DNA of 64,000 nt from an uncultured Alphaproteobacteria bacterium (lineage in GTDB: Bacteria > Pseudomonadota > Alphaproteobacteria > Rs-D84): contig CASCZI010000003.1 of assembly GCA_949156565.1 (NCBI GenBank), positions 62,001 to 126,000 of the forward strand. Direction: 5' to 3'. Shown here in pieces: positions 1 to 64,000 of this stretch (within the stretch, counting starts at the first letter, position 1; every line of letters begins with the position of its first letter). A program made the position numbers and the translations under genes. The notes beneath the pieces are model-generated. The model searched no databases. It worked only from the letters and a program-made list of their open reading frames with translations, and had not been told where the DNA came from.

Positions 1-895
1 ATGACCCGGAAACGACACTGTATACCACATCATTCAGCAGGCACGCATCCAGGTAAATGCGCGGCGCGCCCGTGTCCAAACGACTATCCAGTGCATATTG
101 GTCCTTGTCAAGGGAACTTTCGGCGTTTAATATAACCCCGTCACTGCCACTGTTCCAGAAACGGTCCACCCCGTCTACATTCAATCGAATGGCGGTGCGC
201 GGTCGGATATGAATTGATTTATGATTGGGGTCTGTGGTATCAAAAATGGCATATCGTTTATACCACGCCTTGATATCATACAAGGCGACAGGGGCAATTA
301 AATCAGTGACTGCTTTTTGCGACATCGCCCCGTCTGTTTGTTGTCCTGACACTTGGTATAACTTCATAATGCCGGCGGCTTCATCTGTGGCATCTGTGAC
401 CGTGTCAATACCGACATCTTGCCAACTGAAAATCAAATTCGGTGCTGGTTTGTTGGATAATGTCCATCGATGGGCATTGTGGGTGTTTCGCACCCATGTA
501 TTGTCGTATAAATCAGACGCATGATGTTCAACCCCGTTGATCAGGTATGTTGATTCACGCGGGTTTTCTGAATCCCATGTGAATGTACCCCCGGCGCCCC
601 AAACATCTGCCACGGCATATTCGGTCAGCATTTCCTGGGTCAAATCATCCGTTTCAAAATCATGCGCCGTCAATGGGCCGCCAATTGCCATTCGCGAAAT
701 AATCGAAACCACGGCTTTGTACACTTGATCCGTGTTATCGGCGGGTTCAATTTCGGCTTGGCGGATTAAATTCAGCAATTCATTTTGAATGTCGTTGAAT
801 ACCTGCGCCGGTGGATTTGAACCGGGCGTGGTTGGCGTGGCATCAACATATCGTGCATGTGGATCTGTGGAACCGAATGGCGGCGTATATTTCAT
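1..895 (-). CDS. Phage tail fibre protein (3' end beyond window)
   Basis: Reading frame open from ATG at 895 down to base 1 with no stop, so the C-terminus is missing. The protein begins MKYTPPFGSTDPHARYVDAT and carries, around residue 180, the segment KLYQVSGQQTDGAMSQKAVT, a motif common in phage tail fibre and collar proteins. It follows the Mu gp48-like gene directly, the usual place for the receptor-binding fibre of a Mu-type tail. Seen: the frame and the motif. Inferred: that it is the adhesion fibre. Chaperone and lysis genes would be expected further left, outside the window. Confidence 0.75.
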   Translation of the reverse strand, partial: MKYTPPFGSTDPHARYVDATPTTPGSNPPAQVFNDIQNELLNLIRQAEIEPADNTDQVYKAVVSIISRMAIGGPLTAHDFETDDLTQEMLTEYAVADVWGAGGTFTWDSENPRESTYLINGVEHHASDLYDNTWVRNTHNAHRWTLSNKPAPNLIFSWQDVGIDTVTDATDEAAGIMKLYQVSGQQTDGAMSQKAVTDLIAPVALYDIKAWYKRYAIFDTTDPNHKSIHIRPRTAIRLNVDGVDRFWNSGSDGVILNAESSLDKDQYALDSRLDTGAPRIYLDACLLNDVVYSVVSGS

Positions 896-913
896 GTTCA
901 ATCCTTTTATATT

Positions 914-1456
914 TTAATTATCCACACCAACATAAACATGGGCGGGGACGATGCGGTTTATTTCTTGGACAAAATACGACAGTGGGATGTTCCCTGTGAC
1001 ATTTGTGACCTTGATCCCCAGCATGGAACGTGTCAGTCCGATTTCTGATACACCATCACCACATTGGGATGTCGGGTCGCCACAGCAAAAGGGTTTATGT
1101 TGAATGACATCAATGGTATATCCCATGTCGGCCGAAAATTGTTTCAGGTATGCCGGGGTTGGGACCTGTTTCTTTGCAGTTTTTGCAATCAGGGCTTGTT
1201 TGCGCGCATCAAATGTGTCGGCATTATAAATGGATGGTAATCCGTAATCTTGTTCCCATTCCGGCAATAATTCATTTGTTTCGCGGGCGCGGGTTTCCGT
1301 ATCCAGTTTGGCCAAATCTGATTCTAAAATTGCAAAAATGACACCAATGGCATACCAAAACTGCCACATCACGGATTTTGGGGCGTGATTCCATGCCGGA
1401 CCGCGCGGCAACATGGCCAGCGCAGCGTCACGATACTGTTCGGATGTGTGCGCCAT
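914..1456 (-). CDS. Mu gp48/YmfQ-like tail protein (DUF2313)
   Basis: 180-residue protein with the family opening: YRDAALAMLPRGPAWN near the N-terminus, then the tract ELLPEWEQDYGLP around residue 65. YmfQ/gp48 proteins sit at the end of the Mu baseplate operon and are thought to join the baseplate wedge to the fibre. The gene starts 2 bases after the baseplate J stop, with GGGG upstream of the ATG, and the fibre gene follows. Length is normal for the family. Confidence 0.8.
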   Translation of the reverse strand: MAHTSEQYRDAALAMLPRGPAWNHAPKSVMWQFWYAIGVIFAILESDLAKLDTETRARETNELLPEWEQDYGLPSIYNADTFDARKQALIAKTAKKQVPTPAYLKQFSADMGYTIDVIQHKPFCCGDPTSQCGDGVSEIGLTRSMLGIKVTNVTGNIPLSYFVQEINRIVPAHVYVGVDN

Positions 1457-1457
1457 T

Positions 1458-2522
1458 CTATACCCCGTATGTTATTGTCCCCAAGACCGCAATACCCGTT
1501 GTCGGAATCTGTACGTCGTTTTCTGGCAAAACCAGGCTGTGCGAAATTTCTTCGGGAATTGATGTGATCGCTTCTTCAATTTGTGATTTATAAACTGTTT
1601 CCCCGAATTCGTATGATTTGAACAGTGACGATAAATCATTGGCGATATTGGCGCGCATTTTCGGGGTGTCTGGATTCATGTTATTAATTTGAATATTAAT
1701 AACGGTTGGTGTGGGGGCAAATACCACCATCTGATTGACATCTGCCGGCATAATTGATTCCAGGTATGCCTGCATCGCGGCAACATCACCATCGGCGGGA
1801 ATACCGTCCGGATATGTGTTATCCATCATGAATGTTAACCCAACCGTTCCCGCGCCGCTGTATGTGCGAAAGCATTTTGCACGCGTGATCCCTGGGCGTG
1901 CCAATGCCGCATTTTCATAAAATGCCTGATCCCCGGAACCGGGCGGGTCTTTTAAGAATTTCAGAATCCGCGCACGATATTCTTCGACCCCTTCGATATC
2001 TGCGCCACCTGTAATGCCATTGGCATCTGCTGTGGCCAGAGATAAAATACCGATAATGGGATTGACAAGCGTAAATTCGGCAAGTGCCGTCTGATTCCCG
2101 TTTGGGCCTACACCGGTCGCAATTATGGGGACCAACACACTGCCGCTGGCACCAACAATGGCATCAACCTGTGTTTGATATTGTTGCTTTGACTGCGTCG
2201 TGAAGTATGTGCCTTTGGGAATTTGTGTCCCTGTATCGCCGCGGATAATAATATTGCCCTGGGCGAATGATGCCAATTTACGATTAACCCCAATATCACC
2301 CCCACGTTTAATCAATCCGTCCAAATCGGCGGTTGTGATAAAAAAGTTTCGCGCCAGTTGATCCTGATACGCATACAGGTCCAGGTGCAATGCCGCGACA
2401 GTCTTGGCCAGAACATTAAAAAAAGACTGCTTTATATAGGCATTCGCCCCTTTAACCTTGTCATTAATGGCGGTTATGATGCGATTAACCAAATTTGGTA
2501 ATGTCGGACGGACAAACGGCAT
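1458..2522 (-). CDS. Baseplate J family protein (Mu gp47-like)
   Basis: 354 residues. The N-terminal third, with the TTADLDGLIKRGGDIGVNRK tract near residue 60, and the central GGADIEGVEEYRARILKFL segment match baseplate J/gp47 wedge proteins, followed by the ARPGITRAKCFRTYSGAGTV region. The protein forms the baseplate wedge of contractile tails. It starts 1 base after the gp46-like stop with a strong GGGGG Shine-Dalgarno. Order gp45-46-47-48 is as in Mu. Confidence 0.9.
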   Translation of the reverse strand: MPFVRPTLPNLVNRIITAINDKVKGANAYIKQSFFNVLAKTVAALHLDLYAYQDQLARNFFITTADLDGLIKRGGDIGVNRKLASFAQGNIIIRGDTGTQIPKGTYFTTQSKQQYQTQVDAIVGASGSVLVPIIATGVGPNGNQTALAEFTLVNPIIGILSLATADANGITGGADIEGVEEYRARILKFLKDPPGSGDQAFYENAALARPGITRAKCFRTYSGAGTVGLTFMMDNTYPDGIPADGDVAAMQAYLESIMPADVNQMVVFAPTPTVINIQINNMNPDTPKMRANIANDLSSLFKSYEFGETVYKSQIEEAITSIPEEISHSLVLPENDVQIPTTGIAVLGTITYGV

Positions 2523-2523
2523 A

Positions 2524-2979
2524 TTATTTCCCCCAATTCAAAATGTCGGCCAATAACAGACGCATTGATGTCTTGTTGACCATGGTTATTTCAATTAATA
2601 AATCCAATTGTTCTGTTCCGCGACGGGCGGCGGATACGGCAAAATCCGCTATACCATCTGCATCTTTTAACCACCCCAGGGCTTCGGTTGCGTACGCGAT
2701 GGCTTGCTTTGTGGTGTCATCGGTCAATTTCCCATCCAATAACCATAACCGCGACCCCATGGTTGACGGTACATCGTCGGGATGCGATTCCACACCATCC
2801 CCCCAATATCCCCCCGGTTCGATTCCATCCGGGATAATGTCATCGGCGCGCGGTGCAGACCATGTGAACAGTGAAATGATTATTCGGTTAACCAGCGCAT
2901 TATCCAGCGCCAAATCGCCATTTTCGACCTTTATATCGAACTGACAATCATTCAATGATAATTCAATATCACGTTCCAT
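2524..2979 (-). CDS. Mu gp46-like baseplate protein
   Basis: 151 residues. The central part (ALDNALVNRIIISLFTWSAP, then a Gly/Trp-rich GGYWGD tract and SRLWLL) is typical of the Mu gp46 family, a GPW/gp25-like sheath-initiation or wedge component. It sits between the gp45-like spike and the gp47-like J protein. No strong ribosome-binding site was seen before this ATG, so translation may be coupled or the exact start could differ slightly. Confidence 0.8.
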   Translation of the reverse strand: MERDIELSLNDCQFDIKVENGDLALDNALVNRIIISLFTWSAPRADDIIPDGIEPGGYWGDGVESHPDDVPSTMGSRLWLLDGKLTDDTTKQAIAYATEALGWLKDADGIADFAVSAARRGTEQLDLLIEITMVNKTSMRLLLADILNWGK

Positions 2980-3024
2980 ATTGTCAGTATAGGTTGAACC
3001 CTGCGTGATTTTTTGCGCAATAAA

Positions 3025-3642
3025 TCATTTTGTTGGGGGTGTTGTCGTGGCAACGATGGCGGGCGCGCCCGCGGTCGACGCCCCGGAAATGGATGTTGTT
3101 TGGGCAATTTCGTGGCTATGGGTATCCATTGTCTTACCCGTGGATGATATCACGTCACCCCCAGATGTAATGTCACCGCCGCTGGTAATTGTTCCCGGGG
3201 TGGTGACGACACCCTTTTGGGTAATTTTTACACCGTTGATAATGACCCCATCTTTGGACATTGATATATGGTTGTCATTGACATCATCCATGGTAATCCC
3301 ATCTTTGGATAATTTTACCATTTGATTGCGCATGTCGTATACACAAACATCGCCCGATTCCAAACACTTTATGCGATATTTACGATCGCCCACGGCAATA
3401 ACAATGTATTTCCCATTTCGTTCAACCGCAATGGCATCCAAATCCAATGGTGGATTGCATGCAATGCCATATTGACCAAAAACTTCGACATTGTTATACA
3501 CGGCCTGACCAATTGTTTTAATCTGCATGTTTTGCAGATCTGTTTCATCATTGACTGCTTTGATAATTGCGCCGACAATAATTCGTCGAATTCGTGCGGT
3601 AATCGGTGTCAAAAGTCTTTGAAATGCGCGAATATTGCTCAT
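3025..3642 (-). CDS. Mu gp45-like baseplate spike protein
   Basis: 205 residues from the ATG at 3642, chosen because AGGAAAGGAAAT lies directly before it and the ATG overlaps the TGA of the upstream gene (ATGA). The sequence RRLIVG-type N-terminus (ARIRRIIVGAIIKAVND) plus the QNMQIKTIGQAVYNNVEVFG tract match Mu gp45, the membrane-piercing central spike. The C-terminal half has short repeats rich in Gly, Thr and Val (GGDITSGGDVISSTGKTMDT) that suit a beta-helical needle, followed by HSHEIAQTT, where paired histidines could bind the tip metal seen in other spikes (inference). Confidence 0.85.
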   Translation of the reverse strand: MSNIRAFQRLLTPITARIRRIIVGAIIKAVNDETDLQNMQIKTIGQAVYNNVEVFGQYGIACNPPLDLDAIAVERNGKYIVIAVGDRKYRIKCLESGDVCVYDMRNQMVKLSKDGITMDDVNDNHISMSKDGVIINGVKITQKGVVTTPGTITSGGDITSGGDVISSTGKTMDTHSHEIAQTTSISGASTAGAPAIVATTTPPTK

Positions 3643-4739
3643 ATTTCCTTTCCTGAATAATACCACGGGTCGCGGACACGCGTCCGGGGAACATAATTTT
3701 TGATCATGGCATTTGGGTACGCCAATTTGAACGTTGTTATTCGGCCGCCTGTTCCCGAAATTGTTAAATCACACGATTTCACCACCAATTTCGTCATACA
3801 GTGTGCCATGCTGTCTTCGACATTGACGAATGCACCGGCATACCAAATGCGCCCATATTGTGTCTTCCATCCATTTGTTGTATATCCAAAATCCGCGGCC
3901 GCGGCGGTTGATGCCATATATTCTTGTTCGGCAGTGTTGGTGTCGGCCGCGCTGTCCTGCGATGTTTCCGCAATAACCAATTTTGGACGATAGCGCCGCA
4001 CCCCGTGATCGCGAACCACCCCATCGTGGGTATATGCATTATCCGCAGTTTCATCCCCCATTTGCGCGGTGGCCTGGGATACGACGCGATATTCGGAAAA
4101 ACGATCGCGCGATGAATAATGGACCGACCCAACCAGAATGTTTGAACCCGTGTCTTTGGGCGGATTAAACAGTGTTGCCTGTGATGGGGTGCTGGTTAAA
4201 TCGGTTATAATCAAATTTCCATATTCATCATCGGTATAAAAAACGCCGCCCCGTTTGCAAATTTCACTGATGATGGCGGCGCACGTGTCGCCAACATTTG
4301 TGTTCAATTCACCTATTTGCCAATCGGTACATTTCCAAATCACCCTAATCCCAAAGGGTGCACAAATCCGATTGATGATCCCACGGGCGGATTCCTGGTT
4401 AAATTGGGTATCGCCAATGTATGAACAGTCCACCAAATCGCATGTCTTACTGCGGGCTTTAATGGTGATGCTATGCGATTTTGAATCATAATTAACGCCG
4501 ACATCATCAATGTACCCGGTCACGACTGTCAACCCATCGCATATGACTGTGCACGGGGAATCCATTAAAATTTGTGCCGCATTGGATTCGTTGCCGTCGG
4601 ATACGTCAAATGTGGCTTCGCGGCAAAATTCCCCCATCCCGATATGAATTGATGCCGATTTCCAAAACGAATATTTGGTCGCCCCAATTTTAACAATAAT
4701 ATTCGTGGTGTCAAAACTGGCCAGGTTTTCGCGTATCAT
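3639..4739 (-). CDS. Mu gp44-like baseplate hub protein
   Basis: 366 residues. N-terminal KIGATKYSFWKSASIHIGMG and the later GDTCAAIISEICKRGGVFYT segment are those of the Mu gp44 (P) / gpD-like hub family, which forms the central ring that carries the spike. The start overlaps the gp43-like gene by 4 bases and the stop overlaps the spike gene, so the three are translationally coupled. Length is normal. Confidence 0.85.
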   Translation of the reverse strand: MIRENLASFDTTNIIVKIGATKYSFWKSASIHIGMGEFCREATFDVSDGNESNAAQILMDSPCTVICDGLTVVTGYIDDVGVNYDSKSHSITIKARSKTCDLVDCSYIGDTQFNQESARGIINRICAPFGIRVIWKCTDWQIGELNTNVGDTCAAIISEICKRGGVFYTDDEYGNLIITDLTSTPSQATLFNPPKDTGSNILVGSVHYSSRDRFSEYRVVSQATAQMGDETADNAYTHDGVVRDHGVRRYRPKLVIAETSQDSAADTNTAEQEYMASTAAAADFGYTTNGWKTQYGRIWYAGAFVNVEDSMAHCMTKLVVKSCDLTISGTGGRITTFKLAYPNAMIKNYVPRTRVRDPWYYSGKEI

Positions 4740-5950
4740 TTCTTCAACACCTTTAATATCGTACCGCTGGGGACAAACGTCGGGTTGGGAATTTCATTTT
4801 CATTGGCAATTTCTTCATACCGCGATTGATCGCCGTATAATTTATGGGCCAACACGCGCGCCGGGACCGGGGACGGAATTGTTATTTCCTGCTCTTCTGG
4901 CAACTGGGCAATAACATCATTGCAGACCGCAGATGCGGCGGCAGATAAATCGGACAATGCGGTTGTAAATTCCGGGGACATGGCAATATCGGCACCCAAT
5001 ATGGTATCAATCGTGTCATTAAATGCGTCCAATATTTCACGGACATCCCCGCGACGGTCCGTTTCCATCACGGCAATCAACTGGGCGGCGGATGTTGCCG
5101 CCTTGGCCAGGTTAAAATTATTGGTACGGATCATTGCACTGTATTCCTGGGCGCCCTTGGTGTTGGACTGATCAATTTTCGATGCATCAAATCCAGATGA
5201 CGCTGTCAATAGAACAGATTTTGTATTTTTTTTGTTTGCGGGCAATAACCCGATAACTGTATCGGTTGCGGCTTTGACGCGCGCGGTCCAAACACCCGGC
5301 GTTTCCAATAAATTTTGGGCATTATCTGATAAATCCGACAAAGACATCGCAACGGCGGCGATTCCATCAATGGCACCCGTTATGCTATCTGCCGCGGATT
5401 GAACCCCATCTATGATCGCGGAAAAATTATCAACGACCGAACGCGCCAATCCGGACACTGCCGCTGCATTTGACGCAACATAATCAGCACCGATTTTCAA
5501 AAATTCGGCCGCATTTGCAATATCCAGTGTGGCGGCGGCAGATAACAGCCGGTCCGTCAATGATATGGACACCATCGGCGAAGGTTGTTCCCCTGATTCA
5601 ATAAAGTTTATGGTAAATTCTGCTTCAAACAGGGCATGCCGTTCATGCATGTTATATGTTTGAACACATACATTGTATGTCTTGCCGTTTGGATGAACCA
5701 GTTCCCCGGGGCCTTTCTTTTCCAGCGCATCCACCAATGCATCAGATTGCTTGCGCCAGTCTTGTCCATTTACGAAAGCATTTATTTGAATCTGGCGGGC
5801 CTTTCGTCCCAAATCTTCGGTCATGGGGCGTTCGCCGCCGGGGTATTCGTGGGTTTCATTGCGTCGACCACCGGTTGCTTCGTTTACACGAACATGGAAT
5901 GGCACACCACGAAATGACGGCGAACGGTTATATTTTGCAAAATCTGTCAT
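4736..5950 (-). CDS. Mu gp43-like DNA circularisation / tail protein
   Basis: 404 residues. Residues 1-120 (SPSFRGVPFHVRVNEATGGR, then YPGGERPMTEDLGRKARQI) are a clear DNA_circ_N domain. The middle is Ala/Asp-rich helical, and the last 50 residues (ARVLAHKLYGDQSRYEEIAN ending in PSGTILKV) look like a LysM-type fold, as in other baseplate proteins of this family. Despite the family name the protein is a tail component in Mu. It overlaps both neighbours by 4 bases. Confidence 0.85.
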   Translation of the reverse strand: MTDFAKYNRSPSFRGVPFHVRVNEATGGRRNETHEYPGGERPMTEDLGRKARQIQINAFVNGQDWRKQSDALVDALEKKGPGELVHPNGKTYNVCVQTYNMHERHALFEAEFTINFIESGEQPSPMVSISLTDRLLSAAATLDIANAAEFLKIGADYVASNAAAVSGLARSVVDNFSAIIDGVQSAADSITGAIDGIAAVAMSLSDLSDNAQNLLETPGVWTARVKAATDTVIGLLPANKKNTKSVLLTASSGFDASKIDQSNTKGAQEYSAMIRTNNFNLAKAATSAAQLIAVMETDRRGDVREILDAFNDTIDTILGADIAMSPEFTTALSDLSAAASAVCNDVIAQLPEEQEITIPSPVPARVLAHKLYGDQSRYEEIANENEIPNPTFVPSGTILKVLKK

Positions 5951-7683
5951 ATAACACCCCCATTGATACCGCGATAAATCTCAACATCCAAATCTGCATC
6001 TGTGGATTTGGTATCCACGCGCGCGCCGGCGGGCAAATTATCAAATCGGACATTGATGGCGGCGCTTTGTTTGCCGCCGCCCATTGTGGCCATGCTGATT
6101 TGTGATTGATTAAGACGCGCAGCATCATATTCCGGTACCGGCGACATTAATGAATTGGATTGTGCATTGTATAGGGGCGACATGCCGGGTGATTCTGATG
6201 CTTGGATCAGTCCGTTTTGTCCCATCCAATCGTTTGTTGCAATTTGCTGTTCAACGGTTAATTTGCGTTTTTTACCAAATAAATGCTCATCCAGCCATTT
6301 GATACCGTCAATGATGGCCATAATGGCTTTGTACAGTATTTTGAACGGCGCAATGATTGCATTAAACCATGTTTTCAATCCTGCAAATACTTTCTTTACA
6401 ATCGGATACTTGTCTGCAAATTTCTGGACCGCGGCTGTGATTTTGTCCCAATTTTTCCATGCCAGATAAATCACACCGCACAGCGCGATAATCGCCGCAA
6501 CAATCCATGTAATCGGATTTGCCCACAGTGCGGCATTAAACGCCCAAACGGCCTTGACCGCGGTCCAAATGGTCGTTGCCGCCGTTAAAATGGCATTGAA
6601 CAGACTTTTGCCCAACAACCCACGCACAATCACCATCGCGCGGGACATCGAAGATATGCCATTTGTAAATAACCCCAATGACTTAATTCCGCCCATAAAT
6701 GCCGGGGCCAACCCGACAACCGTTTTCCCCAGTGTCGCAACCTGCAAAGCAATTTTACCCAATTTTGCGTAAAATAACACCGTCAACACCCATGAAAAAT
6801 GGGTTGCAACCTTGGCAACCGGTGTCAATATCGCCAAAAGTGTCTTAAACATTGATGTCAATTGACTGATAAAATTTGAAACTTTGGTCGCAATTAATTC
6901 ACGATTTTCTGCCACCCAATCGGCCAACTGATTTATCAGCGGTGTCAGGGATGGAACAACTTTGGATGCAATGGTTGCCGCCAATCCCTGGCCCGCAAAT
7001 TTAACACGATCAATGGCCTTGTTCATGGTATCCATGGCGGCGGCATCTTTTTCACTGATGACACCGAACTTTTCGGCTTCTTTTTCCCACCGCGCCATTT
7101 CTTCCGCGCCAATATTGGCCAATGAAATTAATTCCTGACCCGCGCGGCCAAATGCAGATGTGGCCAAAAATGCCTTTTCCTGGGCATCCGTGGTATTATT
7201 GATCGCGTTCATCATGATACGAAACGCGTCTTCATTGCCCTTGGCCGCCTTTAATTGTCGCAACAATGCGGGATTTGACTTTGATAAACGGGTATACAGT
7301 GTTCCTTGGCCCGTATTGAATTCACCCATTGTTTTGGATAACATTTGCAGGGATTTGTCAAAGCCCGCGGCAGAAACATCGTTTTGGATGGCCGCATATC
7401 GTAATTTTTGCAATGCTTCCACAGGAATTCCGACAATCCCGGCCAGGGTTAGCATTTCATCCCCATAATCGGATATCTTTTTTATTCCGGCCCCTACGGC
7501 GGTGGCAACGCCGCCAACAATGGCCGAAACCTGGCCGATGGATTTACCAATTGCTTGTGTTTGCCGCTGTACGGACTGAATCTGTGCCGAAAATTTGGAA
7601 AAACGCGCCGCGACCATCTGCAATGTTTTTGTTGCACGATCTGTTGCGGTAATGACAACTTCTTTTTTTACGCTTTTAGCCAC
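5947..7683 (-). CDS. Tail tape measure protein (Mu gp42-like)
   Basis: 578 residues, starting with GTG at 7683. Typical layout: N-terminal helical domain with an YGDEMLTLAGIVGIPVEALQ segment, two hydrophobic stretches, and the signature WIVAAIIALCGVIYLAWKNW near residue 410 found in many tape measures. It sets tail length and is injected on infection. The GTG lies inside the last codons of the frameshifted chaperone product, the usual arrangement for contractile and long non-contractile tails. Confidence 0.9.
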   Translation of the reverse strand: MAKSVKKEVVITATDRATKTLQMVAARFSKFSAQIQSVQRQTQAIGKSIGQVSAIVGGVATAVGAGIKKISDYGDEMLTLAGIVGIPVEALQKLRYAAIQNDVSAAGFDKSLQMLSKTMGEFNTGQGTLYTRLSKSNPALLRQLKAAKGNEDAFRIMMNAINNTTDAQEKAFLATSAFGRAGQELISLANIGAEEMARWEKEAEKFGVISEKDAAAMDTMNKAIDRVKFAGQGLAATIASKVVPSLTPLINQLADWVAENRELIATKVSNFISQLTSMFKTLLAILTPVAKVATHFSWVLTVLFYAKLGKIALQVATLGKTVVGLAPAFMGGIKSLGLFTNGISSMSRAMVIVRGLLGKSLFNAILTAATTIWTAVKAVWAFNAALWANPITWIVAAIIALCGVIYLAWKNWDKITAAVQKFADKYPIVKKVFAGLKTWFNAIIAPFKILYKAIMAIIDGIKWLDEHLFGKKRKLTVEQQIATNDWMGQNGLIQASESPGMSPLYNAQSNSLMSPVPEYDAARLNQSQISMATMGGGKQSAAINVRFDNLPAGARVDTKSTDADLDVEIYRGINGGVI

Positions 7684-8100
7684 GGCGCATCTCTTTTGCT
7701 TGTTTTTCCGACAACTTGCACATATTGTCGTACAGCCAATTCAATTCTGGAATCGGCATGCACAACAATTCAGTTGGGGACAGGTGTAAATAAAAAACCA
7801 AGCCGCTTACCCGATCGACGGCGTGCGCGCCGTCTGTCCCCCTAAAAAAGCGATGATTTCCATTGATAATTCGGTAAATTCTTCTACTGGCAATTTATCG
7901 ACATCCCCATCGGTCAAATTGGACAGTTGCGCGATATATTTGGCGCAGACATCCATATTCATCTGAACCGTACCATCAACACCAATTTTATACGGCATCC
8001 CCAGTGCACGCACATCCCGCGTTGTGGGGTCACGCAATTCAATTTCACTGGTTTCAACACCGGCAACCGTGATTTTTTCTTTTAATTTATAACTTTTCAT
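7676..8100 (-). CDS. Tail assembly chaperone, -1 frameshift product (gp41/41'-like)
   Basis: The zero-frame gene (8100 to 7807, 97 residues) is the short chaperone. At 7849-7843 the minus strand reads T TTT TTA in the correct frame for a -1 slip. Eight bases later a 7-bp GC-only-bar-two hairpin (bases 7834-7817, loop CGCA) follows. After a -1 slip the frame stays open for 55 more codons to TAA at 7678-7676, giving about 141 residues and ending in a helical, Cys- and Met-containing tail (LLCMPIPELNWLYDNMCKLS). Conserved frameshifting here is known for tail chaperones; the exact slip is inferred. Confidence 0.8.
7807..8100 (-). CDS. Tail assembly chaperone, short form
   Basis: 97 residues: begins MKSYKLKEKITVAGVETSEI, with the LRDPTTRDVRALGMP segment typical of Mu gp41 / gpG-type chaperones, and ends shortly after the slippery heptamer at 7849-7843. 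The short form is expected to be made in excess over the frameshifted form and to hold the tape measure while the tube polymerises. It lies directly between the tail tube and tape measure genes, as in Mu. Confidence 0.85.
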   Translation of the reverse strand: MKSYKLKEKITVAGVETSEIELRDPTTRDVRALGMPYKIGVDGTVQMNMDVCAKYIAQLSNLTDGDVDKLPVEEFTELSMEIIAFLGGQTARTPSIG

Positions 8101-8123
8101 TTCTTTGACCTTTGTTTATGGGG

Positions 8124-8489
8124 TTATTTTGTGCGCTTTGGCGGAAATTTCGAATGGAATTCCACGGACACGCGGCCTTCTTCATTGGTTTCGGCCGGGT
8201 CCCCGGAATACCAACATCCGAAATACGTCAACTGCTTGGTGCCATCCAATAAATCCAAAACGATTGTCGCGTCGGTAATTTTACTGATGCCATCTGTCGG
8301 CGCTTCGGGCGTGTTAATTAATTCGCACACCACCTTGGATGCGATCGGATCTTCGACATATCCCGCAACGCCGGATTTACCGACGCTGTCACTGCGGGTG
8401 GTGTTGTCATCGGTGTATGAATAACTGTTGCCAATGAATTTTTTCTGACCATCAATGTAAATTGTGGCGCGCGCTGCAATTTTAGACAT
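8124..8489 (-). CDS. Tail tube protein (Mu gp40-like)
   Basis: 121 residues, beginning MSKIAARATIYIDGQKKFIG and containing the VVCELINTPEAPTDGISKIT tract. Size, beta-rich composition and position directly after the sheath gene match the Mu-type tail tube (M) protein. A strong GGGGGAATAT ribosome-binding site precedes the ATG, fitting high-level expression of a major structural protein. Confidence 0.85.
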   Translation of the reverse strand: MSKIAARATIYIDGQKKFIGNSYSYTDDNTTRSDSVGKSGVAGYVEDPIASKVVCELINTPEAPTDGISKITDATIVLDLLDGTKQLTYFGCWYSGDPAETNEEGRVSVEFHSKFPPKRTK

Positions 8490-8501
8490 ATATTCCCCCT
8501 T

Positions 8502-9971
8502 TTAATAATTCAATCTGAATTCAACCAATGCGGCAAATACCAGGAATTGATTCACCAAATCTGGACCGATGTATGTGTTTACGCGGTCCGGATCATTTTT
8601 ATCGCGTTCAACCACCAACGCGTCGTTGAATGCGGTTTCATTTTCAACGACAACCGGTGCATTGACGCACATATCGTGGTATTCGGCCACAATTGCCGCT
8701 TTGATGATGCCCGGTGTCACGACCGCGTTGTCAAAACCGACATAACCGTCGTCCGCCAATTTGTAATCCGGGAATTTCGACGTTATGACACTGCGCAAAC
8801 GGCGAATGATATACTGTAATGTGAACGGCGTGTTGACCCCACGATATGACACATCCGCTTCGCCGCTTTTATTGCGTTGGTATGTTGTGACGACACGTTC
8901 AATCTTGACGACCCCGTTATCGGCGACAAATGTTGAAATGCCGTTTTTCAACAGTGTATTGCGGGTTGTTTTGTCCCACAAATCTGATTCACGCGGGGCA
9001 ATAATACCGTTCATTGTCATGAATGTCATCGGTCGTGCTGGATCGTTAATCAGACGCAACGCCGCATTGCCAACCCCTGCCGCCAACCATTCGTCGGTCA
9101 ACTGGCGCGGTCCTTGGATTCCCCAAATTGTCATATGCTGGTCGTTGCGGGCGTTTCCGAATGTCTGGGCCGCGGATGCCATGCCTGCAAACATAGAAAA
9201 GACATGCCCATAAATCTGCTGACCATCAGACCAGCGCCCGGTCACATCATTCATCCAATCACGAAATACGTTCAAATTTACCGTGTCGCAGAATGGATTG
9301 GCGATAAAATCGTATTCTTTATCACCCAAAACCGCCAATTTTTCCGTCAAATCAGGATCGCCAGCCCCATTGGCAAAATTCGTGAATTCTACTTTGATGC
9401 CCGCAGGCATTTCTTCACCGGCATCCACGCCATTCATATTTAATTCAATGCAAATACCGTTGCCCCATGCACCTTTGGCATTTGCGGTCAATGTTAATTC
9501 TGCGTTTTCCGCGGTTGCGGTCGCCGGCAAACGTTTATTAGCATTAACCAAGTCCGCGGTCGCCGATGCCAGTGTGGCGGCGGTATCGCCCGCTGCAACG
9601 GGAACTTGGATGCGTGTTGCATTGATGTATAGATTAAGCATTCCGTCGGCTGTTGCCGTTCCAGCCAAGGTCAGCGAACCGGACGCAGCAACGCCGGCGG
9701 AATTTTCTTTGACGGGCAATAACCACAGTTCTGTGGACGGATTATTTTTGCGAAAGAACAAAAACATACGGTGACACTGTGAACCGATGCCTGTGCGATC
9801 AGTGACCGTTTGTTCGTTTGTTGCCAGAAATGGTGTTTCATCTACGTCACTATTGGAAATACCAATCAACAACGCGCGCCCTGTATTTTGGAAAATGTTG
9901 GCCGCACGGTTCGACACTTCGGCATGAAACAACGGCAACAGCGTATCGCTTGGAATATTTTCATAATTCAT
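8502..9971 (-). CDS. Tail sheath protein (Mu gp39/L-like)
   Basis: 489 residues. Contains LYINATRIQVPVAAGDTAAT-type sheath domain sequence in the first third and C-terminal PDYKLADDGYVGFDNAVVTP followed by an E-x-x-x-V-V region, as in Mu-type contractile sheaths. Its presence establishes a myovirus-type contractile tail. GGGGGAAAAA precedes the ATG. It is followed by the tube gene 12 bases on. Confidence 0.9.
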   Translation of the reverse strand: MNYENIPSDTLLPLFHAEVSNRAANIFQNTGRALLIGISNSDVDETPFLATNEQTVTDRTGIGSQCHRMFLFFRKNNPSTELWLLPVKENSAGVAASGSLTLAGTATADGMLNLYINATRIQVPVAAGDTAATLASATADLVNANKRLPATATAENAELTLTANAKGAWGNGICIELNMNGVDAGEEMPAGIKVEFTNFANGAGDPDLTEKLAVLGDKEYDFIANPFCDTVNLNVFRDWMNDVTGRWSDGQQIYGHVFSMFAGMASAAQTFGNARNDQHMTIWGIQGPRQLTDEWLAAGVGNAALRLINDPARPMTFMTMNGIIAPRESDLWDKTTRNTLLKNGISTFVADNGVVKIERVVTTYQRNKSGEADVSYRGVNTPFTLQYIIRRLRSVITSKFPDYKLADDGYVGFDNAVVTPGIIKAAIVAEYHDMCVNAPVVVENETAFNDALVVERDKNDPDRVNTYIGPDLVNQFLVFAALVEFRLNY

Positions 9972-9986
9972 TTTTTCCCCCTTGGA

Positions 9987-10391
9987 TTATTTATCGTCAT
10001 TATTTTTATCAGGATTGGATTCTGAATTGTGATTATCGTCGTTGTCATCATGCAATTCGCTTTCCGACATAACCAGTTGAATCAATGTGTTTTTGTTGTT
10101 GCCTTTGTCCAAATCCAAATTGAACTTTTCTTTGGCGAATTCAACGATTTGTGCCTTGGTCATGGTGTCCAACTGTTTTTCCAATTCTGATTTTTCTTGC
10201 GTCATCGTGTCAGGCGCGTCATCGGGGTTTGCACGAATAACTTCGTTATTGCGCAAACGGTTAATCCAATACGGCGATAAATTCACCATGCGGCCGTTAT
10301 CAGGTAAAAAATCGTTATGAACCGGATCAAAAACTTTTGCAGTTTTCCCTTCTACCTGATTGTCCGGGTTCGGCTTGATATATGTCGGCAT
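9987..10391 (-). CDS. DUF2635 protein with C-terminal HeH/LEM-like domain (Mu gp38 position)
   Basis: 134 residues. Residues 1-55 (YIKPNPDNQVEGKTAKVFDP, then LSPYWINRLRNNEV) match DUF2635, the short Mu gp38 family, which is normally only about 60 residues. Here it is extended by a helical part with the pattern LEKQLDTMTKAQIVEFAKEK plus a following KNTLIQLVM helix, like the HeH/LEM helix-extension-helix fold, and then an Asp/Asn-rich acidic end. Position between gp37 and sheath is as in Mu. Role unknown. Confidence 0.7.
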   Translation of the reverse strand: MPTYIKPNPDNQVEGKTAKVFDPVHNDFLPDNGRMVNLSPYWINRLRNNEVIRANPDDAPDTMTQEKSELEKQLDTMTKAQIVEFAKEKFNLDLDKGNNKNTLIQLVMSESELHDDNDDNHNSESNPDKNNDDK

Positions 10392-10393
10392 AT

Positions 10394-10981
10394 TTATTCC
10401 CCTTTATTTTTATTGTTTCCTGGTAAAGTGGTGGTTTGTTGAACCTTTTCAGAATCAGAAACCTGAATTTCATTGGATAATTTTTTGAACTTATCGAATG
10501 CGGGCTTCCATGCCGCATCGGGTGTTTCTTCGACATCAATTTCATATTCAATCAATGCACCACCTTCACGGATCATTGATTTATTGCCGGTTCCATCGTC
10601 AATTTGCGTATTGCGCGCCATAATCTGTCCAAATTTACGAAACCGATCATCTTGTCCAAATTCCAATGTCCATTGAACGGCGGCGCACATTTCATTCAAT
10701 GTTTTTGACCAATCTGCATGATTTGATGCATAAAAAATAATGATTTGCAATGTGACGGTGTCAATCATGTGTCCGTCATTGCTGGCCGTGGCATCATTTG
10801 TGCCGCGCTGTTGCAAACATTTGACATTGATGGCCTTTATGCTTTTAGTACGGGAATCATGTTTCATGGGGCTTAATGCGTCGAAATTTTCGTCACACAT
10901 GCCGAAAACACCCGCGTCAGTATGCAATGCGTTTTTCAGAATTTCAACGGTCACATCAACCATTTCTTGACGTTTAAGCAT
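10394..10981 (-). CDS. Mu gp37-like tail completion protein
   Basis: 195 residues from the ATG at 10981, chosen for AAAGGA eight bases upstream; an ATG three codons earlier is possible. Helical N-terminus, a central LQIIIFYASNHADWSKTLNE segment, and a position just before the DUF2635 gene fit the gp37 slot of Mu-like tails (tail terminator). The start overlaps the end of the preceding gene by 8 bases. Assignment is mostly by order and size, so function is only probable. Confidence 0.55.
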   Translation of the reverse strand: MLKRQEMVDVTVEILKNALHTDAGVFGMCDENFDALSPMKHDSRTKSIKAINVKCLQQRGTNDATASNDGHMIDTVTLQIIIFYASNHADWSKTLNEMCAAVQWTLEFGQDDRFRKFGQIMARNTQIDDGTGNKSMIREGGALIEYEIDVEETPDAAWKPAFDKFKKLSNEIQVSDSEKVQQTTTLPGNNKNKGE

Positions 10982-11327
10982 CACCGACATCCTTTTTTAA
11001 TCCGCACACCAATTCAATGCCATCATCCGATGCGATGCGCGAAATAATAAACATACCGATATTGGGCACATTAACAATGTCACCATGCGCCGGTTCGCGC
11101 ACGCCTGCTTTTATAAATGCCGACTTTTGAAACCCAATTTGTATTTCGGCAGATTCTATCGGAATACCACCGGCCGACATTGTTGTTATAATGGCATTGG
11201 CGTTGTATATGCCACGGATCATTATTTCCCGGGCCAATTCTGCGAAATGGACCGCAACGACAACACCATGTGTTTCCGTTAATGTTCCCATTGCGGCATC
11301 AATCGCAGAATCAACCAAACTGAACAT
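10974..11327 (-). CDS. Head-tail joining protein, gpFII-like (by position)
   Basis: 117 residues, the length of lambda gpFII, placed between the major capsid gene and the first tail gene. The C-terminal half is beta-rich (SAFIKAGVREPAHGDIVNVP and a final FIISRIASDDGIELVCGLKK). It shares its start with the end of the capsid gene and has AAGGGGCG eight bases before the ATG. Homology to gpFII was not demonstrable by eye; the call rests on synteny and size. Confidence 0.5.
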   Translation of the reverse strand: MFSLVDSAIDAAMGTLTETHGVVVAVHFAELAREIMIRGIYNANAIITTMSAGGIPIESAEIQIGFQKSAFIKAGVREPAHGDIVNVPNIGMFIISRIASDDGIELVCGLKKDVGDA

Positions 11328-12343
11328 TATGAGTTCGCCCCTTTAACACCTTTCACCACGGCCAGCGGACGCATATTAATTGGCAATCGGGACGATTGTG
11401 TTTCCAACGTCATGCCACGCCCATTGGGGTTTTCCCAAATTTTTGAATACATGTCAATTCCCATGGTGTTTGCGGCTTCGATGAAATCACCCGGCGCTTT
11501 GAAATAACGGAATGTGTTCTTGGAACCAACCGGATAAAACACGGCTTCACCATCTGGGATAAATTCCAATTCATCCCCGTTGGGTTTTGATGCCGAAACG
11601 CTGTATTCGGACCAAACAATACCCATATATGAGAATCCATCGCGAACGTCGTCGCGCATCGGATTTGATTGCAGATAAAACTGATATGCCTTTTGGAAAT
11701 TTTCATCAGCCATCAGGTTATCCCAGAATGTCGGACTGCACTTGGCTTCAACGCCGGTGTACACATCGCCCCGCATGCCTTTTTTAATCATGCGCAGGAT
11801 ACTGCGGCATGTTGCCGGTAAATCAAAGGTGGATTTGCCCCAATTAAATGTGGCCGTGGGCTGGGCGACATCGAATTTTTTATACAAATCTGCGATGACG
11901 TTTCCTTCGCCATCCATGACCTTACCCAACAGGGCACCGATTTCCATGAATTCTAACGTCACATCATGGTTATATCGCGCGTCTGTTTGGTATTCTTCGA
12001 TGACGGAATCAATGCTTTCCAGTTCATCGGTCGTGCCGAATTTTCTGATATCCTGGACATCGCTTGCCTTAATGGGCTTGCTGTAAGGGAAAAACGGCAT
12101 GTTAAAGGTAATGGGTTTCCGGTTTCGCTTTCTTTGATAAACCGTTTCCCCGTCACGATCGCGATCGGCCAGTACGGTCAAACGACCTTCGCTGTATTCA
12201 ATCGACACCGTGGTCGTTTTAATCGACTTTCCGGTGAACAACCCGCTTTTGGTTATGATTCCAAAACCGGAATCAATGTTATTGATGGCTTCCGTCAATT
12301 CTGTACAGGAATATCTATCGCCATATTGTTCTAAAAAAGACAT
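11327..12343 (-). CDS. Major capsid protein, lambda gpE family
   Basis: 338 residues, almost the length of lambda gpE (341). Characteristic segments: NIDSGFGIITKSGLFTGKSI near the N-terminus, ERDG-like DRDRDGETVYQRKRNRKPIT around residue 75, then the pro-helix region IKASDVQDIRKFGT. It follows the gpD decoration gene after 2 bases. Together with portal, protease and GpA-type terminase it marks a lambda-type head. Confidence 0.9.
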   Translation of the reverse strand: MSFLEQYGDRYSCTELTEAINNIDSGFGIITKSGLFTGKSIKTTTVSIEYSEGRLTVLADRDRDGETVYQRKRNRKPITFNMPFFPYSKPIKASDVQDIRKFGTTDELESIDSVIEEYQTDARYNHDVTLEFMEIGALLGKVMDGEGNVIADLYKKFDVAQPTATFNWGKSTFDLPATCRSILRMIKKGMRGDVYTGVEAKCSPTFWDNLMADENFQKAYQFYLQSNPMRDDVRDGFSYMGIVWSEYSVSASKPNGDELEFIPDGEAVFYPVGSKNTFRYFKAPGDFIEAANTMGIDMYSKIWENPNGRGMTLETQSSRLPINMRPLAVVKGVKGANS

Positions 12344-12345
12344 AG

Positions 12346-12735
12346 TTAGGCCTCCGTTGCTTTAACAATGAACAATGCTGCCAATTCTTCTTTGGCTGCG
12401 GTTTTTTGGGCATCGGTCCACGTCGCCGCGGACCAGTTTATATGATCCAGTGAAATGCGTGCCATACGGCGTAATACCGAAACGCGCACATCGCGCGCAT
12501 TTGTATCGGTCGCAATTTCTTTCATCAAAATTCCAACCGTCACTTTTTCGGTTTCCGAACCTTCCGCTGCGTTGGGATTCGTTGGCACATATTTTCCGTC
12601 CGCGTTCAATGCAACCGGAATAAACTTGCTGTACGCCTTGCCAGCGGCAGCCGAAAATATTCCCTGGTCGACGGACAATTCCGGAATGCTGAATTTCACA
12701 ACATCGGATATGGTCGAACTTTTCTGTTCAGGCAT
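12346..12735 (-). CDS. Head decoration protein, lambda gpD family
   Basis: 129 residues (lambda gpD is 110). Shows the family layout: a short disordered N-terminus, AAGKAYSKFIPVALNADGKY in the middle and the VRVSVLRRMARISLDHINW region. gpD trimers clamp the expanded capsid shell. Strong GGGGG ribosome-binding site, matching the need for hundreds of copies. Confidence 0.85.
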   Translation of the reverse strand: MPEQKSSTISDVVKFSIPELSVDQGIFSAAAGKAYSKFIPVALNADGKYVPTNPNAAEGSETEKVTVGILMKEIATDTNARDVRVSVLRRMARISLDHINWSAATWTDAQKTAAKEELAALFIVKATEA

Positions 12736-12749
12736 TTTTTCCCCCTTTT

Positions 12750-13133
12750 TTAGTGCTTTTGATGTTTGGCCTTGATACGTTCGGAATACGACATCTCGCC
12801 GCCAGGTGTTAAAGACCTTGTGTTGATTGCAACCTTTGTTTCTTTGGCAGCAATCAAATCTTTGGAAAATGCGTCGGGCGAAATGCCATCCGCAATTGCT
12901 GTGGCCAAAATTTCGGCGGAAACACCGCCAGCAACGGCCAAATCAGACAATGCGGCAACCCGTGCACGTTCATCTTGCAGTACTTGTGTACGAATGCTGT
13001 CAATTGAATCCACAGCGGCGACCGGTTGCCCCGGCGCGTTTGGATCTTCGGGCGCTGTTTTCGGTGCCGGCGACGTGGGTTCATTGTTCAAGGCGGTCAC
13101 ATCTGCCGGTTCTGTTGCTTTCGTTTCAGGCAT
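12750..13133 (-). CDS. Nested capsid scaffold protein (lambda Nu3-like)
   Basis: In-frame internal ATG at 13133, preceded by AAAGGGAAAAAAT, an excellent ribosome-binding site in the middle of the protease gene. The product would be 127 residues (MPETKATEPADV...), acidic and Pro-rich followed by helix-rich sequence and a basic C-terminal tail (SERIKAKHQKH), the type of tail that binds capsid subunits. In lambda, Nu3 is made the same way from the 3' end of gene C. Seen: start and RBS. Inferred: separate product. Confidence 0.65.
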   Translation of the reverse strand: MPETKATEPADVTALNNEPTSPAPKTAPEDPNAPGQPVAAVDSIDSIRTQVLQDERARVAALSDLAVAGGVSAEILATAIADGISPDAFSKDLIAAKETKVAINTRSLTPGGEMSYSERIKAKHQKH

Positions 13134-13943
13134 ATTTTTTCCCTTTGGTTGTTTGATTGATAATAAAAATTCGTCAAATGTCGCAAATGTGCCGTCAATC
13201 ATCTTGCGGTCAACGGCTTCACGTCCGCTAAAAACGGCACCTTGACCAAATGTCGAACGCACGAAATCTGCGGTGACACCGCGATTGATCGCCAACAGTT
13301 CAATAAATTGGTTGTTTAATGCATCCAGGCGCGCCATGTGCGTCTGGATGCCTTCGGGTGTTGTCGGGTCTGCATTTTTCAACGGTGATGCCGATGCCAC
13401 AATTTGAATATATCGATTGCCTTGGTCGTCTGGGCTTTCTTGATGGGCGGCAACCATCATTGTTCCAACGCTGCCAATTTCGGCCGCGGGATTGGCGTAC
13501 AACTTTTTACATGCAGATGCCAGCCCATATGCCGCACTGCATGCCATAGATCCAATCCAACCGTATATCGGTTTTTCTGCCCCCAGGGACTTGATATAAT
13601 GCGCGAGCTCGAACATTTCAGATGCCGCGCCACCGGGACTGTCGAAATCCAAAACGATTTGATTGACACTGTTATCTTGGACGGCCCGTTTGATGTCTTC
13701 CAAAATCCATGCGTACGAATTATAGCCCATCAATACATCAAAATATGACAGGGTATTTATTAATGGGCCCGAAATGCTGATGACTGCGGTGTCATTGACC
13801 ATACGCAAATAATTTTCCCGATTAAATTTGATTGGTGCGCCCGACAATAATGACTGGGCGGCATTTTCATCAACAACCGCGCGGGATTCAATACGATCCA
13901 GCGCACCGGGCAACATTAATAAGACTTTTCCATGATTTTTCAT
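12750..13943 (-). CDS. S49-family prohead protease (lambda gpC-like)
   Basis: 397 residues. The first ~250 are an S49/SppA-type serine protease: VNQIVLDFDSPGGAASEMFE, then the nucleophile region GSMACSAAYGLASACKKLYA and the AEIGSVGTM turn. Residues ~271-397 form a Pro/Ala-rich and helical scaffold-like region that can also be made alone from an internal start. It matures the portal and scaffold in the prohead. It lies directly after the portal gene as in lambda. Confidence 0.88.
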   Translation of the reverse strand: MKNHGKVLLMLPGALDRIESRAVVDENAAQSLLSGAPIKFNRENYLRMVNDTAVISISGPLINTLSYFDVLMGYNSYAWILEDIKRAVQDNSVNQIVLDFDSPGGAASEMFELAHYIKSLGAEKPIYGWIGSMACSAAYGLASACKKLYANPAAEIGSVGTMMVAAHQESPDDQGNRYIQIVASASPLKNADPTTPEGIQTHMARLDALNNQFIELLAINRGVTADFVRSTFGQGAVFSGREAVDRKMIDGTFATFDEFLLSIKQPKGKNMPETKATEPADVTALNNEPTSPAPKTAPEDPNAPGQPVAAVDSIDSIRTQVLQDERARVAALSDLAVAGGVSAEILATAIADGISPDAFSKDLIAAKETKVAINTRSLTPGGEMSYSERIKAKHQKH

Positions 13944-13991
13944 TTCAATCCCATTATATTTTTCGTTCCATGGCGTTTCTTACGCAATAAT

Positions 13992-15464
13992 TCACGATGA
14001 CTGTTCCTGGGGGATGTTCCCATATCGATTTTCTAACTCTTTTTCCCGTTTTAATTGGGCTTGAATCTCTTCAAAATCTCGACCGCGCGCGGCCGCCGCG
14101 ATGGTGCGTGTCGAAATGCCGGCATTTATTTCGGCGGCGGTCGCGTTGATTTCCTGCAACGGGTTGATATATTTCCAACCGGGCGCTTGCCAGTTAACCC
14201 GTATGAATTCATATCGACGGGCGCGATAATCACATACTTTTATCGCACCGCACATCACGGCGCAATCAAACCAGCTGGTCCAAACAAAATCCTTGACTTT
14301 TTGAATAAACGCGTCCTGCACAACACCAAATTTTGTTTCTTCCAAATTTTTGGCAACACGAATGCCTGAATATGAATTCCCGCGCATATCACCGGTATAT
14401 GATTCATATGACAACCCCAGTGATTTCGCATGGCTGCGATTTTTCGCGCAGACATAGGCATCATAATTTGAATCTGTTTCGGCAACTTTTGTTTCTTCTA
14501 ATTTTTCACCGGGATATAGATGAATCAACATGCCCTTACTGACCTGATTTGGATCTGTCCCCAGGTGCTGTGGCGCTTTTTCTTCACCGTCTTCGACCAT
14601 GAATGGGTCGGGGCTTGTTCCCAACTCACTCATGATGCTGGATTCAGTTGATGTAATGGTCGCATATGTTGCGGACGAATTTTTCTTGCGTTCCAATTCA
14701 TTTTCTTCGTACATCATCAAATCGCGCATTTGCATTTGACCGGAATGCGCGCGCGGTGTGCCGCGTACTTGGCCCGCGCGCTTACGTTCAAACCAATGAC
14801 ACACATCTTCGGCCGGCACACGAATCCGCGTCTTGGTCATTCCCAGAACATTTACATTTTCTGGGTTGTTTTTCCAGAAATGGTATGCGACAACTTTGTC
14901 TTTTGAATCATACTCCACCCCGGCAATAATGTACCTGCCATTGTCCAGTGGCATCGTATACGTATGATCCAGATTCTCGGATTCAATGATTTGAAATTGA
15001 ATGGGTACGATTAAACCGCAATTTTGGGGCAAATAAACTCGTCGTAAAAATACTTCGCCGGCTTCATCGGCTTCGCGGATTAATAATCGGTCCATGCTAC
15101 TGATGTCCCATCCGTCATAATCCGCATTTTTGCACCATATGGGCCAAATCGTCTTTATTTGGTGGCGCACATCATCATCCTGGCACATCGATATGGCACG
15201 GATGCCGCAACCTATAATATTGGCAACCCGCGTGTCGTAGCCATCGTCCAATTCAGGAATCTTTCGTGTGATATCCCGTGAATACGAACGCATGCGGGCA
15301 AAACCTGCGCGCAAATTGGCATTTGGTCCACCATTGCGTGGACTATAAAACATTTGCGAACCACCGTTTGAACCCCCTGTATTAAACAGCGGTTCCAATG
15401 ACAGGGCACGCCCCAGCGCGGTGGCGGCCATGCCAAAAAAAGATTTTGTTTTCGTTTTGACCAT
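13992..15464 (-). CDS. Portal protein, lambda gpB family
   Basis: 490 residues. Recognisable by RMRSYSRDITRKIPELDDGY near residue 60, the LIREADEAGEVFLRR tract, the RAGQVRGTPRAHSGQMQMRD region and the C-terminal VNWQAPGWKYINPLQEINAT. Forms the dodecameric DNA entry ring of the head. Preceded by AGGGTTTAAT, one base after the gpW stop; followed by the protease gene after about 50 bases. Confidence 0.9.
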   Translation of the reverse strand: MVKTKTKSFFGMAATALGRALSLEPLFNTGGSNGGSQMFYSPRNGGPNANLRAGFARMRSYSRDITRKIPELDDGYDTRVANIIGCGIRAISMCQDDDVRHQIKTIWPIWCKNADYDGWDISSMDRLLIREADEAGEVFLRRVYLPQNCGLIVPIQFQIIESENLDHTYTMPLDNGRYIIAGVEYDSKDKVVAYHFWKNNPENVNVLGMTKTRIRVPAEDVCHWFERKRAGQVRGTPRAHSGQMQMRDLMMYEENELERKKNSSATYATITSTESSIMSELGTSPDPFMVEDGEEKAPQHLGTDPNQVSKGMLIHLYPGEKLEETKVAETDSNYDAYVCAKNRSHAKSLGLSYESYTGDMRGNSYSGIRVAKNLEETKFGVVQDAFIQKVKDFVWTSWFDCAVMCGAIKVCDYRARRYEFIRVNWQAPGWKYINPLQEINATAAEINAGISTRTIAAAARGRDFEEIQAQLKREKELENRYGNIPQEQSS

Positions 15465-15465
15465 A

Positions 15466-15678
15466 TTAAACCCTGCGGATCAGTTTCATGGTTCGGACAC
15501 GACTGCCTTTGACCCTGTCCAGTTGTGATTCTGCCGATGAAATGGCCGCATTCAATTCTGCCAACGAATGAAATTCAACGGTCTTACCGCCATGGCTGAC
15601 CCGTCGTGCGCCGGTTTTTCTGATTTTTTTCAGCGAATCCAAATAGTCTTCCAATTCTTTCTGTTCATGCGAATTCAT
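15466..15678 (-). CDS. Head-tail connector, lambda gpW family
   Basis: 70 residues (lambda gpW is 68). Same layout: N-terminal helix with QKELEDYLDSLKKIRKTGAR, a short beta hairpin GKTVEFHSLAELNAAIS, then a second helix and a basic tail. gpW stabilises packaged DNA below the portal. Position between terminase and portal is exactly that of lambda W. AAAGGCG lies upstream. Confidence 0.85.
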   Translation of the reverse strand: MNSHEQKELEDYLDSLKKIRKTGARRVSHGGKTVEFHSLAELNAAISSAESQLDRVKGSRVRTMKLIRRV

Positions 15679-15736
15679 GTCATACGCCTTTTGGATTCAG
15701 TATATGGGGCGCATGACACATTTTTTTGCGCAATAA

Positions 15737-17791
15737 TCACTTTTGTTTGACCGCTTTTCCATACACCGTTTGTGTACTGGGGGTGGCGGGTTGAAATATT
15801 GAATAAACTGGTTTGTCGGTGCGGTGCACTCGTGTGGGATTTGAATAAGTATCACCTGCAAAACGCATCCGCATTTTCTGATGCAACATTGTCGGATTCA
15901 AACCTTCTTGAATTAAATGGGAAAACAGTGCGATGTTATAAGTCCACAGGTCAAACAGTTCATTTCGTTTGGCACCGGGTTTTTTGGACCACTCACGCTT
16001 TTTACGGCCTTTAACCCACCGCGTTTTGACTTCTTCGGCGACCATTTCTTCGCAATCAACATCACTGTAATTCATATTGATATGAATTGACCCAGGCTGA
16101 TCCAGTCCCAAACGCAACCGTCCATAATATTCGGTGCGCGCCGCGTCAACCCCAATATTAATAAACCGCACGGCGCGTCCCTTGGCACGGGTTGATGCCT
16201 GTTTTTCCCACATGGGTAAATCTTGACGGCCAAATATACCCTTAATCCCCCATATGCGGCGCCCCATATGGGCGGCAACAAACATCTCTACACGCGTCGG
16301 CAAATAACCGGTGTCAATAACCATCGCATATATGGGCATTTTTTCGCACAATTTATGCGGAATTGGGGATTCCAACAAAGAATCCAGTTCATCCCAGATA
16401 ATTGTACCATTGGGATCGCCATGCAAAACCGTACGCCCCATGCCATAGGCACGCCGATGTTGATCCCAACCCACGATTTGTATTTCCAAACGGTCAATCT
16501 GAACGTCGACCGCGGCGGTGACGCAAATAACATCGGCTGGTAATATGTCGCCATAATCTTCGCGCCGCGCCAATAAATCAATATCGTCGGCCCGTTCGCC
16601 TTTTTCTTCCCATGGCTGGGCCAAAATGGTATTTACAAATACAATCAAATCGTTCAAATTTCCCGTTTCTTTGAATTCTTCATTTGCGGCAATGAATTGT
16701 TTGACATGTTTTGACAACGGGACAAATGGCGAATACAGCGAACTTATCCAAAAAGACGCATGTCCATTAAAGGGGGCTGCCGCACGCCATTTACCCCGAC
16801 CGATTGCAATTTTTCGTTCGGTATCTGTCCAATGATGTCCGCAGTCAGGGTTGGTACATAAAATATACGCCGTTTGCGGCAAATGATTTCCATGGTCATC
16901 TTGTATCCATCGAACATTTTCCCATTCCAATAATTGCATGTGTCCACATTTGGGGCATGGAATATAATAACGCCGCTGGTCACCCGCCAGATATGATTTA
17001 TGAATATTTGACTTCCCCATGACCGACGGGGATGACACCTTGATTATTTTCCTATTTGGGAAATTTGATGTACGTGCTTCCGCCAATTTTTCTGGCGACC
17101 CTTCGCACCCCGCGGACATGGGATACTTATCAATTTCATCTTCGATCAGGTATCTGATGGGCAACGATGCCAAATCCGTGGGCGATTGGGCACCGATGAA
17201 TGTGATATACCCCCCTTGAAATTCTTTGTGGGTTTTTGTGTTGGCGCTATCCCGGGATTTTGATTCTGATACTTTTGACCGGATTGCGGGACAATTGGCC
17301 ACCATGTCGTCAAATCGCTTGGAAAATTTCTCTGTGGCACTGTCTGTCGGGTACATACACATAATCGGCGCAGGATCAACGTCAATCACCATACCGACAC
17401 AGTTTAATTCAATTTCTGTTTTTGCCATTTGCGTCCCGGACATCAATGTTATGATTTCAACGTCGGGATTTGTCCAACAATCCATAATTTCGCGCCCATA
17501 CTCAACGCGCGCGGTGGACCAGGGTCCCGCTTCGGCCGAATATTTGGTCGATAATACACGATTGTTGTCGGCCCATTGGGACACGCTGGTGCGGGGCGGC
17601 GTTCGTATCCCCGCCAATATCCCCATAAAAAACGCTTCCCGCGCGGCCTGTGTTAATTTATCATTATATTCATCCATATCGGCCATCCCCCCTGTGTCTG
17701 CCAGTAAAGATTCCCAATCTTCATACGCCGCCAATCCGGTATAAAGTTCAATTGGCGGAATTTCTGATTTTTTCAAATTCGCTGATAACAT
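15737..17791 (-). CDS. Terminase large subunit, lambda GpA family
   Basis: 684 residues from ATG 17791, which has AAGG upstream; a TTG six codons earlier is an alternative. ATPase part: Walker-A-like LMSGTQMAKTE, later LIEDEIDKYP as Walker B. A zinc-ribbon-like CPKCGHMQLLEWENVRW plus CTNPDCGHHW pair follows, as in GpA proteins, and the nuclease domain fills the C-terminal half. GpA terminases usually cut at cos sites. The start overlaps the small-subunit gene. Confidence 0.92.
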   Translation of the reverse strand: MLSANLKKSEIPPIELYTGLAAYEDWESLLADTGGMADMDEYNDKLTQAAREAFFMGILAGIRTPPRTSVSQWADNNRVLSTKYSAEAGPWSTARVEYGREIMDCWTNPDVEIITLMSGTQMAKTEIELNCVGMVIDVDPAPIMCMYPTDSATEKFSKRFDDMVANCPAIRSKVSESKSRDSANTKTHKEFQGGYITFIGAQSPTDLASLPIRYLIEDEIDKYPMSAGCEGSPEKLAEARTSNFPNRKIIKVSSPSVMGKSNIHKSYLAGDQRRYYIPCPKCGHMQLLEWENVRWIQDDHGNHLPQTAYILCTNPDCGHHWTDTERKIAIGRGKWRAAAPFNGHASFWISSLYSPFVPLSKHVKQFIAANEEFKETGNLNDLIVFVNTILAQPWEEKGERADDIDLLARREDYGDILPADVICVTAAVDVQIDRLEIQIVGWDQHRRAYGMGRTVLHGDPNGTIIWDELDSLLESPIPHKLCEKMPIYAMVIDTGYLPTRVEMFVAAHMGRRIWGIKGIFGRQDLPMWEKQASTRAKGRAVRFINIGVDAARTEYYGRLRLGLDQPGSIHINMNYSDVDCEEMVAEEVKTRWVKGRKKREWSKKPGAKRNELFDLWTYNIALFSHLIQEGLNPTMLHQKMRMRFAGDTYSNPTRVHRTDKPVYSIFQPATPSTQTVYGKAVKQK

Positions 17792-18281
17792 CCTGGATGA
17801 CCTTGTCAATTTCGTTTAATAAAAATTCTCGGTTTATTTTTTCAGACTGTTCCTTGGTGACTACGGGTGCCGCGCGAATGGCGAATGTGGCCAATCGCGT
17901 TTTGAAAATCTTGCCGATGTCATATCCAATTTTTTGAATTTCATCCAAACTGCCCAGTTTGCCCACCAACTGTTCGTATTCCAATTTTTTTTGCTTGGCG
18001 GCAAAGGCTTCTTTCATAGCACGCGCAATGTCGTATTGTTCCCGTGCCTGTTTGTTGGCGCCAGATGATGGTTCATCTATATTTTGGTTGGCGCAATGGC
18101 TCGGTCGATCCGTTATGTTGTGGCGCGCAATGTCATTCGTCGCCTGAATTTTTGCCTTTGACTTTTCAAAGTCGATTTTATCACCCACAAATACCAATCG
18201 GTTCTGTTGCTTTAACTTGGCAACATACGATTTTGATTTGTATCCCATATAACTGCAAAAAGCGGAATAACTGCCTATCAT
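17748..18281 (-). CDS. Terminase small subunit-like protein
   Basis: 177 residues. N-terminal HTH-like segment (SAFCSYMGYKSKSYVAKLKQ), then a hydrophilic linker and a long helical C-terminal region, the architecture of Nu1-type small subunits (DNA recognition then large-subunit contact). It directly precedes and overlaps the GpA gene. Direct sequence match to Nu1 is not obvious; the call rests on layout and place. Confidence 0.65.
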   Translation of the reverse strand: MIGSYSAFCSYMGYKSKSYVAKLKQQNRLVFVGDKIDFEKSKAKIQATNDIARHNITDRPSHCANQNIDEPSSGANKQAREQYDIARAMKEAFAAKQKKLEYEQLVGKLGSLDEIQKIGYDIGKIFKTRLATFAIRAAPVVTKEQSEKINREFLLNEIDKVIQDVISEFEKIRNSAN

Positions 18282-18283
18282 CT

Positions 18284-19561
18284 TTAATCGTTCTTAAATT
18301 CAATCCCGTCTTGATTGATGGCTACACCACCGAATGTATCCAAAAATCGCTTGATAATGACATCGCAATATGTGGGGTCCAATTCGGCCATGCGGCAAAC
18401 ACGGTTCGTTTTTTCGCATGCGATCATTGTTGAACCGCTGCCCCCAAATGGGTCTAAAACAATTTGCCCACGTAATGATGAATTTAATATCTGGCGTTCA
18501 ATCAATGCGATGGGTTTCATCGTCGGGTGCAGCGGACTTTCTTGTGGTTTATTATAATCCAATACCGTTGATTGATTGCGATCGCCGCACCAAAAATGCG
18601 CGGCCCCGATTTTCCAACCGTAATGACACGGTTCGTGTTGCCATTGATAATCTTGGCGACCCATTGTGAAAATATTCTTACGCCATATCAAGGTTTGATG
18701 AACTTTCAATCCGTTTTTATCGCATGCATTTCGAAATTCACGCGATGCATTTTCCCCGTGCCAGACATAAAATGCAGCACCCGGCGCCAAAACGCTTGCG
18801 GCCGCACTCATGGCGGTATTGATAAAACGGTCAAAGTCGGCATCGGATAAATTATCGTTCATAATTTTCTTCCCGGCGCTATTTTGAACGTCAACATTGT
18901 ACGGCGGATCAGTCACCATTAAATTCGCCGATACCCCATCCATTAATTCGGTCAACACGGGCGCATATGTACTGTCGCCGCAAATCAATCGGTGATAGCA
19001 ATGCAATTTATGCCGGCCGATGATCCATATGTCGCCATGTTTGCATTGTGGTGTCGCCGGCGGGGTTGGAACGGTGTCCATTTGTTCGGCATGTTCATCA
19101 GGTTTCCCTTCGGCCGCGTCATCAAATATGTCGCTTATTTCTTTATCCGAAAAGCCCGTCATTTCTAAATCGGCACCCAAATCACGCAATTGGTCGATTT
19201 TAATGCACAGTTTATCCAGGTTCCACAATGACAATTCGCCAGATTTGTTATCAAAAATCTGGATTTGGATTTTTTCTGCATGCGTTAATCCATCCAGTAT
19301 AATGCATGGCACACGATCCAATCCCAGTTGTTTTGCCGCCATCAACCGACCATGACCGGCAATGACCATGTTGTTTTCATCCAATATCAACGGATTTGTC
19401 CAAACGGTTGTCATTGATTTACATAATAAATCAATTTGTTCCGGGGAATGGTCTTTTGGGTTATCGGGGTCTGGTTTAATGTCGCCAACGGGGACAAGAA
19501 TAATTTCCAGATTGCTGATTTGGTCTTGAATTCGTTTCAAAATGTGGGGGGGTAATTCCAT
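18284..19561 (-). CDS. ParB-like nuclease / DNA methyltransferase fusion
   Basis: 425 residues. Residues ~20-110 are a ParB/Srx-like domain (VGDIKPDPDNPKDHSPEQID, AGHGRLMAAKQLGLDRVP). Residues ~180-415 are an N6-adenine or N4-cytosine methyltransferase with the catalytic DPPYN motif and a C-terminal DPFGGSGSTMIACEKTNR AdoMet motif. No partner endonuclease is present, so it is an orphan phage methylase, perhaps protecting phage DNA or marking packaging sites. Directly upstream of the terminase genes. Confidence 0.88.
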   Translation of the reverse strand: MELPPHILKRIQDQISNLEIILVPVGDIKPDPDNPKDHSPEQIDLLCKSMTTVWTNPLILDENNMVIAGHGRLMAAKQLGLDRVPCIILDGLTHAEKIQIQIFDNKSGELSLWNLDKLCIKIDQLRDLGADLEMTGFSDKEISDIFDDAAEGKPDEHAEQMDTVPTPPATPQCKHGDIWIIGRHKLHCYHRLICGDSTYAPVLTELMDGVSANLMVTDPPYNVDVQNSAGKKIMNDNLSDADFDRFINTAMSAAASVLAPGAAFYVWHGENASREFRNACDKNGLKVHQTLIWRKNIFTMGRQDYQWQHEPCHYGWKIGAAHFWCGDRNQSTVLDYNKPQESPLHPTMKPIALIERQILNSSLRGQIVLDPFGGSGSTMIACEKTNRVCRMAELDPTYCDVIIKRFLDTFGGVAINQDGIEFKND

Positions 19562-19737
19562 TTTATAATCCTTTTTGTCAATTTTTATCTTTTTTAATCG
19601 TTCTTTGGGCGTTCACTTTCGTTCACCTTGAAAAAAAATCGTTCTAACTAGACATCAATCGCGCCTCGCGTGACCCGCAGTGGATAATAGTCTGGACAGA
19701 ACCTATGCAGGCAATAGGTGCTGTTCTCATCGTTCTT
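19562..19737 (-). promoter_or_regulatory. Intergenic region with repeated AGAACGAT and a hairpin; cos/terminase-site candidate
   Basis: 176 bases between two minus-strand phage genes. On the minus strand the 8-mer AGAACGAT occurs three times (19736-19729, 19645-19638, 19604-19597) and once more at the start of the small terminase gene (18294-18287). The last two share the 13-mer AAGAACGATTAAA. A hairpin with CCTAT/ATAGG and ACAG/CTGT arms lies at about 19695-19725. A TTGACA sits just before the methylase start. Function as cosB-like sites is inferred. Confidence 0.4.
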
Positions 19738-20457
19738 TTATGGCGTTCTGGCTGTTGCGACCGCCTTTGTCATCGCTTCATCGAATAATTTTTCAAACAA
19801 ACGATTAACCGTGTCAGATACTGTTTGATTAAAGTTAAATTTCGGATTGACGTTCACCGCAGGGATAAGGACATATAGCGCGCGATAGTCATTTGGTCCA
19901 CTACCATGGCGCTGACATAACAGTTTTGAACCATTGGTGTTGATAATAAATACCCTGTTTTTGATCGCATTATTTAGCAGATGTTGGGCATTGGGGCGCA
20001 GTTTCCCATTTGTTCCATATTTAACATTCTGTAAAATGGGAACGGCAATATAGTCAACTTTATTGCCTTTATCGGACTGCAATGAAATATATTCTGGGGT
20101 ACGTGCCGATGGTCCATCATCGCTTTGTTGTGCAATTTGCCAGGATGCTGTTGCAACTTTTACCTTCATTTGTGCAATCGGCATCTTTTTTGATACCTGG
20201 GTGCTGAAATATGGCGCGGCATCGGTGATAAAATTTTCACCCGCACTTATTGACCCACGCCGGTATCGCCGACTCCATGCGGCGCGAATGTTGAATTGTT
20301 GACCGGATATCTGAACCAACTGGGCACCAATCATGCCCCCCAGTTTGTTCATGGCCTGGGACATGGCAAATGGAATTTGCGATTTGGCAATATCATCAAT
20401 CCAGTGTGATAAATCTGGTCCTTTGATGGAAATGTTTAACGATACCGTGTCTGTCAT
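19738..20457 (-). CDS. Unidentified phage protein, possibly tail-completion (gpZ-like)
   Basis: 239 residues from the ATG at 20457, chosen because it overlaps the upstream TAA (TAATG) and has GGGGTGGAAATA before it. Features: helical N-terminal region (IPFAMSQAMNKLGGMIGAQL), an Arg-rich RAAWSRRYRRGS stretch, then mostly beta and a helical C-terminus. Composition and the N-terminal helix recall minor tail proteins of the gpZ / HK97 gp10 kind, but the position before terminase is unusual and I do not recognise it securely. Confidence 0.55.
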   Translation of the reverse strand: MTDTVSLNISIKGPDLSHWIDDIAKSQIPFAMSQAMNKLGGMIGAQLVQISGQQFNIRAAWSRRYRRGSISAGENFITDAAPYFSTQVSKKMPIAQMKVKVATASWQIAQQSDDGPSARTPEYISLQSDKGNKVDYIAVPILQNVKYGTNGKLRPNAQHLLNNAIKNRVFIINTNGSKLLCQRHGSGPNDYRALYVLIPAVNVNPKFNFNQTVSDTVNRLFEKLFDEAMTKAVATARTP

Positions 20458-21587
20458 TATTTCCACCCCATTTTTTCCCAAAATTTTGCTGTTGCGTCCA
20501 AAACATCCGTCGGATCATAGTAGCGTAATATCTGATCCAACCCCATTTGGTCCACAATGGATTGCCATTCGGCGTGTTTTGCGGCCAAAGATGCCACACC
20601 ATGGCGAATTTCAGGATACGCCGATCGTTTCCACCACTCGGCGGCGAATTCTCGTTCTATGTGGGAAATATCGCCATTTGCCCCCAGGTAATATATTTTC
20701 CCGGCCATGCGGTTGTCATAATGACCCGCAATGCGAATATTTTTTAATTTTTCGTCATGTGGTTTGTCTTTGAATGCGTTGTTGACAATGCGTTCAAAAA
20801 CCGTATCCCACAATCTGTCTTTGGAACGTGCGCCCAATCGGTATCTGTTCCATAATTCCAATCCCCGCACACCCAATGGCGGCATCACAGGTGGCGCATA
20901 TTCTGTTTGTGGCTGGGGTTTGGGTTTTGCTGGGGTATATTCGGCTTCGTATCCCCGATTTTCCAACCAATTTGACAGGTATTGCACCATGCGCTTGTCT
21001 TGGACTTCTTCGCTGGCGACATATGCCGGCAGTGCCGCGATAATGCTTTCTGGGTCAATTTTATCCTGGGTAATGGTATGGATAAACGCGTCATAGGCTT
21101 TTTGCTTTGAACCGCGCCGTTGGGTTGGGTATTGATCCCATAGCCTGATGAACATTTCATCCACGCGCGTGCGCGACAAAGTGATTATTTTATTTCTTTG
21201 TTTTTCATCATTATTATAGGGGGCTGACATTTTTGTCACCACGGGGGTGTCATTTTTGTCACCACCCCCCGATCGTAATCCGCAGTTTTTCCAATCATTT
21301 GACAGCATGATCCGACGTTCATTTTGTTGCCCCGGCGCGGTGATAATTGACCGTTTAATATATCCACATGATTCCAACAGTTCGATGGCGCGTTGCAATG
21401 TTCGTTCGGACATACCCGCGGCCATCTGGTCCATAATATATTCGTTTGATGCATAGCATTCGCCGGTTTTATGCGTCAGATTTTCAATAACCGCGTACAC
21501 CGTTCGCGATGTGGCGGTCAATCGGATATCAGATAGCAGTTGGGACGGCAAGACTGTGTAATACGAACGCTTCATAGGTTGACCCAT
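20457..21587 (-). CDS. Winged-helix phage replication-type protein
   Basis: 376 residues. Residues ~15-95 form a helix-turn-helix domain typical of phage replication organisers (TSRTVYAVIENLTHKTGECY, SERTLQRAIELLESCGYIKR). A middle region with IRLWDQYPTQRRGSKQKAYD resembles the DnaA/DnaB-loader-type C-terminal parts of such proteins. The C-terminal 150 residues are unrecognised. Early-operon position agrees with a replication role (inference). Overlaps the previous gene by 16 bases. Confidence 0.7.
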   Translation of the reverse strand: MGQPMKRSYYTVLPSQLLSDIRLTATSRTVYAVIENLTHKTGECYASNEYIMDQMAAGMSERTLQRAIELLESCGYIKRSIITAPGQQNERRIMLSNDWKNCGLRSGGGDKNDTPVVTKMSAPYNNDEKQRNKIITLSRTRVDEMFIRLWDQYPTQRRGSKQKAYDAFIHTITQDKIDPESIIAALPAYVASEEVQDKRMVQYLSNWLENRGYEAEYTPAKPKPQPQTEYAPPVMPPLGVRGLELWNRYRLGARSKDRLWDTVFERIVNNAFKDKPHDEKLKNIRIAGHYDNRMAGKIYYLGANGDISHIEREFAAEWWKRSAYPEIRHGVASLAAKHAEWQSIVDQMGLDQILRYYDPTDVLDATAKFWEKMGWK

Positions 21588-21829
21588 ATTTGACCCTGTG
21601 TTTCTGTGTTTTTAATAAACCCATATTGTTGTAATTCGCCAAAGGCGCGATGAACCAGCGCAAGCGATATATTAAGGTTCCGCGCGAAATATTCTTCATC
21701 ATCGGCCATGCATTGGTTTTCATCCACGCATGCCGACATTTCGCAGAATATCAATTTGGCTTCGGCGGATAATTGGGGGTGATACCGAACCGCCGGCAAT
21801 AAAACGGCGCTATACATTGCATCGGTCAT
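21572..21829 (-). CDS. Small winged-helix protein
   Basis: 85 residues from ATG 21829, chosen for AAAGGAAT directly upstream. Contains a helix-turn-helix pattern (LSAEAKLIFCEMSACVDENQ, then LNISLALVHRAFGELQQYGF). It resembles the N-terminal domain of the following larger replication-type protein, so the two may be a split or duplicated initiator. Function not established. Confidence 0.65.
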   Translation of the reverse strand: MTDAMYSAVLLPAVRYHPQLSAEAKLIFCEMSACVDENQCMADDEEYFARNLNISLALVHRAFGELQQYGFIKNTETQGQIWVNL

Positions 21830-22166
21830 TTGAATTCCTTTGTTTTTTGAAATAGGCCCGCATCGCTTTTTTCCCGTACAAGCGGTCATGGTTGTGGGTC
21901 ACGCAGTGATTAACGATTTTCAGGATTTCGCCTTTATCAATCCCCAGCGCATCGCACCAATACTGCAAATCTTCACTGCGGGGACTGAAAAATCGCTTTG
22001 CGTCAATTTTGTTGATCTGATTGCGGGGATGATAATAAACACGTCCGCCGTTTGATTTATGGCGATAGACGCCGTTGGAAAAGGGATTATGAATATTGTG
22101 CGGTCGCAAAAGATCCCTGATATAGGATACGAAGATTTTTTCGGCCAAATCCCAATATTGATCCAT
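21810..22166 (-). CDS. Hypothetical phage early protein
   Basis: 118 residues, basic, Tyr- and His-rich, with GRVYYHPRNQINKIDAKRFF in the middle and a helical LGIDKGEILKIVNHC segment. No family recognised. The GAAAGGAAGGAAAG ribosome-binding site and overlapping arrangement with the next gene support it as a real gene of the minus-strand early operon. Confidence 0.6.
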   Translation of the reverse strand: MDQYWDLAEKIFVSYIRDLLRPHNIHNPFSNGVYRHKSNGGRVYYHPRNQINKIDAKRFFSPRSEDLQYWCDALGIDKGEILKIVNHCVTHNHDRLYGKKAMRAYFKKQRNSNDRCNV

Positions 22167-22187
22167 CTTTCCTTCCTTTCTGTTGGC

Positions 22188-22361
22188 TCATATCACCAAT
22201 TGACCGCCCGGATGTGTTTGCACCCGTTTCATATTCAAAACCCAGCGCAACACATTTATTTTGTTTAATATGGTCGGACGTACCGGATGCCCCGGGGGCA
22301 GCGTGTCGTATTCTTCGTGCCAGATGTGCAACTGGCGCATGATTTCGTCTTTATCTTTCAT
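22188..22361 (-). CDS. Hypothetical 57-residue phage protein
   Basis: ATG at 22361, TGA at 22190-22188. Sequence starts MKDKDEIMRQLHIWHEEYDT and ends in a basic QTHPGGQLVI. The start overlaps the stop of the upstream small membrane protein, suggesting coupling. Helical, soluble, no family recognised. Too short to assign a role. Confidence 0.5.
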   Translation of the reverse strand: MKDKDEIMRQLHIWHEEYDTLPPGHPVRPTILNKINVLRWVLNMKRVQTHPGGQLVI

Positions 22362-22518
22362 TGGCAATACCGCTTGGTTTTACTTGGGGCATGATTTGGT
22401 AATACGGACGAAACGGCGCATCCATGGCATTTATGGCGGCAACCGCCGCGGCATAGGTTACGGCTGTTCCGACTATGATGCCGGCACGGATCAGTACAAT
22501 GGCAAATTCGTATTCCAT
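22351..22518 (-). CDS. Small single-span membrane protein
   Basis: 55 residues from ATG 22518, supported by AAAGGAACGGA just upstream. One membrane segment (FAIVLIRAGIIVGTAVTYAA) followed by a short soluble tail. Overlaps the next gene by 11 bases. Part of the early operon of the phage; function unknown. Confidence 0.55.
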   Translation of the reverse strand: MEYEFAIVLIRAGIIVGTAVTYAAAVAAINAMDAPFRPYYQIMPQVKPSGIANER

Positions 22519-22676
22519 TCCGTTCCTTTTTTTTGCTTGTAGAATACAGGTCGGTTCTTGACCGTGATATTCTGACATCGTTTTGTTTTGCGGTTTTCAC
22601 CGCGGTTTTCTGCGTTGCGCCGTCATTTCAGATTCTTTTCTCTCTCTTACTTTGCAGACCGCATCGCGGAAACTGT

Positions 22677-22955
22677 TTATAAATCCAGCAACAACTGAAC
22701 CCCACATGCTTTACAATACATTTCCATCAGTGCTTGTTCTTCGGCCAGTTGGTCCGGATCTTTTGCGCGCAGTTTAATCATCTTCTTGATGAATTTCGGA
22801 TCATACCCCTGTGATTTGGCTTCGGCATAAATTTCTGACATATCATGATTTATGTCGTTATGCTGTGCGTGCAGATTTTCCAATCGTTCAATGAAACTGA
22901 TTAATAACGCCGAATCCAGCGCACCATGATTTGCTTTTGCGTTCTTTTTTGGCAT
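22677..22955 (-). CDS. gapR: GapR-like nucleoid protein (DUF2312)
   Basis: 92 residues. The core from LISFIERLENLHAQHNDINH through IYAEAKSQGYDPKFIKKMIK to the AEEQALMEMYCKA end matches GapR of Caulobacter and relatives, a small AT-rich and overtwisted-DNA-binding protein that clamps ahead of replication forks and supports gyrase. A phage copy in the early operon next to replication genes suggests it helps phage DNA replication or transcription. Its start overlaps the Cro-like gene's stop by one base. Confidence 0.85.
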   Translation of the reverse strand: MPKKNAKANHGALDSALLISFIERLENLHAQHNDINHDMSEIYAEAKSQGYDPKFIKKMIKLRAKDPDQLAEEQALMEMYCKACGVQLLLDL

Positions 22956-23173
22956 TATTTGCCCCCTTGGTTTTGTTGTTGGCTAACAGATGTCCAAAAA
23001 TCTGTTGGAACGTCCACGTCAATTCGTTCAACAAAATTGCGAACATCATTTATTCGCCATGCTGGTAATTTGTTTTTATTAATCCAATTGTAAATCGTAG
23101 AAATTGGGATATTCAGAGCACGTGCCATTTTACTGGTACCGCCGCACAACTTTGATAATTCCTTGACAGTCAT
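22955..23173 (-). CDS. Cro/YdaS-like DNA-binding regulator
   Basis: 72 residues from ATG 23173 (AAAAAGGAAAGCG upstream; an earlier in-frame ATG lacks this). A classic small HTH: TVKELSKLCGGTSKMARALN then IPISTIYNWINKNKLPAWRI. First gene of the minus-strand lytic operon, divergent from the CI-like repressor, so it is the Cro equivalent. Its promoter contains the 15-bp putative operator at 23200-23214. Confidence 0.8.
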   Translation of the reverse strand: MTVKELSKLCGGTSKMARALNIPISTIYNWINKNKLPAWRINDVRNFVERIDVDVPTDFWTSVSQQQNQGGK

Positions 23174-23199
23174 TCGCTTTCCTTTTTGGTAATTGTATT

Positions 23200-23225
23200 T
23201 TTCCAAAAAAGAAACAACAAGTCAA
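23200..23225 (-). promoter_or_regulatory. Early minus-strand promoter with repressor operator
   Basis: On the minus strand, -35 TTGACT at 23225-23220, six bases after TTGAC the exact 15-mer TTTCTTTTTTGGAAA (23214-23200), then an AATACA-like -10. The same 15-mer with the same distance to a TTGAC box occurs on the plus strand at 24806-24820. Binding by the CI-like protein at 23295 is inferred. Confidence 0.6.
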
Positions 23226-23294
23226 GTATTATTTGCTGATTTAGAAATTGATTTTTTGCTATTTTAGAATACCCTTTGTTAAAAAGGTGTAAAA

Positions 23295-23960
23295 ATGAAC
23301 AATAAATATGGTTTTATTCGGCGTCGTTTGGCTGATTTGAACAAATCGCAGACTGAATTATCCGAAACTCTTCACTTGCAGGCGCCTGCAATCAATAAAA
23401 TCATGACGGGACAACGTGGAATAAAAGGTGAAGAAGTTGCACCATTGGCCGATTTTTTGAATTATAATGTGGAATCATTCGCAAATTATGTTTCTGGCGA
23501 AATTTCCAATCCTGACGATATATTAGAAGCAAATGAATCAAATGTCCCTGATACAATAAAAATTCCATATTATAATGTTGCTGCCAGCGCAGGGGCAGGT
23601 ATATATAGCGGGCAGGACTATGTGCAATCTTTCTTACGTGTTTCTGTTGGTCGATTTGCGGATAGAATTATGAATGCAAAATCTGTTTCCGCGATAACTG
23701 TTTGTGGGGATTCGATGAATCCAAATCTTAATGATGGTGATATTATTTTAGTTGACACATCATCAAAAGACATTTCTGATGGGAAAATTTATATAATCAA
23801 TATTGACGACAAACTGTTTGTTAAACGCTTATTTATTAACCCGATTTCAAAAAAAATCATTATCCGTTCTGATAACCCCTTTTATCCTGAATTTGAAGCA
23901 GATGAAAATACCATCGCAGTTTGCGGTCGCTTGATAATGAGGGTATTTCAAGACTTGTAA
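23295..23960 (+). CDS. CI-type phage repressor (HTH + S24 peptidase)
   Basis: 221 residues. N-terminal HTH (IRRRLADLNKSQTELSETLH), linker, then an S24/LexA-type autoprotease with cleavage region ASAGAG near residues 98-103, catalytic Ser140 in VCGDSMNP and Lys177 in LFVKRL. It maintains lysogeny and is expected to self-cleave on RecA activation after DNA damage. Divergent from the Cro-like gene. AAAAAGGTG precedes the ATG. Confidence 0.9.
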   Translation: MNNKYGFIRRRLADLNKSQTELSETLHLQAPAINKIMTGQRGIKGEEVAPLADFLNYNVESFANYVSGEISNPDDILEANESNVPDTIKIPYYNVAASAGAGIYSGQDYVQSFLRVSVGRFADRIMNAKSVSAITVCGDSMNPNLNDGDIILVDTSSKDISDGKIYIINIDDKLFVKRLFINPISKKIIIRSDNPFYPEFEADENTIAVCGRLIMRVFQDL

Positions 23961-23981
23961 ATTATATGATTGGGGGTTTTT

Positions 23982-24683
23982 ATGACTTATATTTTAATAA
24001 TCGGAATTGTTTTTGGATTTTTGTATTTCTTGGGAAAGCATATCGAGAGAAAACAGGAATCAGAGAAAAACGCCAAAAGAAACGCGTATTACAAACGATT
24101 GCTTGCCGATCCAAATCATTTTGATAACATCGCCCCGAAATTCACTGATCCGCGCACCATGACGCTGGCCCAGTTTATGGAATATCTGGGGCTGGACCCC
24201 AACGATTCACAGGACAAAGAATCCGCAAAAAGCGAAAAGCCCGCAGAACACGTATTCGACAATGACGATATAGTTATATGGCGCGCCGGGGACGATAAAA
24301 AATGCATAATCGTCATTGAGTATGACGGTGGCACAATAACAGGTGAACGTGCTGTTGATTTATATGAAATATCCCTGCATCAATCGGCGGATTCAATCAT
24401 TATAGCCGCCAATTGCCACGCCCAAAATGAAGAACGGCATTTTGTCGCAAACAGAATCAAGAATTTGAAATACAACAATATGTCGTACGATTTCGCGGAC
24501 TTTTGTTCAAAGATTTTACGTATTTCTGTATTAAAATATGTCGATAGTGATGATTTGATTTATTATCTTGACTCTTTGAATGGCGTGCCATTTGATGCAA
24601 AAGAACATTATAATGACTTAAATTTAATAAAGCACATCAAAAAGCAGAGAGCCAAAACGAAATCAGAAAGAAAACGTACATAA
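23982..24683 (+). CDS. Membrane-anchored protein with WYL-like domain
   Basis: 233 residues from ATG 23982 (GGGGG six bases upstream). N-terminal membrane helix (YILIIGIVFGFLYFLGKHI), charged linker, then a domain IVIEYDGGTITGERAVDLYE followed by IIIAANCHAQNEERHFVANR, which resembles the beta-sheet/ligand module of WYL-type and TerB-WYL domains. C-terminus helical and basic. It follows the repressor gene and ends at a terminator, so it is probably expressed in the lysogen; a conversion or superinfection-immunity role is a guess. Confidence 0.55.
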   Translation: MTYILIIGIVFGFLYFLGKHIERKQESEKNAKRNAYYKRLLADPNHFDNIAPKFTDPRTMTLAQFMEYLGLDPNDSQDKESAKSEKPAEHVFDNDDIVIWRAGDDKKCIIVIEYDGGTITGERAVDLYEISLHQSADSIIIAANCHAQNEERHFVANRIKNLKYNNMSYDFADFCSKILRISVLKYVDSDDLIYYLDSLNGVPFDAKEHYNDLNLIKHIKKQRAKTKSERKRT

Positions 24684-24712
24684 GCGGGCTGAATAATTTG
24701 TGTCTTTTTTTT

Positions 24713-24740
24713 TGGGTGCTTTCATGCACCCATTTTTGTT
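24713..24740 (+). terminator. Rho-independent terminator after lysogeny genes
   Basis: Stem TGGGTGC/GCACCCA (24713-24719 and 24726-24732) with loop TTTCAT, followed by ATTTTTGTTTT. Separates the repressor unit from the second early operon. Confidence 0.8.
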
Positions 24741-24772
24741 TTCTAAAAAGAAATAACAGTTTCTATAAAATG

Positions 24773-24826
24773 TTTCTTTTTTGGAAATTTTTAATTGACA
24801 TTTGTTTTCTTTTTTGGAAAGATACT
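24773..24826 (+). promoter_or_regulatory. Plus-strand early promoter with two repressor operators
   Basis: Two exact copies of TTTCTTTTTTGGAAA at 24773-24787 and 24806-24820, 33 bases apart (about three helical turns). TTGACA lies between them (24795-24800) and GATACT follows the second copy. A looser palindrome TTTCTAAAAAGAAA sits at 24740-24753. The promoter serves the operon starting at 24850. Repressor binding is inferred from repetition. Confidence 0.6.
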
Positions 24827-24849
24827 AATATCTAAAAAGGAAAGGAAAC

Positions 24850-25122
24850 ATGAAAAACACAATCTGGATTTTGGGGGTTGCCATAGTGACGGCTGTTTTG
24901 ATGGCTGTGCTATGCCGTGGCACGCCCCGTACGCAATTGGCCGGACATACGATTGACGTTTATGAATTTGACGGCGATTTCGGCACCAACTATGTCGCGG
25001 CAATGAATTATGCCTATATAACCGGTCAGATTTCCCGTTTTACCAATATTGACGGCGCGATTGTCTATTGCTATGGCCGCATCAATGGTGCGGTCGTTGA
25101 ATGTTATGGTACGGGCGAATAA
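24850..25122 (+). CDS. Small exported or membrane-anchored phage protein
   Basis: 90 residues: N-terminal hydrophobic segment (TIWILGVAIVTAVLMAVLC) that could be a signal anchor, then a soluble part with NYVAAMNYAYITGQISRFTN and two short YCYG/ECYG repeats. First gene of the plus-strand early operon, with AAGGAAAGGAAAC before the ATG. No family recognised. Confidence 0.6.
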   Translation: MKNTIWILGVAIVTAVLMAVLCRGTPRTQLAGHTIDVYEFDGDFGTNYVAAMNYAYITGQISRFTNIDGAIVYCYGRINGAVVECYGTGE

Positions 25123-25136
25123 TTGGGGGATGTGGC

Positions 25137-25904
25137 ATGAAAAATAGTGATTTTTTAACTGTTGCACGGGGAATTGTTTTGGATGCAATCGCCAATTCGG
25201 CGCATCGGGACGATTTGTGGAAATTGGCGAACGATATCGCCGGCGCAGTCGCCACCGAACTATCACGGCCAAATATGGTGGGTATGCGTGACACACTGGT
25301 CGAAACTGTCGATGACGATGATGAACCTTTGCCGTTATCACACAAAATGATAATTGTGCCACCGCGCCGCCCCCCTGAATTGGGGCCGGAGCCAACACCT
25401 GTTGCCACACCAATCGGTCCAACTCCGGATCTTGATGAATTGGAATCTGTCACAATTAAACCGATTTGGATGGAACGGGACATTGATCTGGATAAATACT
25501 TGGTTTCGCGGTACAGCAACCCATGTTCATGTACCCGTGGACATTGCGAACGCCCGTGCGTTCAAACGGAATTATGCCTGGTAAATCGGAAAACCGGCAT
25601 TCTTGAAACCTGTGATGTGGAATTTGAAACGTTGCAGGAATTGCAAATCTTCTGTGATCCCCAGATTGCCGAATATAACCGTCAACCACAACCGGTATAC
25701 ATTGATCCGGAAATAGAAGAACAGACCCAGAAAATTAAAAAGGCCTGTCGCGCGCATCGGGAAAAGCGGCGTATCGACCAATTCCTAGAATTTTATCATG
25801 CATACGCGGGCGATCCAAAAAAGATTGCCGATGCCATGGGCGTAAATACCCAGACTGTGTACAACCTAAAAAACCAAGCCAAAAATAAGGGGTTATTAAA
25901 ATGA
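25137..25904 (+). CDS. Phage HTH protein with Cys cluster
   Basis: 255 residues from ATG 25137 (GGGGGATGTGG upstream). Acidic and Pro-rich linker around residues 55-100, a Cys cluster NPCSCTRGHCERPC near residue 130 that could bind metal, and a C-terminal HTH (DPKKIADAMGVNTQTVYNLK) in the last 30 residues, resembling Hin-like or sigma-type DNA-binding helices. Probably a phage transcription factor acting from the second early operon; target unknown. Confidence 0.6.
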   Translation: MKNSDFLTVARGIVLDAIANSAHRDDLWKLANDIAGAVATELSRPNMVGMRDTLVETVDDDDEPLPLSHKMIIVPPRRPPELGPEPTPVATPIGPTPDLDELESVTIKPIWMERDIDLDKYLVSRYSNPCSCTRGHCERPCVQTELCLVNRKTGILETCDVEFETLQELQIFCDPQIAEYNRQPQPVYIDPEIEEQTQKIKKACRAHREKRRIDQFLEFYHAYAGDPKKIADAMGVNTQTVYNLKNQAKNKGLLK

Positions 25905-26059
25905 TTTATTGGGCATTTGCTTATTATGTATTTTCGCTGATTTATTGCGGCACATCAATCGGTGTCACGCGGATCAACAATATTTCGCTGATACTGGTTG
26001 CGGTGTTCGCGCCGATATTGGCCCCGGTGTTTTTTGGATTGCGCCTGGGGCGGCGATGA
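25901..26059 (+). CDS. Small two-span membrane protein
   Basis: 52 residues; its ATG overlaps the stop of the previous gene (ATGA). Two hydrophobic segments, YWAFAYYVFSLIYCGTSIG and ISLILVAVFAPILAPVFFG, with a basic end RLGRR. Composition suits a small phage membrane protein; no specific function is supported. Confidence 0.55.
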   Translation: MIYWAFAYYVFSLIYCGTSIGVTRINNISLILVAVFAPILAPVFFGLRLGRR

Positions 26060-26187
26060 AAGTTGGGGCGCACATAATGAAACAATTAAATTTGTTATTC
26101 CCCGTTTATCAACGCCTTCCTATATTGGAATGCCTGTATAACCCACGAAAGAAAAGGAAAAAATGTCATGAAAGTCAAAAAAAGTAA
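26056..26187 (+). CDS. Possible 43-residue basic protein
   Basis: ATG at 26056 overlaps the previous stop (ATGA). Product MKVGAHIMKQLNLLFPVYQR... ending in a Lys-rich tail. It overlaps the next gene by 20 bases. Supported only by coupled start and lack of other coding; may be non-functional or use the internal ATG at 26077. Confidence 0.35.
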   Translation: MKVGAHIMKQLNLLFPVYQRLPILECLYNPRKKRKKCHESQKK

Positions 26188-26536
26188 GTTTTATTTTCGC
26201 AAATCCGGGCGCGATATCATAGATTGGGTGCAAAACAATTATCGCGTGTTGATTTTCTGGGGCGGTGCCGCGTTATGGTTTGGAACATTGATTTGGTGTA
26301 CGGAACTTTGGGCTGCATGTTTGATTTCTATTGTGGCGGTCCGTCAATGGCGTGATTTTACGCGGTGGTGCACGGCGCGTCCAAAAACAAAATTGCAGAA
26401 AACAATTGAAAATCTGCACAAGCGATTTGACGATCTGATTTTTCTGTGGATTTTACAAAACACAGAATTTCAAGACGCACATCCCACACATTTCAAACCC
26501 CGCACCCCGGTAAGCCAGGGCACGGAGGAAAAGTAA
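26168..26536 (+). CDS. Membrane protein, phage early operon
   Basis: 122 residues with a basic N-terminus (MKVKKSKFYFRKSGRD), a hydrophobic hairpin region VLIFWGGAALWFGTLIW and ELWAACLISIVAVRQW, then a soluble helix and a Thr/Pro-rich C-terminus. AAAGAAAAGGAAA upstream. No family recognised. Confidence 0.55.
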   Translation: MKVKKSKFYFRKSGRDIIDWVQNNYRVLIFWGGAALWFGTLIWCTELWAACLISIVAVRQWRDFTRWCTARPKTKLQKTIENLHKRFDDLIFLWILQNTEFQDAHPTHFKPRTPVSQGTEEK

Positions 26537-26592
26537 AGAATCGCCCGTATGGGTGCCGGATAAAACATAAGAAATAGGTCTTATTCGGGATT

Positions 26593-26706
26593 ATGGGGGA
26601 CAACATAGACACCCCCACCAAGGACAGACACGGGTTCGTTTCATCCCCGCCTTTGCCTGGCGACGGTCTGGGTGTCTGTAAAACCGTCATGGGTCGGTCT
26701 GGATAA
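26593..26706 (+). CDS. Possible 37-residue ORF
   Basis: ATG at 26593, TAA at 26704-26706; product MGDNIDTPTKDRHGFVSSPP... Pro/Gly-rich. The surrounding stretch 26537-26840 is more GC-rich than the genes beside it and no better frame covers it. No strong ribosome-binding site; low support. Confidence 0.2.
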   Translation: MGDNIDTPTKDRHGFVSSPPLPGDGLGVCKTVMGRSG

Positions 26707-26840
26707 CTGCACGGGGCACCGACACCCCGCCCAAATGTCGGTCCATATGGTGGGTTCGGATAATGGGGGCAAATAAAAACAGCCCCGTCGGGCAACGCCG
26801 AAGACAGGGTAAATCCCACCTGGCCAATACAGGAAGTGAT

Positions 26841-27404
26841 ATGCAACGTAAAATAAAATTTTTTGACACCCCAATAACACCCGCCCAGGCCGCACGACGT
26901 TTTAATGTGGATTTTTCCTGGGGGGTGGGCACAACCTTTAATCAACTTGAATTTGGCACGATTATCGGGTTATATCGCAATAATTTTACTTCTGTTGATA
27001 TTTTATACATATGTAATGCAACGCCGCACAACGGTCATTTTGAACGGTTTATGATGGCATTGGAAAATTTGTCGCGAACATGCAAATTAAAAATTCGCCT
27101 GTGCTGTTTCATCAATGAAAAATTATATCGCCATATCAAGGCGCGCGCCGGCTGGATCAGTCCGATTAATACAATGGATTGTTTAGAATACGGTCATGCG
27201 TGCCCGTGCATTTTCTGCGGGGCACAACCACACGTCAAAGAAATTGCTGGGCTTTATTATGCCAAATGTGCCGCATGTGCTAATCATGATCCACATGCAT
27301 TTGTTGGGCGCACCGCATTGCTGGCGGCTACCCAATGGAATCATGGTAATACCCCCATCGGTCATCAGGGTGCATATAAACGAAAGGGGAAAAGGATTAA
27401 ATGA
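26841..27404 (+). CDS. Lar-like zinc-ribbon phage protein
   Basis: 187 residues from ATG 26841 (AGGAAG upstream); an ATG at 26763 would add 26 residues. The last 70 residues contain CPCIFCGAQPHVKEI, YYAKCAACANHDPH and TALLAATQWNHGN, the CxxC...CxxC plus terminal AxxxWN pattern of Lar-type restriction-alleviation proteins. The N-terminal 110 residues are unrecognised. Lar proteins modify type I restriction systems of the host, so an anti-restriction role is likely but not proven. Confidence 0.6.
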   Translation: MQRKIKFFDTPITPAQAARRFNVDFSWGVGTTFNQLEFGTIIGLYRNNFTSVDILYICNATPHNGHFERFMMALENLSRTCKLKIRLCCFINEKLYRHIKARAGWISPINTMDCLEYGHACPCIFCGAQPHVKEIAGLYYAKCAACANHDPHAFVGRTALLAATQWNHGNTPIGHQGAYKRKGKRIK

Positions 27405-27703
27405 TGCAAATAAAACAAATCAGCAAAATGAACAATAGATTGGGGTTTGCCGGGGCGCTGATACTGGCACAAAGCGGCGTTATCAACCAGTGGCGTGCCG
27501 ATGACAAATATTCCATTGCACAAATGGATTATGGTCTGTCCATTAAAAACCACGTCGATGGATCATATCCGCAACAAGATATAAAGGCGATTGTGCGGCA
27601 TTGTTTGCCCGGGACAGGGGCTTATGAAACAAAAATTGGAACCGACGGGATTTGCAGGGTTTATGTCGAAAATTCGGTGGGGTGCCCTGAAATGGCTTCT
27701 TAA
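27401..27703 (+). CDS. Hypothetical 100-residue phage protein
   Basis: ATG overlaps the previous stop (ATGA-type), GGGGAAAAGG upstream. Sequence includes LGFAGALILAQSGVINQWRA and a DGICRVYVENSVGCP end with two Cys. No family recognised. Last gene of the plus-strand early operon before the integrase promoter. Confidence 0.5.
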   Translation: MMQIKQISKMNNRLGFAGALILAQSGVINQWRADDKYSIAQMDYGLSIKNHVDGSYPQQDIKAIVRHCLPGTGAYETKIGTDGICRVYVENSVGCPEMAS

Positions 27704-27773
27704 CATTGTGTAATACACGCACCCCACAAAAACATAGGCGAAGGATAAATTAAAATCAATATAAGATTTTTGA

Positions 27774-27803
27774 TTGAAATAACTGGAAAAACCTGTCTAT
27801 AAT
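27774..27803 (+). promoter_or_regulatory. Integrase promoter
   Basis: TTGAAA at 27774-27779, 18-base spacer, perfect TATAAT at 27798-27803. It would start a transcript near 27810 and give the integrase mRNA a leader of about 125 bases. The ATG at 27802 lies inside the -10 and so cannot be translated from this mRNA. Confidence 0.65.
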
Positions 27804-27934
27804 GGCAAAAATAGAACGCAGATTTTTGGCAATGGCATTGGAACGCGGAATCACTGTGTCTGATGCGGAAATGCAAAATGGCATTGCCAATTTTGTTGGA
27901 TTTCTGCGTGATATTCAAAAATTAAAAGAACAAC

Positions 27935-29437
27935 ATGATAAAAACATGCGTGATTTTGGCGCGGATCAGTTCAGACAAACAAGACAGAGAATACTCGCTG
28001 CCTGCGCAGGTATCACGCCTGAACGAATATGCCGCGCGGCGGCAAATGACGGTCGTGCGTGAAGCGACGATTATTGAATCCAGCACGATTGGCGATCGCA
28101 AACAGTTTCTTGAAATTATTAATTTTTGCATAAAAAATCATGCCGCATTATTGATTGATACCATTGACCGCGCCCAGCGTTCTTTCTCGGAAATCCCACT
28201 TTTGGAAAAATATCGAAAATCTGGAAAACTGGAAATCCATTTTTGTCGTGAAAATATCATTATAAATGACAAATCTTCGGGGTCTGATATTATCATGTGG
28301 CACCAGGGTGTCCTGATGGCCGAAGCGTATAGTTTGCATTTTCGGGAAAATGTTAAACGTTCTATTTCTGCCAAGGTATTAAAGGGTGAATACCCGGGTC
28401 GTGGTCCCATGGGGTATAAAAACATCCGGACGCCGGATAATCGATCTGATATTATTATTGATAATGAAACCGCCGACCGTGTACGCCAATTATTTGCAGA
28501 ATATGCAACCGGGGCTATGTCATTAAAAACTTTGGTTGATTATGCCTATGATTTGGGGTTGCGGACCGCGTCTGGGGACCGTCTGGCCAAAGGGCACGTT
28601 CATAAAATTATAACAAATCCCTTTTATTATGGCGTTGCCAAGTGGGGGGAATATCAATTCGAGCATAAATATCCGCGCTTAATTGAAAAATCAGTGTGGG
28701 ACAGATGTAACGCGATTTTGACAGGTAAAAACCAGCATGTCGCCACCAGATGGGGGTCAAAAAAGTATTTATACCGCGGGTTAATCCGCGATCATTATTC
28801 GCAGCGTATTGTGACGACGGAACGCAAAAAGAACCGATATAACTATCTGATGACCTGGAACGAAGCGGGCACCCATGTGGCGGTCAATGAAGATATTGTT
28901 ACCGGCCAGATTTATCGTATATTGAAAATGATTCAGGTGCCACGCGCCGCGGTCGCGGACGTTCGCGATTATTTGAAATCGGCCAAGGAAATGGAAATTG
29001 AATTTCATAAACGCATAATGTCTGAATTAAAGGAAAATTTGGCAACAAACGAACGCCGCAAGGCTGCATTGTTGACCATGCGGCTGGACTATAAAATTGA
29101 CGATGTTGCCTATGCGGCCAAGGATGCAGAATTAAAACAAGAAAATTTGGAATTGCGTAATAAAATCGCCGCACACACGTATTGTGACGACAATGTAAAT
29201 GATATTATTGTGACGCTATTCAACGCGGCATCGTGCGCCGCAGACGTATTTATCGACGAAAGTTCGGAAGTTGAAATAAAACGCAGTCTATTAAAACGCA
29301 TCTTCCGAACCCTGGAATTAAAAGAGAAAACCCTTTGTTATGACTTGACTTTTCCGTTCAATATGTTCATAACAAAGGGCATTTCTGATAACTGGCGCGC
29401 CCAGAAGGATTCGAACCCTCAACCTTCTGATCCGTAG
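27935..29437 (+). CDS. Large serine recombinase (phage integrase)
   Basis: 500 residues. Resolvase domain at the N-terminus with the catalytic Ser in LARISSDKQDREYSLPAQVS, the later Arg-containing FREN VKRSISAKVL region, a recombinase domain (PFYYGVAKWGEYQFEHKYPR) and a zinc-ribbon/coiled-coil C-terminal half. It integrates and, with a directionality factor, excises the prophage. The last 14 residues (WRAQKDSNPQPSDP) are the antisense of tRNA-Arg, so the gene's 3' end overlaps the attachment site. Confidence 0.92.
   Translation: MIKTCVILARISSDKQDREYSLPAQVSRLNEYAARRQMTVVREATIIESSTIGDRKQFLEIINFCIKNHAALLIDTIDRAQRSFSEIPLLEKYRKSGKLEIHFCRENIIINDKSSGSDIIMWHQGVLMAEAYSLHFRENVKRSISAKVLKGEYPGRGPMGYKNIRTPDNRSDIIIDNETADRVRQLFAEYATGAMSLKTLVDYAYDLGLRTASGDRLAKGHVHKIITNPFYYGVAKWGEYQFEHKYPRLIEKSVWDRCNAILTGKNQHVATRWGSKKYLYRGLIRDHYSQRIVTTERKKNRYNYLMTWNEAGTHVAVNEDIVTGQIYRILKMIQVPRAAVADVRDYLKSAKEMEIEFHKRIMSELKENLATNERRKAALLTMRLDYKIDDVAYAAKDAELKQENLELRNKIAAHTYCDDNVNDIIVTLFNAASCAADVFIDESSEVEIKRSLLKRIFRTLELKEKTLCYDLTFPFNMFITKGISDNWRAQKDSNPQPSDP
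29331..29379. repeat. 13-bp perfect inverted repeat beside the attachment site
   Basis: Arms CCCTTTGTTATGA (29331-29343) and TCATAACAAAGGG (29367-29379), 23 bases apart, inside the last codons of the integrase gene and just before tRNA-Arg. Could be the serine-integrase recognition repeat, a terminator-like hairpin, or both. No T-tract follows. Confidence 0.5.
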
Positions 29438-29469
29438 TCAGATGCTCTATCCAATTGAGCCATGGGCGC
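29393..29469 (-). tRNA. tRNA-Arg (anticodon ACG)
   Basis: 77 bases including encoded CCA. On the minus strand it begins GCGCCCA, has anticodon stem TCTGA/TCAGA around loop CTACGGA (anticodon ACG), T-arm GGTTCGAATCC and ends TGGGCGCGCCA. Acceptor stem pairs fully. It is the integration target of the adjacent phage: the integrase gene ends inside its 3' half. Confidence 0.95.
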
Positions 29470-29785
29470 AACGGACATCATTTTATACTAAATTATCCTA
29501 ATTGCAAGGGAAAATATCAAAAAAGACATTATGGTATTATTCATTGATTGTGGTGTTATTTTCATGCGTAATAAATCTGATGCACGGTGGTGTATCTGGG
29601 TGTCGAAATCTATCAATTCATAGCGTCTCCGGTGACGCTAAAAACCGATAAATCTCCAATCCACAGGTTAGAGGGTGGCGATATAATTAAATAAGCCCAC
29701 TATTTTCTATGAATTAATAGTTTTGAACCTCCAACCACCAGATGCATGGTGGTTTTTTATAATAAATGACTAAAGGGGGCTTCAG
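29470..29785. other. Spacer between tRNA-Arg and next gene, ends in a terminator
   Basis: AT-rich, no convincing gene. A hairpin ACCACCA/TGGTGGT with six T's at 29734-29758 is a rho-independent terminator on the plus strand, so a short RNA of unknown identity may be made here. Might contain the chromosomal half-site of the prophage. Confidence 0.4.
29734..29758 (+). terminator. Rho-independent terminator
   Basis: Seven-base arms ACCACCA (29734-29740) and TGGTGGT (29747-29753), loop GATGCA, six T's. No gene ends upstream on this strand for 300 bases, so the transcript it ends is unexplained. Confidence 0.7.
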
Positions 29786-30342
29786 ATGACAACAACAATT
29801 AAATCCAAGGCCAAAAAAATGGCAATCGGTGCGGGGATTGTGGGGCGGCAACATTGGTTGGCGTTAAAAAAATGAATCCGGGTATGGATTGGGCCACGGT
29901 TATTGATTGCAATTATAACAAGACAGAAAAAGAACGGGAATTTCTCTGGAATTCGTGCATGTTTGCGGCCTATGAATTATATGCCCAGGGAAAAATGAAC
30001 AAGATTCGCGGGGAAATGGTTGCCGGGTTGGTTCGTCGAAGTCATGCGTGTATCCCCAGCACGGTTAATTTAACGGGGAATATCGTTTGTGAAATGGGGA
30101 CGGTTAATCGTTGCCTCTGGATTGGTGTGGATCGGTTGAATGGTACCCGCGTGGCAACATGCTGTGTGGTGACAGCGGATGCGGTTAATGCCGTCCGCGT
30201 GCGCCCCGTGGATAATCATTATGAAACCATGATTGAATATAGTGGGCCGATTGTATCGGACCGAAAAAGTTACGTGATATCAAATGAAGCGGGGGGGGAT
30301 CTGATTTTGATGATACATGTGTATCGCGTTACTAAGAATTAG
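29786..30342 (+). pseudogene. Frameshifted gene for a small membrane protein
   Basis: ATG 29786 has an excellent AAAGGGGGC ribosome-binding site but stops after 29 codons. The main frame (to TAG 30342, 155 residues from ATG 29872) has no good start. Adding one G to the GGGG run at 29842-29845 joins them into one continuous protein with an N-terminal hydrophobic stretch (MAIGAGIVGAATLVGVKKM). Thus either a real one-base deletion, a slippage switch or a sequencing error. The soluble part (FLWNSCMFAAYELYAQGKMN) is not recognised. Confidence 0.6.
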
Positions 30343-30911
30343 TGGGAACGTCCGTGATAAATTTCATAAAAATGCCGGCGACAAACGGATTTGTAATTGG
30401 TGTCGCCCATGGCGAATTGATCGCCGTCACGTATAACATGCCCCGTCGCGTCAAAGCGTAAATGGTGTGTCGCCAGACATAGGCATCCTGGGATCTGACA
30501 ATTTGATTCCATGCGGTGTAATTTGGCACCAACTTCGATCAAACGGCGGGCGGCGGGAAAAATTTTTTCATTACTGTCCACCATCAAACCATATGTCATG
30601 ACGATCACACCATGGTTATCGGCGATATCCACCATGTGATCAATATCCGATGGGGCAAAAAATTGTACTTCGTCCACCAATAAAATCGATGTGCCTGGTG
30701 CCGGACGATATTCATCCAGATTTTTTAACGATATGGCGTCCATCGAAATGCCAATTCGTGATGTAATTTTTGTGTCACCAAAACGGTTATCGCATCGGGG
30801 CTTAACCATGGCAACAGATGTGCCATTGCGTTTGAAATTATATGCCGTAATGATCAGTTCGGCGGACTTTGAACTGCCCATTGTGCCATAATGAAAGTGC
30901 AGGTTGGCCAT
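30339..30911 (-). CDS. tdk: Thymidine kinase
   Basis: 190 residues, type II TK. P-loop YGTMGSSKS at residues 9-17, Walker-B-like LLVDEVQFF near residue 80, lasso and substrate region YGLMVDSNEKIFPAARRLIE, and two Cys pairs (CQIPGCLC and CRRH) for the structural zinc. It phosphorylates thymidine for salvage. AGGAAA upstream of ATG 30911. Confidence 0.95.
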   Translation of the reverse strand: MANLHFHYGTMGSSKSAELIITAYNFKRNGTSVAMVKPRCDNRFGDTKITSRIGISMDAISLKNLDEYRPAPGTSILLVDEVQFFAPSDIDHMVDIADNHGVIVMTYGLMVDSNEKIFPAARRLIEVGAKLHRMESNCQIPGCLCLATHHLRFDATGHVIRDGDQFAMGDTNYKSVCRRHFYEIYHGRSH

Positions 30912-30915
30912 TTTC

Positions 30916-31299
30916 CTATTCTTTTGGTTTATGGGGATGTCGCATGAATTGGACGCGAAAACTGCCGTTGTTTACGGGCGCCCAGGAATAGATCAATGGG
31001 GCCAGTGTGCTTTCGGTCATCCATTGTGGAAAGAGTTGATGCAACACCCCGCTGGCGCCGGTGATAATAATGGCCCGGCGTACACCGGATGTGGCAACGG
31101 CATTAATACGGTCCCATGCCATTTCAATGGTATGATGATGTAAATCGATCGTGGTTTCACGGGGAACGGGTGGGGTGGTCTGTGGGATTAATTGTCCCAA
31201 TTTTAATTGTTGGCGCACATCACGGGTAACCATGCGGGTATCGGGATGAAATTCACCCGATGCCATTTGTTCAATATCTTTATCGGTTACATGACGCAT
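30916..31299 (-). CDS. Smr-domain protein
   Basis: 127 residues. ETTIDLHHHTIEMAWDRI corresponds to the LDLHG motif and ITGASGVLHQLFPQWM to the GKG-region of Smr (small MutS-related) domains; the second Gly-rich motif is less canonical (GASG instead of GKG). Smr proteins are nucleases or RNA/DNA-binding. Stands between tdk and comM on the same strand. Confidence 0.8.
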   Translation of the reverse strand: MRHVTDKDIEQMASGEFHPDTRMVTRDVRQQLKLGQLIPQTTPPVPRETTIDLHHHTIEMAWDRINAVATSGVRRAIIITGASGVLHQLFPQWMTESTLAPLIYSWAPVNNGSFRVQFMRHPHKPKE

Positions 31300-31303
31300 G
31301 ATA

Positions 31304-32827
31304 TCACAATTTTACCCCATATTTTCCCCGGTTTATAGGACGATAGGACAAGGCCTCTGTTAAATCGTCCATTTCGATATTTTCACCGCCACGCAGGTCG
31401 GCGATCGTTCGCGCAATACGACGAATACGATTATACCCACGGGCCGACATGTTCATCTTTTCTGCGGCCATGTTCAAGAATGATGTTAATTCCGGTGTCA
31501 ATGGTGCCGCGGCATCTAAATCAGGGCCGTCCAGATGGGCGTTGACGCATCCTTGGCGTGCCAATTGCTGTTCCCGCGCGGCAACAACACGGGCGCGGAT
31601 TTCGGCACTGGTTTCACGGGGTGTGGTATCGTTGTTGTTCATTTCCCATGGATTGACCGCATCCACATCAACATGCAGATCGATCCGATCCAGCAATGGT
31701 CCAGATATTTTATTCTGATATGCCTCTGCACAACGAGGGGCGCGGGAACAAGACATCGCGGCGTTCCCCAGATGGCCGCATGGGCATGGATTCATGGCGG
31801 CAATTAATTGAAATCGTGCCGGATATGTGGCATTTCGGCGTGCACGGGAAATCATAATCGTGCCAGATTCCATCGGCTGGCGCAGGATTTCCAAAGTGGT
31901 GCGATTAAATTCCGGTAATTCGTCCAAGAACAAAACGCCATTATGGGCCAATGATATTTCACCGGGCCGTGCATCGGCCCCGCCACCGGCCAGGGAAACC
32001 GCACTGGATGTGTGATGCACACTGCGGAATGGGCGTGTGGCAATTAATGATTGGCCATTTAATTGGCCGGCAATGGAATAGATGATCGAAGATTCCAAAA
32101 TTTCATTGGCGGTTAATTCCGGCATAATCGTTGGTAATCGTGATGCCAACATGGTCTTGCCCGACCCCGGGGGACCAACCATCAACATTGCATGCCCACC
32201 GGCGGCCGCAATTTCCAATGCGCGTTTGGCTGCGGCCTGGCCGTGAACATCGGCCATGTCAATTTTATGGGTGGTTGTGTCCGCAACCGTTGGTGCCGAT
32301 GGCATGGGGATAATCTGGGTTCCTTTGAAATGATTAATGAGATCTAGGACATGCGCGGCCGCGATGATGTTTTTATGGCCACTCATCAACGCTTCGCCCC
32401 CGGTGGATGCCGGACATATAATCCCCAGATTGTTCGACGCCGCCCACACAGATGCCGGTAAAACACCGCCGGCCTTGACGATGGCACCATCCAGGCCCAC
32501 TTCGCCTAAAATCACATATTGGGATAATTGCGTATCCGGTAACACCCCCATCGCACACAAAATGCCGCATAAAATCGGCAGGTCAAAGTGCGATCCACTT
32601 TTTTCGACGTCCGCGGGCGACAAATTCACCGTCAAACGTTTGGGCGGTAATGATAAATTAAGTGCAGACAACACATTACGAATCCGTTCGGCCGATTCTT
32701 TGACCGCACGGTCGGCCAAACCGATAATGTTAAATTCGGGCCGTGACAGACCAGACGAAAGTTGAACCTGGACATCGATGCGGGTTGCATCCATACCGTT
32801 AAAAATAATGGAATTTAATGAAATCAT
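31304..32827 (-). CDS. comM: YifB/ComM-family AAA ATPase
   Basis: 507 residues from ATG 32827; an ATG three codons earlier falls next to the -10. N-terminal Lon-protease-like fold (SSGLSRPEFNIIGLADRAVK, LPPKRLTVNLSPADVEKSG), Walker A MLMVGPPGSGKTMLA, a Walker B LFLDELPEF, and the Mg-chelatase C-terminal domain with RGYNRIRRIARTIADLRG. ComM is a helicase that extends branches during natural transformation. TATAAT ends 9 bases upstream of the ATG. Confidence 0.92.
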   Translation of the reverse strand: MISLNSIIFNGMDATRIDVQVQLSSGLSRPEFNIIGLADRAVKESAERIRNVLSALNLSLPPKRLTVNLSPADVEKSGSHFDLPILCGILCAMGVLPDTQLSQYVILGEVGLDGAIVKAGGVLPASVWAASNNLGIICPASTGGEALMSGHKNIIAAAHVLDLINHFKGTQIIPMPSAPTVADTTTHKIDMADVHGQAAAKRALEIAAAGGHAMLMVGPPGSGKTMLASRLPTIMPELTANEILESSIIYSIAGQLNGQSLIATRPFRSVHHTSSAVSLAGGGADARPGEISLAHNGVLFLDELPEFNRTTLEILRQPMESGTIMISRARRNATYPARFQLIAAMNPCPCGHLGNAAMSCSRAPRCAEAYQNKISGPLLDRIDLHVDVDAVNPWEMNNNDTTPRETSAEIRARVVAAREQQLARQGCVNAHLDGPDLDAAAPLTPELTSFLNMAAEKMNMSARGYNRIRRIARTIADLRGGENIEMDDLTEALSYRPINRGKYGVKL

Positions 32828-32836
32828 GTTGTGCAT

Positions 32837-32869
32837 ATTATAACTTGCACTAAATCAATTCAAGTTATA
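32837..32869. promoter_or_regulatory. Divergent comM/lepB promoter region with inverted repeat
   Basis: Perfect 9-bp inverted repeat TATAACTTG (32839-32847) and CAAGTTATA (32861-32869). Each arm overlaps a -10-like box: TATAAT for comM on the minus strand (32842-32837) and TATAAA on the plus strand. A dimeric regulator or symmetric promoters could account for it. Confidence 0.5.
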
Positions 32870-32901
32870 AAATAATCCCGATCAAAGAAAAGGATGTATG
32901 G

Positions 32902-33780
32902 ATGCCCGCAAAGAAAAAAAATCAGGCACGTGAATGGTTTAATACTTTATTTTATGGGGCCTTGATTGCGATCGTATTTCGCAGTTTTTTATTAGAGCCA
33001 TTTAATATTCCATCCGGTTCAATGATTCCGACATTAAACGTGGGGGATCATATTTTCGTCGAAAAATGGGCGTATGGATATTCGCGTTATTCATTTCCAT
33101 TTGGATCATGGCATTTGTGGAATGGACGATTTTTTGCGACCGAACCAGATGTGGGTGATGTCATTGTTTTCCGTAACCCGATAAACGAAAACCTGGATTA
33201 TGTTAAACGGTTGATTGGACGTCCCGGTGATACGGTTCAAATGATAGATGGGCGTTTGTACATCAATGGTCAAATGGTCGAACGCAAAGATCCGCGTCCC
33301 TATATCGTGGCGACATTACCGAAATCAATTCGATCGGTTGGTTATTACAAAGACAATATTTCGATCAAGGGAAATAAAATCTGGATGGACAATGCGCCGG
33401 TTGAATTTAATTATACCATTGAATACAAAGACGATCGGTTTTGTCATATGTATCCGTCCGAATGCGGCGTGTTCCAAGTGACAGAATATACCGAAGTTTT
33501 ACCAAACGGCGTGGAACATAGCATTATTGAATATACCGACAATGCCATGTTTGATAACACCCCATTGGTGACGGTTCCCGATGGACATTATTTCTTTATG
33601 GGTGATAATCGCGATAACAGCGGGGATAGTCGCGCCGACATTGGTCCGGTTCCGCGGGATAATATATTGGGGCGTGTATGGTTTGTATGGTATTCGCACA
33701 ATTATCATTCGCCAATGGTTATGTTCTGGAACTGGGGGCATAAAATTCGTTGGGAACGGTTTGGTATGGGGATTAAGTAG
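32902..33780 (+). CDS. lepB: Signal peptidase I
   Basis: 292 residues. One N-terminal membrane segment, then catalytic Ser40 in NIPSGSMIPTL, Lys102 in DYVKRLIGRPGD, and the C-terminal GDNRDNSGDSR box E. It removes signal peptides of exported proteins at the periplasmic face. RNase III gene follows with overlapping stop/start, the common lepB-rnc operon. Confidence 0.95.
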   Translation: MPAKKKNQAREWFNTLFYGALIAIVFRSFLLEPFNIPSGSMIPTLNVGDHIFVEKWAYGYSRYSFPFGSWHLWNGRFFATEPDVGDVIVFRNPINENLDYVKRLIGRPGDTVQMIDGRLYINGQMVERKDPRPYIVATLPKSIRSVGYYKDNISIKGNKIWMDNAPVEFNYTIEYKDDRFCHMYPSECGVFQVTEYTEVLPNGVEHSIIEYTDNAMFDNTPLVTVPDGHYFFMGDNRDNSGDSRADIGPVPRDNILGRVWFVWYSHNYHSPMVMFWNWGHKIRWERFGMGIK

Positions 33781-34427
33781 TGAAAAAATTAAATTATGAA
33801 TTTAAGAATCCGGCACTGTTGGATTTGGCATTAACACAAAGTGGGGTTGATAATGCCCACAACAACGAACGTTTGGAATTTATTGGGGATCGTGTGTTGG
33901 GGTTGACCGTGGCATCATTGTTATATCACATGTTCCCCAACGAAGCCGAAGGGGAATTGGCCCGCCGGCATGCGGCATTGGTATCCACACAAACACTGGC
34001 GCGGGTGGCACGCGATTGGGATCTGGATGCATCTGTGCGGCATGGGCATATGACGGGTGGGCGCGCCGATCACATGTTGGCCGACGCGATGGAGGCGATA
34101 TTTGGTGCCATCTATCTGGATGGGGGATTTGATGCGGCATCGGGTATTATTGTGTCGGTTTGGCATGATTTGGCGGCCGCAGCGATTCAACCACCCAAAG
34201 ATTACAAGACCGCGTTACAGGAATATGTCCAAAAACATGGTCATGGCACGTTGCCGGTTTATCGATTTGAAAATCCAACGGGTGCGTCGCACAATCCGAT
34301 GTTTCATGTGACGGTTACGGCAATGGGGAAAAATGCGACCGGTACCGGGCCATCAAAAAAGGCCGCCAGTATGGCCGCCGCCGAAGAAATGCTAAAAATT
34401 CTTGCAATTTCGGACATTGATGGTTAA
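33780..34427 (+). CDS. rnc: Ribonuclease III
   Basis: 215 residues with GTG start overlapping the lepB stop (TAGTG). Signature NNERLEFIGDRVLGLTVA, second acidic motif LADAMEAIFGAIYLDGG, and a double-stranded RNA-binding domain in the last 70 residues (TALQEYVQKHGHGTLPVYRF ... GPSKKAASMAAAEEML). Processes rRNA precursors and structured RNAs. Confidence 0.95.
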   Translation: MKKLNYEFKNPALLDLALTQSGVDNAHNNERLEFIGDRVLGLTVASLLYHMFPNEAEGELARRHAALVSTQTLARVARDWDLDASVRHGHMTGGRADHMLADAMEAIFGAIYLDGGFDAASGIIVSVWHDLAAAAIQPPKDYKTALQEYVQKHGHGTLPVYRFENPTGASHNPMFHVTVTAMGKNATGTGPSKKAASMAAAEEMLKILAISDIDG

Positions 34428-34461
34428 TATCTGGATAGACTTTATTTCTAAGGGATAAGAT

Positions 34462-34770
34462 ATGTTTTCGATTTTATTGGTTTTGTTGATTATTGTGTCT
34501 GTATTTATGACCGGTATTATTTTATTACAAAAATCAGAGGGCAGTGGTATGTCCGGTTCATCGGCGGCATCGATGTTTGGGGGGGCGTTGACCGGGGCGG
34601 CCGCGGGGAATTTTTTAACGAAATTGACCGCATGGCTGGCAACGATATTTTTTGTTTTATGTGCGGCATTGGCATTGGTTGCATCAAAAATGGATTTGCA
34701 ATCTCAGCAAAGTGATCTGCGCCAGGAAATAATTATCCAAGAAAATGCCGTTGCAACGGAAAATGAATAA
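34462..34770 (+). CDS. secG: Preprotein translocase subunit SecG
   Basis: 102 residues, two membrane segments (LLVLLIIVSVFMTGIILLQK and WLATIFFVLCAALALVASKM) with the Gly/Ser loop EGSGMSGSSAASMFGG between, the SecG signature. Third gene of a lepB-rnc-secG export cluster; followed by a terminator. Confidence 0.92.
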   Translation: MFSILLVLLIIVSVFMTGIILLQKSEGSGMSGSSAASMFGGALTGAAAGNFLTKLTAWLATIFFVLCAALALVASKMDLQSQQSDLRQEIIIQENAVATENE

Positions 34771-34773
34771 AAA

Positions 34774-34795
34774 TCCCGCCATTTGGCGGGTTTTT
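34774..34795 (+). terminator. Terminator after secG
   Basis: CCCGCC/GGCGGG stem, loop ATTT, five T's. Confidence 0.85.
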
Positions 34796-34910
34796 AAATG
34801 GATAGTGCTTGGGGTGGGGGAACAATCGTTGGGATTTTATCACTGGCGTTGATAAAAAGTTTTATGATATAATTTTTTTCTGGGTATTTATTGATGGGGA
34901 ATGAAACAAG

Positions 34911-36674
34911 ATGCGCGCCAAAAAATCGACAAATATATCTGATATAAAAAAACCATCGTTGCGTGCGCGATTGGTGATGTGGGTGATTAACCTGGGGCTG
35001 GTGACGGTGGCGGTGGCCGCCGGGTACGTATTGGTTGTATTTTTACAGATGCCATCACTGGACGCAATTTTGCATGAAACGCGACCGGCGGCGATAACAT
35101 TTCTGGATCGCGATGGTCATGAAATCCGCAGTGCAAACCGCATTATGGGGGCGCCGGTTTCCGTAGAAACGTTACCCCCCCATGTATGGCAGGCGATTGT
35201 TGCCATCGAAGATCGACGTTTTTTCCAACATGGGCCCATCGATGCACGGGGGATTATTCGGGCGATGGCGTCCAATATGGTCCATGGACGTATGGCCGCC
35301 GGGGGATCGTCGATCACACAACAAACGGCGAAAAATATATTTTTATCGCGTGAAAAAAAGATATCACGCAAGATTCAGGAATTAATCCTGTCATATTGGT
35401 TGGAAAACCGTTTTGATAAAAATCAGGTCCTGGATTTATACATGAACCGTGTTTCATTGGTGGGTGGAATGCGGGGGATTGATGCCGCATCGCGTGCCTT
35501 GTTCCAAACGCCGGCGCGGGAAATGAACCTGGCCCAGGCGGCCCAAATTGCCGCCATGTTAAAAGCGCCCACAACGTACAGTCCGTTAAAGAATCCAAAT
35601 CGCAATATCGCCCGGGCGCGCGTTGTTTTAACCGAAATGGTACGCCAAGGATACGTGACATTGGACGCGGCACGGACGGCGGCGCGTGCATTGGGGCCGG
35701 CCAACCCGGTGCCCGACACAAATATCTATCGGTATTGGACCGATTTTGTTCTGGACGAGGTACGATCACGTATTGGTGATTTTGATTCTGATTTGTTTGT
35801 GTACACCACGCTGGATCGGGGGTTACAAGAACGGGTGGCGGAAACATTATCATTAAAATCAGGTGTGCACCAAGGGGCGGTTGTTGCCATGACACCGGGG
35901 GGGGCAATTCGGGCAATGGCGGGCGGTGCCGATTATCAAACCAGCCAGTTTAATCGCGCATTGGCATTACGCCAACCCGGAAGCAGTTTTAAACCGGTTG
36001 TTTACTTGGTCGCGCTAGAAAATGGATTAACACCGCAATCATATGTGAATGATTCGCCATTTGCGGTGGGGGATTACAATCCGAAAAATTATAATGAAAA
36101 GTATTATGGGGACATTACATTGGCAACGGCATTTGCAAAAAGTGTTAATTCTGTGCCATTGAAATTGACCCATGAATATGGAATTGATGCGGTATTGGAT
36201 ATGGCGGCCCGGTTGGGTGTGGGAAATCGATTGCGTCGGGAATATTCCACCGTTCTGGGGGCATCAGAAATGAGTTTATTGGATCTGACGAATATTTATG
36301 CCGTTATTTGGAATGATGGTCAATCGGTTCGTCCATATTCAATAACCACAATTACAACCCCCGCCGGCAATATATTGTATCAACGCAATCCATCCGATCC
36401 GATCCAGGTATTATCGCCATCAACGGTACAACATATGACAGAATTGTTGTCGGATGTGGTTCGATCGGGGGGGACAGGCCGCCGGGCCGCCGGGCCACAT
36501 GTGATGGGGGGCAAGACCGGAACCAGTAATGGTAACCGTGACGCATGGTTTATTGGACGGGCCCGTGAATGGGTTGTGGGGGTTTGGATGGGAAATGACA
36601 ATTTTACCCCCATGAATTCCAAAATAACGGGTGGAACGGTGCCGGCGGAAATTTTCCGGGATATTGTAAAGTGA
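34911..36674 (+). CDS. Class A penicillin-binding protein (PBP1-type)
   Basis: 587 residues, short for the class. One membrane helix (residues 22-46), glycosyltransferase 51 domain with catalytic Glu100 in VAIEDRRFF and the GGSSITQQTAKN motif, then a transpeptidase with SSFK (Ser358, Lys361), SVNS as SxN, and KTGTS. It polymerises and crosslinks peptidoglycan in the periplasm. TATAAT at about 34867-34872 is a likely -10. The lack of extra C-terminal or OB domains explains the length. Confidence 0.92.
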   Translation: MRAKKSTNISDIKKPSLRARLVMWVINLGLVTVAVAAGYVLVVFLQMPSLDAILHETRPAAITFLDRDGHEIRSANRIMGAPVSVETLPPHVWQAIVAIEDRRFFQHGPIDARGIIRAMASNMVHGRMAAGGSSITQQTAKNIFLSREKKISRKIQELILSYWLENRFDKNQVLDLYMNRVSLVGGMRGIDAASRALFQTPAREMNLAQAAQIAAMLKAPTTYSPLKNPNRNIARARVVLTEMVRQGYVTLDAARTAARALGPANPVPDTNIYRYWTDFVLDEVRSRIGDFDSDLFVYTTLDRGLQERVAETLSLKSGVHQGAVVAMTPGGAIRAMAGGADYQTSQFNRALALRQPGSSFKPVVYLVALENGLTPQSYVNDSPFAVGDYNPKNYNEKYYGDITLATAFAKSVNSVPLKLTHEYGIDAVLDMAARLGVGNRLRREYSTVLGASEMSLLDLTNIYAVIWNDGQSVRPYSITTITTPAGNILYQRNPSDPIQVLSPSTVQHMTELLSDVVRSGGTGRRAAGPHVMGGKTGTSNGNRDAWFIGRAREWVVGVWMGNDNFTPMNSKITGGTVPAEIFRDIVK

Positions 36675-36686
36675 TCTTTTTTGGCC

Positions 36687-36715
36687 TTTGAAGGCCCCAT
36701 AAATTGTGTTATAAT
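36687..36715 (+). promoter_or_regulatory. Promoter of the following outer-membrane-like gene
   Basis: TTGAAG at 36688-36693, 16-base spacer, TATAAT at 36710-36715, only 7 bases before the ATG at 36723, so the transcript should be leaderless or nearly so. The -35 overlaps a GGCCTTTGAAGGCC palindrome. Confidence 0.55.
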
Positions 36716-36722
36716 GCAAAAC

Positions 36723-37691
36723 ATGAAAAGAAAAATTATATCTTTGGTTTCGGTTTTATTGTGTTTGGGGGCCATGCCGGCGCATGCCAATTGGCAATAC
36801 GGTGGCGATTTTATTCGCACCGGATGGTATGTTGATGATGGATCCCGTTTTACGATATCTATCCGTGCGGGTGGATCGTATGGATTTGGCGGGATTTCAA
36901 ATGAAATTGGATCATTAACATCGGAATATTACTATAACCCCGTCAATGGCGTGGTTGTTTCGTATGGGTATTATTTATCATGCAAGGAAAGTGGGGATTG
37001 CGACCCATCGGCATTTGAACCGGCGGGGGTCGGGGATATCGCCGAATTAAAAGCGTCCAAGGATTATTCGGCCTTTGCCTTTGCCGCCGGGACCAGTGTG
37101 GGTTGGACCATTCCCAATTCCCCCCAGTGGCGTTTGGAATTAGGATGGGATCATATTACCGAAACCGAGTATAATGCATCCCCCATGTTTGACGGCGATT
37201 TAACGTTAAGCAGTGGTATGGTTGCCAATGTGCAATCGGGTGGTGTTAATTCCAAGGTTTCGGCCGACATCATCAGTGCGATGGCATTTTATGATTTCTT
37301 TGATGGATTGCAAAAACCATTACGCCAGGTTATTCCCTATGTCGGGTTTGGTATTGGATATGCCGACGTAAAAACGGTGTTAAATCTGACGGATTTGTAT
37401 GGGGATTTGTCGTTGGCGGTTGATTTACAAGATTATGGTAAAATGGGCGATTATGTTCTGGAATTTTACACATCGGAAAAAGATAACGACAATATTGCCG
37501 GTGTTTTGGCGGCGGGGATTTCATATGGCATCACAGAATCAATGTTTTTTGATTTGGGGGCGCGTTTGATGTATGTTCCCAATATCAAATGGGATCTTAG
37601 CAGTGAAGACGGTGAACGTACCCGTGATTGGTTCCGTGTTAAAAATATGTTCTGGGCCAATATTATGTTGGGAATTCGTGTTGAGTTTTAA
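36723..37691 (+). CDS. Outer-membrane beta-barrel-like protein
   Basis: 322 residues from ATG 36723; this start gives a clean signal peptide (MKRKIISLVSVLLCLGAMPA then HA-N cleavage). Aromatic and Gly alternation (FTISIRAGGSYGFGGISNEI, FAAGTSVGWTIP), a conserved-looking QVIPYVGFGIGYADVKTVL strand and a terminal NIMLGIRVEF ending in Phe suggest an 8-12-stranded barrel of the OmpA/porin-like superfamily. Ligand unknown. Convergent with the next gene over a shared terminator. Confidence 0.7.
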   Translation: MKRKIISLVSVLLCLGAMPAHANWQYGGDFIRTGWYVDDGSRFTISIRAGGSYGFGGISNEIGSLTSEYYYNPVNGVVVSYGYYLSCKESGDCDPSAFEPAGVGDIAELKASKDYSAFAFAAGTSVGWTIPNSPQWRLELGWDHITETEYNASPMFDGDLTLSSGMVANVQSGGVNSKVSADIISAMAFYDFFDGLQKPLRQVIPYVGFGIGYADVKTVLNLTDLYGDLSLAVDLQDYGKMGDYVLEFYTSEKDNDNIAGVLAAGISYGITESMFFDLGARLMYVPNIKWDLSSEDGERTRDWFRVKNMFWANIMLGIRVEF

Positions 37692-37693
37692 GC

Positions 37694-37719
37694 GGGTGCC
37701 GCATGGCACCCTTTTTTTT
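37694..37719 (+). terminator. Terminator
   Basis: GGGTGCC/GGCACCC stem, loop GCAT, eight T's; ends the outer-membrane-like gene. Confidence 0.85.
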
Positions 37720-38368
37720 ATTGTTTATATGAACACGCACTGGGGTTTTCGAAATGCCCATTGCCATATTGATCGGAAAATGTTTTAATATAACATTGGG
37801 TGATATTTGTTGCGCCATCATTTGATGACCCCGGCGTGGGACACGGTTTACAATTTGCCGATGTTGTTGGGCCATAATAACCGGCGATGCATTTATATTC
37901 TTCGGATTCATTGCATTTCCCGCTACAGCTGCATGCGCGGACAATACGTTTCATGGTGCCGGTGGCGACGGTGGTCCATCCACTTGTGGTGCAGTTTTTA
38001 CACGGCGTACAACACAATGCACATGCGGCAGATTCTATAAATTCCCCATTGCATTCGCAAAAGCGATAGTACAGACAAGATTGTTGGGCGGAATGGTTAA
38101 GACTTTTGTCATAATTTATCCCAGCAGAAGAGAAATACCGATTACAATTACGGTGTTGATCGGGCAGTGATGCCGACGGGAAATATCTTTCACATTGGGT
38201 GTCCCACCATAGGCTAAGCTCGCTGTCACTTAAATATCCATGCAAATTCATATAGGCATCGTACATTTGGTTATATGCCGAACATGATTCTGCATCGGGC
38301 CATTGGGCATGTGCCGTCCCAAACATAAGTGTTATCAACATAAATGTCGAAATCGGTTTTACACGCAT
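37718..38368 (-). CDS. Cys-rich secreted protein (GCC2/ephrin-receptor-like repeats)
   Basis: 216 residues with signal peptide (PISTFMLITLMFGTAHA). About 20 cysteines arranged in small modules such as CCTPCKNC and CIAGYYGPTTSANCKPCP followed by DGATNITQCY, which looks like the Cys modules of GCC2/GCC3 or ephrin-receptor-like domains. All cysteines would be periplasmic or extracellular, so Dsb-dependent folding is expected (see the DsbA-like gene at 62728). Related in style to the protein at 60230. Function unknown. Confidence 0.65.
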   Translation of the reverse strand: MRVKPISTFMLITLMFGTAHAQWPDAESCSAYNQMYDAYMNLHGYLSDSELSLWWDTQCERYFPSASLPDQHRNCNRYFSSAGINYDKSLNHSAQQSCLYYRFCECNGEFIESAACALCCTPCKNCTTSGWTTVATGTMKRIVRACSCSGKCNESEEYKCIAGYYGPTTSANCKPCPTPGSSNDGATNITQCYIKTFSDQYGNGHFENPSACSYKQ

Positions 38369-38395
38369 TATTGTTCCCCCACCTTGATTTTAATT

Positions 38396-38421
38396 AAAAA
38401 ACCGCCACAGACTATTGGCGG
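38396..38421 (-). terminator. Minus-strand terminator
   Basis: CCGCC/GGCGG stem with loop AATAGTCTGT followed on the minus strand by six T's. It could end the transcript of the hydrolase gene at 38711-39808 or of an RNA from the intervening spacer. Confidence 0.6.
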
Positions 38422-38710
38422 CCGGGGATTAGAAAAATCATACTTAACAATGATCATGACGATTTTCACGCGTTGCGTTATTTTATATATCGCCATATCC
38501 CCGGCCGAATGATGAATTGGTCGGGTTTTTAAGGGGGCGCAAAAAAATTTGCGCCTGTTAAGTACGGGATTTTCTAGGTCCCAAAGCCGACATTGTGTCA
38601 GTTTCAGGAATTAGTATAACGTACAGGCCAAATAAAAATCAACCCGAAAACATAAAATATAAATACTTAATCCCCACAAGTTGTATTTTGCGGTTATGGT
38701 GGGGAATTAA
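38400..38710. other. Structured spacer, possible noncoding RNA
   Basis: No gene. GGCCGGGGAT (38420-38429) pairs with ATCCCCGGCC (38497-38506). The same right arm can instead pair, as CCCGGCC, with GGTCGGG (38519-38525) before five T's, giving a plus-strand terminator. Another hairpin GGCGCAAA/TTTGCGCC lies at about 38536-38554. Two mutually exclusive structures suggest a regulatory RNA or leader, but no plus-strand gene follows. Confidence 0.45.
38500..38530 (+). terminator. Possible plus-strand terminator (alternative fold)
   Basis: CCCGGCC/GGTCGGG (one G-T pair) followed by TTTTT at 38526-38530; excludes the long GGCCGGGGAT pairing. Confidence 0.45.
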
Positions 38711-39808
38711 TTAATCAATCGTGACAGACACCACGGTTTCTGATTTGGTGGTATCCAATGGATGTGATTGATATTTGACGCCTGCAAAATCAATCTTATC
38801 CATGTCAATTTCCCGCAATACGCGGTTATACATGGTATGATAATAAATCTTGCGGTTGGTCAGATCGGTTGCAATCGTCCATTGGGTCGCCGATGGCATA
38901 TTATTTGGGGCCTGGTTCACCGGGAATTGGATTCCCAATGGCACGTCAAAGTTATTTAGAATGTGAAATGCCTGTAATACGGTGTCATATCCCGTTGCCT
39001 GGGGCAGGGAATACGATTGGAAAAACGTGGCGCGAACAAAACGTGACGGGGGCGTCATATCGCCGGGGATGCCCAAAAAGCCACTGCCGGTGCCAAATGC
39101 CGCCAATGTCACATCCCCCAGGGCGGTTTTCATTGTTTGGGGGCCCACTGTGCCGGGTGTTAAATTGACATAATTATTCAAATTTGTTGTCATCCATTCA
39201 AATCCCGGTGCATTGGTCAAAACGCCAACCTTGTTTTCGTAAAAATGGGGAATTCCATCAACGATTTCCAGGACGACTTCGCGACCGTTTGGTTCGACAA
39301 TGCGCCAATGAACGGTTGCGGCACGGGAATCAATATTGACAATTCGGACGTTATTGATGGCCCGTTTAACCTGGTCGATGGTTGAAAATTGCGACAGAAT
39401 CCATGACACGACCTGGAAATCTGCCAGGGTTTGGTCGTTATACGCGGGATCGTATTCAACGTATTGACCGTATGTTGGAAAATAGAACAGGGCGGCAGAC
39501 AGGCCGGCTTCGTTCGTGCCATCGATAACAAATTCGGGTTCTTCGACGCCCAATCCGACAAATCCAAAACGACTGGTAAATTCCAGACCACCCGCCGTTC
39601 CATCCGGCAGGAAAGATTTAACCGTATGAGCACGCGGGACGACGACATAGATGTTATTCATTTCTTCGCGTGACCAATCGATGGTGCGCGCCACAACCAA
39701 TGAATTATCCTTGGCCCGCAGGGTAATTCCCGTACATGCATTGGCCGGATCAACAAATCCCCCCAATGTCGCCATCAATGCGACAACAGATAAAGATAAA
39801 TGTTTCAT
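38711..39808 (-). CDS. Secreted choloylglycine hydrolase / penicillin V acylase family
   Basis: 365 residues from ATG 39808 (GGGGGGATTTT upstream), giving signal peptide MKHLSLSVVALMATLGGF... cut before the catalytic Cys (NA-CTGITLRA). Family residues visible: Arg and Asp in VARTIDW, Asn in LTNAPGFEW, Arg in PPSRFVRA. Ntn hydrolases of this group cut bile-salt amides, penicillin V or acyl-homoserine lactones; the periplasmic Gram-negative type often prefers penicillin V or AHLs. Substrate not decidable by reading. Confidence 0.9.
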   Translation of the reverse strand: MKHLSLSVVALMATLGGFVDPANACTGITLRAKDNSLVVARTIDWSREEMNNIYVVVPRAHTVKSFLPDGTAGGLEFTSRFGFVGLGVEEPEFVIDGTNEAGLSAALFYFPTYGQYVEYDPAYNDQTLADFQVVSWILSQFSTIDQVKRAINNVRIVNIDSRAATVHWRIVEPNGREVVLEIVDGIPHFYENKVGVLTNAPGFEWMTTNLNNYVNLTPGTVGPQTMKTALGDVTLAAFGTGSGFLGIPGDMTPPSRFVRATFFQSYSLPQATGYDTVLQAFHILNNFDVPLGIQFPVNQAPNNMPSATQWTIATDLTNRKIYYHTMYNRVLREIDMDKIDFAGVKYQSHPLDTTKSETVVSVTID

Positions 39809-39896
39809 AAAATCCCCCCGTTTGTTATTCGGGGATATTATAGGCATCACCCCCGGGGCATGACCATAAGAATGATGTCACGAAAGGAATGGATCT

Positions 39897-40436
39897 TTAT
39901 TTGCCGTTGTTTTCGAATTCGCGCATAATGCGTGTGATCGTATATTTAGATATGCCTGTTTTTCGGGATGTGGCGCAAACACTGTGTGTTTCGTCCATAA
40001 CACGTTGAACGATCATCTTTTCCGCCGCAGATATTAAACGTCTGGAACGGGTTTGGGATTTAACCGGTATAATTTTATATTTCTGGTTCAGATTGTATAA
40101 TACACTGATGGTGGTGCTGTTTTCTTGGGCGATAATTTCAAATGCCGCACGGGCATGGGGAAATTCAATGGGATTTTCCGACATCAATAATCGTGCGCGA
40201 TTTAACATTTCGGAAACTTTTTCCGGGGTAAATACCTGTTTGGGGCGGATGGTCAACAAATGGTATTTTTGATTCCATCGACGAATATCTTGTTCGTTGA
40301 CGTTGTATTTTTGACTGGCACGGGTGATGCCATTATTAATGGCGTATGTGATGATTTCTTGCTTTTCTTTACTGCTGCGAATCATCAATTTCTTACGCGT
40401 ATCTGGTTTTGTATTTGATTTGTCTGATGTAACCAT
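39897..40436 (-). CDS. HTH DNA-binding protein, unassigned
   Basis: 179 residues from ATG 40436. Lys/Arg-rich N-terminus then two HTH-like regions: KQEIITYAINNGITRASQKY (transposase- or homeodomain-like) and a C-terminal SVCATSRKTGISKYTITRIM. The TATCAT -10 box lies 6 bases before the ATG, so the mRNA is probably leaderless, which supports this start over upstream in-frame ATGs inside the neighbouring gene. Target unknown; possibly derived from a transposase-type HTH. Confidence 0.6.
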   Translation of the reverse strand: MVTSDKSNTKPDTRKKLMIRSSKEKQEIITYAINNGITRASQKYNVNEQDIRRWNQKYHLLTIRPKQVFTPEKVSEMLNRARLLMSENPIEFPHARAAFEIIAQENSTTISVLYNLNQKYKIIPVKSQTRSRRLISAAEKMIVQRVMDETHSVCATSRKTGISKYTITRIMREFENNGK

Positions 40437-40467
40437 GTGATTATGATACCATAATAATGTTAATGAT

Positions 40468-41490
40468 TCAATCCTGGGGCGATGTTTTTCGACGCGCATA
40501 TGTCCCAGAAATAATTCCAGATAAAACAAAAACACCCGCCGTGATCATTAAAATATTGATTATTTCGCGCAGGCGATTGGTATAAATATATCGAACAAAC
40601 CATGCCTCTAAATACTCGCGTTTGGGACCGGAAAATTCAACATATCGGGGTTCCAGAGCCTTGATTCCATTTTTACCCATTTCCAAATGAATATATCCGT
40701 ATTTGTTTAAATCGGTAAAGCGTGGCGTTTGACCCGATGACGGTGTGGTGTACATCGGAATGCCGGCGAATGTATCGGCCGAAAAATAATGAACGTGTCC
40801 AAAAATCAAGGCATCGATTTTGTGATTGCGAATAATAGATTTAAATTTCGCCGCGTCTGTGTCGGACATCCGATGTTCTTCGGCGCCCGCTACATTTTTG
40901 GGTGGCATATGACCAAAAATGATACAGTTGCGAAACAATGGTCGGATAAATTCCAATGTTTCGGCCAGCCATTCAAATTGTATTTCAGAAATTTTATCGG
41001 ATGAATCCATTGCGATAAATAATGTGTTTCCATATCCAAACCAATAATATGTTTGACCAACAACAGCCTGGTAGTATCGTTTATCAATATTTTTGCGTTT
41101 TTCAACATCATGGTTGCCCGGGATCATATAAAATGGTATGCCATTTAAATGACGACCCATTTCATGAAACATCCAATAAAAATTGGCCGGACGTCGGTCC
41201 GACACCAAATCCCCAAGATACATAATAAATTCTGGATTTTTATCCGATGCCTGGGCCGCATCTATAATCCGTTCAATAACACGATTATGTGAACCGGTAT
41301 CTGACATAATGGCCAGATTAAATTCGGTGGCGTTATCGTTTAAGAAATGTGATGCCGGTGGCAACATATTTTGGGCCGGACGTATAGATTCTTCGCCGAA
41401 ATAGGTATGCGTCACAAATAAACAAAATGCAATTGTAATCACGGTGATCGCAACCAAATAGAAAATTTTCGATAAACGGTTAATATGCAT
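40468..41490 (-). CDS. Membrane-anchored calcineurin-like phosphoesterase
   Basis: 340 residues. N-terminal membrane helix (FYLVAITVITIAFCLFVTHT), then the metallophosphoesterase motifs AIMSDTGSH, YLGDLVSD, PGNHDVE, FGHMPP and FGHVHYF in order, and a second membrane helix near the C-terminus (INILMITAGVFVLSGIISGT). Active site faces the periplasm by topology. Substrate unknown. Confidence 0.88.
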   Translation of the reverse strand: MHINRLSKIFYLVAITVITIAFCLFVTHTYFGEESIRPAQNMLPPASHFLNDNATEFNLAIMSDTGSHNRVIERIIDAAQASDKNPEFIMYLGDLVSDRRPANFYWMFHEMGRHLNGIPFYMIPGNHDVEKRKNIDKRYYQAVVGQTYYWFGYGNTLFIAMDSSDKISEIQFEWLAETLEFIRPLFRNCIIFGHMPPKNVAGAEEHRMSDTDAAKFKSIIRNHKIDALIFGHVHYFSADTFAGIPMYTTPSSGQTPRFTDLNKYGYIHLEMGKNGIKALEPRYVEFSGPKREYLEAWFVRYIYTNRLREIINILMITAGVFVLSGIISGTYARRKTSPQD

Positions 41491-41686
41491 GTTATTGAGC
41501 CTTTGGGTTATTATTGCTTCATTTTAAAGGATAATAAGATTACTGTCCATAGGGATTGAAAAAAATATGGGTTGATTTTTTAAAAAATTTATATACAGGG
41601 AAAACGTGACGGTTCGATTGCGCGGATGTCTATTCCACCGACTTATTGTCGATCCAGGTTGGTTCGCATCTCATTACCCCGGGACC

Positions 41687-41713
41687 AAAAATTAAACCCG
41701 CCAATGACGGGTT
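41687..41713 (-). terminator. Terminator of tRNA-Gln
   Basis: AACCCG/CGGGTT stem with loop TCATTGG on the minus strand, followed by TAATTTTT, 8 bases after the tRNA end. Confidence 0.7.
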
Positions 41714-41720
41714 AAATTCT

Positions 41721-41794
41721 TGGTTGGGGCAGCTGGATTCGAACCAACACTGAATGAGTCAGAGTCATTAGTTCTGCCATTAAACTATGCCCCA
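41721..41794 (-). tRNA. tRNA-Gln (anticodon CTG)
   Basis: 74 bases with encoded CCA. Minus strand begins TGGGGCATAGTTTAATGGC, anticodon stem AATGA/TCATT with loop CTCTGAC (anticodon CTG), T-arm GGTTCGAATCC, end TGCCCCAACCA. All stems pair. Confidence 0.95.
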
Positions 41795-42346
41795 AGTGCG
41801 GCCATTATATGTCGTTTTTTTCTATATTTCAAGTCTTTATTTTCACATTTTTTTAAACAAATTTTATGTGTGCTTTGGGTGTTAAATTATAGATTAAAAA
41901 AAATTTTTGTACCATCGGGTTTTTTCAAATCTGGGACATAAATATGTCAAAGAAAATTTCCAAAATTGGGAAATTGTATTTAAAACATTTTTTGTGTTAA
42001 TTAAATATCATGTTGATTTATGTATATTTTGTATTAAATTTTATTTGTTTTTGATAATCTGGTGGCGCAAAATTTATTTGATACAAATATATATATAATA
42101 AAACTTGATTTTTTTTAGATTGTATGCGACACTGGCCGCGCATTGGATATAACAATCAAAAGTACTTTAAATATTTATGGTCTTTGGTTTTATATTCTGC
42201 CCTGGGGTTTGCCCGGGTAAAAAAGTTTCAAATTACATTTCTAATCAAAAGTAGTTTTATGTAAGGATAAAAGGAACATAAGATGGGAAAAAAAGTTAAG
42301 GGATCTGTCCCAGCGATCAAATGGTTTTTAATATCCAGAAATTAGA
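41795..42346. other. AT-rich spacer before polysaccharide locus
   Basis: About 550 bases, clearly more AT-rich than the genes on either side, with runs of A and T and only short random frames. Direct repeat AATCAAAAGTA at 42154-42164 and 42243-42253. Only one short frame with a good ribosome-binding site is seen (42283-42345). Looks like a horizontally acquired edge or long regulatory leader; no known riboswitch recognised. Confidence 0.4.
42283..42345 (+). CDS. Possible 20-codon leader peptide
   Basis: ATG at 42283 with AAAGGAACATAAG upstream, ending TAG 42343-42345, one base before a GTG that could start the glycosyltransferase. Product MGKKVKGSVPAIKWFLISRN. May couple translation into the downstream gene, or be the remnant of a truncated gene. 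Confidence 0.35.
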   Translation: MGKKVKGSVPAIKWFLISRN

Positions 42347-42358
42347 GTGAGTTTAGAA

Positions 42359-43363
42359 ATGAACAAAAAGTTTCCAAAAGTATCAGTTTTGACACCTATA
42401 TATAATACAAAACCCGAATTTCTGCGGGAATGTATTAATTCCGTTTTGGATCAGACATTTGGCGACTTTGAATTTTTGTTATGTGATGATTGTTCTGAAT
42501 CATATATTCGTGATATCGTTGAATCATATAATGATCCAAGAATTATTTATATCAGAAATCAAAAAAATCTTGGGGCGGCGGGGTCACGAAATCGTTTAAT
42601 AGATATGGCCAATGGTGACTATTTGGCATTGTTGGATTCAGATGATACGATGGTCGAAACACGTTTGGCCAAACAGGTAGATTTTTTAGATAAAAATCCA
42701 GCGGTTGGTTGTCTGGGAACGTGGGCAACGGTTAATAAATCATCGTTGTTTCACCCTGGGCGATTCGATTCCCAACAATTGGAAGAACATTTGGTTTTTT
42801 CTGGGTGTGCATTATGCAATTCCAGTGTGATGTTGCGAAAATCAACGTTGGATAAACATCATATTCGCTACAAAACAGAATTTATTCCGGCCGAAGATTA
42901 TGCCCTTTATTGTGATTTAATTGGATTAACAAAATTCGCCGTGTTGCCAGAGGTTTTGTGTGATTATAAGTTTTATAGTGAAAATATCTCTTGTTGCCAA
43001 GAACAAAAACAAAAATACATAGCGGCGGTGGCACAATATAATGTCATTGAAAGATATGCAAATGTTTCATTGGTTGGCAAAGAGGAGATGGCAAATTTTG
43101 CGGCATTCAATATTCCGCAAAATAGTAAGGAGTTAAGGAGGGCGATAAAAATTAACCTGGACAAATTGAAAGAGTTTCCCCGATGGGCAGAAATGTTTTT
43201 CAATACAAACAAAAATTGTTATCGATTGATTTGCTATAAAAAGCGTTCTTTGACGGATCAAGCACGGTTATTGTGTTCACCATTAAGACGTTTTTTCAAG
43301 CAATCATTTGGTTGGCAATTATTTTGTTTTATAACCCGGGGTATGTTCAGTTTTAAAAAATAA
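42359..43363 (+). CDS. GT2 family glycosyltransferase
   Basis: 334 residues from ATG 42359; GTG 42347 just after the leader-peptide stop is an alternative. GT-A fold markers: VSVLTPIYNTKPEFLRECIN, GAAGSRNRLIDMANGDYLAL, and the metal-binding DSDD near residue 102, later PAEDYALYC (ED motif). Transfers a sugar in surface-glycan assembly at the cytoplasmic face. First gene of a polysaccharide cluster with sugar-nucleotide enzymes behind it. Confidence 0.88.
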   Translation: MNKKFPKVSVLTPIYNTKPEFLRECINSVLDQTFGDFEFLLCDDCSESYIRDIVESYNDPRIIYIRNQKNLGAAGSRNRLIDMANGDYLALLDSDDTMVETRLAKQVDFLDKNPAVGCLGTWATVNKSSLFHPGRFDSQQLEEHLVFSGCALCNSSVMLRKSTLDKHHIRYKTEFIPAEDYALYCDLIGLTKFAVLPEVLCDYKFYSENISCCQEQKQKYIAAVAQYNVIERYANVSLVGKEEMANFAAFNIPQNSKELRRAIKINLDKLKEFPRWAEMFFNTNKNCYRLICYKKRSLTDQARLLCSPLRRFFKQSFGWQLFCFITRGMFSFKK

Positions 43364-43378
43364 AAAAAAGGAAAAGTG

Positions 43379-44341
43379 ATGAGCAAGATTTTAGTAACTG
43401 GTGGAACCGGTTTTCTGGGATCAAATTTATGTAAACGTTTAATAACAGAGGGGCATACGGTCTTTTGTTTGGATAACAATTACACCGGACGTTTATTAAA
43501 TGTGGCAAATTTGTTAAAAAATCCTAATTTCACATTTATTGAACACGATATTTGTGATCCGATTGGAATTACTGCTCATTTAGATTATGTTTATAATTTG
43601 GCATGTCCGGCATCACCCCCGGCATATCAAGGCAGCCACAGCATCAAAACAACAAAGGTATGTGTTTTAGGTGCAATTAATGTTTTGGAATTGGCCAAAA
43701 AGAATAATGCCCGGGTTTTACAATTTTCAACATCTGAGGTTTATGGAGAACCATTGGTTCATCCCCAGGTTGAAACATATCGCGGTAATGTCAATCCGAT
43801 TGGCATTCGCGCATGCTATGACGAAGGAAAACGTTGTGCAGAAAGCTTGTTTTTTGATTACCACAGACACGAAGGTGTTGATATAAAAGTTATCAGAATA
43901 TTTAACACATATGGGCCCAATATGGATCCCAATGATGGTCGCGTTGTCAGCAATTTTATATGCCAGGCATTATCGGGCCAAGACATAACAATTTATGGTG
44001 ATGGTCATCAAACCCGTTCTTTTTGTTATGTTGATGATTTGATCGAAGGTATTGTACGCATGATGAATTCGCCAAAGGGTTTCACCGGACCCGTGAATTT
44101 GGGTAATCCGGGTGAATTTACAATCAAAGAGTTGGCAGAAATGGTTGTTTCAAAAATCGGGGGCAAGGTTGTATATAAAGACTTACCGTCTGATGATCCA
44201 ACCCAACGTCGGCCGGATATTACGTTGGCCAAAACCAAGCTGGGGTGGACACCCAAAGTACCGTTGAACGTCGGCTTGGATAAAACAATTGAATATTTTA
44301 AAACGCAGATCAAGTTATTTAACCAAGGAAAAGTAAAATGA
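43379..44341 (+). CDS. UDP-xylose synthase (UDP-glucuronate decarboxylase)
   Basis: 320 residues, extended SDR. NAD motif [11 protein letters not shown] at residues 6-16; [20 protein letters not shown] and the catalytic Tyr147-x-x-x-Lys151 in ACYDEGKR are those of UXS enzymes, as is [20 protein letters not shown]. Converts UDP-glucuronate to UDP-xylose. It overlaps the UDP-glucose dehydrogenase gene by 4 bases, and the two reactions are consecutive. Confidence 0.9.
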
Positions 44342-45636
44342 AGATAGGGATCATTGGCACGGGTTATGTTGGTTTGCCCACGGGTGTTGGAATGGCCGAA
44401 TTGGGAAATGATGTGATATGCATTGATCGTGAACAATCCAAGATTGATGCATTACGTGCCGGAAAAATTACCCTGTACGAAGACGGTCTGGAAGAATTAT
44501 TCCAGAAGAATATGAAGGCCGGTCGTATCAAGTTCACCACATCGATGAAAGAGGGCATCGAAAATGCCGATTTGGTTATTATTGCCGTGGGAACACCGCC
44601 ACATCCGGTCACGCACGAAGCGGACATGAAATATATTCATGCCGCGGCCACAGAATTGGCGGAACATCTTAATGGATATACCGTTGTCGCCACCAAATCG
44701 ACGGTTCCGGTGGGCACAGGTGATGTGGTGGAACAGTTAATTCAGAAAAAGAATCCTCACGCCAATTTCGATGTGGTGTCATTGCCGGAATTCTTACGCG
44801 AAGGTTTTGCGGTTCATGATTTCTTTAATCCCGACAGAATTGTTGTTGGTGCCAATACAGAAAAAGCACGGGAATTAATCAAAGAATTATACAAGCCGTT
44901 TGACGGCAAAACACAAATGTTATTTGTCAATCGTCGTTCCAGTGAAACGATTAAGTATGCATCAAACGCGTTTTTGGCAATCAAAATTCATTATATTAAT
45001 GAAATGGCAAATTTCTGTGAAAAAAGTGGTGCCGATATATCAGAGGTTGCGCGCGGAATGGGGCTGGATTCGCGAATTGGATCACGCTTTTTGAATCCCG
45101 GTCCCGGATACGGTGGATCTTGTTTTCCAAAAGATACCATGGCCATGTCATATATGGCACGCCAGAATGGGGTTGATATGACATTGATCAATGCGGCGAT
45201 TGCGGGTAATTTGGAACGCAAAAAACAAATGGCAGATCGCATTTTAAACGCCGTCAAAGACATCAAAGATCCGCGCATTGCCGTCTTGGGATTGGCGTTC
45301 AAGGATGGAACCGATGATTGCCGCGAAAGTCCTGCCATGGATATTGTCGGTGAATTATTGCGTCAAAATGCCAAGGTTGTCGCATATGACCCAAAGGCAA
45401 TGCCGACCGCAAAACAATTATTGGGTGATAAAATAGAATATGCATCTGATATGTATGCCGCAGTCCAAGGTGCCGATGTTTTGGCAATTTTGACAGAATG
45501 GTCAGAATTCAAGAATCTGGATTTAGGCAAAGTGTCCGCATTAATGCGTAATAAAAACATTATTGATTGTCGTAATATGATTGATCCAAAACAGGCCATG
45601 ATGAATCATTTTATCTTCAAAGGAATCGGACGATAA
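44338..45636 (+). CDS. ugd: UDP-glucose 6-dehydrogenase
   Basis: 432 residues. N-terminal Rossmann [15 protein letters not shown], Lys206 in SETIKYASN, catalytic Cys262 in [12 protein letters not shown] and the C-terminal UDP-binding domain. Oxidises UDP-glucose to UDP-glucuronate with two NAD. ATG overlaps the UXS stop (ATGA), so both enzymes are made together for UDP-xylose supply. Confidence 0.95.
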
Positions 45637-45782
45637 TTCAAGAAAAACCAAATTTTATTGTCACATAATTGTGTACAAAGTGCACAGGGATGTGTTAACA
45701 TGATATGTTGATAATGAATTTAGGATTTTTGTGTAAAATCAATGTACGAACACATAATTAAACAAAACAAAAGGGTCACAAA

Positions 45783-48700
45783 GTGGTAAGATCGGATTAT
45801 ATTAATGAAATTTTGAAACAGGCAGCAAATTGTGATGTTGTTTCGTTTGATGTGTTTGATACATTGTTGATGCGCCCATACGCCCAGCCAACAGATTTAT
45901 TTGTTCATTTAGAGCAATTGGAAAATATGCCCGGTTTTGCGGCGGAACGTGTTCGGGTTGAAAAACGGTTACATGCCGAAAAGCCGTCTGGGGTCGAAGA
46001 GGTTCGTTTTGACGATATCTATGCGGCAATGGATAAAAAGTATGCCGGTATGCGTGACAAGGAATTAGCATTAGAGGCACAAGTTCTTTATGCTGATCCA
46101 GAAGCATTGGAATTAATATCACAGTTGGCAAAACAGAATAAGAAAATTGTCGCAATCAGTGATATGTATTTACCCGGGGCCGCCATCGCAGAAATTTTAA
46201 AGTCTAAAGGTTTTGATGCGATTGAAAAAGTATACTGTTCTTCGGACTTTTTAAAGTCGAAATGGTCGGGAAATTTATTCAAAATTGTTTTTGATGATTT
46301 GAATATCCATGCATCTAAAATGTTGCATATTGGGGATAATGAACATGCAGATTTTAAGATGGCACGATCCAGTGGGGCGTGCGCCTTTTTATGGCCCCAG
46401 AAAAAAGCGACATTTTTAGGTTTGTCGGAAAATATTCGATTAAAGTCGTTGTGTGTCAACAATCCAGGTAAATTGGCGATCAGCATAACCATCGGATTGG
46501 CAATTCGAGATTGGGTCTTGAACAAGGATCAGGGTAATTATTGGAAAAAAACAGGATATATATTTGGGGGGCCATTGTGTTATGGATATACCCGATTCAT
46601 TATCGATGAAATATTGAAAAAACGTATGGATGCCGCATTATTTGTCGCACGTGATGCATGGGTATTGGAAAAAATATCCGATATTATCGGCGGCCCAGAA
46701 TGGAATCAGGTCAAAAAGCAATATGTTTATGCCCAACGTATATTTAATTTGGCCACATCGTTAAGTCACACTGACCGCCTGCCATCCCAGTTAAGCAGTA
46801 TTTTGACTTTCTTTGGCCGGCGCATCCCAGCATTAGGGGCAGAATTACCGTCATCAGGTCTGGTGCCCCAGGATTTAGGCAAAGAATTATTTGAAAAATA
46901 CAAGTCTGAAATCATGGAACAGTCTTCTAAATTCAGCGATGAATACAAGAATTACTTGGATTCATTTGGCATAGATGCCAAGAAAATCGCGTTGGTTGAT
47001 TTTTCAGCAATGAGTTTTAATTCGGCCCTGTTATTGCAACGTATGATGCCCGACAAAGATTTTTATGGTATATACTGTCTGTGTGCACCGGCAAAAAAAG
47101 TCAAATTAGATTATACGGAATATAAGAATTCAGATCCCAATCACCCGTGGTTCAAAGAATACAATATTCTGGAATTCTTTGTGACATCGCCCGAACATCC
47201 GGTTATTGATTTGAAAAATGGCACGCCCGTGTATTCTGATGGCGAAGCGGAAAAATGTGCCGCATATGCACATATGTCAGAGGGCGAAATTCAATTTGCA
47301 CATGATATGTGCTGTGTATTTGGGACAAATGCAACACGGTTTATGTATTCTGATATTGTATCGATTATTGATACATTCACAGAAAACGCGACCAAACAAG
47401 ATGTTGAAAATTTTGAAAAAATAACTTTTTCAGCAGATGAAGCCGGTCGGGATATTATCAAATTTAATATAAAGGCACCGGAAATGGATTTTTCTATGAC
47501 AGAACAAGAAAAGGAAACGGCCGGATTGGTATCGGTGATCATTCCGGTTTATAATTGCAAGCAATATCTGGCACGCAGTGTGGGCAGCTTGCTGGGGCAG
47601 ACATATAAAAATATAGAAGTTATTTGTGTAAACGACGGGTCCAAAGACGACAGTCTGGACGAATTAAATCGTTTGGCGGCCATGGATCCGCGCGTCAAGG
47701 TTATATCCCAGAAAAATTCCGGGGCAGAAATTGCTAGAAATACAGGGTTGAATATCGCACTGGGTAAATGGTTGATGTTCTGTGACAGTGACGATTGGTA
47801 TGACCCCGATGCGGTTGAACAAATGTTGGGGGCAATGCTGGCAAATGATGCCGATATTGTATCGGCGAATAATCGCGATGTTTGGGAAGATGGTTTAAGA
47901 TGTAAAGATAGATATGCTGCATTAGACGCACAAAAAATTCGTTGTACGGGTATGTGGCTTGGTGATAAATTACCACATATTGGCTTCGTGGGATGTGTTT
48001 TATGGGGCAGAATGTTTCGGATGTCAAAAGTAAGACAGTATAACATTCGTTTCCCAAGTATTCGTGCACACGGGGATACTTGCTTTATGGAACAGTGTTG
48101 TTGCGTGATGCAAAAGTTGTTCTTTTTAGACAGAATTGTATATAATTATGTAGTTCGCAAAAATAGTATAATGGATTTGGTCTATAACAGAAAAAGCTGT
48201 GACCAAGAATCAGATACATATAATGCGCCACTTGCAGTATTTAACTTTCTTAATGACAACAAGTTAATTAATGATGTTAATGGTAGATATTTCCTTGAAG
48301 GTTTTTATGGCTTTATTTGTTTTGCCTTAACCTACATAGACGACATAAACAAGCAACTGGAAATGTTGGAGAAATACAGGGATTTGCTATCTAAATTTGG
48401 TTTTGATAAGTTGGCAAAATATAAAGATAGGATTTTTTATTGGCCACTATCATTTTTGGCTGCAGGAGATTATTCACGCGTATTGGCCTTTGTACATATT
48501 TTACCAAATAAAAATGGAAATATATTCTTGACGAAATCTAAAAAAACAGGACGTGTCACCTGGCGTTTCCTGGGTATTCCAATATTAACAAAAAAGTACA
48601 AAGCAAATGGCATTAGATGGAGATTGTTTAATATGATTACTGTAAAAAAGTCCGGCAAATTAAAATCTAAATTAACATTTGATAACCCGGCCACAAATAA

Positions 48701-49799
48701 TAAAGCCGTTGTTAAACCGATTGCGCCGGTATTTGACAACGCTGTCACTATATTTATGGCGACAAATAACCATTACGCCCCGAACTGTGGTGTTATGGTA
48801 CAATCAATCAAGGATAACGCGAATCCCAACCGCAATTATGATATCGTTATATCCACCAGTGATATGACCTCAGACAATAAAGAATTGTTAAAATCAATGG
48901 CCACACCAAATGTGTCTGTGCGGTTAATTGAAGCCAATGATTTTCTGGGTGGGGTGGACACATCGCTGTTGCATACAAATCAACATTTTTCCAAGGATGC
49001 CTATTTTAGATTCTTTATCCCAAAAATATTTGCTAATTATGACAAGATATTGTATCTGGATGTGGATATGGTTGCCCTGCGTGATGTGGCCGAATTGTAT
49101 GATACAGACATTGGTAATAATTGGTGGGGTGTCACGCACGAGGCTTCTATATTAACAGCGGGACTTATTAAATCATCGTGGGAATATACTACTTTCTTGC
49201 CTTACATTAAAAATACATTGAAAATGATAAATGCAAATGATTATTTTCAATCGGGTGTAATGATATGGAATGTACGTCAATGCATCCGGGATAATATCAC
49301 GGAAAAATGTCTGGAACGATTGGCCAAAATTGGCAATCCCATCTATGTTGATCAATGTGTTATGAGTTCCCTTGCCAATGGTCAGAACATAAAATTCATT
49401 GATGGAAAATGGAATGTTGTCTGGTATTTGCCTTTCATCAAAGCAGAGGCGGCGGGTACATCCGAATATCAAAAACAAATGGAAATGTTAAAAAATCCCT
49501 ATATCTTGCATTATGCCAGTGGCATAAAGCCATGGAATGAACCATACCGGGAAAATGCACATTATTTCTGGGAAATTGCACGCAGAACCCCATTTTATGA
49601 AATATTATTATGTAATTTTGTCAATGGTGCAATTACGTATAGAATGAATAATGGGGTAAATATAGGGCCGCGGAAAAACATTCATAAAATAAAACGTAAA
49701 ATTGCAAAATACAAATTTTTACAATTCATAACGTTTGGGACTGTAAAATCGTTTAAACAACGCAAAGCAAATTGGAAACAAGAATTAATGCGGGGCTAA
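45783..49799 (+). CDS. Trimodular HAD-GT2-GT8 glycan-assembly protein
   Basis: 1338 residues, GTG start with AAAGGGTCACAAA upstream. Residues ~20-190: HAD-like domain (FDVFDTLLMRP, VAISDMYLPG, LHIGDNEHAD). Residues ~250-480 unassigned, with FVARDAWVL. From ~579: GT2 (VSVIIPVYNCKQYLARSVGS, CDSDDWYDPD). From ~986: GT8 (FMATNNHYAPNCGVMVQSIK, metal motif LDVDMV near 1092, HYASGIKPW near 1243). Two transferases of different fold families plus a HAD module in one chain imply ordered addition of sugars. Sugars unknown. Confidence 0.85.
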   Translation: MVRSDYINEILKQAANCDVVSFDVFDTLLMRPYAQPTDLFVHLEQLENMPGFAAERVRVEKRLHAEKPSGVEEVRFDDIYAAMDKKYAGMRDKELALEAQVLYADPEALELISQLAKQNKKIVAISDMYLPGAAIAEILKSKGFDAIEKVYCSSDFLKSKWSGNLFKIVFDDLNIHASKMLHIGDNEHADFKMARSSGACAFLWPQKKATFLGLSENIRLKSLCVNNPGKLAISITIGLAIRDWVLNKDQGNYWKKTGYIFGGPLCYGYTRFIIDEILKKRMDAALFVARDAWVLEKISDIIGGPEWNQVKKQYVYAQRIFNLATSLSHTDRLPSQLSSILTFFGRRIPALGAELPSSGLVPQDLGKELFEKYKSEIMEQSSKFSDEYKNYLDSFGIDAKKIALVDFSAMSFNSALLLQRMMPDKDFYGIYCLCAPAKKVKLDYTEYKNSDPNHPWFKEYNILEFFVTSPEHPVIDLKNGTPVYSDGEAEKCAAYAHMSEGEIQFAHDMCCVFGTNATRFMYSDIVSIIDTFTENATKQDVENFEKITFSADEAGRDIIKFNIKAPEMDFSMTEQEKETAGLVSVIIPVYNCKQYLARSVGSLLGQTYKNIEVICVNDGSKDDSLDELNRLAAMDPRVKVISQKNSGAEIARNTGLNIALGKWLMFCDSDDWYDPDAVEQMLGAMLANDADIVSANNRDVWEDGLRCKDRYAALDAQKIRCTGMWLGDKLPHIGFVGCVLWGRMFRMSKVRQYNIRFPSIRAHGDTCFMEQCCCVMQKLFFLDRIVYNYVVRKNSIMDLVYNRKSCDQESDTYNAPLAVFNFLNDNKLINDVNGRYFLEGFYGFICFALTYIDDINKQLEMLEKYRDLLSKFGFDKLAKYKDRIFYWPLSFLAAGDYSRVLAFVHILPNKNGNIFLTKSKKTGRVTWRFLGIPILTKKYKANGIRWRLFNMITVKKSGKLKSKLTFDNPATNNKAVVKPIAPVFDNAVTIFMATNNHYAPNCGVMVQSIKDNANPNRNYDIVISTSDMTSDNKELLKSMATPNVSVRLIEANDFLGGVDTSLLHTNQHFSKDAYFRFFIPKIFANYDKILYLDVDMVALRDVAELYDTDIGNNWWGVTHEASILTAGLIKSSWEYTTFLPYIKNTLKMINANDYFQSGVMIWNVRQCIRDNITEKCLERLAKIGNPIYVDQCVMSSLANGQNIKFIDGKWNVVWYLPFIKAEAAGTSEYQKQMEMLKNPYILHYASGIKPWNEPYRENAHYFWEIARRTPFYEILLCNFVNGAITYRMNNGVNIGPRKNIHKIKRKIAKYKFLQFITFGTVKSFKQRKANWKQELMRG

Positions 49800-49808
49800 A
49801 TCGATACA

Positions 49809-49834
49809 AACGCCATGGTTTTATCCATGGCGTT
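49809..49834. terminator. Terminator between convergent genes
   Basis: Ten-base arms AACGCCATGG and CCATGGCGTT, loop TTTTAT. Ends the large glycosyltransferase gene; may also serve the opposite strand. Confidence 0.65.
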
Positions 49835-49845
49835 AAATATTGTAT

Positions 49846-50676
49846 TTATGCGCCCATCCCTTGAATCATCCATGATACCGCACCGCCGGTCATCACAGGT
49901 GTTGTTTGGTTTAACCATACCTTGAATACCTGCATTTGGGTGCTTGTTTTATTTTTGTTGTATGAAACCTCTATCTGGGGGTTGTCACTTGCATTAATAT
50001 TGTGTACAAATACGGTGTAATTGGACGATTTCATCGCAATTGGGAAAATAACGGTTTGGATTGTATTGTGGGTATCTTTTATCCCACCTTGTTCAACCCA
50101 TCCGGATTTATATTTTCTGTACCAAGTGTAGCTGTTTTCTGCGGTGGGCATTTGGGATGCAATAACGTAATCTAATAAATTATTTGTACGGTTATTTAAT
50201 GCATCAATTCTGTTATGAATAGAAGAAATATCCCCCAGGTTGTCTATCTCTCGTAATGCGGCATCAATTTTGGTTAATACAATTTGTGTATTTTCATTAT
50301 TGGTAATATCGTTGTATTTATGACGAAATTCAATTAATTCATTTTTGAAATCTTTTAAAATTTCAATCATGTAATTCATATCTTGATTCAACACCGTTGG
50401 GTTTATTTTTGCCACGGGTTGGTAATCTACAACACGGCTTAGTGGTAAAGAACGTGAAATACATATACATTCCAGGGGTGTCGGGGCATGTTCAAAGACG
50501 ACTTTGCCGCCAACAAAGGGTATGTTGGCATCTGTGCCCCCAGAATTGCCGATAATCGTGTAATCGGTGGCGGGCAAATTATTTTTTGTAACCACAATAT
50601 TTGTGTTTTCATAATACGGGAAATTAAAATGGAATTCGGTGGTTGTGCCGTTCCCCATATATGAGACTTGTTGCAT
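49846..50676 (-). CDS. Orphan phage tail-fibre-like protein
   Basis: 276 residues from ATG 50676, preceded by AAAGGAGGAACATT, the strongest ribosome-binding site in the window. N-terminal MQQVSYMGNGTTTEFHFNFP, then FPYYENTNIVVTKNN and ADYTI-like sequence match the T7/P22-type fibre attachment region; middle is helical (RIDALNNRTNNLLDYVI), and the end has YRKYKSGWVEQGG, a common fibre C-terminal motif. No other phage genes adjoin it. Could be a remnant or a domesticated adhesin. Confidence 0.7.
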   Translation of the reverse strand: MQQVSYMGNGTTTEFHFNFPYYENTNIVVTKNNLPATDYTIIGNSGGTDANIPFVGGKVVFEHAPTPLECICISRSLPLSRVVDYQPVAKINPTVLNQDMNYMIEILKDFKNELIEFRHKYNDITNNENTQIVLTKIDAALREIDNLGDISSIHNRIDALNNRTNNLLDYVIASQMPTAENSYTWYRKYKSGWVEQGGIKDTHNTIQTVIFPIAMKSSNYTVFVHNINASDNPQIEVSYNKNKTSTQMQVFKVWLNQTTPVMTGGAVSWMIQGMGA

Positions 50677-50700
50677 AATGTTCCTCCTTTGCTTTATCAT

Positions 50701-50761
50701 AAAAAAACCGGGCATAAAATGCGCCGGTTAATAAAAAACGGTCGACATTATGTCAACCGTT
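50701..50761 (-). terminator. Tandem terminators upstream of the fibre-like gene
   Basis: On the minus strand, hairpin AACGGTTGACAT/ATGTCGACCGTT (50761-50737, one G-T pair) with T-run, then AACCGGCGCAT/ATGCCCGGTT (50729-50706) with seven T's, both before the fibre-like gene and pointing into it. They may shield it from upstream transcription or act as an attenuator. Confidence 0.7.
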
Positions 50762-51001
50762 TATGGATTGTCATTATATCACAAAATACCATGAAACACA
50801 ATCAGATATTTTCATAATTGTTTGTTTTTTTGCCAAAAAATGTAAAGCCAAAGGTAAAAAAAATGGGAAAAAATGTTTTATCATGGCCGTTTATTGTTTT
50901 GCCCCACAACAGGTTATAATATTATCCAAAAATTAAATCTATAGATTGTAATTTCTTGTAAAATTTGTTATGATTTTTATTGATAAATAACGGGGTTCAA
51001 T
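50762..51001. other. AT-rich intergenic region
   Basis: No gene. Contains possible promoter elements for the 51002 gene (TTATGATT-type -10 about 30 bases before the ATG) and AT-rich tracts. Confidence 0.3.
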
Positions 51002-53401
51002 ATGGCCGATTTTAAAGATTTTATGTTGGAATGGTTCAAGGCATACCATCTGTCAAATATGGATGATGGGCGGCGTGGCAAATGGCGCGATATGCGGGGC
51101 AAGGTTTATGATATCCATCCGGTGACGGGTAATTATGTCTATTTGAACGATCAACGTACCGGAAATCAAAAATCGTGGGCCGATCCCAAAACTGGTGATT
51201 TGAAAACAACGTTGCCCGAACCCCAGTTAACCGAAGATCAATGGGAATATTTTTACCGCACAACGCGTGATACACTGCGCGCGATTAATGCCAAGCGCAA
51301 AGACCTGACGCGGGCGGCTCCGGATGCGCCGTTCCCATTGGATAAATGGTTTGGTGATAAAAAATTTAAGGCATTTTCTAATCTAGAAGTTCCGGTGTCT
51401 ATTCAACCCATGTTGGACAGATTGACCCAGGTTTTGAAAGATTCATCTATAAAGATTAAATTAAAAAATTCGATGAATTTTTCTTCTGAATATTCATTGA
51501 ATGATCTTTTGGACGATTTGGAGAAAAAGAATTATTCGGAACATCCGGAAACCCTTGAATATCTGAATAAAATATTAACGCTGTTATCAAGATGGCTTTT
51601 TCCGACATATTACGAACGGTCTCAGATTAGTTTAGATCTGCAAAAAAAGTTATATAAAGCCGTTATGGGTCGGGAAAACTATGATTCGTCAAACCCATCT
51701 CTGGCCGAAGAATTTAATCAGAAAATCGAAGATATACAAAGATTACTGGATCCGTCCGAAGAAAAAATTGATCTCGATCAGTTACGACAATTCAAAGACC
51801 CCAGTGTTTGGCAAGAAATTCTAAAAGCCCTGTATGCGCCCGACAAAGAAGGAAAAAAATCTGGGTTTTATAATCATTTTGCCAAGTTCGGTGGCCATGA
51901 AATCACCCAATATATGGATGAAATCGTCAGTGGCAATGATTATGACAAATTAACCCCAAAACTGGCACCGGAATTAAATATTCGCGAATCGTTCAAAGAA
52001 AAGGTTACCGATTGGCGCAAGGATCATTTGGACCGATTAACCAATCGCGCCGCACGGCATATCTATGTCGATGGAAATGCGGAACCGTTGGTTGGCGCAA
52101 TTTTAAAAGAAAAATTGGTACCCCAAGATGGCTTGATCAAATTTATTGAAAAGAAAGATGCCGTGATCAAACGCATGGGGAATACCGCCGCGGAAAAAGG
52201 CGCCAAGTTTTTATTCGAGGCATTGGAATATATCAAATCATCGGGCAAGGGCGACGAAATGTTGAACGGGGCATTACGAAATGGAAACAAGGTCCAGGCC
52301 GTCGCATTTGAAATCATGAAATACGCCATCGCCACGAACAAGGTCAATGATGCCAAACCCGCGTTAGAGGCGTTGGCCGTCATGCGATATGACACATTGA
52401 CGTCAAAGCATTGGGATGCATTACACAAGGCGGAAAAAGACATCGCCTTGTTTGGGGACAAAGGATATTCATGGAACAAGGATAACCCATCAATGCAGAT
52501 TGTGACGGGGGCGTTGGACGGGACGATCAAATTTGGGTTAAATGCGTTGTTCTGGGGCGGGGTTGTGGTTCGCAATGTTATACAACACGGCCGTGGTAAA
52601 ATTAATCCGGCCAACCGGACGCGTCTGGCAACGGCATTGGTCAAGATCAAAGCGGACAGTGCGAAATTTAAAAACCTGGAAACGGCCCGCGCAGAACAGG
52701 CGGAAATTGATCGTGAATATGATGCGGCCGCCGCGGAAATGGCCGCGGACAGCAAGCTTTATGATGATATAGAGGCGATAGACTATGCCATCGATGAATT
52801 AAATGCATTGAACACAGATATAGGTCAAAATGCCCAGGACATCACCATTCAAAAAGAACGGATCGACCAATTAAAACAAGATGGTCAACAAAATCTAGAA
52901 ATGATGCCCTATGGCATTGAACAAGAAGAAAATATTTACCAAGAATTGGTGGCAAAACAGGATCAGTTGACGCATGCCAAAAACGAATTGGCCAAAAAGT
53001 TCAAAATAAGGCCCGGGGTTAGTTTGGATGATCATTTAAAGCGTGAATTGAAACGCCTAAAACAGGAACAAGAACAGCACAAGGATCGTCATGAACGGTT
53101 GGCGGCCTTGCGGACGTCATGGCGTGTGGCCCACGAATTGACCGATCGGTTGGCCGCGGCGGATAAAAAAGGGCACGACAAAGAAACGTCGGGCAAAGAT
53201 TATGTGCCACCGAAATCAGCCATGGAAAATCTGGAGATGCTGATATCGTTTTGGAATGCGGTCAACGGATTTAATAATGACATTGATGTTAATTCATATA
53301 ACATCTTTCGTAATATCAAAGATGTACGGAAACAGGCGAACCGGGGGAACGATTTTAATAAATGGTTCATGGCCCAGGGAGAACATAATGGGTACGAGTA
53401 A
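51002..53401 (+). CDS. Large uncharacterised helical/coiled-coil protein
   Basis: 799 residues. N-terminal 60 residues include MRGKVYDIHPVTGNYVYLND then RTGNQKSWADPKTG, faintly like a WW-type beta sheet. Residues 100-540 are helical without repeats I could define. From ~545 to ~740 there are long charged heptad-like stretches (LETARAEQAEIDREYDAAAA, LAKKFKIRPGVSL). No signal peptide or membrane span, so it is probably cytoplasmic. It precedes the MotA/OmpA-like pair by 288 bases on the same strand. Family not recognised. Confidence 0.6.
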   Translation: MADFKDFMLEWFKAYHLSNMDDGRRGKWRDMRGKVYDIHPVTGNYVYLNDQRTGNQKSWADPKTGDLKTTLPEPQLTEDQWEYFYRTTRDTLRAINAKRKDLTRAAPDAPFPLDKWFGDKKFKAFSNLEVPVSIQPMLDRLTQVLKDSSIKIKLKNSMNFSSEYSLNDLLDDLEKKNYSEHPETLEYLNKILTLLSRWLFPTYYERSQISLDLQKKLYKAVMGRENYDSSNPSLAEEFNQKIEDIQRLLDPSEEKIDLDQLRQFKDPSVWQEILKALYAPDKEGKKSGFYNHFAKFGGHEITQYMDEIVSGNDYDKLTPKLAPELNIRESFKEKVTDWRKDHLDRLTNRAARHIYVDGNAEPLVGAILKEKLVPQDGLIKFIEKKDAVIKRMGNTAAEKGAKFLFEALEYIKSSGKGDEMLNGALRNGNKVQAVAFEIMKYAIATNKVNDAKPALEALAVMRYDTLTSKHWDALHKAEKDIALFGDKGYSWNKDNPSMQIVTGALDGTIKFGLNALFWGGVVVRNVIQHGRGKINPANRTRLATALVKIKADSAKFKNLETARAEQAEIDREYDAAAAEMAADSKLYDDIEAIDYAIDELNALNTDIGQNAQDITIQKERIDQLKQDGQQNLEMMPYGIEQEENIYQELVAKQDQLTHAKNELAKKFKIRPGVSLDDHLKRELKRLKQEQEQHKDRHERLAALRTSWRVAHELTDRLAAADKKGHDKETSGKDYVPPKSAMENLEMLISFWNAVNGFNNDIDVNSYNIFRNIKDVRKQANRGNDFNKWFMAQGEHNGYE

Positions 53402-53689
53402 ATCATTCCTATTGCTATATAGGGATTTGTCTGTCATAATATAAGTACCCAACCAGAAGGCGACATTCCCGTTGCCTTTTTTTTATTATTGCACCAAATT
53501 GAAAAACATATCAATGATAGAATCTGGTTTCATGGTGATGCGATGGGCATGACGATGAAAATTAAATGGCCCAGATTTCATCGAAACAATACAATAAAGA
53601 ATAAATCCCATGGAATGGAAAAAATCCCAATAAAGATTATTGACATGATTGGTGTGATTTTATTATCATTTTAGAAAAGCGAGAGAAAA
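53402..53689. other. Spacer between unknown protein and MotA-like gene
   Basis: About 290 bases without a convincing gene; a short frame is seen but lacks a ribosome-binding site. GCGAGAG precedes the next start. No strong terminator seen. Confidence 0.3.
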
Positions 53690-54466
53690 ATGCCCAAGCA
53701 TTTTCACAGAAATCTTAATCGGATGGCCTTGTTCACTGCGTTAATTGCGGTGGGGGTGATTATGTTTTGGCGCGATTTTATGACAATCGCATCATCCAAT
53801 ATTATTTTAAATGGGATCATTATTGGAACGGCGTTGTTCGGGATTATTATTTGTTTCATAGATATGTTCCAATTGCGGCCTGAATATCGTTGGGTGCATC
53901 AATTAACGCAAAACGATCCCAATCCGCGGATGGCACCACGCCTGATGCGGCCGGTGGCGATTATATTGCGGGCACGGCCGTTGGATTTATCGACGCGGAC
54001 ACTGGATGGATTGTTGGATATGATTACCTTACGTTTTGATGATCAACGCGAACCCATTCGGTATGTGACAAATACGTTGATTTTTTTGGGATTATTGGGA
54101 ACGTTTTGGGGACTAATTTTGACCGTGGGTGGGTTCGCGAACCTGATTGGGATGCTAAATTTCGAAGACGAATCGGTCATGACCGCCATGCAAACCGGGC
54201 TTGCGGGGCCATTGGGCGGAATGGCAACCGCCTTCACAAGTTCGTTGTTGGGCCTGGGGGCCAGTTTGATTGTCGGCTTCTTAGGGCTTCAGGTGGAATT
54301 AGCCCAAAATGCAATTTTTCGTGAACTGCAAGATTTCTTGTCGGCGCATACGCGGGTGATGGATGCGGAAAATGTGGATACATTGGGGGCGGCGGCGCAC
54401 AGTTTGGGCGATGCCGTGCGGGATTTGGAACGGGCGCTGGCAACGATTAAACGTTCGGCACAATAA
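53690..54466 (+). CDS. MotA/TolQ/ExbB-family proton channel protein
   Basis: 258 residues. Membrane segments MALFTALIAVGVIMFWRDFM, ILNGIIIGTALFGIIICFID, then the conserved pair NTLIFLGLLGTFWGLILTVG and GPLGGMATAFTSSLLGLGAS (MotA-type GLLGTFxGL and TAFxTSLLGL). Such proteins form the pentameric stator that couples proton flow to a periplasmic partner. The partner is the OmpA-like protein that starts 29 bases later. Confidence 0.85.
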   Translation: MPKHFHRNLNRMALFTALIAVGVIMFWRDFMTIASSNIILNGIIIGTALFGIIICFIDMFQLRPEYRWVHQLTQNDPNPRMAPRLMRPVAIILRARPLDLSTRTLDGLLDMITLRFDDQREPIRYVTNTLIFLGLLGTFWGLILTVGGFANLIGMLNFEDESVMTAMQTGLAGPLGGMATAFTSSLLGLGASLIVGFLGLQVELAQNAIFRELQDFLSAHTRVMDAENVDTLGAAAHSLGDAVRDLERALATIKRSAQ

Positions 54467-54495
54467 AAGAATATTTAAAGAGGGAGAAACACATC

Positions 54496-55629
54496 ATGGT
54501 AAACATTCGCATTCGTGAAAAGACAAGTTCATGGCCCGGTTTTGTTGACCTGTTTTCAAACCTGGTTATTATTTTGATTTTTTTATTAATCGTGTTCGTA
54601 TTCTTGTGGACCACGACCAGCGTTTTTAACAAAACGTCGGGGGCCAAAACGGTCGCGGAATTGAAAAAAACCACCCAGGAACAGGCCGAAACCATCGCCC
54701 AAATGACCGCCGATGAACAAGAGGCAAAGCGTCTATTGCTCTTGGCGCGTGCGGAATTAGAAAACCTGGAAAACGACAAAGTGGAATTAAGCAATGAGGT
54801 TAACGCCCTGGACACAGAATTACAGGAAATCGATCTGAGTATCGAAGATCTGATTGCGGCGTATGAATCCAAGGTTTCCGAATTACAGGCGGCCGGTGTC
54901 GATATGCAGAAAAAGTTAAATGAAATGACGACCCAATTAAACCAAATGACGGTGGATAAAGAAAAAACCGCACAATTAGAACAGGAACGTCGCGAATTAC
55001 AACAGCAAATGGATGCCCAGCGGGTAAACCTGAGTGATCAATTGGCCAGTCTGCAGGCGGCACTGGATGCGGCCGAGGCCAAGGCCGCCGATCAAGAGGT
55101 TCAGTATGTTGAAATGTCAACACGTTTAAACAAAGCGTTGGCGGACAAGGTGGCGGAATTAAAAAATGTTGCCCAGTATCAGTCAGATTTTTACAAATCG
55201 ATTAAGACGGCGCTGGGTGATCGCAGCACGATTCAGCCCGATGGCGATCGGTTTATCGTGTCCAGTGATATTTTGTTCCCCAGTGGGTCGTACACCCTGT
55301 CGCCCGAAGGAAAAAAACAACTGCGTCTGATTGCAAATGTCATCCGCGATCTGGAAAGCAAGATTCCGTCGGACGTGAACTGGATCATTCGGGTGGACGG
55401 GCATACGGATCGTAAGCCGATTATCCCCGGCACCAAAGGGTATCGTAATAATACTGAATTATCCCTGCGGCGTGCAACGGCGGTGGCGGATGAATTGGCA
55501 CGCAATGGGGTGTCGAAACGGCGTCTGGTCCCCAGTGGATTTGGGGAAATGCATCCGGTTGAATTGGGTAATGACGCGGCCAGTATGCAAAAGAACCGTC
55601 GTATTGAATTGCAATTGACGAACAGATAA
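54496..55629 (+). CDS. MotB-like peptidoglycan-binding partner (OmpA domain)
   Basis: 377 residues. One N-terminal membrane helix (LVIILIFLLIVFVFLWTTTS) preceded by PGFVDLFSN where MotB-type proteins carry the proton-binding Asp (VDLF), a long coiled coil from ~50 to ~225, then an OmpA-like domain with NWIIRVDGHTDRKPI and NTELSLRRATAVADELARNG ending QKNRRIELQLTN. Binds peptidoglycan. With the MotA-like gene it makes a two-gene stator; flagellar genes are absent here, so an envelope role is more likely. Confidence 0.88.
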   Translation: MVNIRIREKTSSWPGFVDLFSNLVIILIFLLIVFVFLWTTTSVFNKTSGAKTVAELKKTTQEQAETIAQMTADEQEAKRLLLLARAELENLENDKVELSNEVNALDTELQEIDLSIEDLIAAYESKVSELQAAGVDMQKKLNEMTTQLNQMTVDKEKTAQLEQERRELQQQMDAQRVNLSDQLASLQAALDAAEAKAADQEVQYVEMSTRLNKALADKVAELKNVAQYQSDFYKSIKTALGDRSTIQPDGDRFIVSSDILFPSGSYTLSPEGKKQLRLIANVIRDLESKIPSDVNWIIRVDGHTDRKPIIPGTKGYRNNTELSLRRATAVADELARNGVSKRRLVPSGFGEMHPVELGNDAASMQKNRRIELQLTNR

Positions 55630-55699
55630 AAAAATCCCGCCACCGGGCCCCGCGGAAATTATAAATTTCCGTGGGTGGTACATACGGCGGGATTTTTTT
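55630..55699. terminator. Long composite terminator
   Basis: Outer arms AAATCCCGCC (55632-55641) and GGCGGGAT (55686-55693) with seven T's after and A's before, enclosing a second hairpin CGCGGAAATT/AATTTCCGTG and CCACC/GGTGG. Works in either direction; a nested palindrome rather than a simple terminator. Confidence 0.7.
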
Positions 55700-55910
55700 A
55701 TTTAGTTTTAAGAGTGCATGTGTAGCGTTCAGATGCCCCCGTCACCCGGCACGTTTTTTATTTCCGTCATCCCCGGCCTGTGGCGGGGTCTATATTATAA
55801 AAATTTGTCGACCACAGTGGGCCCGCGACCTGCGTCGTGATGACTGTGTATGTGGATGGGACCACATTGGGATGATGGTTCTTAGCATCTATTTAATTTA
55901 AATTCTCTAA
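55700..55910. other. Spacer before RNA candidate
   Basis: About 210 bases, no gene. Contains a CCCCGG/CCGGGG-type palindrome tract (CATCCCCGGCCTGTGGCGGGG) and AT-rich ATTTAATTTAAATT just before the structured RNA, which could hold its promoter. Confidence 0.3.
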
Positions 55911-56078
55911 CCATCCCGCCCATTGGGTCGCCCCCTGCGGAACGTGCACCCAGGCTTGTTCGGTGACAGTTCTTCTTCTGAAGCTCACCCACGGAAAGTT
56001 TCAATTTTCATAGGGACTGGGATAGGCTAGCCTGAAAAGTGGTGCTTTAAAATTTCGGTGGGTGGTTTCGGGATGGCG
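55911..56078 (+). ncRNA. Rod-like structured RNA, 6S-like candidate
   Basis: 168 bases with nested pairings CCATCCCG/CGGGATGG (closing), CCCA/TGGG, GCACC/GGTGC, CAGGCT/AGCCTG and an apical GGTGA/TCACC. Between the first and second helix is a large asymmetric bubble with CCCCCTGCGG on the 5' side, as in 6S RNA (E. coli has CCCCTGAGCCG there). Length, rod shape and bubble fit 6S; the sequence match is too short to be sure. A terminator follows at 56121. Confidence 0.4.
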
Positions 56079-56120
56079 CCGGTGTCGGCGTGGATGTTCT
56101 TTGGTCCTATTCCTAATAAA

Positions 56121-56146
56121 AAAACCCGGTTTTCCCGGGATTTTTT
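56121..56146. terminator. Terminator after RNA candidate
   Basis: AACCCGG/CCCGGG stem, loop TTTT, six T's on the plus strand and A-run before it, so it can also end the convergent minus-strand gene. Confidence 0.75.
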
Positions 56147-56396
56147 ATTTCTTTTTTTTCACGGTCTTTTTGGCCGGTTTGGATTTGGCCGGCACCGGAC
56201 GCGGCGCGGATGTGTGTTTGTATTCGCGATACAAAAATTCCACGCACACATAAACGACCAATGCCGATGCTGCCGTGATCAATCCCGGAATCAATCCGTC
56301 GGAAAAGACCGCAAACAAAACGATCGCCACCGCCAGCGTGATGGTGTACATGATATTTCGTGCCAAAACATTGACAATTTTTTCCAATACTTTCAT
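56145..56396 (-). CDS. Small two-span membrane protein
   Basis: 83 residues. Two membrane segments (NIMYTITLAVAIVLFAVF, LIPGLITAASALVVYVCVEF) and a C-terminal Ala/Pro/Lys tail (PAKSKPAKKTVKKKK), reminiscent of histone-like Lys-rich ends. GGGGGATTATC upstream. No family recognised. Confidence 0.6.
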   Translation of the reverse strand: MKVLEKIVNVLARNIMYTITLAVAIVLFAVFSDGLIPGLITAASALVVYVCVEFLYREYKHTSAPRPVPAKSKPAKKTVKKKK

Positions 56397-56498
56397 TGAT
56401 AATCCCCCTTTTGGATTTGTGAAGTACGTGTGAATTATATCAGAAAAGATCCCCAGGATTCAAGACAAATAAAAAACCGTCCGGGGACGGTTTGGGGA

Positions 56499-56756
56499 TT
56501 ATTTCGATTTCATGTGTTTCTGTTCCATCAATTTATATAGTTTTTTGACCCGAGATCCAACAACACGACGGGTTCGATTATTTTTTTCTATGAAAAACAT
56601 ATATTCTTCGTCGGCCCTACAAGGAAATTTGTCTTTACACGATGTTAGAATAGCGTATTTTGTTTTTATTTCATAGCATTTGAGATAGTCATTCGCCTCG
56701 AATTCGGGTTTGTTGGTTGTGTTCTTAATCTGGCAATGAATATTTATAATATTCAA
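56499..56756 (-). CDS. Hypothetical protein, start region frameshifted or atypical
   Basis: 85 residues if started at TTG 56756. A better start, ATG 56766 with AAAGGGAAAACAA upstream right after the previous gene's stop, is in a different frame and ends after 13 codons; removing one T from the ATCTTTGAA run would join the two. The body has YLKCYEIKTKYAILTSCKDK and a basic C-terminus (RVVGSRVKKLYKLMEQ). No family recognised. Confidence 0.45.
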   Translation of the reverse strand: MNIINIHCQIKNTTNKPEFEANDYLKCYEIKTKYAILTSCKDKFPCRADEEYMFFIEKNNRTRRVVGSRVKKLYKLMEQKHMKSK

Positions 56757-56779
56757 AGATGGTCATTTGTTTTCCCTTT

Positions 56780-57550
56780 TTAAAAAATCACCTGGCCGCC
56801 AAGACGTGCCGTCGACGGAATCGGGCCAAAGGATGAATTGCGGTTCAGATAGATATTGCCGGTCACCACAAAGTCCCCACAGAAATTTAACTGTTGGACG
56901 TCGCGCAGGAACAGGTTCCCGTCAATATAAACCCCACAGGGCAGGGTAAAGCGCCGCATGTTCTGCAGATAAATATTCCCAAGAATCCGCGTTCCCGTCG
57001 TCAATGGGGTTTGGGTGTAATGGGTGTCGATAACAATGTCACCAAATAAATTATATGTCTTGGCCATCACCGGTGTGGTCGGCGTTTGTGTCGCATCCGA
57101 TGTGGTGCGTAATACCAATACATTGTTATGTCTTGCGGTGGACCGGGCACGAACCATGCGTGGGGCCGCGGCGTCCGTTACGGTTACCATGGGGCGGACC
57201 GGATTGGCCGGGGTGGTCGTAACCATCGGTGTTGTATCGATCATGACAACCGGTTGATGGCGGCCGCGCATAATGTCCATAATTAACATAGAAAATAAAA
57301 CAATGATCGCCACCAACAGCGTTAAGTTCACCATCGCAATTAAATCAATCCGACGTAACCATAACCATATGCGTGTTGCTATGTCACAGATTATACGTCC
57401 CATCGCGCGAACCGGCCGAATCAGCCATTCAATGGCACGGCGAATTTTTGATTTGGGGGTCCCAGATTTTTTTGTGCCACGCGACATTGGGGATTGGGAT
57501 CCGGCAACGCGACGTGTCGCCAATTTCATTCGAAGATTTTTAAACATCAA
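56780..57550 (-). CDS. Bactofilin-like membrane protein
   Basis: 256 residues. Very basic N-terminus, one membrane helix (VNLTLLVAIIVLFSMLIMDI), a Thr/Pro/Val-rich linker, then ~80 residues of short beta-helix-like turns: TRILGNIYLQNMRRFTLPCG, VYIDGNLFLRD, GDFVVTGNIYLNRN. These GN-x-x-L turns resemble bactofilin or polymer-forming beta-solenoids, here at the end of a membrane anchor. A cell-shape or envelope scaffold role is inferred. Confidence 0.55.
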   Translation of the reverse strand: MMFKNLRMKLATRRVAGSQSPMSRGTKKSGTPKSKIRRAIEWLIRPVRAMGRIICDIATRIWLWLRRIDLIAMVNLTLLVAIIVLFSMLIMDIMRGRHQPVVMIDTTPMVTTTPANPVRPMVTVTDAAAPRMVRARSTARHNNVLVLRTTSDATQTPTTPVMAKTYNLFGDIVIDTHYTQTPLTTGTRILGNIYLQNMRRFTLPCGVYIDGNLFLRDVQQLNFCGDFVVTGNIYLNRNSSFGPIPSTARLGGQVIF

Positions 57551-57794
57551 TCATCACCTTTTTGCTTTTCGTGATTAATATCCTAAAAATAATATTTGTC
57601 AATTAATTTGTCAAGTAAATTTATAAATAAAAGTTCATCATGAATAAATGCTTGATTTTTGATGGCAAAGGATATAGAGTGTTGTGCGCTGGGTTATCAG
57701 AACTGAGTACGGCGGCATGCATTTGGTCTTGTTCGCTTATAAGGGATCTGGGAAATATCTGGCACCTAAAAACCAAAAAACAAGGATTATAATA

Positions 57795-58427
57795 ATGGCA
57801 AGAGCAGGCGCAAAGCGCAGCACACGTAAATTAAAGATTAGCCGCCGTTTGGGTGTTAACCTGTGGGGCCAGGCGAAATCTCCGATTAACAAACGTAAAT
57901 ACAAACCGGGTCAACATGGGCCAACATCCCGTGGGGGCAATTCGTCCGATTATGCCAAGCAGATGCGGGCCAAGCAGACGTTAAAAGGTTATTATGGTAA
58001 CGTTGGGGAAAAGAAATTCCGTGCCTATTATTTAGAAGCGGCGAATATGAAGGGCGACACACCGGATAATTTGATCGGGTTATTGGAACGTCGTTTGGAT
58101 GCGGTCGTTTATCGTGCAAAATTGGCACCGACCGTTTTTTCGGCCCGTCAATTGGTTAGTCATGGTCACATCTATGTTAACGACAAACGGGTAAAGATTG
58201 CATCGTATCAGGTCAAGCCAGGTGATGTTATCACCGTTGGTGAAAAGGCCAAACAGATGCCGTTGGTGGTATTGGCGTTGGAATCTGCCGAACGGATGAC
58301 GCCGGATTATATTACTGTCGACAGTGCGAATTTTGTTGCGACATTTGTTCGTGTGCCGTCATTCCAGGATGTACCTTATCCGGTACCCATGGCACCAGAA
58401 TTGGTTGTCGAATTTTATTCGCGTTAA
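57795..58427 (+). CDS. rpsD: 30S ribosomal protein uS4
   Basis: 210 residues from ATG 57795 with CAAGGATTATAAT upstream; earlier in-frame starts are not supported. S4 features: [40 protein letters not shown] and the S4 RNA-binding domain [20 protein letters not shown]. Binds 16S rRNA early in 30S assembly. A single gene with its own terminator. Confidence 0.97.
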
Positions 58428-58432
58428 TAAAG

Positions 58433-58455
58433 ACCGCCCATTCGGGCGGTTTTTT
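58433..58455 (+). terminator. Terminator after rpsD
   Basis: ACCGCCC/GGGCGGT stem with loop ATTC and six T's. Confidence 0.85.
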
Positions 58456-58552
58456 AATAATATGACTTGATTTTATTAAAATAATCGTCATAATGGGTGG
58501 TGTTCCTGCTGGCGGCATGGGGTCGTCGGCTGTATAAACCATAGGAAATAAA

Positions 58553-58891
58553 ATGGCTTACTATGAAAGCGTCTTGGTTTTCCGCCAGGACCTGACCGAA
58601 CCGCAGGTCAAAGAAAAAGCGGCAAAATTTGCAGATATTATTAAAGAGCTGAGGGGCAGTGTGAAATCCACAGAATTCTGGGGATTGAAAAATCTGGCCT
58701 ATATCATTCGTAAAAACCGCAAGGCACATTATGTGATGATGAACATCGAATTGCCGGGTGACCAGATCAAAGAACTGGAACGTCGTTCCCGCATTGATGA
58801 AGATGTCATTCGCTTTTTAAATGTGCGTGTCGAAGAATTGGCGACAACACCGTCAATTATGATGAAAAAGAATAATGAAGAGGCAGAATAA
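58553..58891 (+). CDS. rpsF: 30S ribosomal protein bS6
   Basis: 112 residues. [20 protein letters not shown] start, [20 protein letters not shown] and the [16 protein letters not shown] tract are those of S6. GGAAATAAA upstream. Followed by rpsR with a one-base overlap, the normal operon. S6 and S18 form a heterodimer on the 30S platform. Confidence 0.96.
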
Positions 58892-59118
58892 TGGCAGTCC
58901 GTGCAGCAATTTATCGTAAAAAATCAAACCCGTTAAAGGGCAAGGTGATTGATTATAAAGATGTCAAAACATTGGCACATTATATCACCGAACGTGGTAA
59001 AATCGTCCCAAGCCGTATCAGTGGCGTTTCCCAAAAAGATCAACGTGCCTTGGCCACCGCGATCAAGCGTGCGCGTCATTTGGGGCTGTTGCCGTTTGTT
59101 CGCAACAACTTGGGGTAA
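58891..59118 (+). CDS. rpsR: 30S ribosomal protein bS18
   Basis: 75 residues. [20 protein letters not shown] followed by [20 protein letters not shown] and [11 protein letters not shown] is the S18 signature. Short N-terminus without zinc cysteines. Ends just before the long hairpin at 59119. Confidence 0.96.
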
Positions 59119-59226
59119 AAATTAAATTCTGTGGGCGTTGGTTGCGTTCACAGTTCCTCGTGTATGTCCAATACACGTCGGAACTGAAATGAACGCTTCC
59201 CACCCCCGCACATAATTTAATTTTTT
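59119..59226 (+). repeat. Very long hairpin between rpsR and rplI
   Basis: Nested arms: AAATTAAATT/AATTTAATTT (59119-59128, 59214-59223), GTGGG/CCCAC, GCGTTCA/TGAACGC, CAGTTCC/GGAACTG, CGTGTAT/ATACACG around loop GTCCA. Over 35 base pairs in about 105 bases, ending in six T's. Could attenuate rplI relative to rpsF-rpsR, or be an inserted palindromic element. Confidence 0.7.
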
Positions 59227-59278
59227 ATAATTGTGAAAATCTGGGATCAAATCCCTAACTTGAAAAAGGACAGATAAA

Positions 59279-59860
59279 ATGAAAGTTATTTTAACAGAAA
59301 AAATTACGAAACTGGGGAATATTGGCGATACGGTCGAAGTGAAAACGGGTTTTGCCCGCAATTACTTGTTGCCGAATAACAAGGCCATGCGGTTCAGCAA
59401 AGAAAACATGGCTGTGTTTGAAACGAAAAAGGCCGAATTACAGGCGCGTCAAGATGCCGCCAAGAAATCGGCAGAATCCAATGTGGATGCGGTCAAGAAT
59501 GCCAAATTGCACATGATCCGTCAGGCAGGGGATACCGGTCAATTGTATGGATCGGTGTCGTCACGTGATATTGCGCGTATGTTAAAAGAAATTGCGAACG
59601 TTGCGGTTACATCGGCCCAGGTTATGTTGGGCAGCCCCATTAAATCTGTGGGTTGTTTTGACACCAAAATCGCCCTGCATCCCGATGTTATTGTTCCGGT
59701 AAAGGTTTATGTTGCCCAGACCCAAGATGAAATTGATGCCTTGGTTTCGGGTAAAGTTTTGACATTTGGGACCAAAAAAGTCGAAGAAGAACCCATTGTT
59801 GAAGAAGAAGTGGTCGAATCAGTGGCCGCGGCTGAAGGTGTTCCGGCAGATGCCGAATAA
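59279..59860 (+). CDS. rplI: 50S ribosomal protein bL9
   Basis: 193 residues, longer than usual (about 150). N-terminal MKVILTEKITKLGNIGDTVE and VKTGFARNYLLPNNKAMRFS are diagnostic; the C-terminal domain ends with an acidic tail from residue ~165 (KVEEEPIVEEEVVESVAAAE) not typical of short L9. AAAAGGACAG upstream. Third gene of the rpsF-rpsR-rplI group but separated by the hairpin. Confidence 0.96.
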   Translation: MKVILTEKITKLGNIGDTVEVKTGFARNYLLPNNKAMRFSKENMAVFETKKAELQARQDAAKKSAESNVDAVKNAKLHMIRQAGDTGQLYGSVSSRDIARMLKEIANVAVTSAQVMLGSPIKSVGCFDTKIALHPDVIVPVKVYVAQTQDEIDALVSGKVLTFGTKKVEEEPIVEEEVVESVAAAEGVPADAE

Positions 59861-59878
59861 GACAATCGACAATGGTCG

Positions 59879-59917
59879 ACCCCCGTGTAAACTTTGGTTG
59901 CACGGGGGTATTTTTTT
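59879..59917 (+). terminator. Terminator after rplI
   Basis: ACCCCCGTG/CACGGGGGT stem (59879-59887, 59901-59909), loop about 13 bases, seven T's. Confidence 0.85.
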
Positions 59918-60229
59918 AATTAATTCTTCGAATCTGTGCCGGGATCAATGTTCAGAGTGCAGAGTTCAAATAAAAGACCACCCCGGGCTTTGCCCACCTC
60001 TCCGCAAAGGGGAACCTGGCCCGAACCAGCCTGAGTCTCAGTTCTCCTCCCTCGAGGGAGTAGCGGCGTAGCCGGGGAGGTGGTCTTTTTTTTAGATCCC
60101 ATATGGGGGGACGGTAAACCCTTGTTCCGCCAAATTTTCCCCTTGTGAAAAAAACCGCAAACAGGTATAATTCCTGGGGTAGAGCAAAATACACTATGCC
60201 TAATCCAAAGGGTGGTTTTCGGGGGGCGG
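59918..60229. other. Spacer with palindromic element and promoter-like region
   Basis: No gene. Holds the palindromic element at 59972-60089 and, further right, TATAAT-like GGTATAATTCC about 65 bases before the next start. Confidence 0.4.
59972..60089. repeat. Palindromic intergenic element
   Basis: 118 bases with ends AAAAGACCACC (59972-59982) and GGTGGTCTTTT (60079-60089) and GC-rich inside (GGGCTTTGCCC, CTCCCTCGAGGGAG). It resembles the small palindromic repeats scattered in intergenic regions of many genomes. Only one copy seen here; may double as a terminator (T-run follows). Confidence 0.5.
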
Positions 60230-61000
60230 ATGAAGAAATTAACGGTATTTATATGTATTGGTTTGTGGTCTGGGACCCTGATGGGGGCAACATGCAAATC
60301 GGGTCAATACCTCTATAATGGAACGTGTACCGTATGTAATTCTGGGGCTGGACCGTATTATTGTCCGGGGGACGATACGCGACATGCATGTCCCACCACA
60401 GATACGGATTACGATGCCTTAACCGGTTGGACAATGACATATAGGCAAGAAGGCACGTGGGCGCTATTGGGTGCAAACACTGATCGTCATTGTCGCAGTG
60501 GTAATCGCTTTATTGATACCTATGGAAACAGTATTTTGACCGAATTTCCATTTAATGGGGAAAATTATTGGGGTACATCTGGGGATTATATTTATTATTA
60601 CAAGGCCGGTCCAGGTATGTATTTATCAGAATACAGATCAACATCCGGGGACAAGTTATATCGTTATGCCAAGCAATGCACCAACGCCCCAGCGCACGCC
60701 CATTATACCGGTCCCGGCACGCCCGACGCCCCCGACGGCAGTGTCATGGATGCGAACGATTGTCCATGGGTATGCGACGATGGATATGGGCGTATTGGTA
60801 ACGTATGTCATTCGTTATGCACGGCGGGTATTACAACAATTCACGCCGGTGATGTGGTGGCCACACTTTGGGCGACGCGGCATACGACACCGGCATTGGT
60901 TGTTCGTACCGCGGGTGGTATGTGCTATGCCAATTTAATAATTGGGACAGGGGCGGGGATTCGTGTGATCGTGGGGGACAAGACATATCGGGTGGAATAA
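60230..61000 (+). CDS. Cys-rich secreted protein
   Basis: 256 residues from ATG 60230 (GGGGGGCGG upstream). Signal peptide MKKLTVFICIGLWSGTLMGA, then Cys-rich part with CKSGQYLYNGTCTVC, YYCPGDDTRHACP and later MDANDCPWVCDDGYGRIGNV, ending in a smaller Gly-rich region. Same style as the protein at 37718, though no long identity is visible. Secreted and disulphide-bonded; function unknown. Confidence 0.6.
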   Translation: MKKLTVFICIGLWSGTLMGATCKSGQYLYNGTCTVCNSGAGPYYCPGDDTRHACPTTDTDYDALTGWTMTYRQEGTWALLGANTDRHCRSGNRFIDTYGNSILTEFPFNGENYWGTSGDYIYYYKAGPGMYLSEYRSTSGDKLYRYAKQCTNAPAHAHYTGPGTPDAPDGSVMDANDCPWVCDDGYGRIGNVCHSLCTAGITTIHAGDVVATLWATRHTTPALVVRTAGGMCYANLIIGTGAGIRVIVGDKTYRVE

Positions 61001-61044
61001 GACAATTTTTCTATGATCGTGCCAAGGGTGTCTTTGAATTTATG

Positions 61045-61076
61045 AAAAAAATCCCGCCCAATGGGCGGGATTTTTT
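61045..61076. terminator. Bidirectional terminator
   Basis: AAATCCCGCCC/GGGCGGGATTT stem, loop AAT, A-run and T-run on either side; lies between convergent genes. Confidence 0.85.
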
Positions 61077-61884
61077 AATGACAATGACTGTATTTTTCTT
61101 TGATTGCGGTCGGAATACTGTCTGAATCAAATTTTTCCATAATCTTGCAATAATCCAGGGGAAATTTTTTCAAGTGTCCCATCATAATATGGTACAGCAA
61201 TGTGGGATTACGGTTTTCATCAATCAATGTTTTTGTATCAACCAATCCAATAAAAAATGCCGGATCATTATATGATGTCTTTTCAATAAAACGATGATGT
61301 TTTTCATACAGTTTTGTATCAGAATTCGTCGCATCACAAAAATTTTGATTATCCCGCAAGTAAATCATATGGCGGGCAATTTCATGTATTTCTTGGTCGT
61401 TACGTTTAAATGCAAAACCATATCTGATTAATCCGCCAATAATCGATGCACCCATAAAAAGGCCAAAGATCGGAAACATGTTGTTTGACGAATGGGGAAT
61501 TTTTTTGTCGGTTTCGGTGTATATAAATTCACCCCCGGTTGCAACATAGGTTGGATTAATGTATTCTTTGGCGGCCTGGGCAAAGGGGATATGTTGTTGG
61601 GTGCCAATCTTGGCCCCGTTTGTTGTAATATCTTTGTCATATGAATGCAGAATTCCCCACGAAATACAAAACACGATAAATCCAACAATATTTCCCAAAA
61701 GCATAATTTGTAATCCCGGCCATATGGATTTAATGATCGGGGTGTGACGGACGTATTTATTAACTTCTTGATTAAAATTCTGTTGCGCTTCGCGGCGGGC
61801 TTCGGCCGCTTCGGCGGCGCGGCGATCAGATTCAGCCTTTTTTTTGTCTGCGGCGGTAAAACCTGGGAAAAACTGCTTTGTCAT
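61075..61884 (-). CDS. Uncharacterised membrane protein
   Basis: 269 residues. Charged Ala/Arg/Glu-rich N-terminus (ADKKKAESDRRAAEAAEARR), two membrane segments (LQIMLLGNIVGFIVFCISWG, MFPIFGLFMGASIIGGLIRY) and a soluble C-terminal half with several His and Asp. No family recognised. Confidence 0.6.
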   Translation of the reverse strand: MTKQFFPGFTAADKKKAESDRRAAEAAEARREAQQNFNQEVNKYVRHTPIIKSIWPGLQIMLLGNIVGFIVFCISWGILHSYDKDITTNGAKIGTQQHIPFAQAAKEYINPTYVATGGEFIYTETDKKIPHSSNNMFPIFGLFMGASIIGGLIRYGFAFKRNDQEIHEIARHMIYLRDNQNFCDATNSDTKLYEKHHRFIEKTSYNDPAFFIGLVDTKTLIDENRNPTLLYHIMMGHLKKFPLDYCKIMEKFDSDSIPTAIKEKYSHCH

Positions 61885-61953
61885 GAAAAATGTCCTTTGG
61901 TCTGAATATGATTAAATTATAGCCCCCAAAGTTTGTTTGTCAAATGATAATAG

Positions 61954-61985
61954 TTGTAAACTTTTGTTATTCGGGGCGGTATAAT
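61954..61985 (+). promoter_or_regulatory. recO promoter
   Basis: TTGTAA at 61954-61959 and perfect TATAAT at 61980-61985 with a long 20-base spacer; an upstream-shifted -35 is possible. The -10 is close enough to the ATG for a leaderless transcript. Confidence 0.5.
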
Positions 61986-61994
61986 GGGGCTGAA

Positions 61995-62651
61995 ATGAAA
62001 TTAGAATCTGACGGTATTTTGATCGATTTGCGTCCATTTAATGAACGGGATGGCATTGCACGCGTGATGACACGTGAACACGGATTAATGGGCGGGGTAA
62101 TGCGTGCGGCCCAGGTTATGAAAAAAAATCGTCCGTTGGTGGGTCAATTTGGCGCGGTCGCGTGGAATGCACGTTTGGATACACAATTGGGGACATTTCA
62201 TTGGGATGCAACACGGAATTTGGCGGCGCCCATTTTAATGAATGCCCGGCGGTTGATGTTTATGAATGCGGCATTTGGATTAATAACGACCTTGGTTCCG
62301 GAACGCGAATCATTTCCCCATTTGTTTGATGAAACCATTGAATTGTTAACGGCATTGGGCGACGAAACGACGAATGCGTCATTTTTCTATCTGCAGTGGG
62401 AGATGGCATTTCTGCGTGAATTGGGATATGCGCTGGATCTGACGGCGTGTTCGGGGTGTGGGCGTCGGGATAATTTGGTTTATTTATCACCACGCACGGG
62501 TCGCGCGGTGTGTGGTGTATGTGGGGAACCATACCGGGACCGATTGTACAGATTGCCGTTGTGCATGGATATTACGGGGCGATTTATTGATGCCGCCTGT
62601 ACGGCCCAGGGGGTATCGATGCCGCCATCACGGCGCATGATCCATGACTAA
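61995..62651 (+). CDS. recO: DNA repair protein RecO
   Basis: 218 residues from ATG 61995, chosen because TATAAT (61980-61985) lies 9 bases upstream and earlier starts lie before it. OB-fold N-terminus (GILIDLRPFNERDGIARVMT), helical centre, and the zinc site CSGCGRRDNLVYLSPRTGRA with a second VCGVCG. RecO loads RecA through RecFOR. Leaderless mRNA likely. The C-terminus is short relative to E. coli RecO. Confidence 0.92.
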   Translation: MKLESDGILIDLRPFNERDGIARVMTREHGLMGGVMRAAQVMKKNRPLVGQFGAVAWNARLDTQLGTFHWDATRNLAAPILMNARRLMFMNAAFGLITTLVPERESFPHLFDETIELLTALGDETTNASFFYLQWEMAFLRELGYALDLTACSGCGRRDNLVYLSPRTGRAVCGVCGEPYRDRLYRLPLCMDITGRFIDAACTAQGVSMPPSRRMIHD

Positions 62652-62727
62652 AAATGGAAATATTTTCACTTGCGCTTTTATTCGCAATTGGCTATGATCT
62701 AATCGTTCAACAGAAAAGGAGAAAAAC

Positions 62728-63549
62728 ATGACTTGGACAATATTGGTTCTGGTCCTGGCGATTGCCTTGTACTTGTTTGGCGGCATGCTGATCAAGGGTA
62801 ATGGTAAAAAGCCGGCGGCTGGTGCAATGATGGCGCAACAGGTTATCCGCGTTGTTGCCGTTATTTTGATGGCGGGATGCGTATGCCGCCTGTGGACACC
62901 GTATTACCTGACATCTGTTAATCCAGCAATTGTTCAGGAAATGGTTGCCGGTATGCAGGAACAACAAAACGCCGAAAAGAACAAGGCAATCCGTCATTTC
63001 GTTCGTAACAATATCAACGAATTGATCGGTGATGCGCCGATTTGGGGTAACAAAGATGCCAAGAACACAATCTTTTTGTTCTCGGACTATTCTTGCCCGT
63101 ATTGCCGCCGCGTTCATGCAGAATTGGCCCGTGTGATGGCCGATCGTGATGATGTGCGCGTTGTGTTGAAAAACTTTTCGATCCATGGGCCGTTGTCGGA
63201 TGCGCCGGCCAAGGCAGTTGTTGCGGCCAAGTTACAGGGTCATGACAAAGCCGCCGCATTGGATAAAATGTTGATGGCCAAAGAATATTACACCCAGGCA
63301 GACTTGAAAGATCAATCAAAGATTGCCGAAAAAGTTCATGCCAATGTCATGAAACTGGCCAAGGAAGCGGGTTTGGATACCAAACGGTTAGAAGCGGACA
63401 TGAAAGGTGCCGAAGTTGCACGCGAAATGGCGAATGTTCGTGATATTGCGTCGCGCTTTGACATTAATGGTACACCGTATCTGATTATCGGTGAGCAGGC
63501 GTACCCGGGTGCCATTCCCTATGCCCAGATTATTCAGGCATTAAATTAA
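62728..63549 (+). CDS. DsbA-like thiol-disulphide oxidoreductase
   Basis: 273 residues. N-terminal membrane helices (WTILVLVLAIALYLFGGMLI and VIRVVAVILMAGCVC), then a thioredoxin fold with the active site CPYC at residues 123-126 (SDYSCPYCRRVHAE) and the cis-Pro motif NGTPYLIIGEQ near the end. DsbA/Com1-type enzyme introducing disulphides in periplasmic proteins, which the two Cys-rich secreted proteins of this window would need. Confidence 0.88.
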   Translation: MTWTILVLVLAIALYLFGGMLIKGNGKKPAAGAMMAQQVIRVVAVILMAGCVCRLWTPYYLTSVNPAIVQEMVAGMQEQQNAEKNKAIRHFVRNNINELIGDAPIWGNKDAKNTIFLFSDYSCPYCRRVHAELARVMADRDDVRVVLKNFSIHGPLSDAPAKAVVAAKLQGHDKAAALDKMLMAKEYYTQADLKDQSKIAEKVHANVMKLAKEAGLDTKRLEADMKGAEVAREMANVRDIASRFDINGTPYLIIGEQAYPGAIPYAQIIQALN

Positions 63550-63551
63550 AG

Positions 63552-63576
63552 AAATCCCGCATTTGCGGGATTTTTT
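63552..63576 (+). terminator. Terminator after DsbA-like gene
   Basis: ATCCCGC/GCGGGAT stem, loop ATTT, six T's. Confidence 0.85.
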
Positions 63577-64000
63577 GTTTTATTTTTCAAATTGAACCCC
63601 ATTAGCCTAAGTGTGGGTAACATCATCAAATCGTATCAACCGGACCCCGGGTCATTTTGCCAAAGGGGATGGTTTTTATCCACGCGAATGCATCACATCC
63701 CATGGATGTGAAATAATAGGTTAGAGTCTTGGATTGACTTGGTTCATTACGCGATACGTCGGTGGGGGCGGCTGTTATTTTTCGTGTTTTGGATTAATGT
63801 TCATTTGTTCCCCGTCGCCGCCAATATGGGATGGGGCATCACACCGTTTATTGCGGATGGTAATTATTTTTTAATGGATTTTATTCCTATTATTGTTTAA
63901 AATAAAAGTGCATTGATTCCATGACCGAATCAGTGTGGGGAATACAAACCCCTTTGCTAAGATATCATACCGGGGTATGATAAAAACTCTAACTTTTTGG
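63577..64000. other. Terminal region of window, little coding
   Basis: No solid gene. One frame (63739-63900) looks protein-like and is listed separately. Near the end, TATCATACCGGGGTATGATA forms a perfect hairpin at about 63962-63981, possibly operator or terminator of something beyond the window. Confidence 0.3.
63739..63900 (+). pseudogene. Possible fragment of a membrane protein
   Basis: Frame open upstream from a TGA, with a TTG at 63739 and stop TAA 63898-63900. The translation has a hydrophobic, Trp/Phe-rich core (LLFFVFWINVHLFPVAANMG, then GITPFIADGNYFLM) that looks like membrane-protein sequence, faintly like the periplasmic loop of SEDS proteins. No ribosome-binding site; probably a remnant or a chance frame. 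Confidence 0.25.

Follow-up and report, generated by a model that had tools for sequence, protein, structure and literature searches.

A predicted −1 ribosomal frameshift in the PF10109 tail chaperone gene of an SfV-like alphaproteobacterial prophage

Phage tail assembly chaperones form a family known for its use of fusion proteins (PMC5009743, PMC3091744). In P2, ribosomes shift into the −1 frame at TTTTTTG without any downstream structure (PMC3091744), and the heptamer that we read in the P2 sequence is T_TTT_TTG. Mu, with its −2 shift, is the exception (PMC5009743; PMC4378225). The closest annotated phages by chaperone to the one described here are SfI, SfV, SKA5, AH07, DVM-2008 and similar phages. 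A T_TTT_TTN site followed by a −1 extension is present in all six annotated phage relatives that were read, namely SfV, DVM-2008, PBb002, AH07, BgVeeders33 and ST64B.

We analyzed the corresponding locus in a 64,000-nucleotide stretch of an uncultured alphaproteobacterial genome (contig CASCZI010000003.1, positions 62,001–126,000), referred to below as the window. The features around the putative frameshift site are as follows.

8502..9971, minus strand: tail sheath protein (PF04984, E 8.7e-18; PHROG 165, E 9.9e-159)
8124..8489, minus strand: tail tube protein (PF10618, E 1e-14)
7807..8100, minus strand: zero-frame tail assembly chaperone, 97 aa, 10.6 kDa (matches to PF10109 and PHROG 166)
7849–7843, minus strand: slippery heptamer T_TTT_TTA, in frame, codons 84–86 of the 97-codon ORF
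7842–7835, minus strand: spacer GGGGGACA between heptamer and hairpin
7817..7834, minus strand: GC-rich hairpin, a perfect 7 bp starting 8 nt past the heptamer, made of GACGGCG (7834–7828), a CGCA loop and CGCCGTC (7823–7817)
7809–7807, minus strand: zero-frame stop TAA, 11 codons past the heptamer
7676..7843, minus strand: −1-frame extension, 55 codons and a stop, corresponding to P2 E′ and lambda T
5947..7683, minus strand: tape measure protein (PHROG 8462, E 1.3e-37), whose GTG start (7683) falls within the final codons of the extension

The chaperone ORF matches Pfam family PF10109 (Phage_TAC_7; E 1.3e-12, 48 bits, above the curated cut-off of 25), which is described as "phage tail assembly chaperone proteins, E, or 41 or 14", that is, the P2 E/Mu gp41 family. 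It also matches the PHROG 166 tail protein (E 1.7e-13). The gene is flanked by the tail tube gene (PF10618) and the tape measure gene (PHROG 8462), and its product, the short form, is the counterpart of P2 gpE and lambda gpG. The arrangement put forward in the original prediction, an in-frame T TTT TTA at 7849–7843 followed by an eight-base spacer and a perfect 7-bp hairpin with a CGCA loop, was confirmed in all its elements. So was the −1 frame said to be open for 55 codons up to the start codon (GTG) of the tape measure gene; the extension ends at a TAA at 7678–7676. The predicted products are the zero-frame protein of 97 aa (10.6 kDa) and a fusion of 141 aa (15.9 kDa), and the latter agrees with the 16-kDa product that had been anticipated. 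As read from the sequence, the gene very probably undergoes a programmed −1 frameshift at T_TTT_TTA, probably aided by the hairpin, that would give the 141-aa fusion beside the 97-aa chaperone.

The heptamer by itself is weak evidence, because TTTTTTA is common in the window (68 copies) and in-frame T_TTT_TTN recurs in phage ORFs (5 in the 6,068 codons of 20 ORFs). Four close relatives were compared: L005 and L006, from two uncultured proteobacterial MAGs, L007, from a MAG labelled Rickettsiales, and L008, an IMG/VR contig. L008 was the one relative found in a scan of viral contigs with the −1 extension as the query; the same kind of scan returned no relatives when the query was the chaperone or the sheath protein. 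T_TTT_TTA or T_TTT_TTC occupies the same place in all four, at the same distance of 11 codons from the zero-frame stop as in the window, and the overlap of the tape measure GTG with the end of the extension is common to L005, L006 and L008. A relative that keeps the gene and has lost the heptamer, a case raised in the original prediction, was looked for among these four, and each of them has kept the heptamer. Chaperone identity to the window is 60% in both L005 and L006 and 39% in L007, and identity of the extension is 68% in L005 and L006 and 60% in L007 and L008.

The pattern of substitution bears on how the extension is read. Past the zero-frame stop, the window and L005 differ at 9, 2 and 20 sites at the first, second and third positions, respectively, of −1-frame codons. 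Thirty-one of 41 residues are kept in this comparison. When the same number of changes is placed randomly, 20.6 residues are kept on average and never more than 28, and a stop is created in 81% of the placements. The third-position excess, the residues kept and the frequency of stops in random placements together argue that the −1 frame is under selection at the protein level. Judged on these alignments, the conserved place of the heptamer in five sequences, taken with the conserved −1-frame protein, exceeds what would be expected by chance. This comparative evidence strongly supports the proposed frameshift in the tail chaperone.

One of the relatives is degraded. L007 (2651–3782 of JAITCH010000010.1) is a decayed prophage remnant in which the chaperone, T_TTT_TTA and the −1 extension are intact. 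Its tape measure gene lies apart from the chaperone and is shortened to a 96-codon ORF (3492–3782), directly followed by a 674-aa ORF resembling a host RNase J gene and by a GapA-like start (both names assigned by eye).

To place the window in its family, 385 genomes of its class, the Alphaproteobacteria, to which its match profile and the labels of its relatives assign it, were searched for PF10109, and sites were read at 31 loci, including that of the window. An in-frame X_XXY_YYZ site with a −1 extension of about 50–60 codons is present at 29 of the 31. The heptamer is T_TTT_TTN at 20 of those 29 loci and G_GGT_TTT, G_GGA_AAG, G_GGA_AAC/T or C_CCT_TTG at the rest. The two other loci, L035 and L037, extend in the +1/−2 frame instead. 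L035 (genome G488) carries CGGGGGCGAG, a string also found at the Mu site, which suggests that the −2 shift of Mu is shared by some alphaproteobacterial prophages. No X_XXY_YYZ site was found in the PF10109 gene of L037 (genome G543), where the ORF that continues in the +1/−2 frame holds possible ATG starts; a different shift or an independent start may operate at this locus. The −2 shift is rare among the alphaproteobacterial relatives in this small survey. The −1 signal in the window is expected, and is uninformative about Mu-type tails, because −1 is the norm of the family and the −2 shift of Mu the exception. The view that a canonical −1 signal would be informative, or unusual for such tails, was ruled out by the survey (29 of 31 loci) and by SfV, ST64B and P2, which likewise carry it. 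The frameshift arrangement in the window is an ordinary and well-known one for PF10109 chaperones and is not a surprise.

A 1.3-Mb genome (G402) harbors two PF10109 chaperone loci, L011 and L012, where G_GGA_AAC or G_GGA_AAT abuts the zero-frame stop (GGGAAAC TAG and GGGAAAT TAA) and is followed by a −1 extension of 49–50 codons.

The 7-bp hairpin is thermodynamically stable and is probably a stimulator of frameshifting. The 40-nt fold in the window has a modest excess of stability over shuffled sequences (z −1.6). In L005, L006 and L008 a hairpin begins 6 nt past the heptamer, in a register differing from that of the window, and L007 has instead an 11-bp long-range stem, GGTGCAGATGG/CCATCTGCACC. 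Conservation of the exact 7-bp hairpin is rejected, since the registers of the relatives differ. The heptamer and the hairpin had both been proposed as elements to look for in related prophages; the heptamer is conserved, and the exact form of the hairpin is not. We read the heptamer as essential and conserved, and the hairpin as an enhancer that drifts. In prophages of this small-genome alphaproteobacterial lineage, the PF10109 chaperone would retain the −1 frameshift even as the stimulatory fold drifts.

A larger fold was also considered, in which the spacer pairs with a segment beyond the zero-frame stop.

7782–7776, minus strand: TGTCCCC, a possible 3′ arm that pairs with GGGGACA of the spacer (7841–7835) in the minimum-energy fold

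With this GGGGACA/TGTCCCC pairing, the three-way fold of the window reaches −30.7 kcal/mol (z −2.3). When synonymous randomization kept the −1-frame amino acids, 18% of the sequences folded as stably. The three-way fold as a significant structure, although it had stood out against dinucleotide shuffles, was rejected once the −1-frame coding was kept. It is improbable that a switching three-way stimulator, built from the spacer and a distant coding segment and represented in L007 by the 11-bp stem, adjusts the ratio between the chaperone forms in this lineage.

Several other explanations of the locus were weighed, the most serious of which accepts the frameshift and holds that the heptamer is enough, with no contribution from the hairpin. 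This is how P2 shifts, and folding z averages just −0.54 over 35 family sites, with 5 sites below −1.5 and a positive value for P2. Nevertheless, the window, L005, L006 and L008 each have a hairpin that starts 6–8 nt past the heptamer, and in the alignment of these sequences (only four were available) the 6-nt register has three helix pairs changed on both sides and outscores every slid register. We judge a hairpin of no effect to be rather unlikely. A one-base assembly error, or the decay of one gene, could also create an overlap by chance, homopolymer runs being common sites of error; the same frame arrangement recurs independently in four further assemblies as well as in sequenced phages, which has already refuted this explanation, and we regard its probability as negligible.

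Two further explanations would produce the −1-frame protein by other means. Re-initiation just past the zero-frame stop, without frameshifting, would yield a separate short protein, for which a start is conceivable in the −1-frame codon five bases past the stop (TTG in four of the five sequences, ATG in L007). This codon specifies a conserved Leu/Met, and no Shine-Dalgarno sequence is evident for it. The −1-frame residues ahead of this codon, and of any possible internal start (F-F-R, D and R-V), are kept in the window, L005, L006 and L007. Re-initiation would, furthermore, give the slippery heptamer no reason to persist, in a chaperone family known for fusions (PMC5009743, PMC3091744), and we consider it very improbable. 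Slippage of the polymerase on the six-T homopolymer, rather than of the ribosome, is extremely improbable as the source of the −1-frame product: the tracts reported for transcriptional slippage are longer, with T runs above 8 (PMC3711429), and family sites such as GGGTTTT, GGGAAAG and CCCTTTG are compatible with tandem tRNA slippage but not with slippage of the polymerase.

The type of prophage was addressed from the genes around the tail, which include two in the same prophage region.

23295–23960: CI-like repressor
27935–29437: integrase related to DNA invertases

The tail is of the Mu/SfV type, because genes for DNA_circ_N and gp44/GpP-like hub proteins lie downstream. The head genes match PHROGs for the major head protein, decoration protein, protease, portal and large and small terminases, a set that we read as lambda-type. 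The integrase is of the serine type, given its relationship to DNA invertases. With its lambda-type head, CI-like repressor and serine-type integrase, the prophage is, on gene content, an SfV-like mosaic and not a Mu-like transposable phage. The label "Mu-type" in the original prediction holds for the tail genes (sheath, tube, DNA_circ_N, gp44-like) and not for the rest of the phage. A Mu-like −2 frameshift was not found in the window, where the extension is in the −1 frame.

For the programmed −1 frameshift at T_TTT_TTA, the mechanism that we infer covers the slippage itself, its rate, the contribution of the hairpin and the roles of the two proteins. The Phe-tRNA on TTT and the Leu-tRNA on TTA would slip in tandem by −1 and re-pair with TTT and TTT in a minority of ribosomes, aided by the downstream hairpin. 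Slipped ribosomes would then read 55 further codons in the −1 frame to complete the 141-aa fusion, with the 97-aa form as the major product. The lambda G/GT and P2 E/E+E′ pairs suggest by analogy that the 97-aa protein may coat the tape measure protein and that the 141-aa fusion, the rare form, may recruit the tail tube subunit. The ratio of the two would control tail assembly, as in lambda G/GT (PMC5009743). The 141-aa fusion should be recorded in the annotation.

Among known systems, SfV and ST64B resemble the window in several respects. The SfV/ST64B chaperone (SfV orf13) is a PF10109-type homologue with 27–33% identity, the gene order is the same (sheath, tube, chaperone, tape measure), and their T_TTT_TTC or T_TTT_TTT sites with −1 extensions of 54–55 codons are close to T_TTT_TTA and 55 codons in the window. 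The zero-frame stop falls 3 codons past the heptamer in SfV and 21 in ST64B, compared to 11 in the window, and both phages lack a strong downstream hairpin, unlike the window. P2 E and E+E′ share the Pfam family name and have similar lengths (91 and 142 aa, versus 97 and 141 in the window), whereas the P2 heptamer ends in G instead of A and has no downstream structure.

The gp41-gp42 region of Mu differs in its shift, as the original prediction had noted: the Mu extension is in the +1/−2 frame, at a G-run, while that of the window is in the −1 frame, and the −2 shift is stated in PMC5009743. It is like the window in its tail gene order, with the chaperone ahead of the tape measure gene. The slippery sequence of lambda, G_GGA_AAG, differs from that of the window, and the lambda tail is flexible and non-contractile, unlike that of the window prophage. 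Lambda G/GT nevertheless follows the same logic as the window, a short chaperone accompanied by a rare −1 fusion (PMC5009743).
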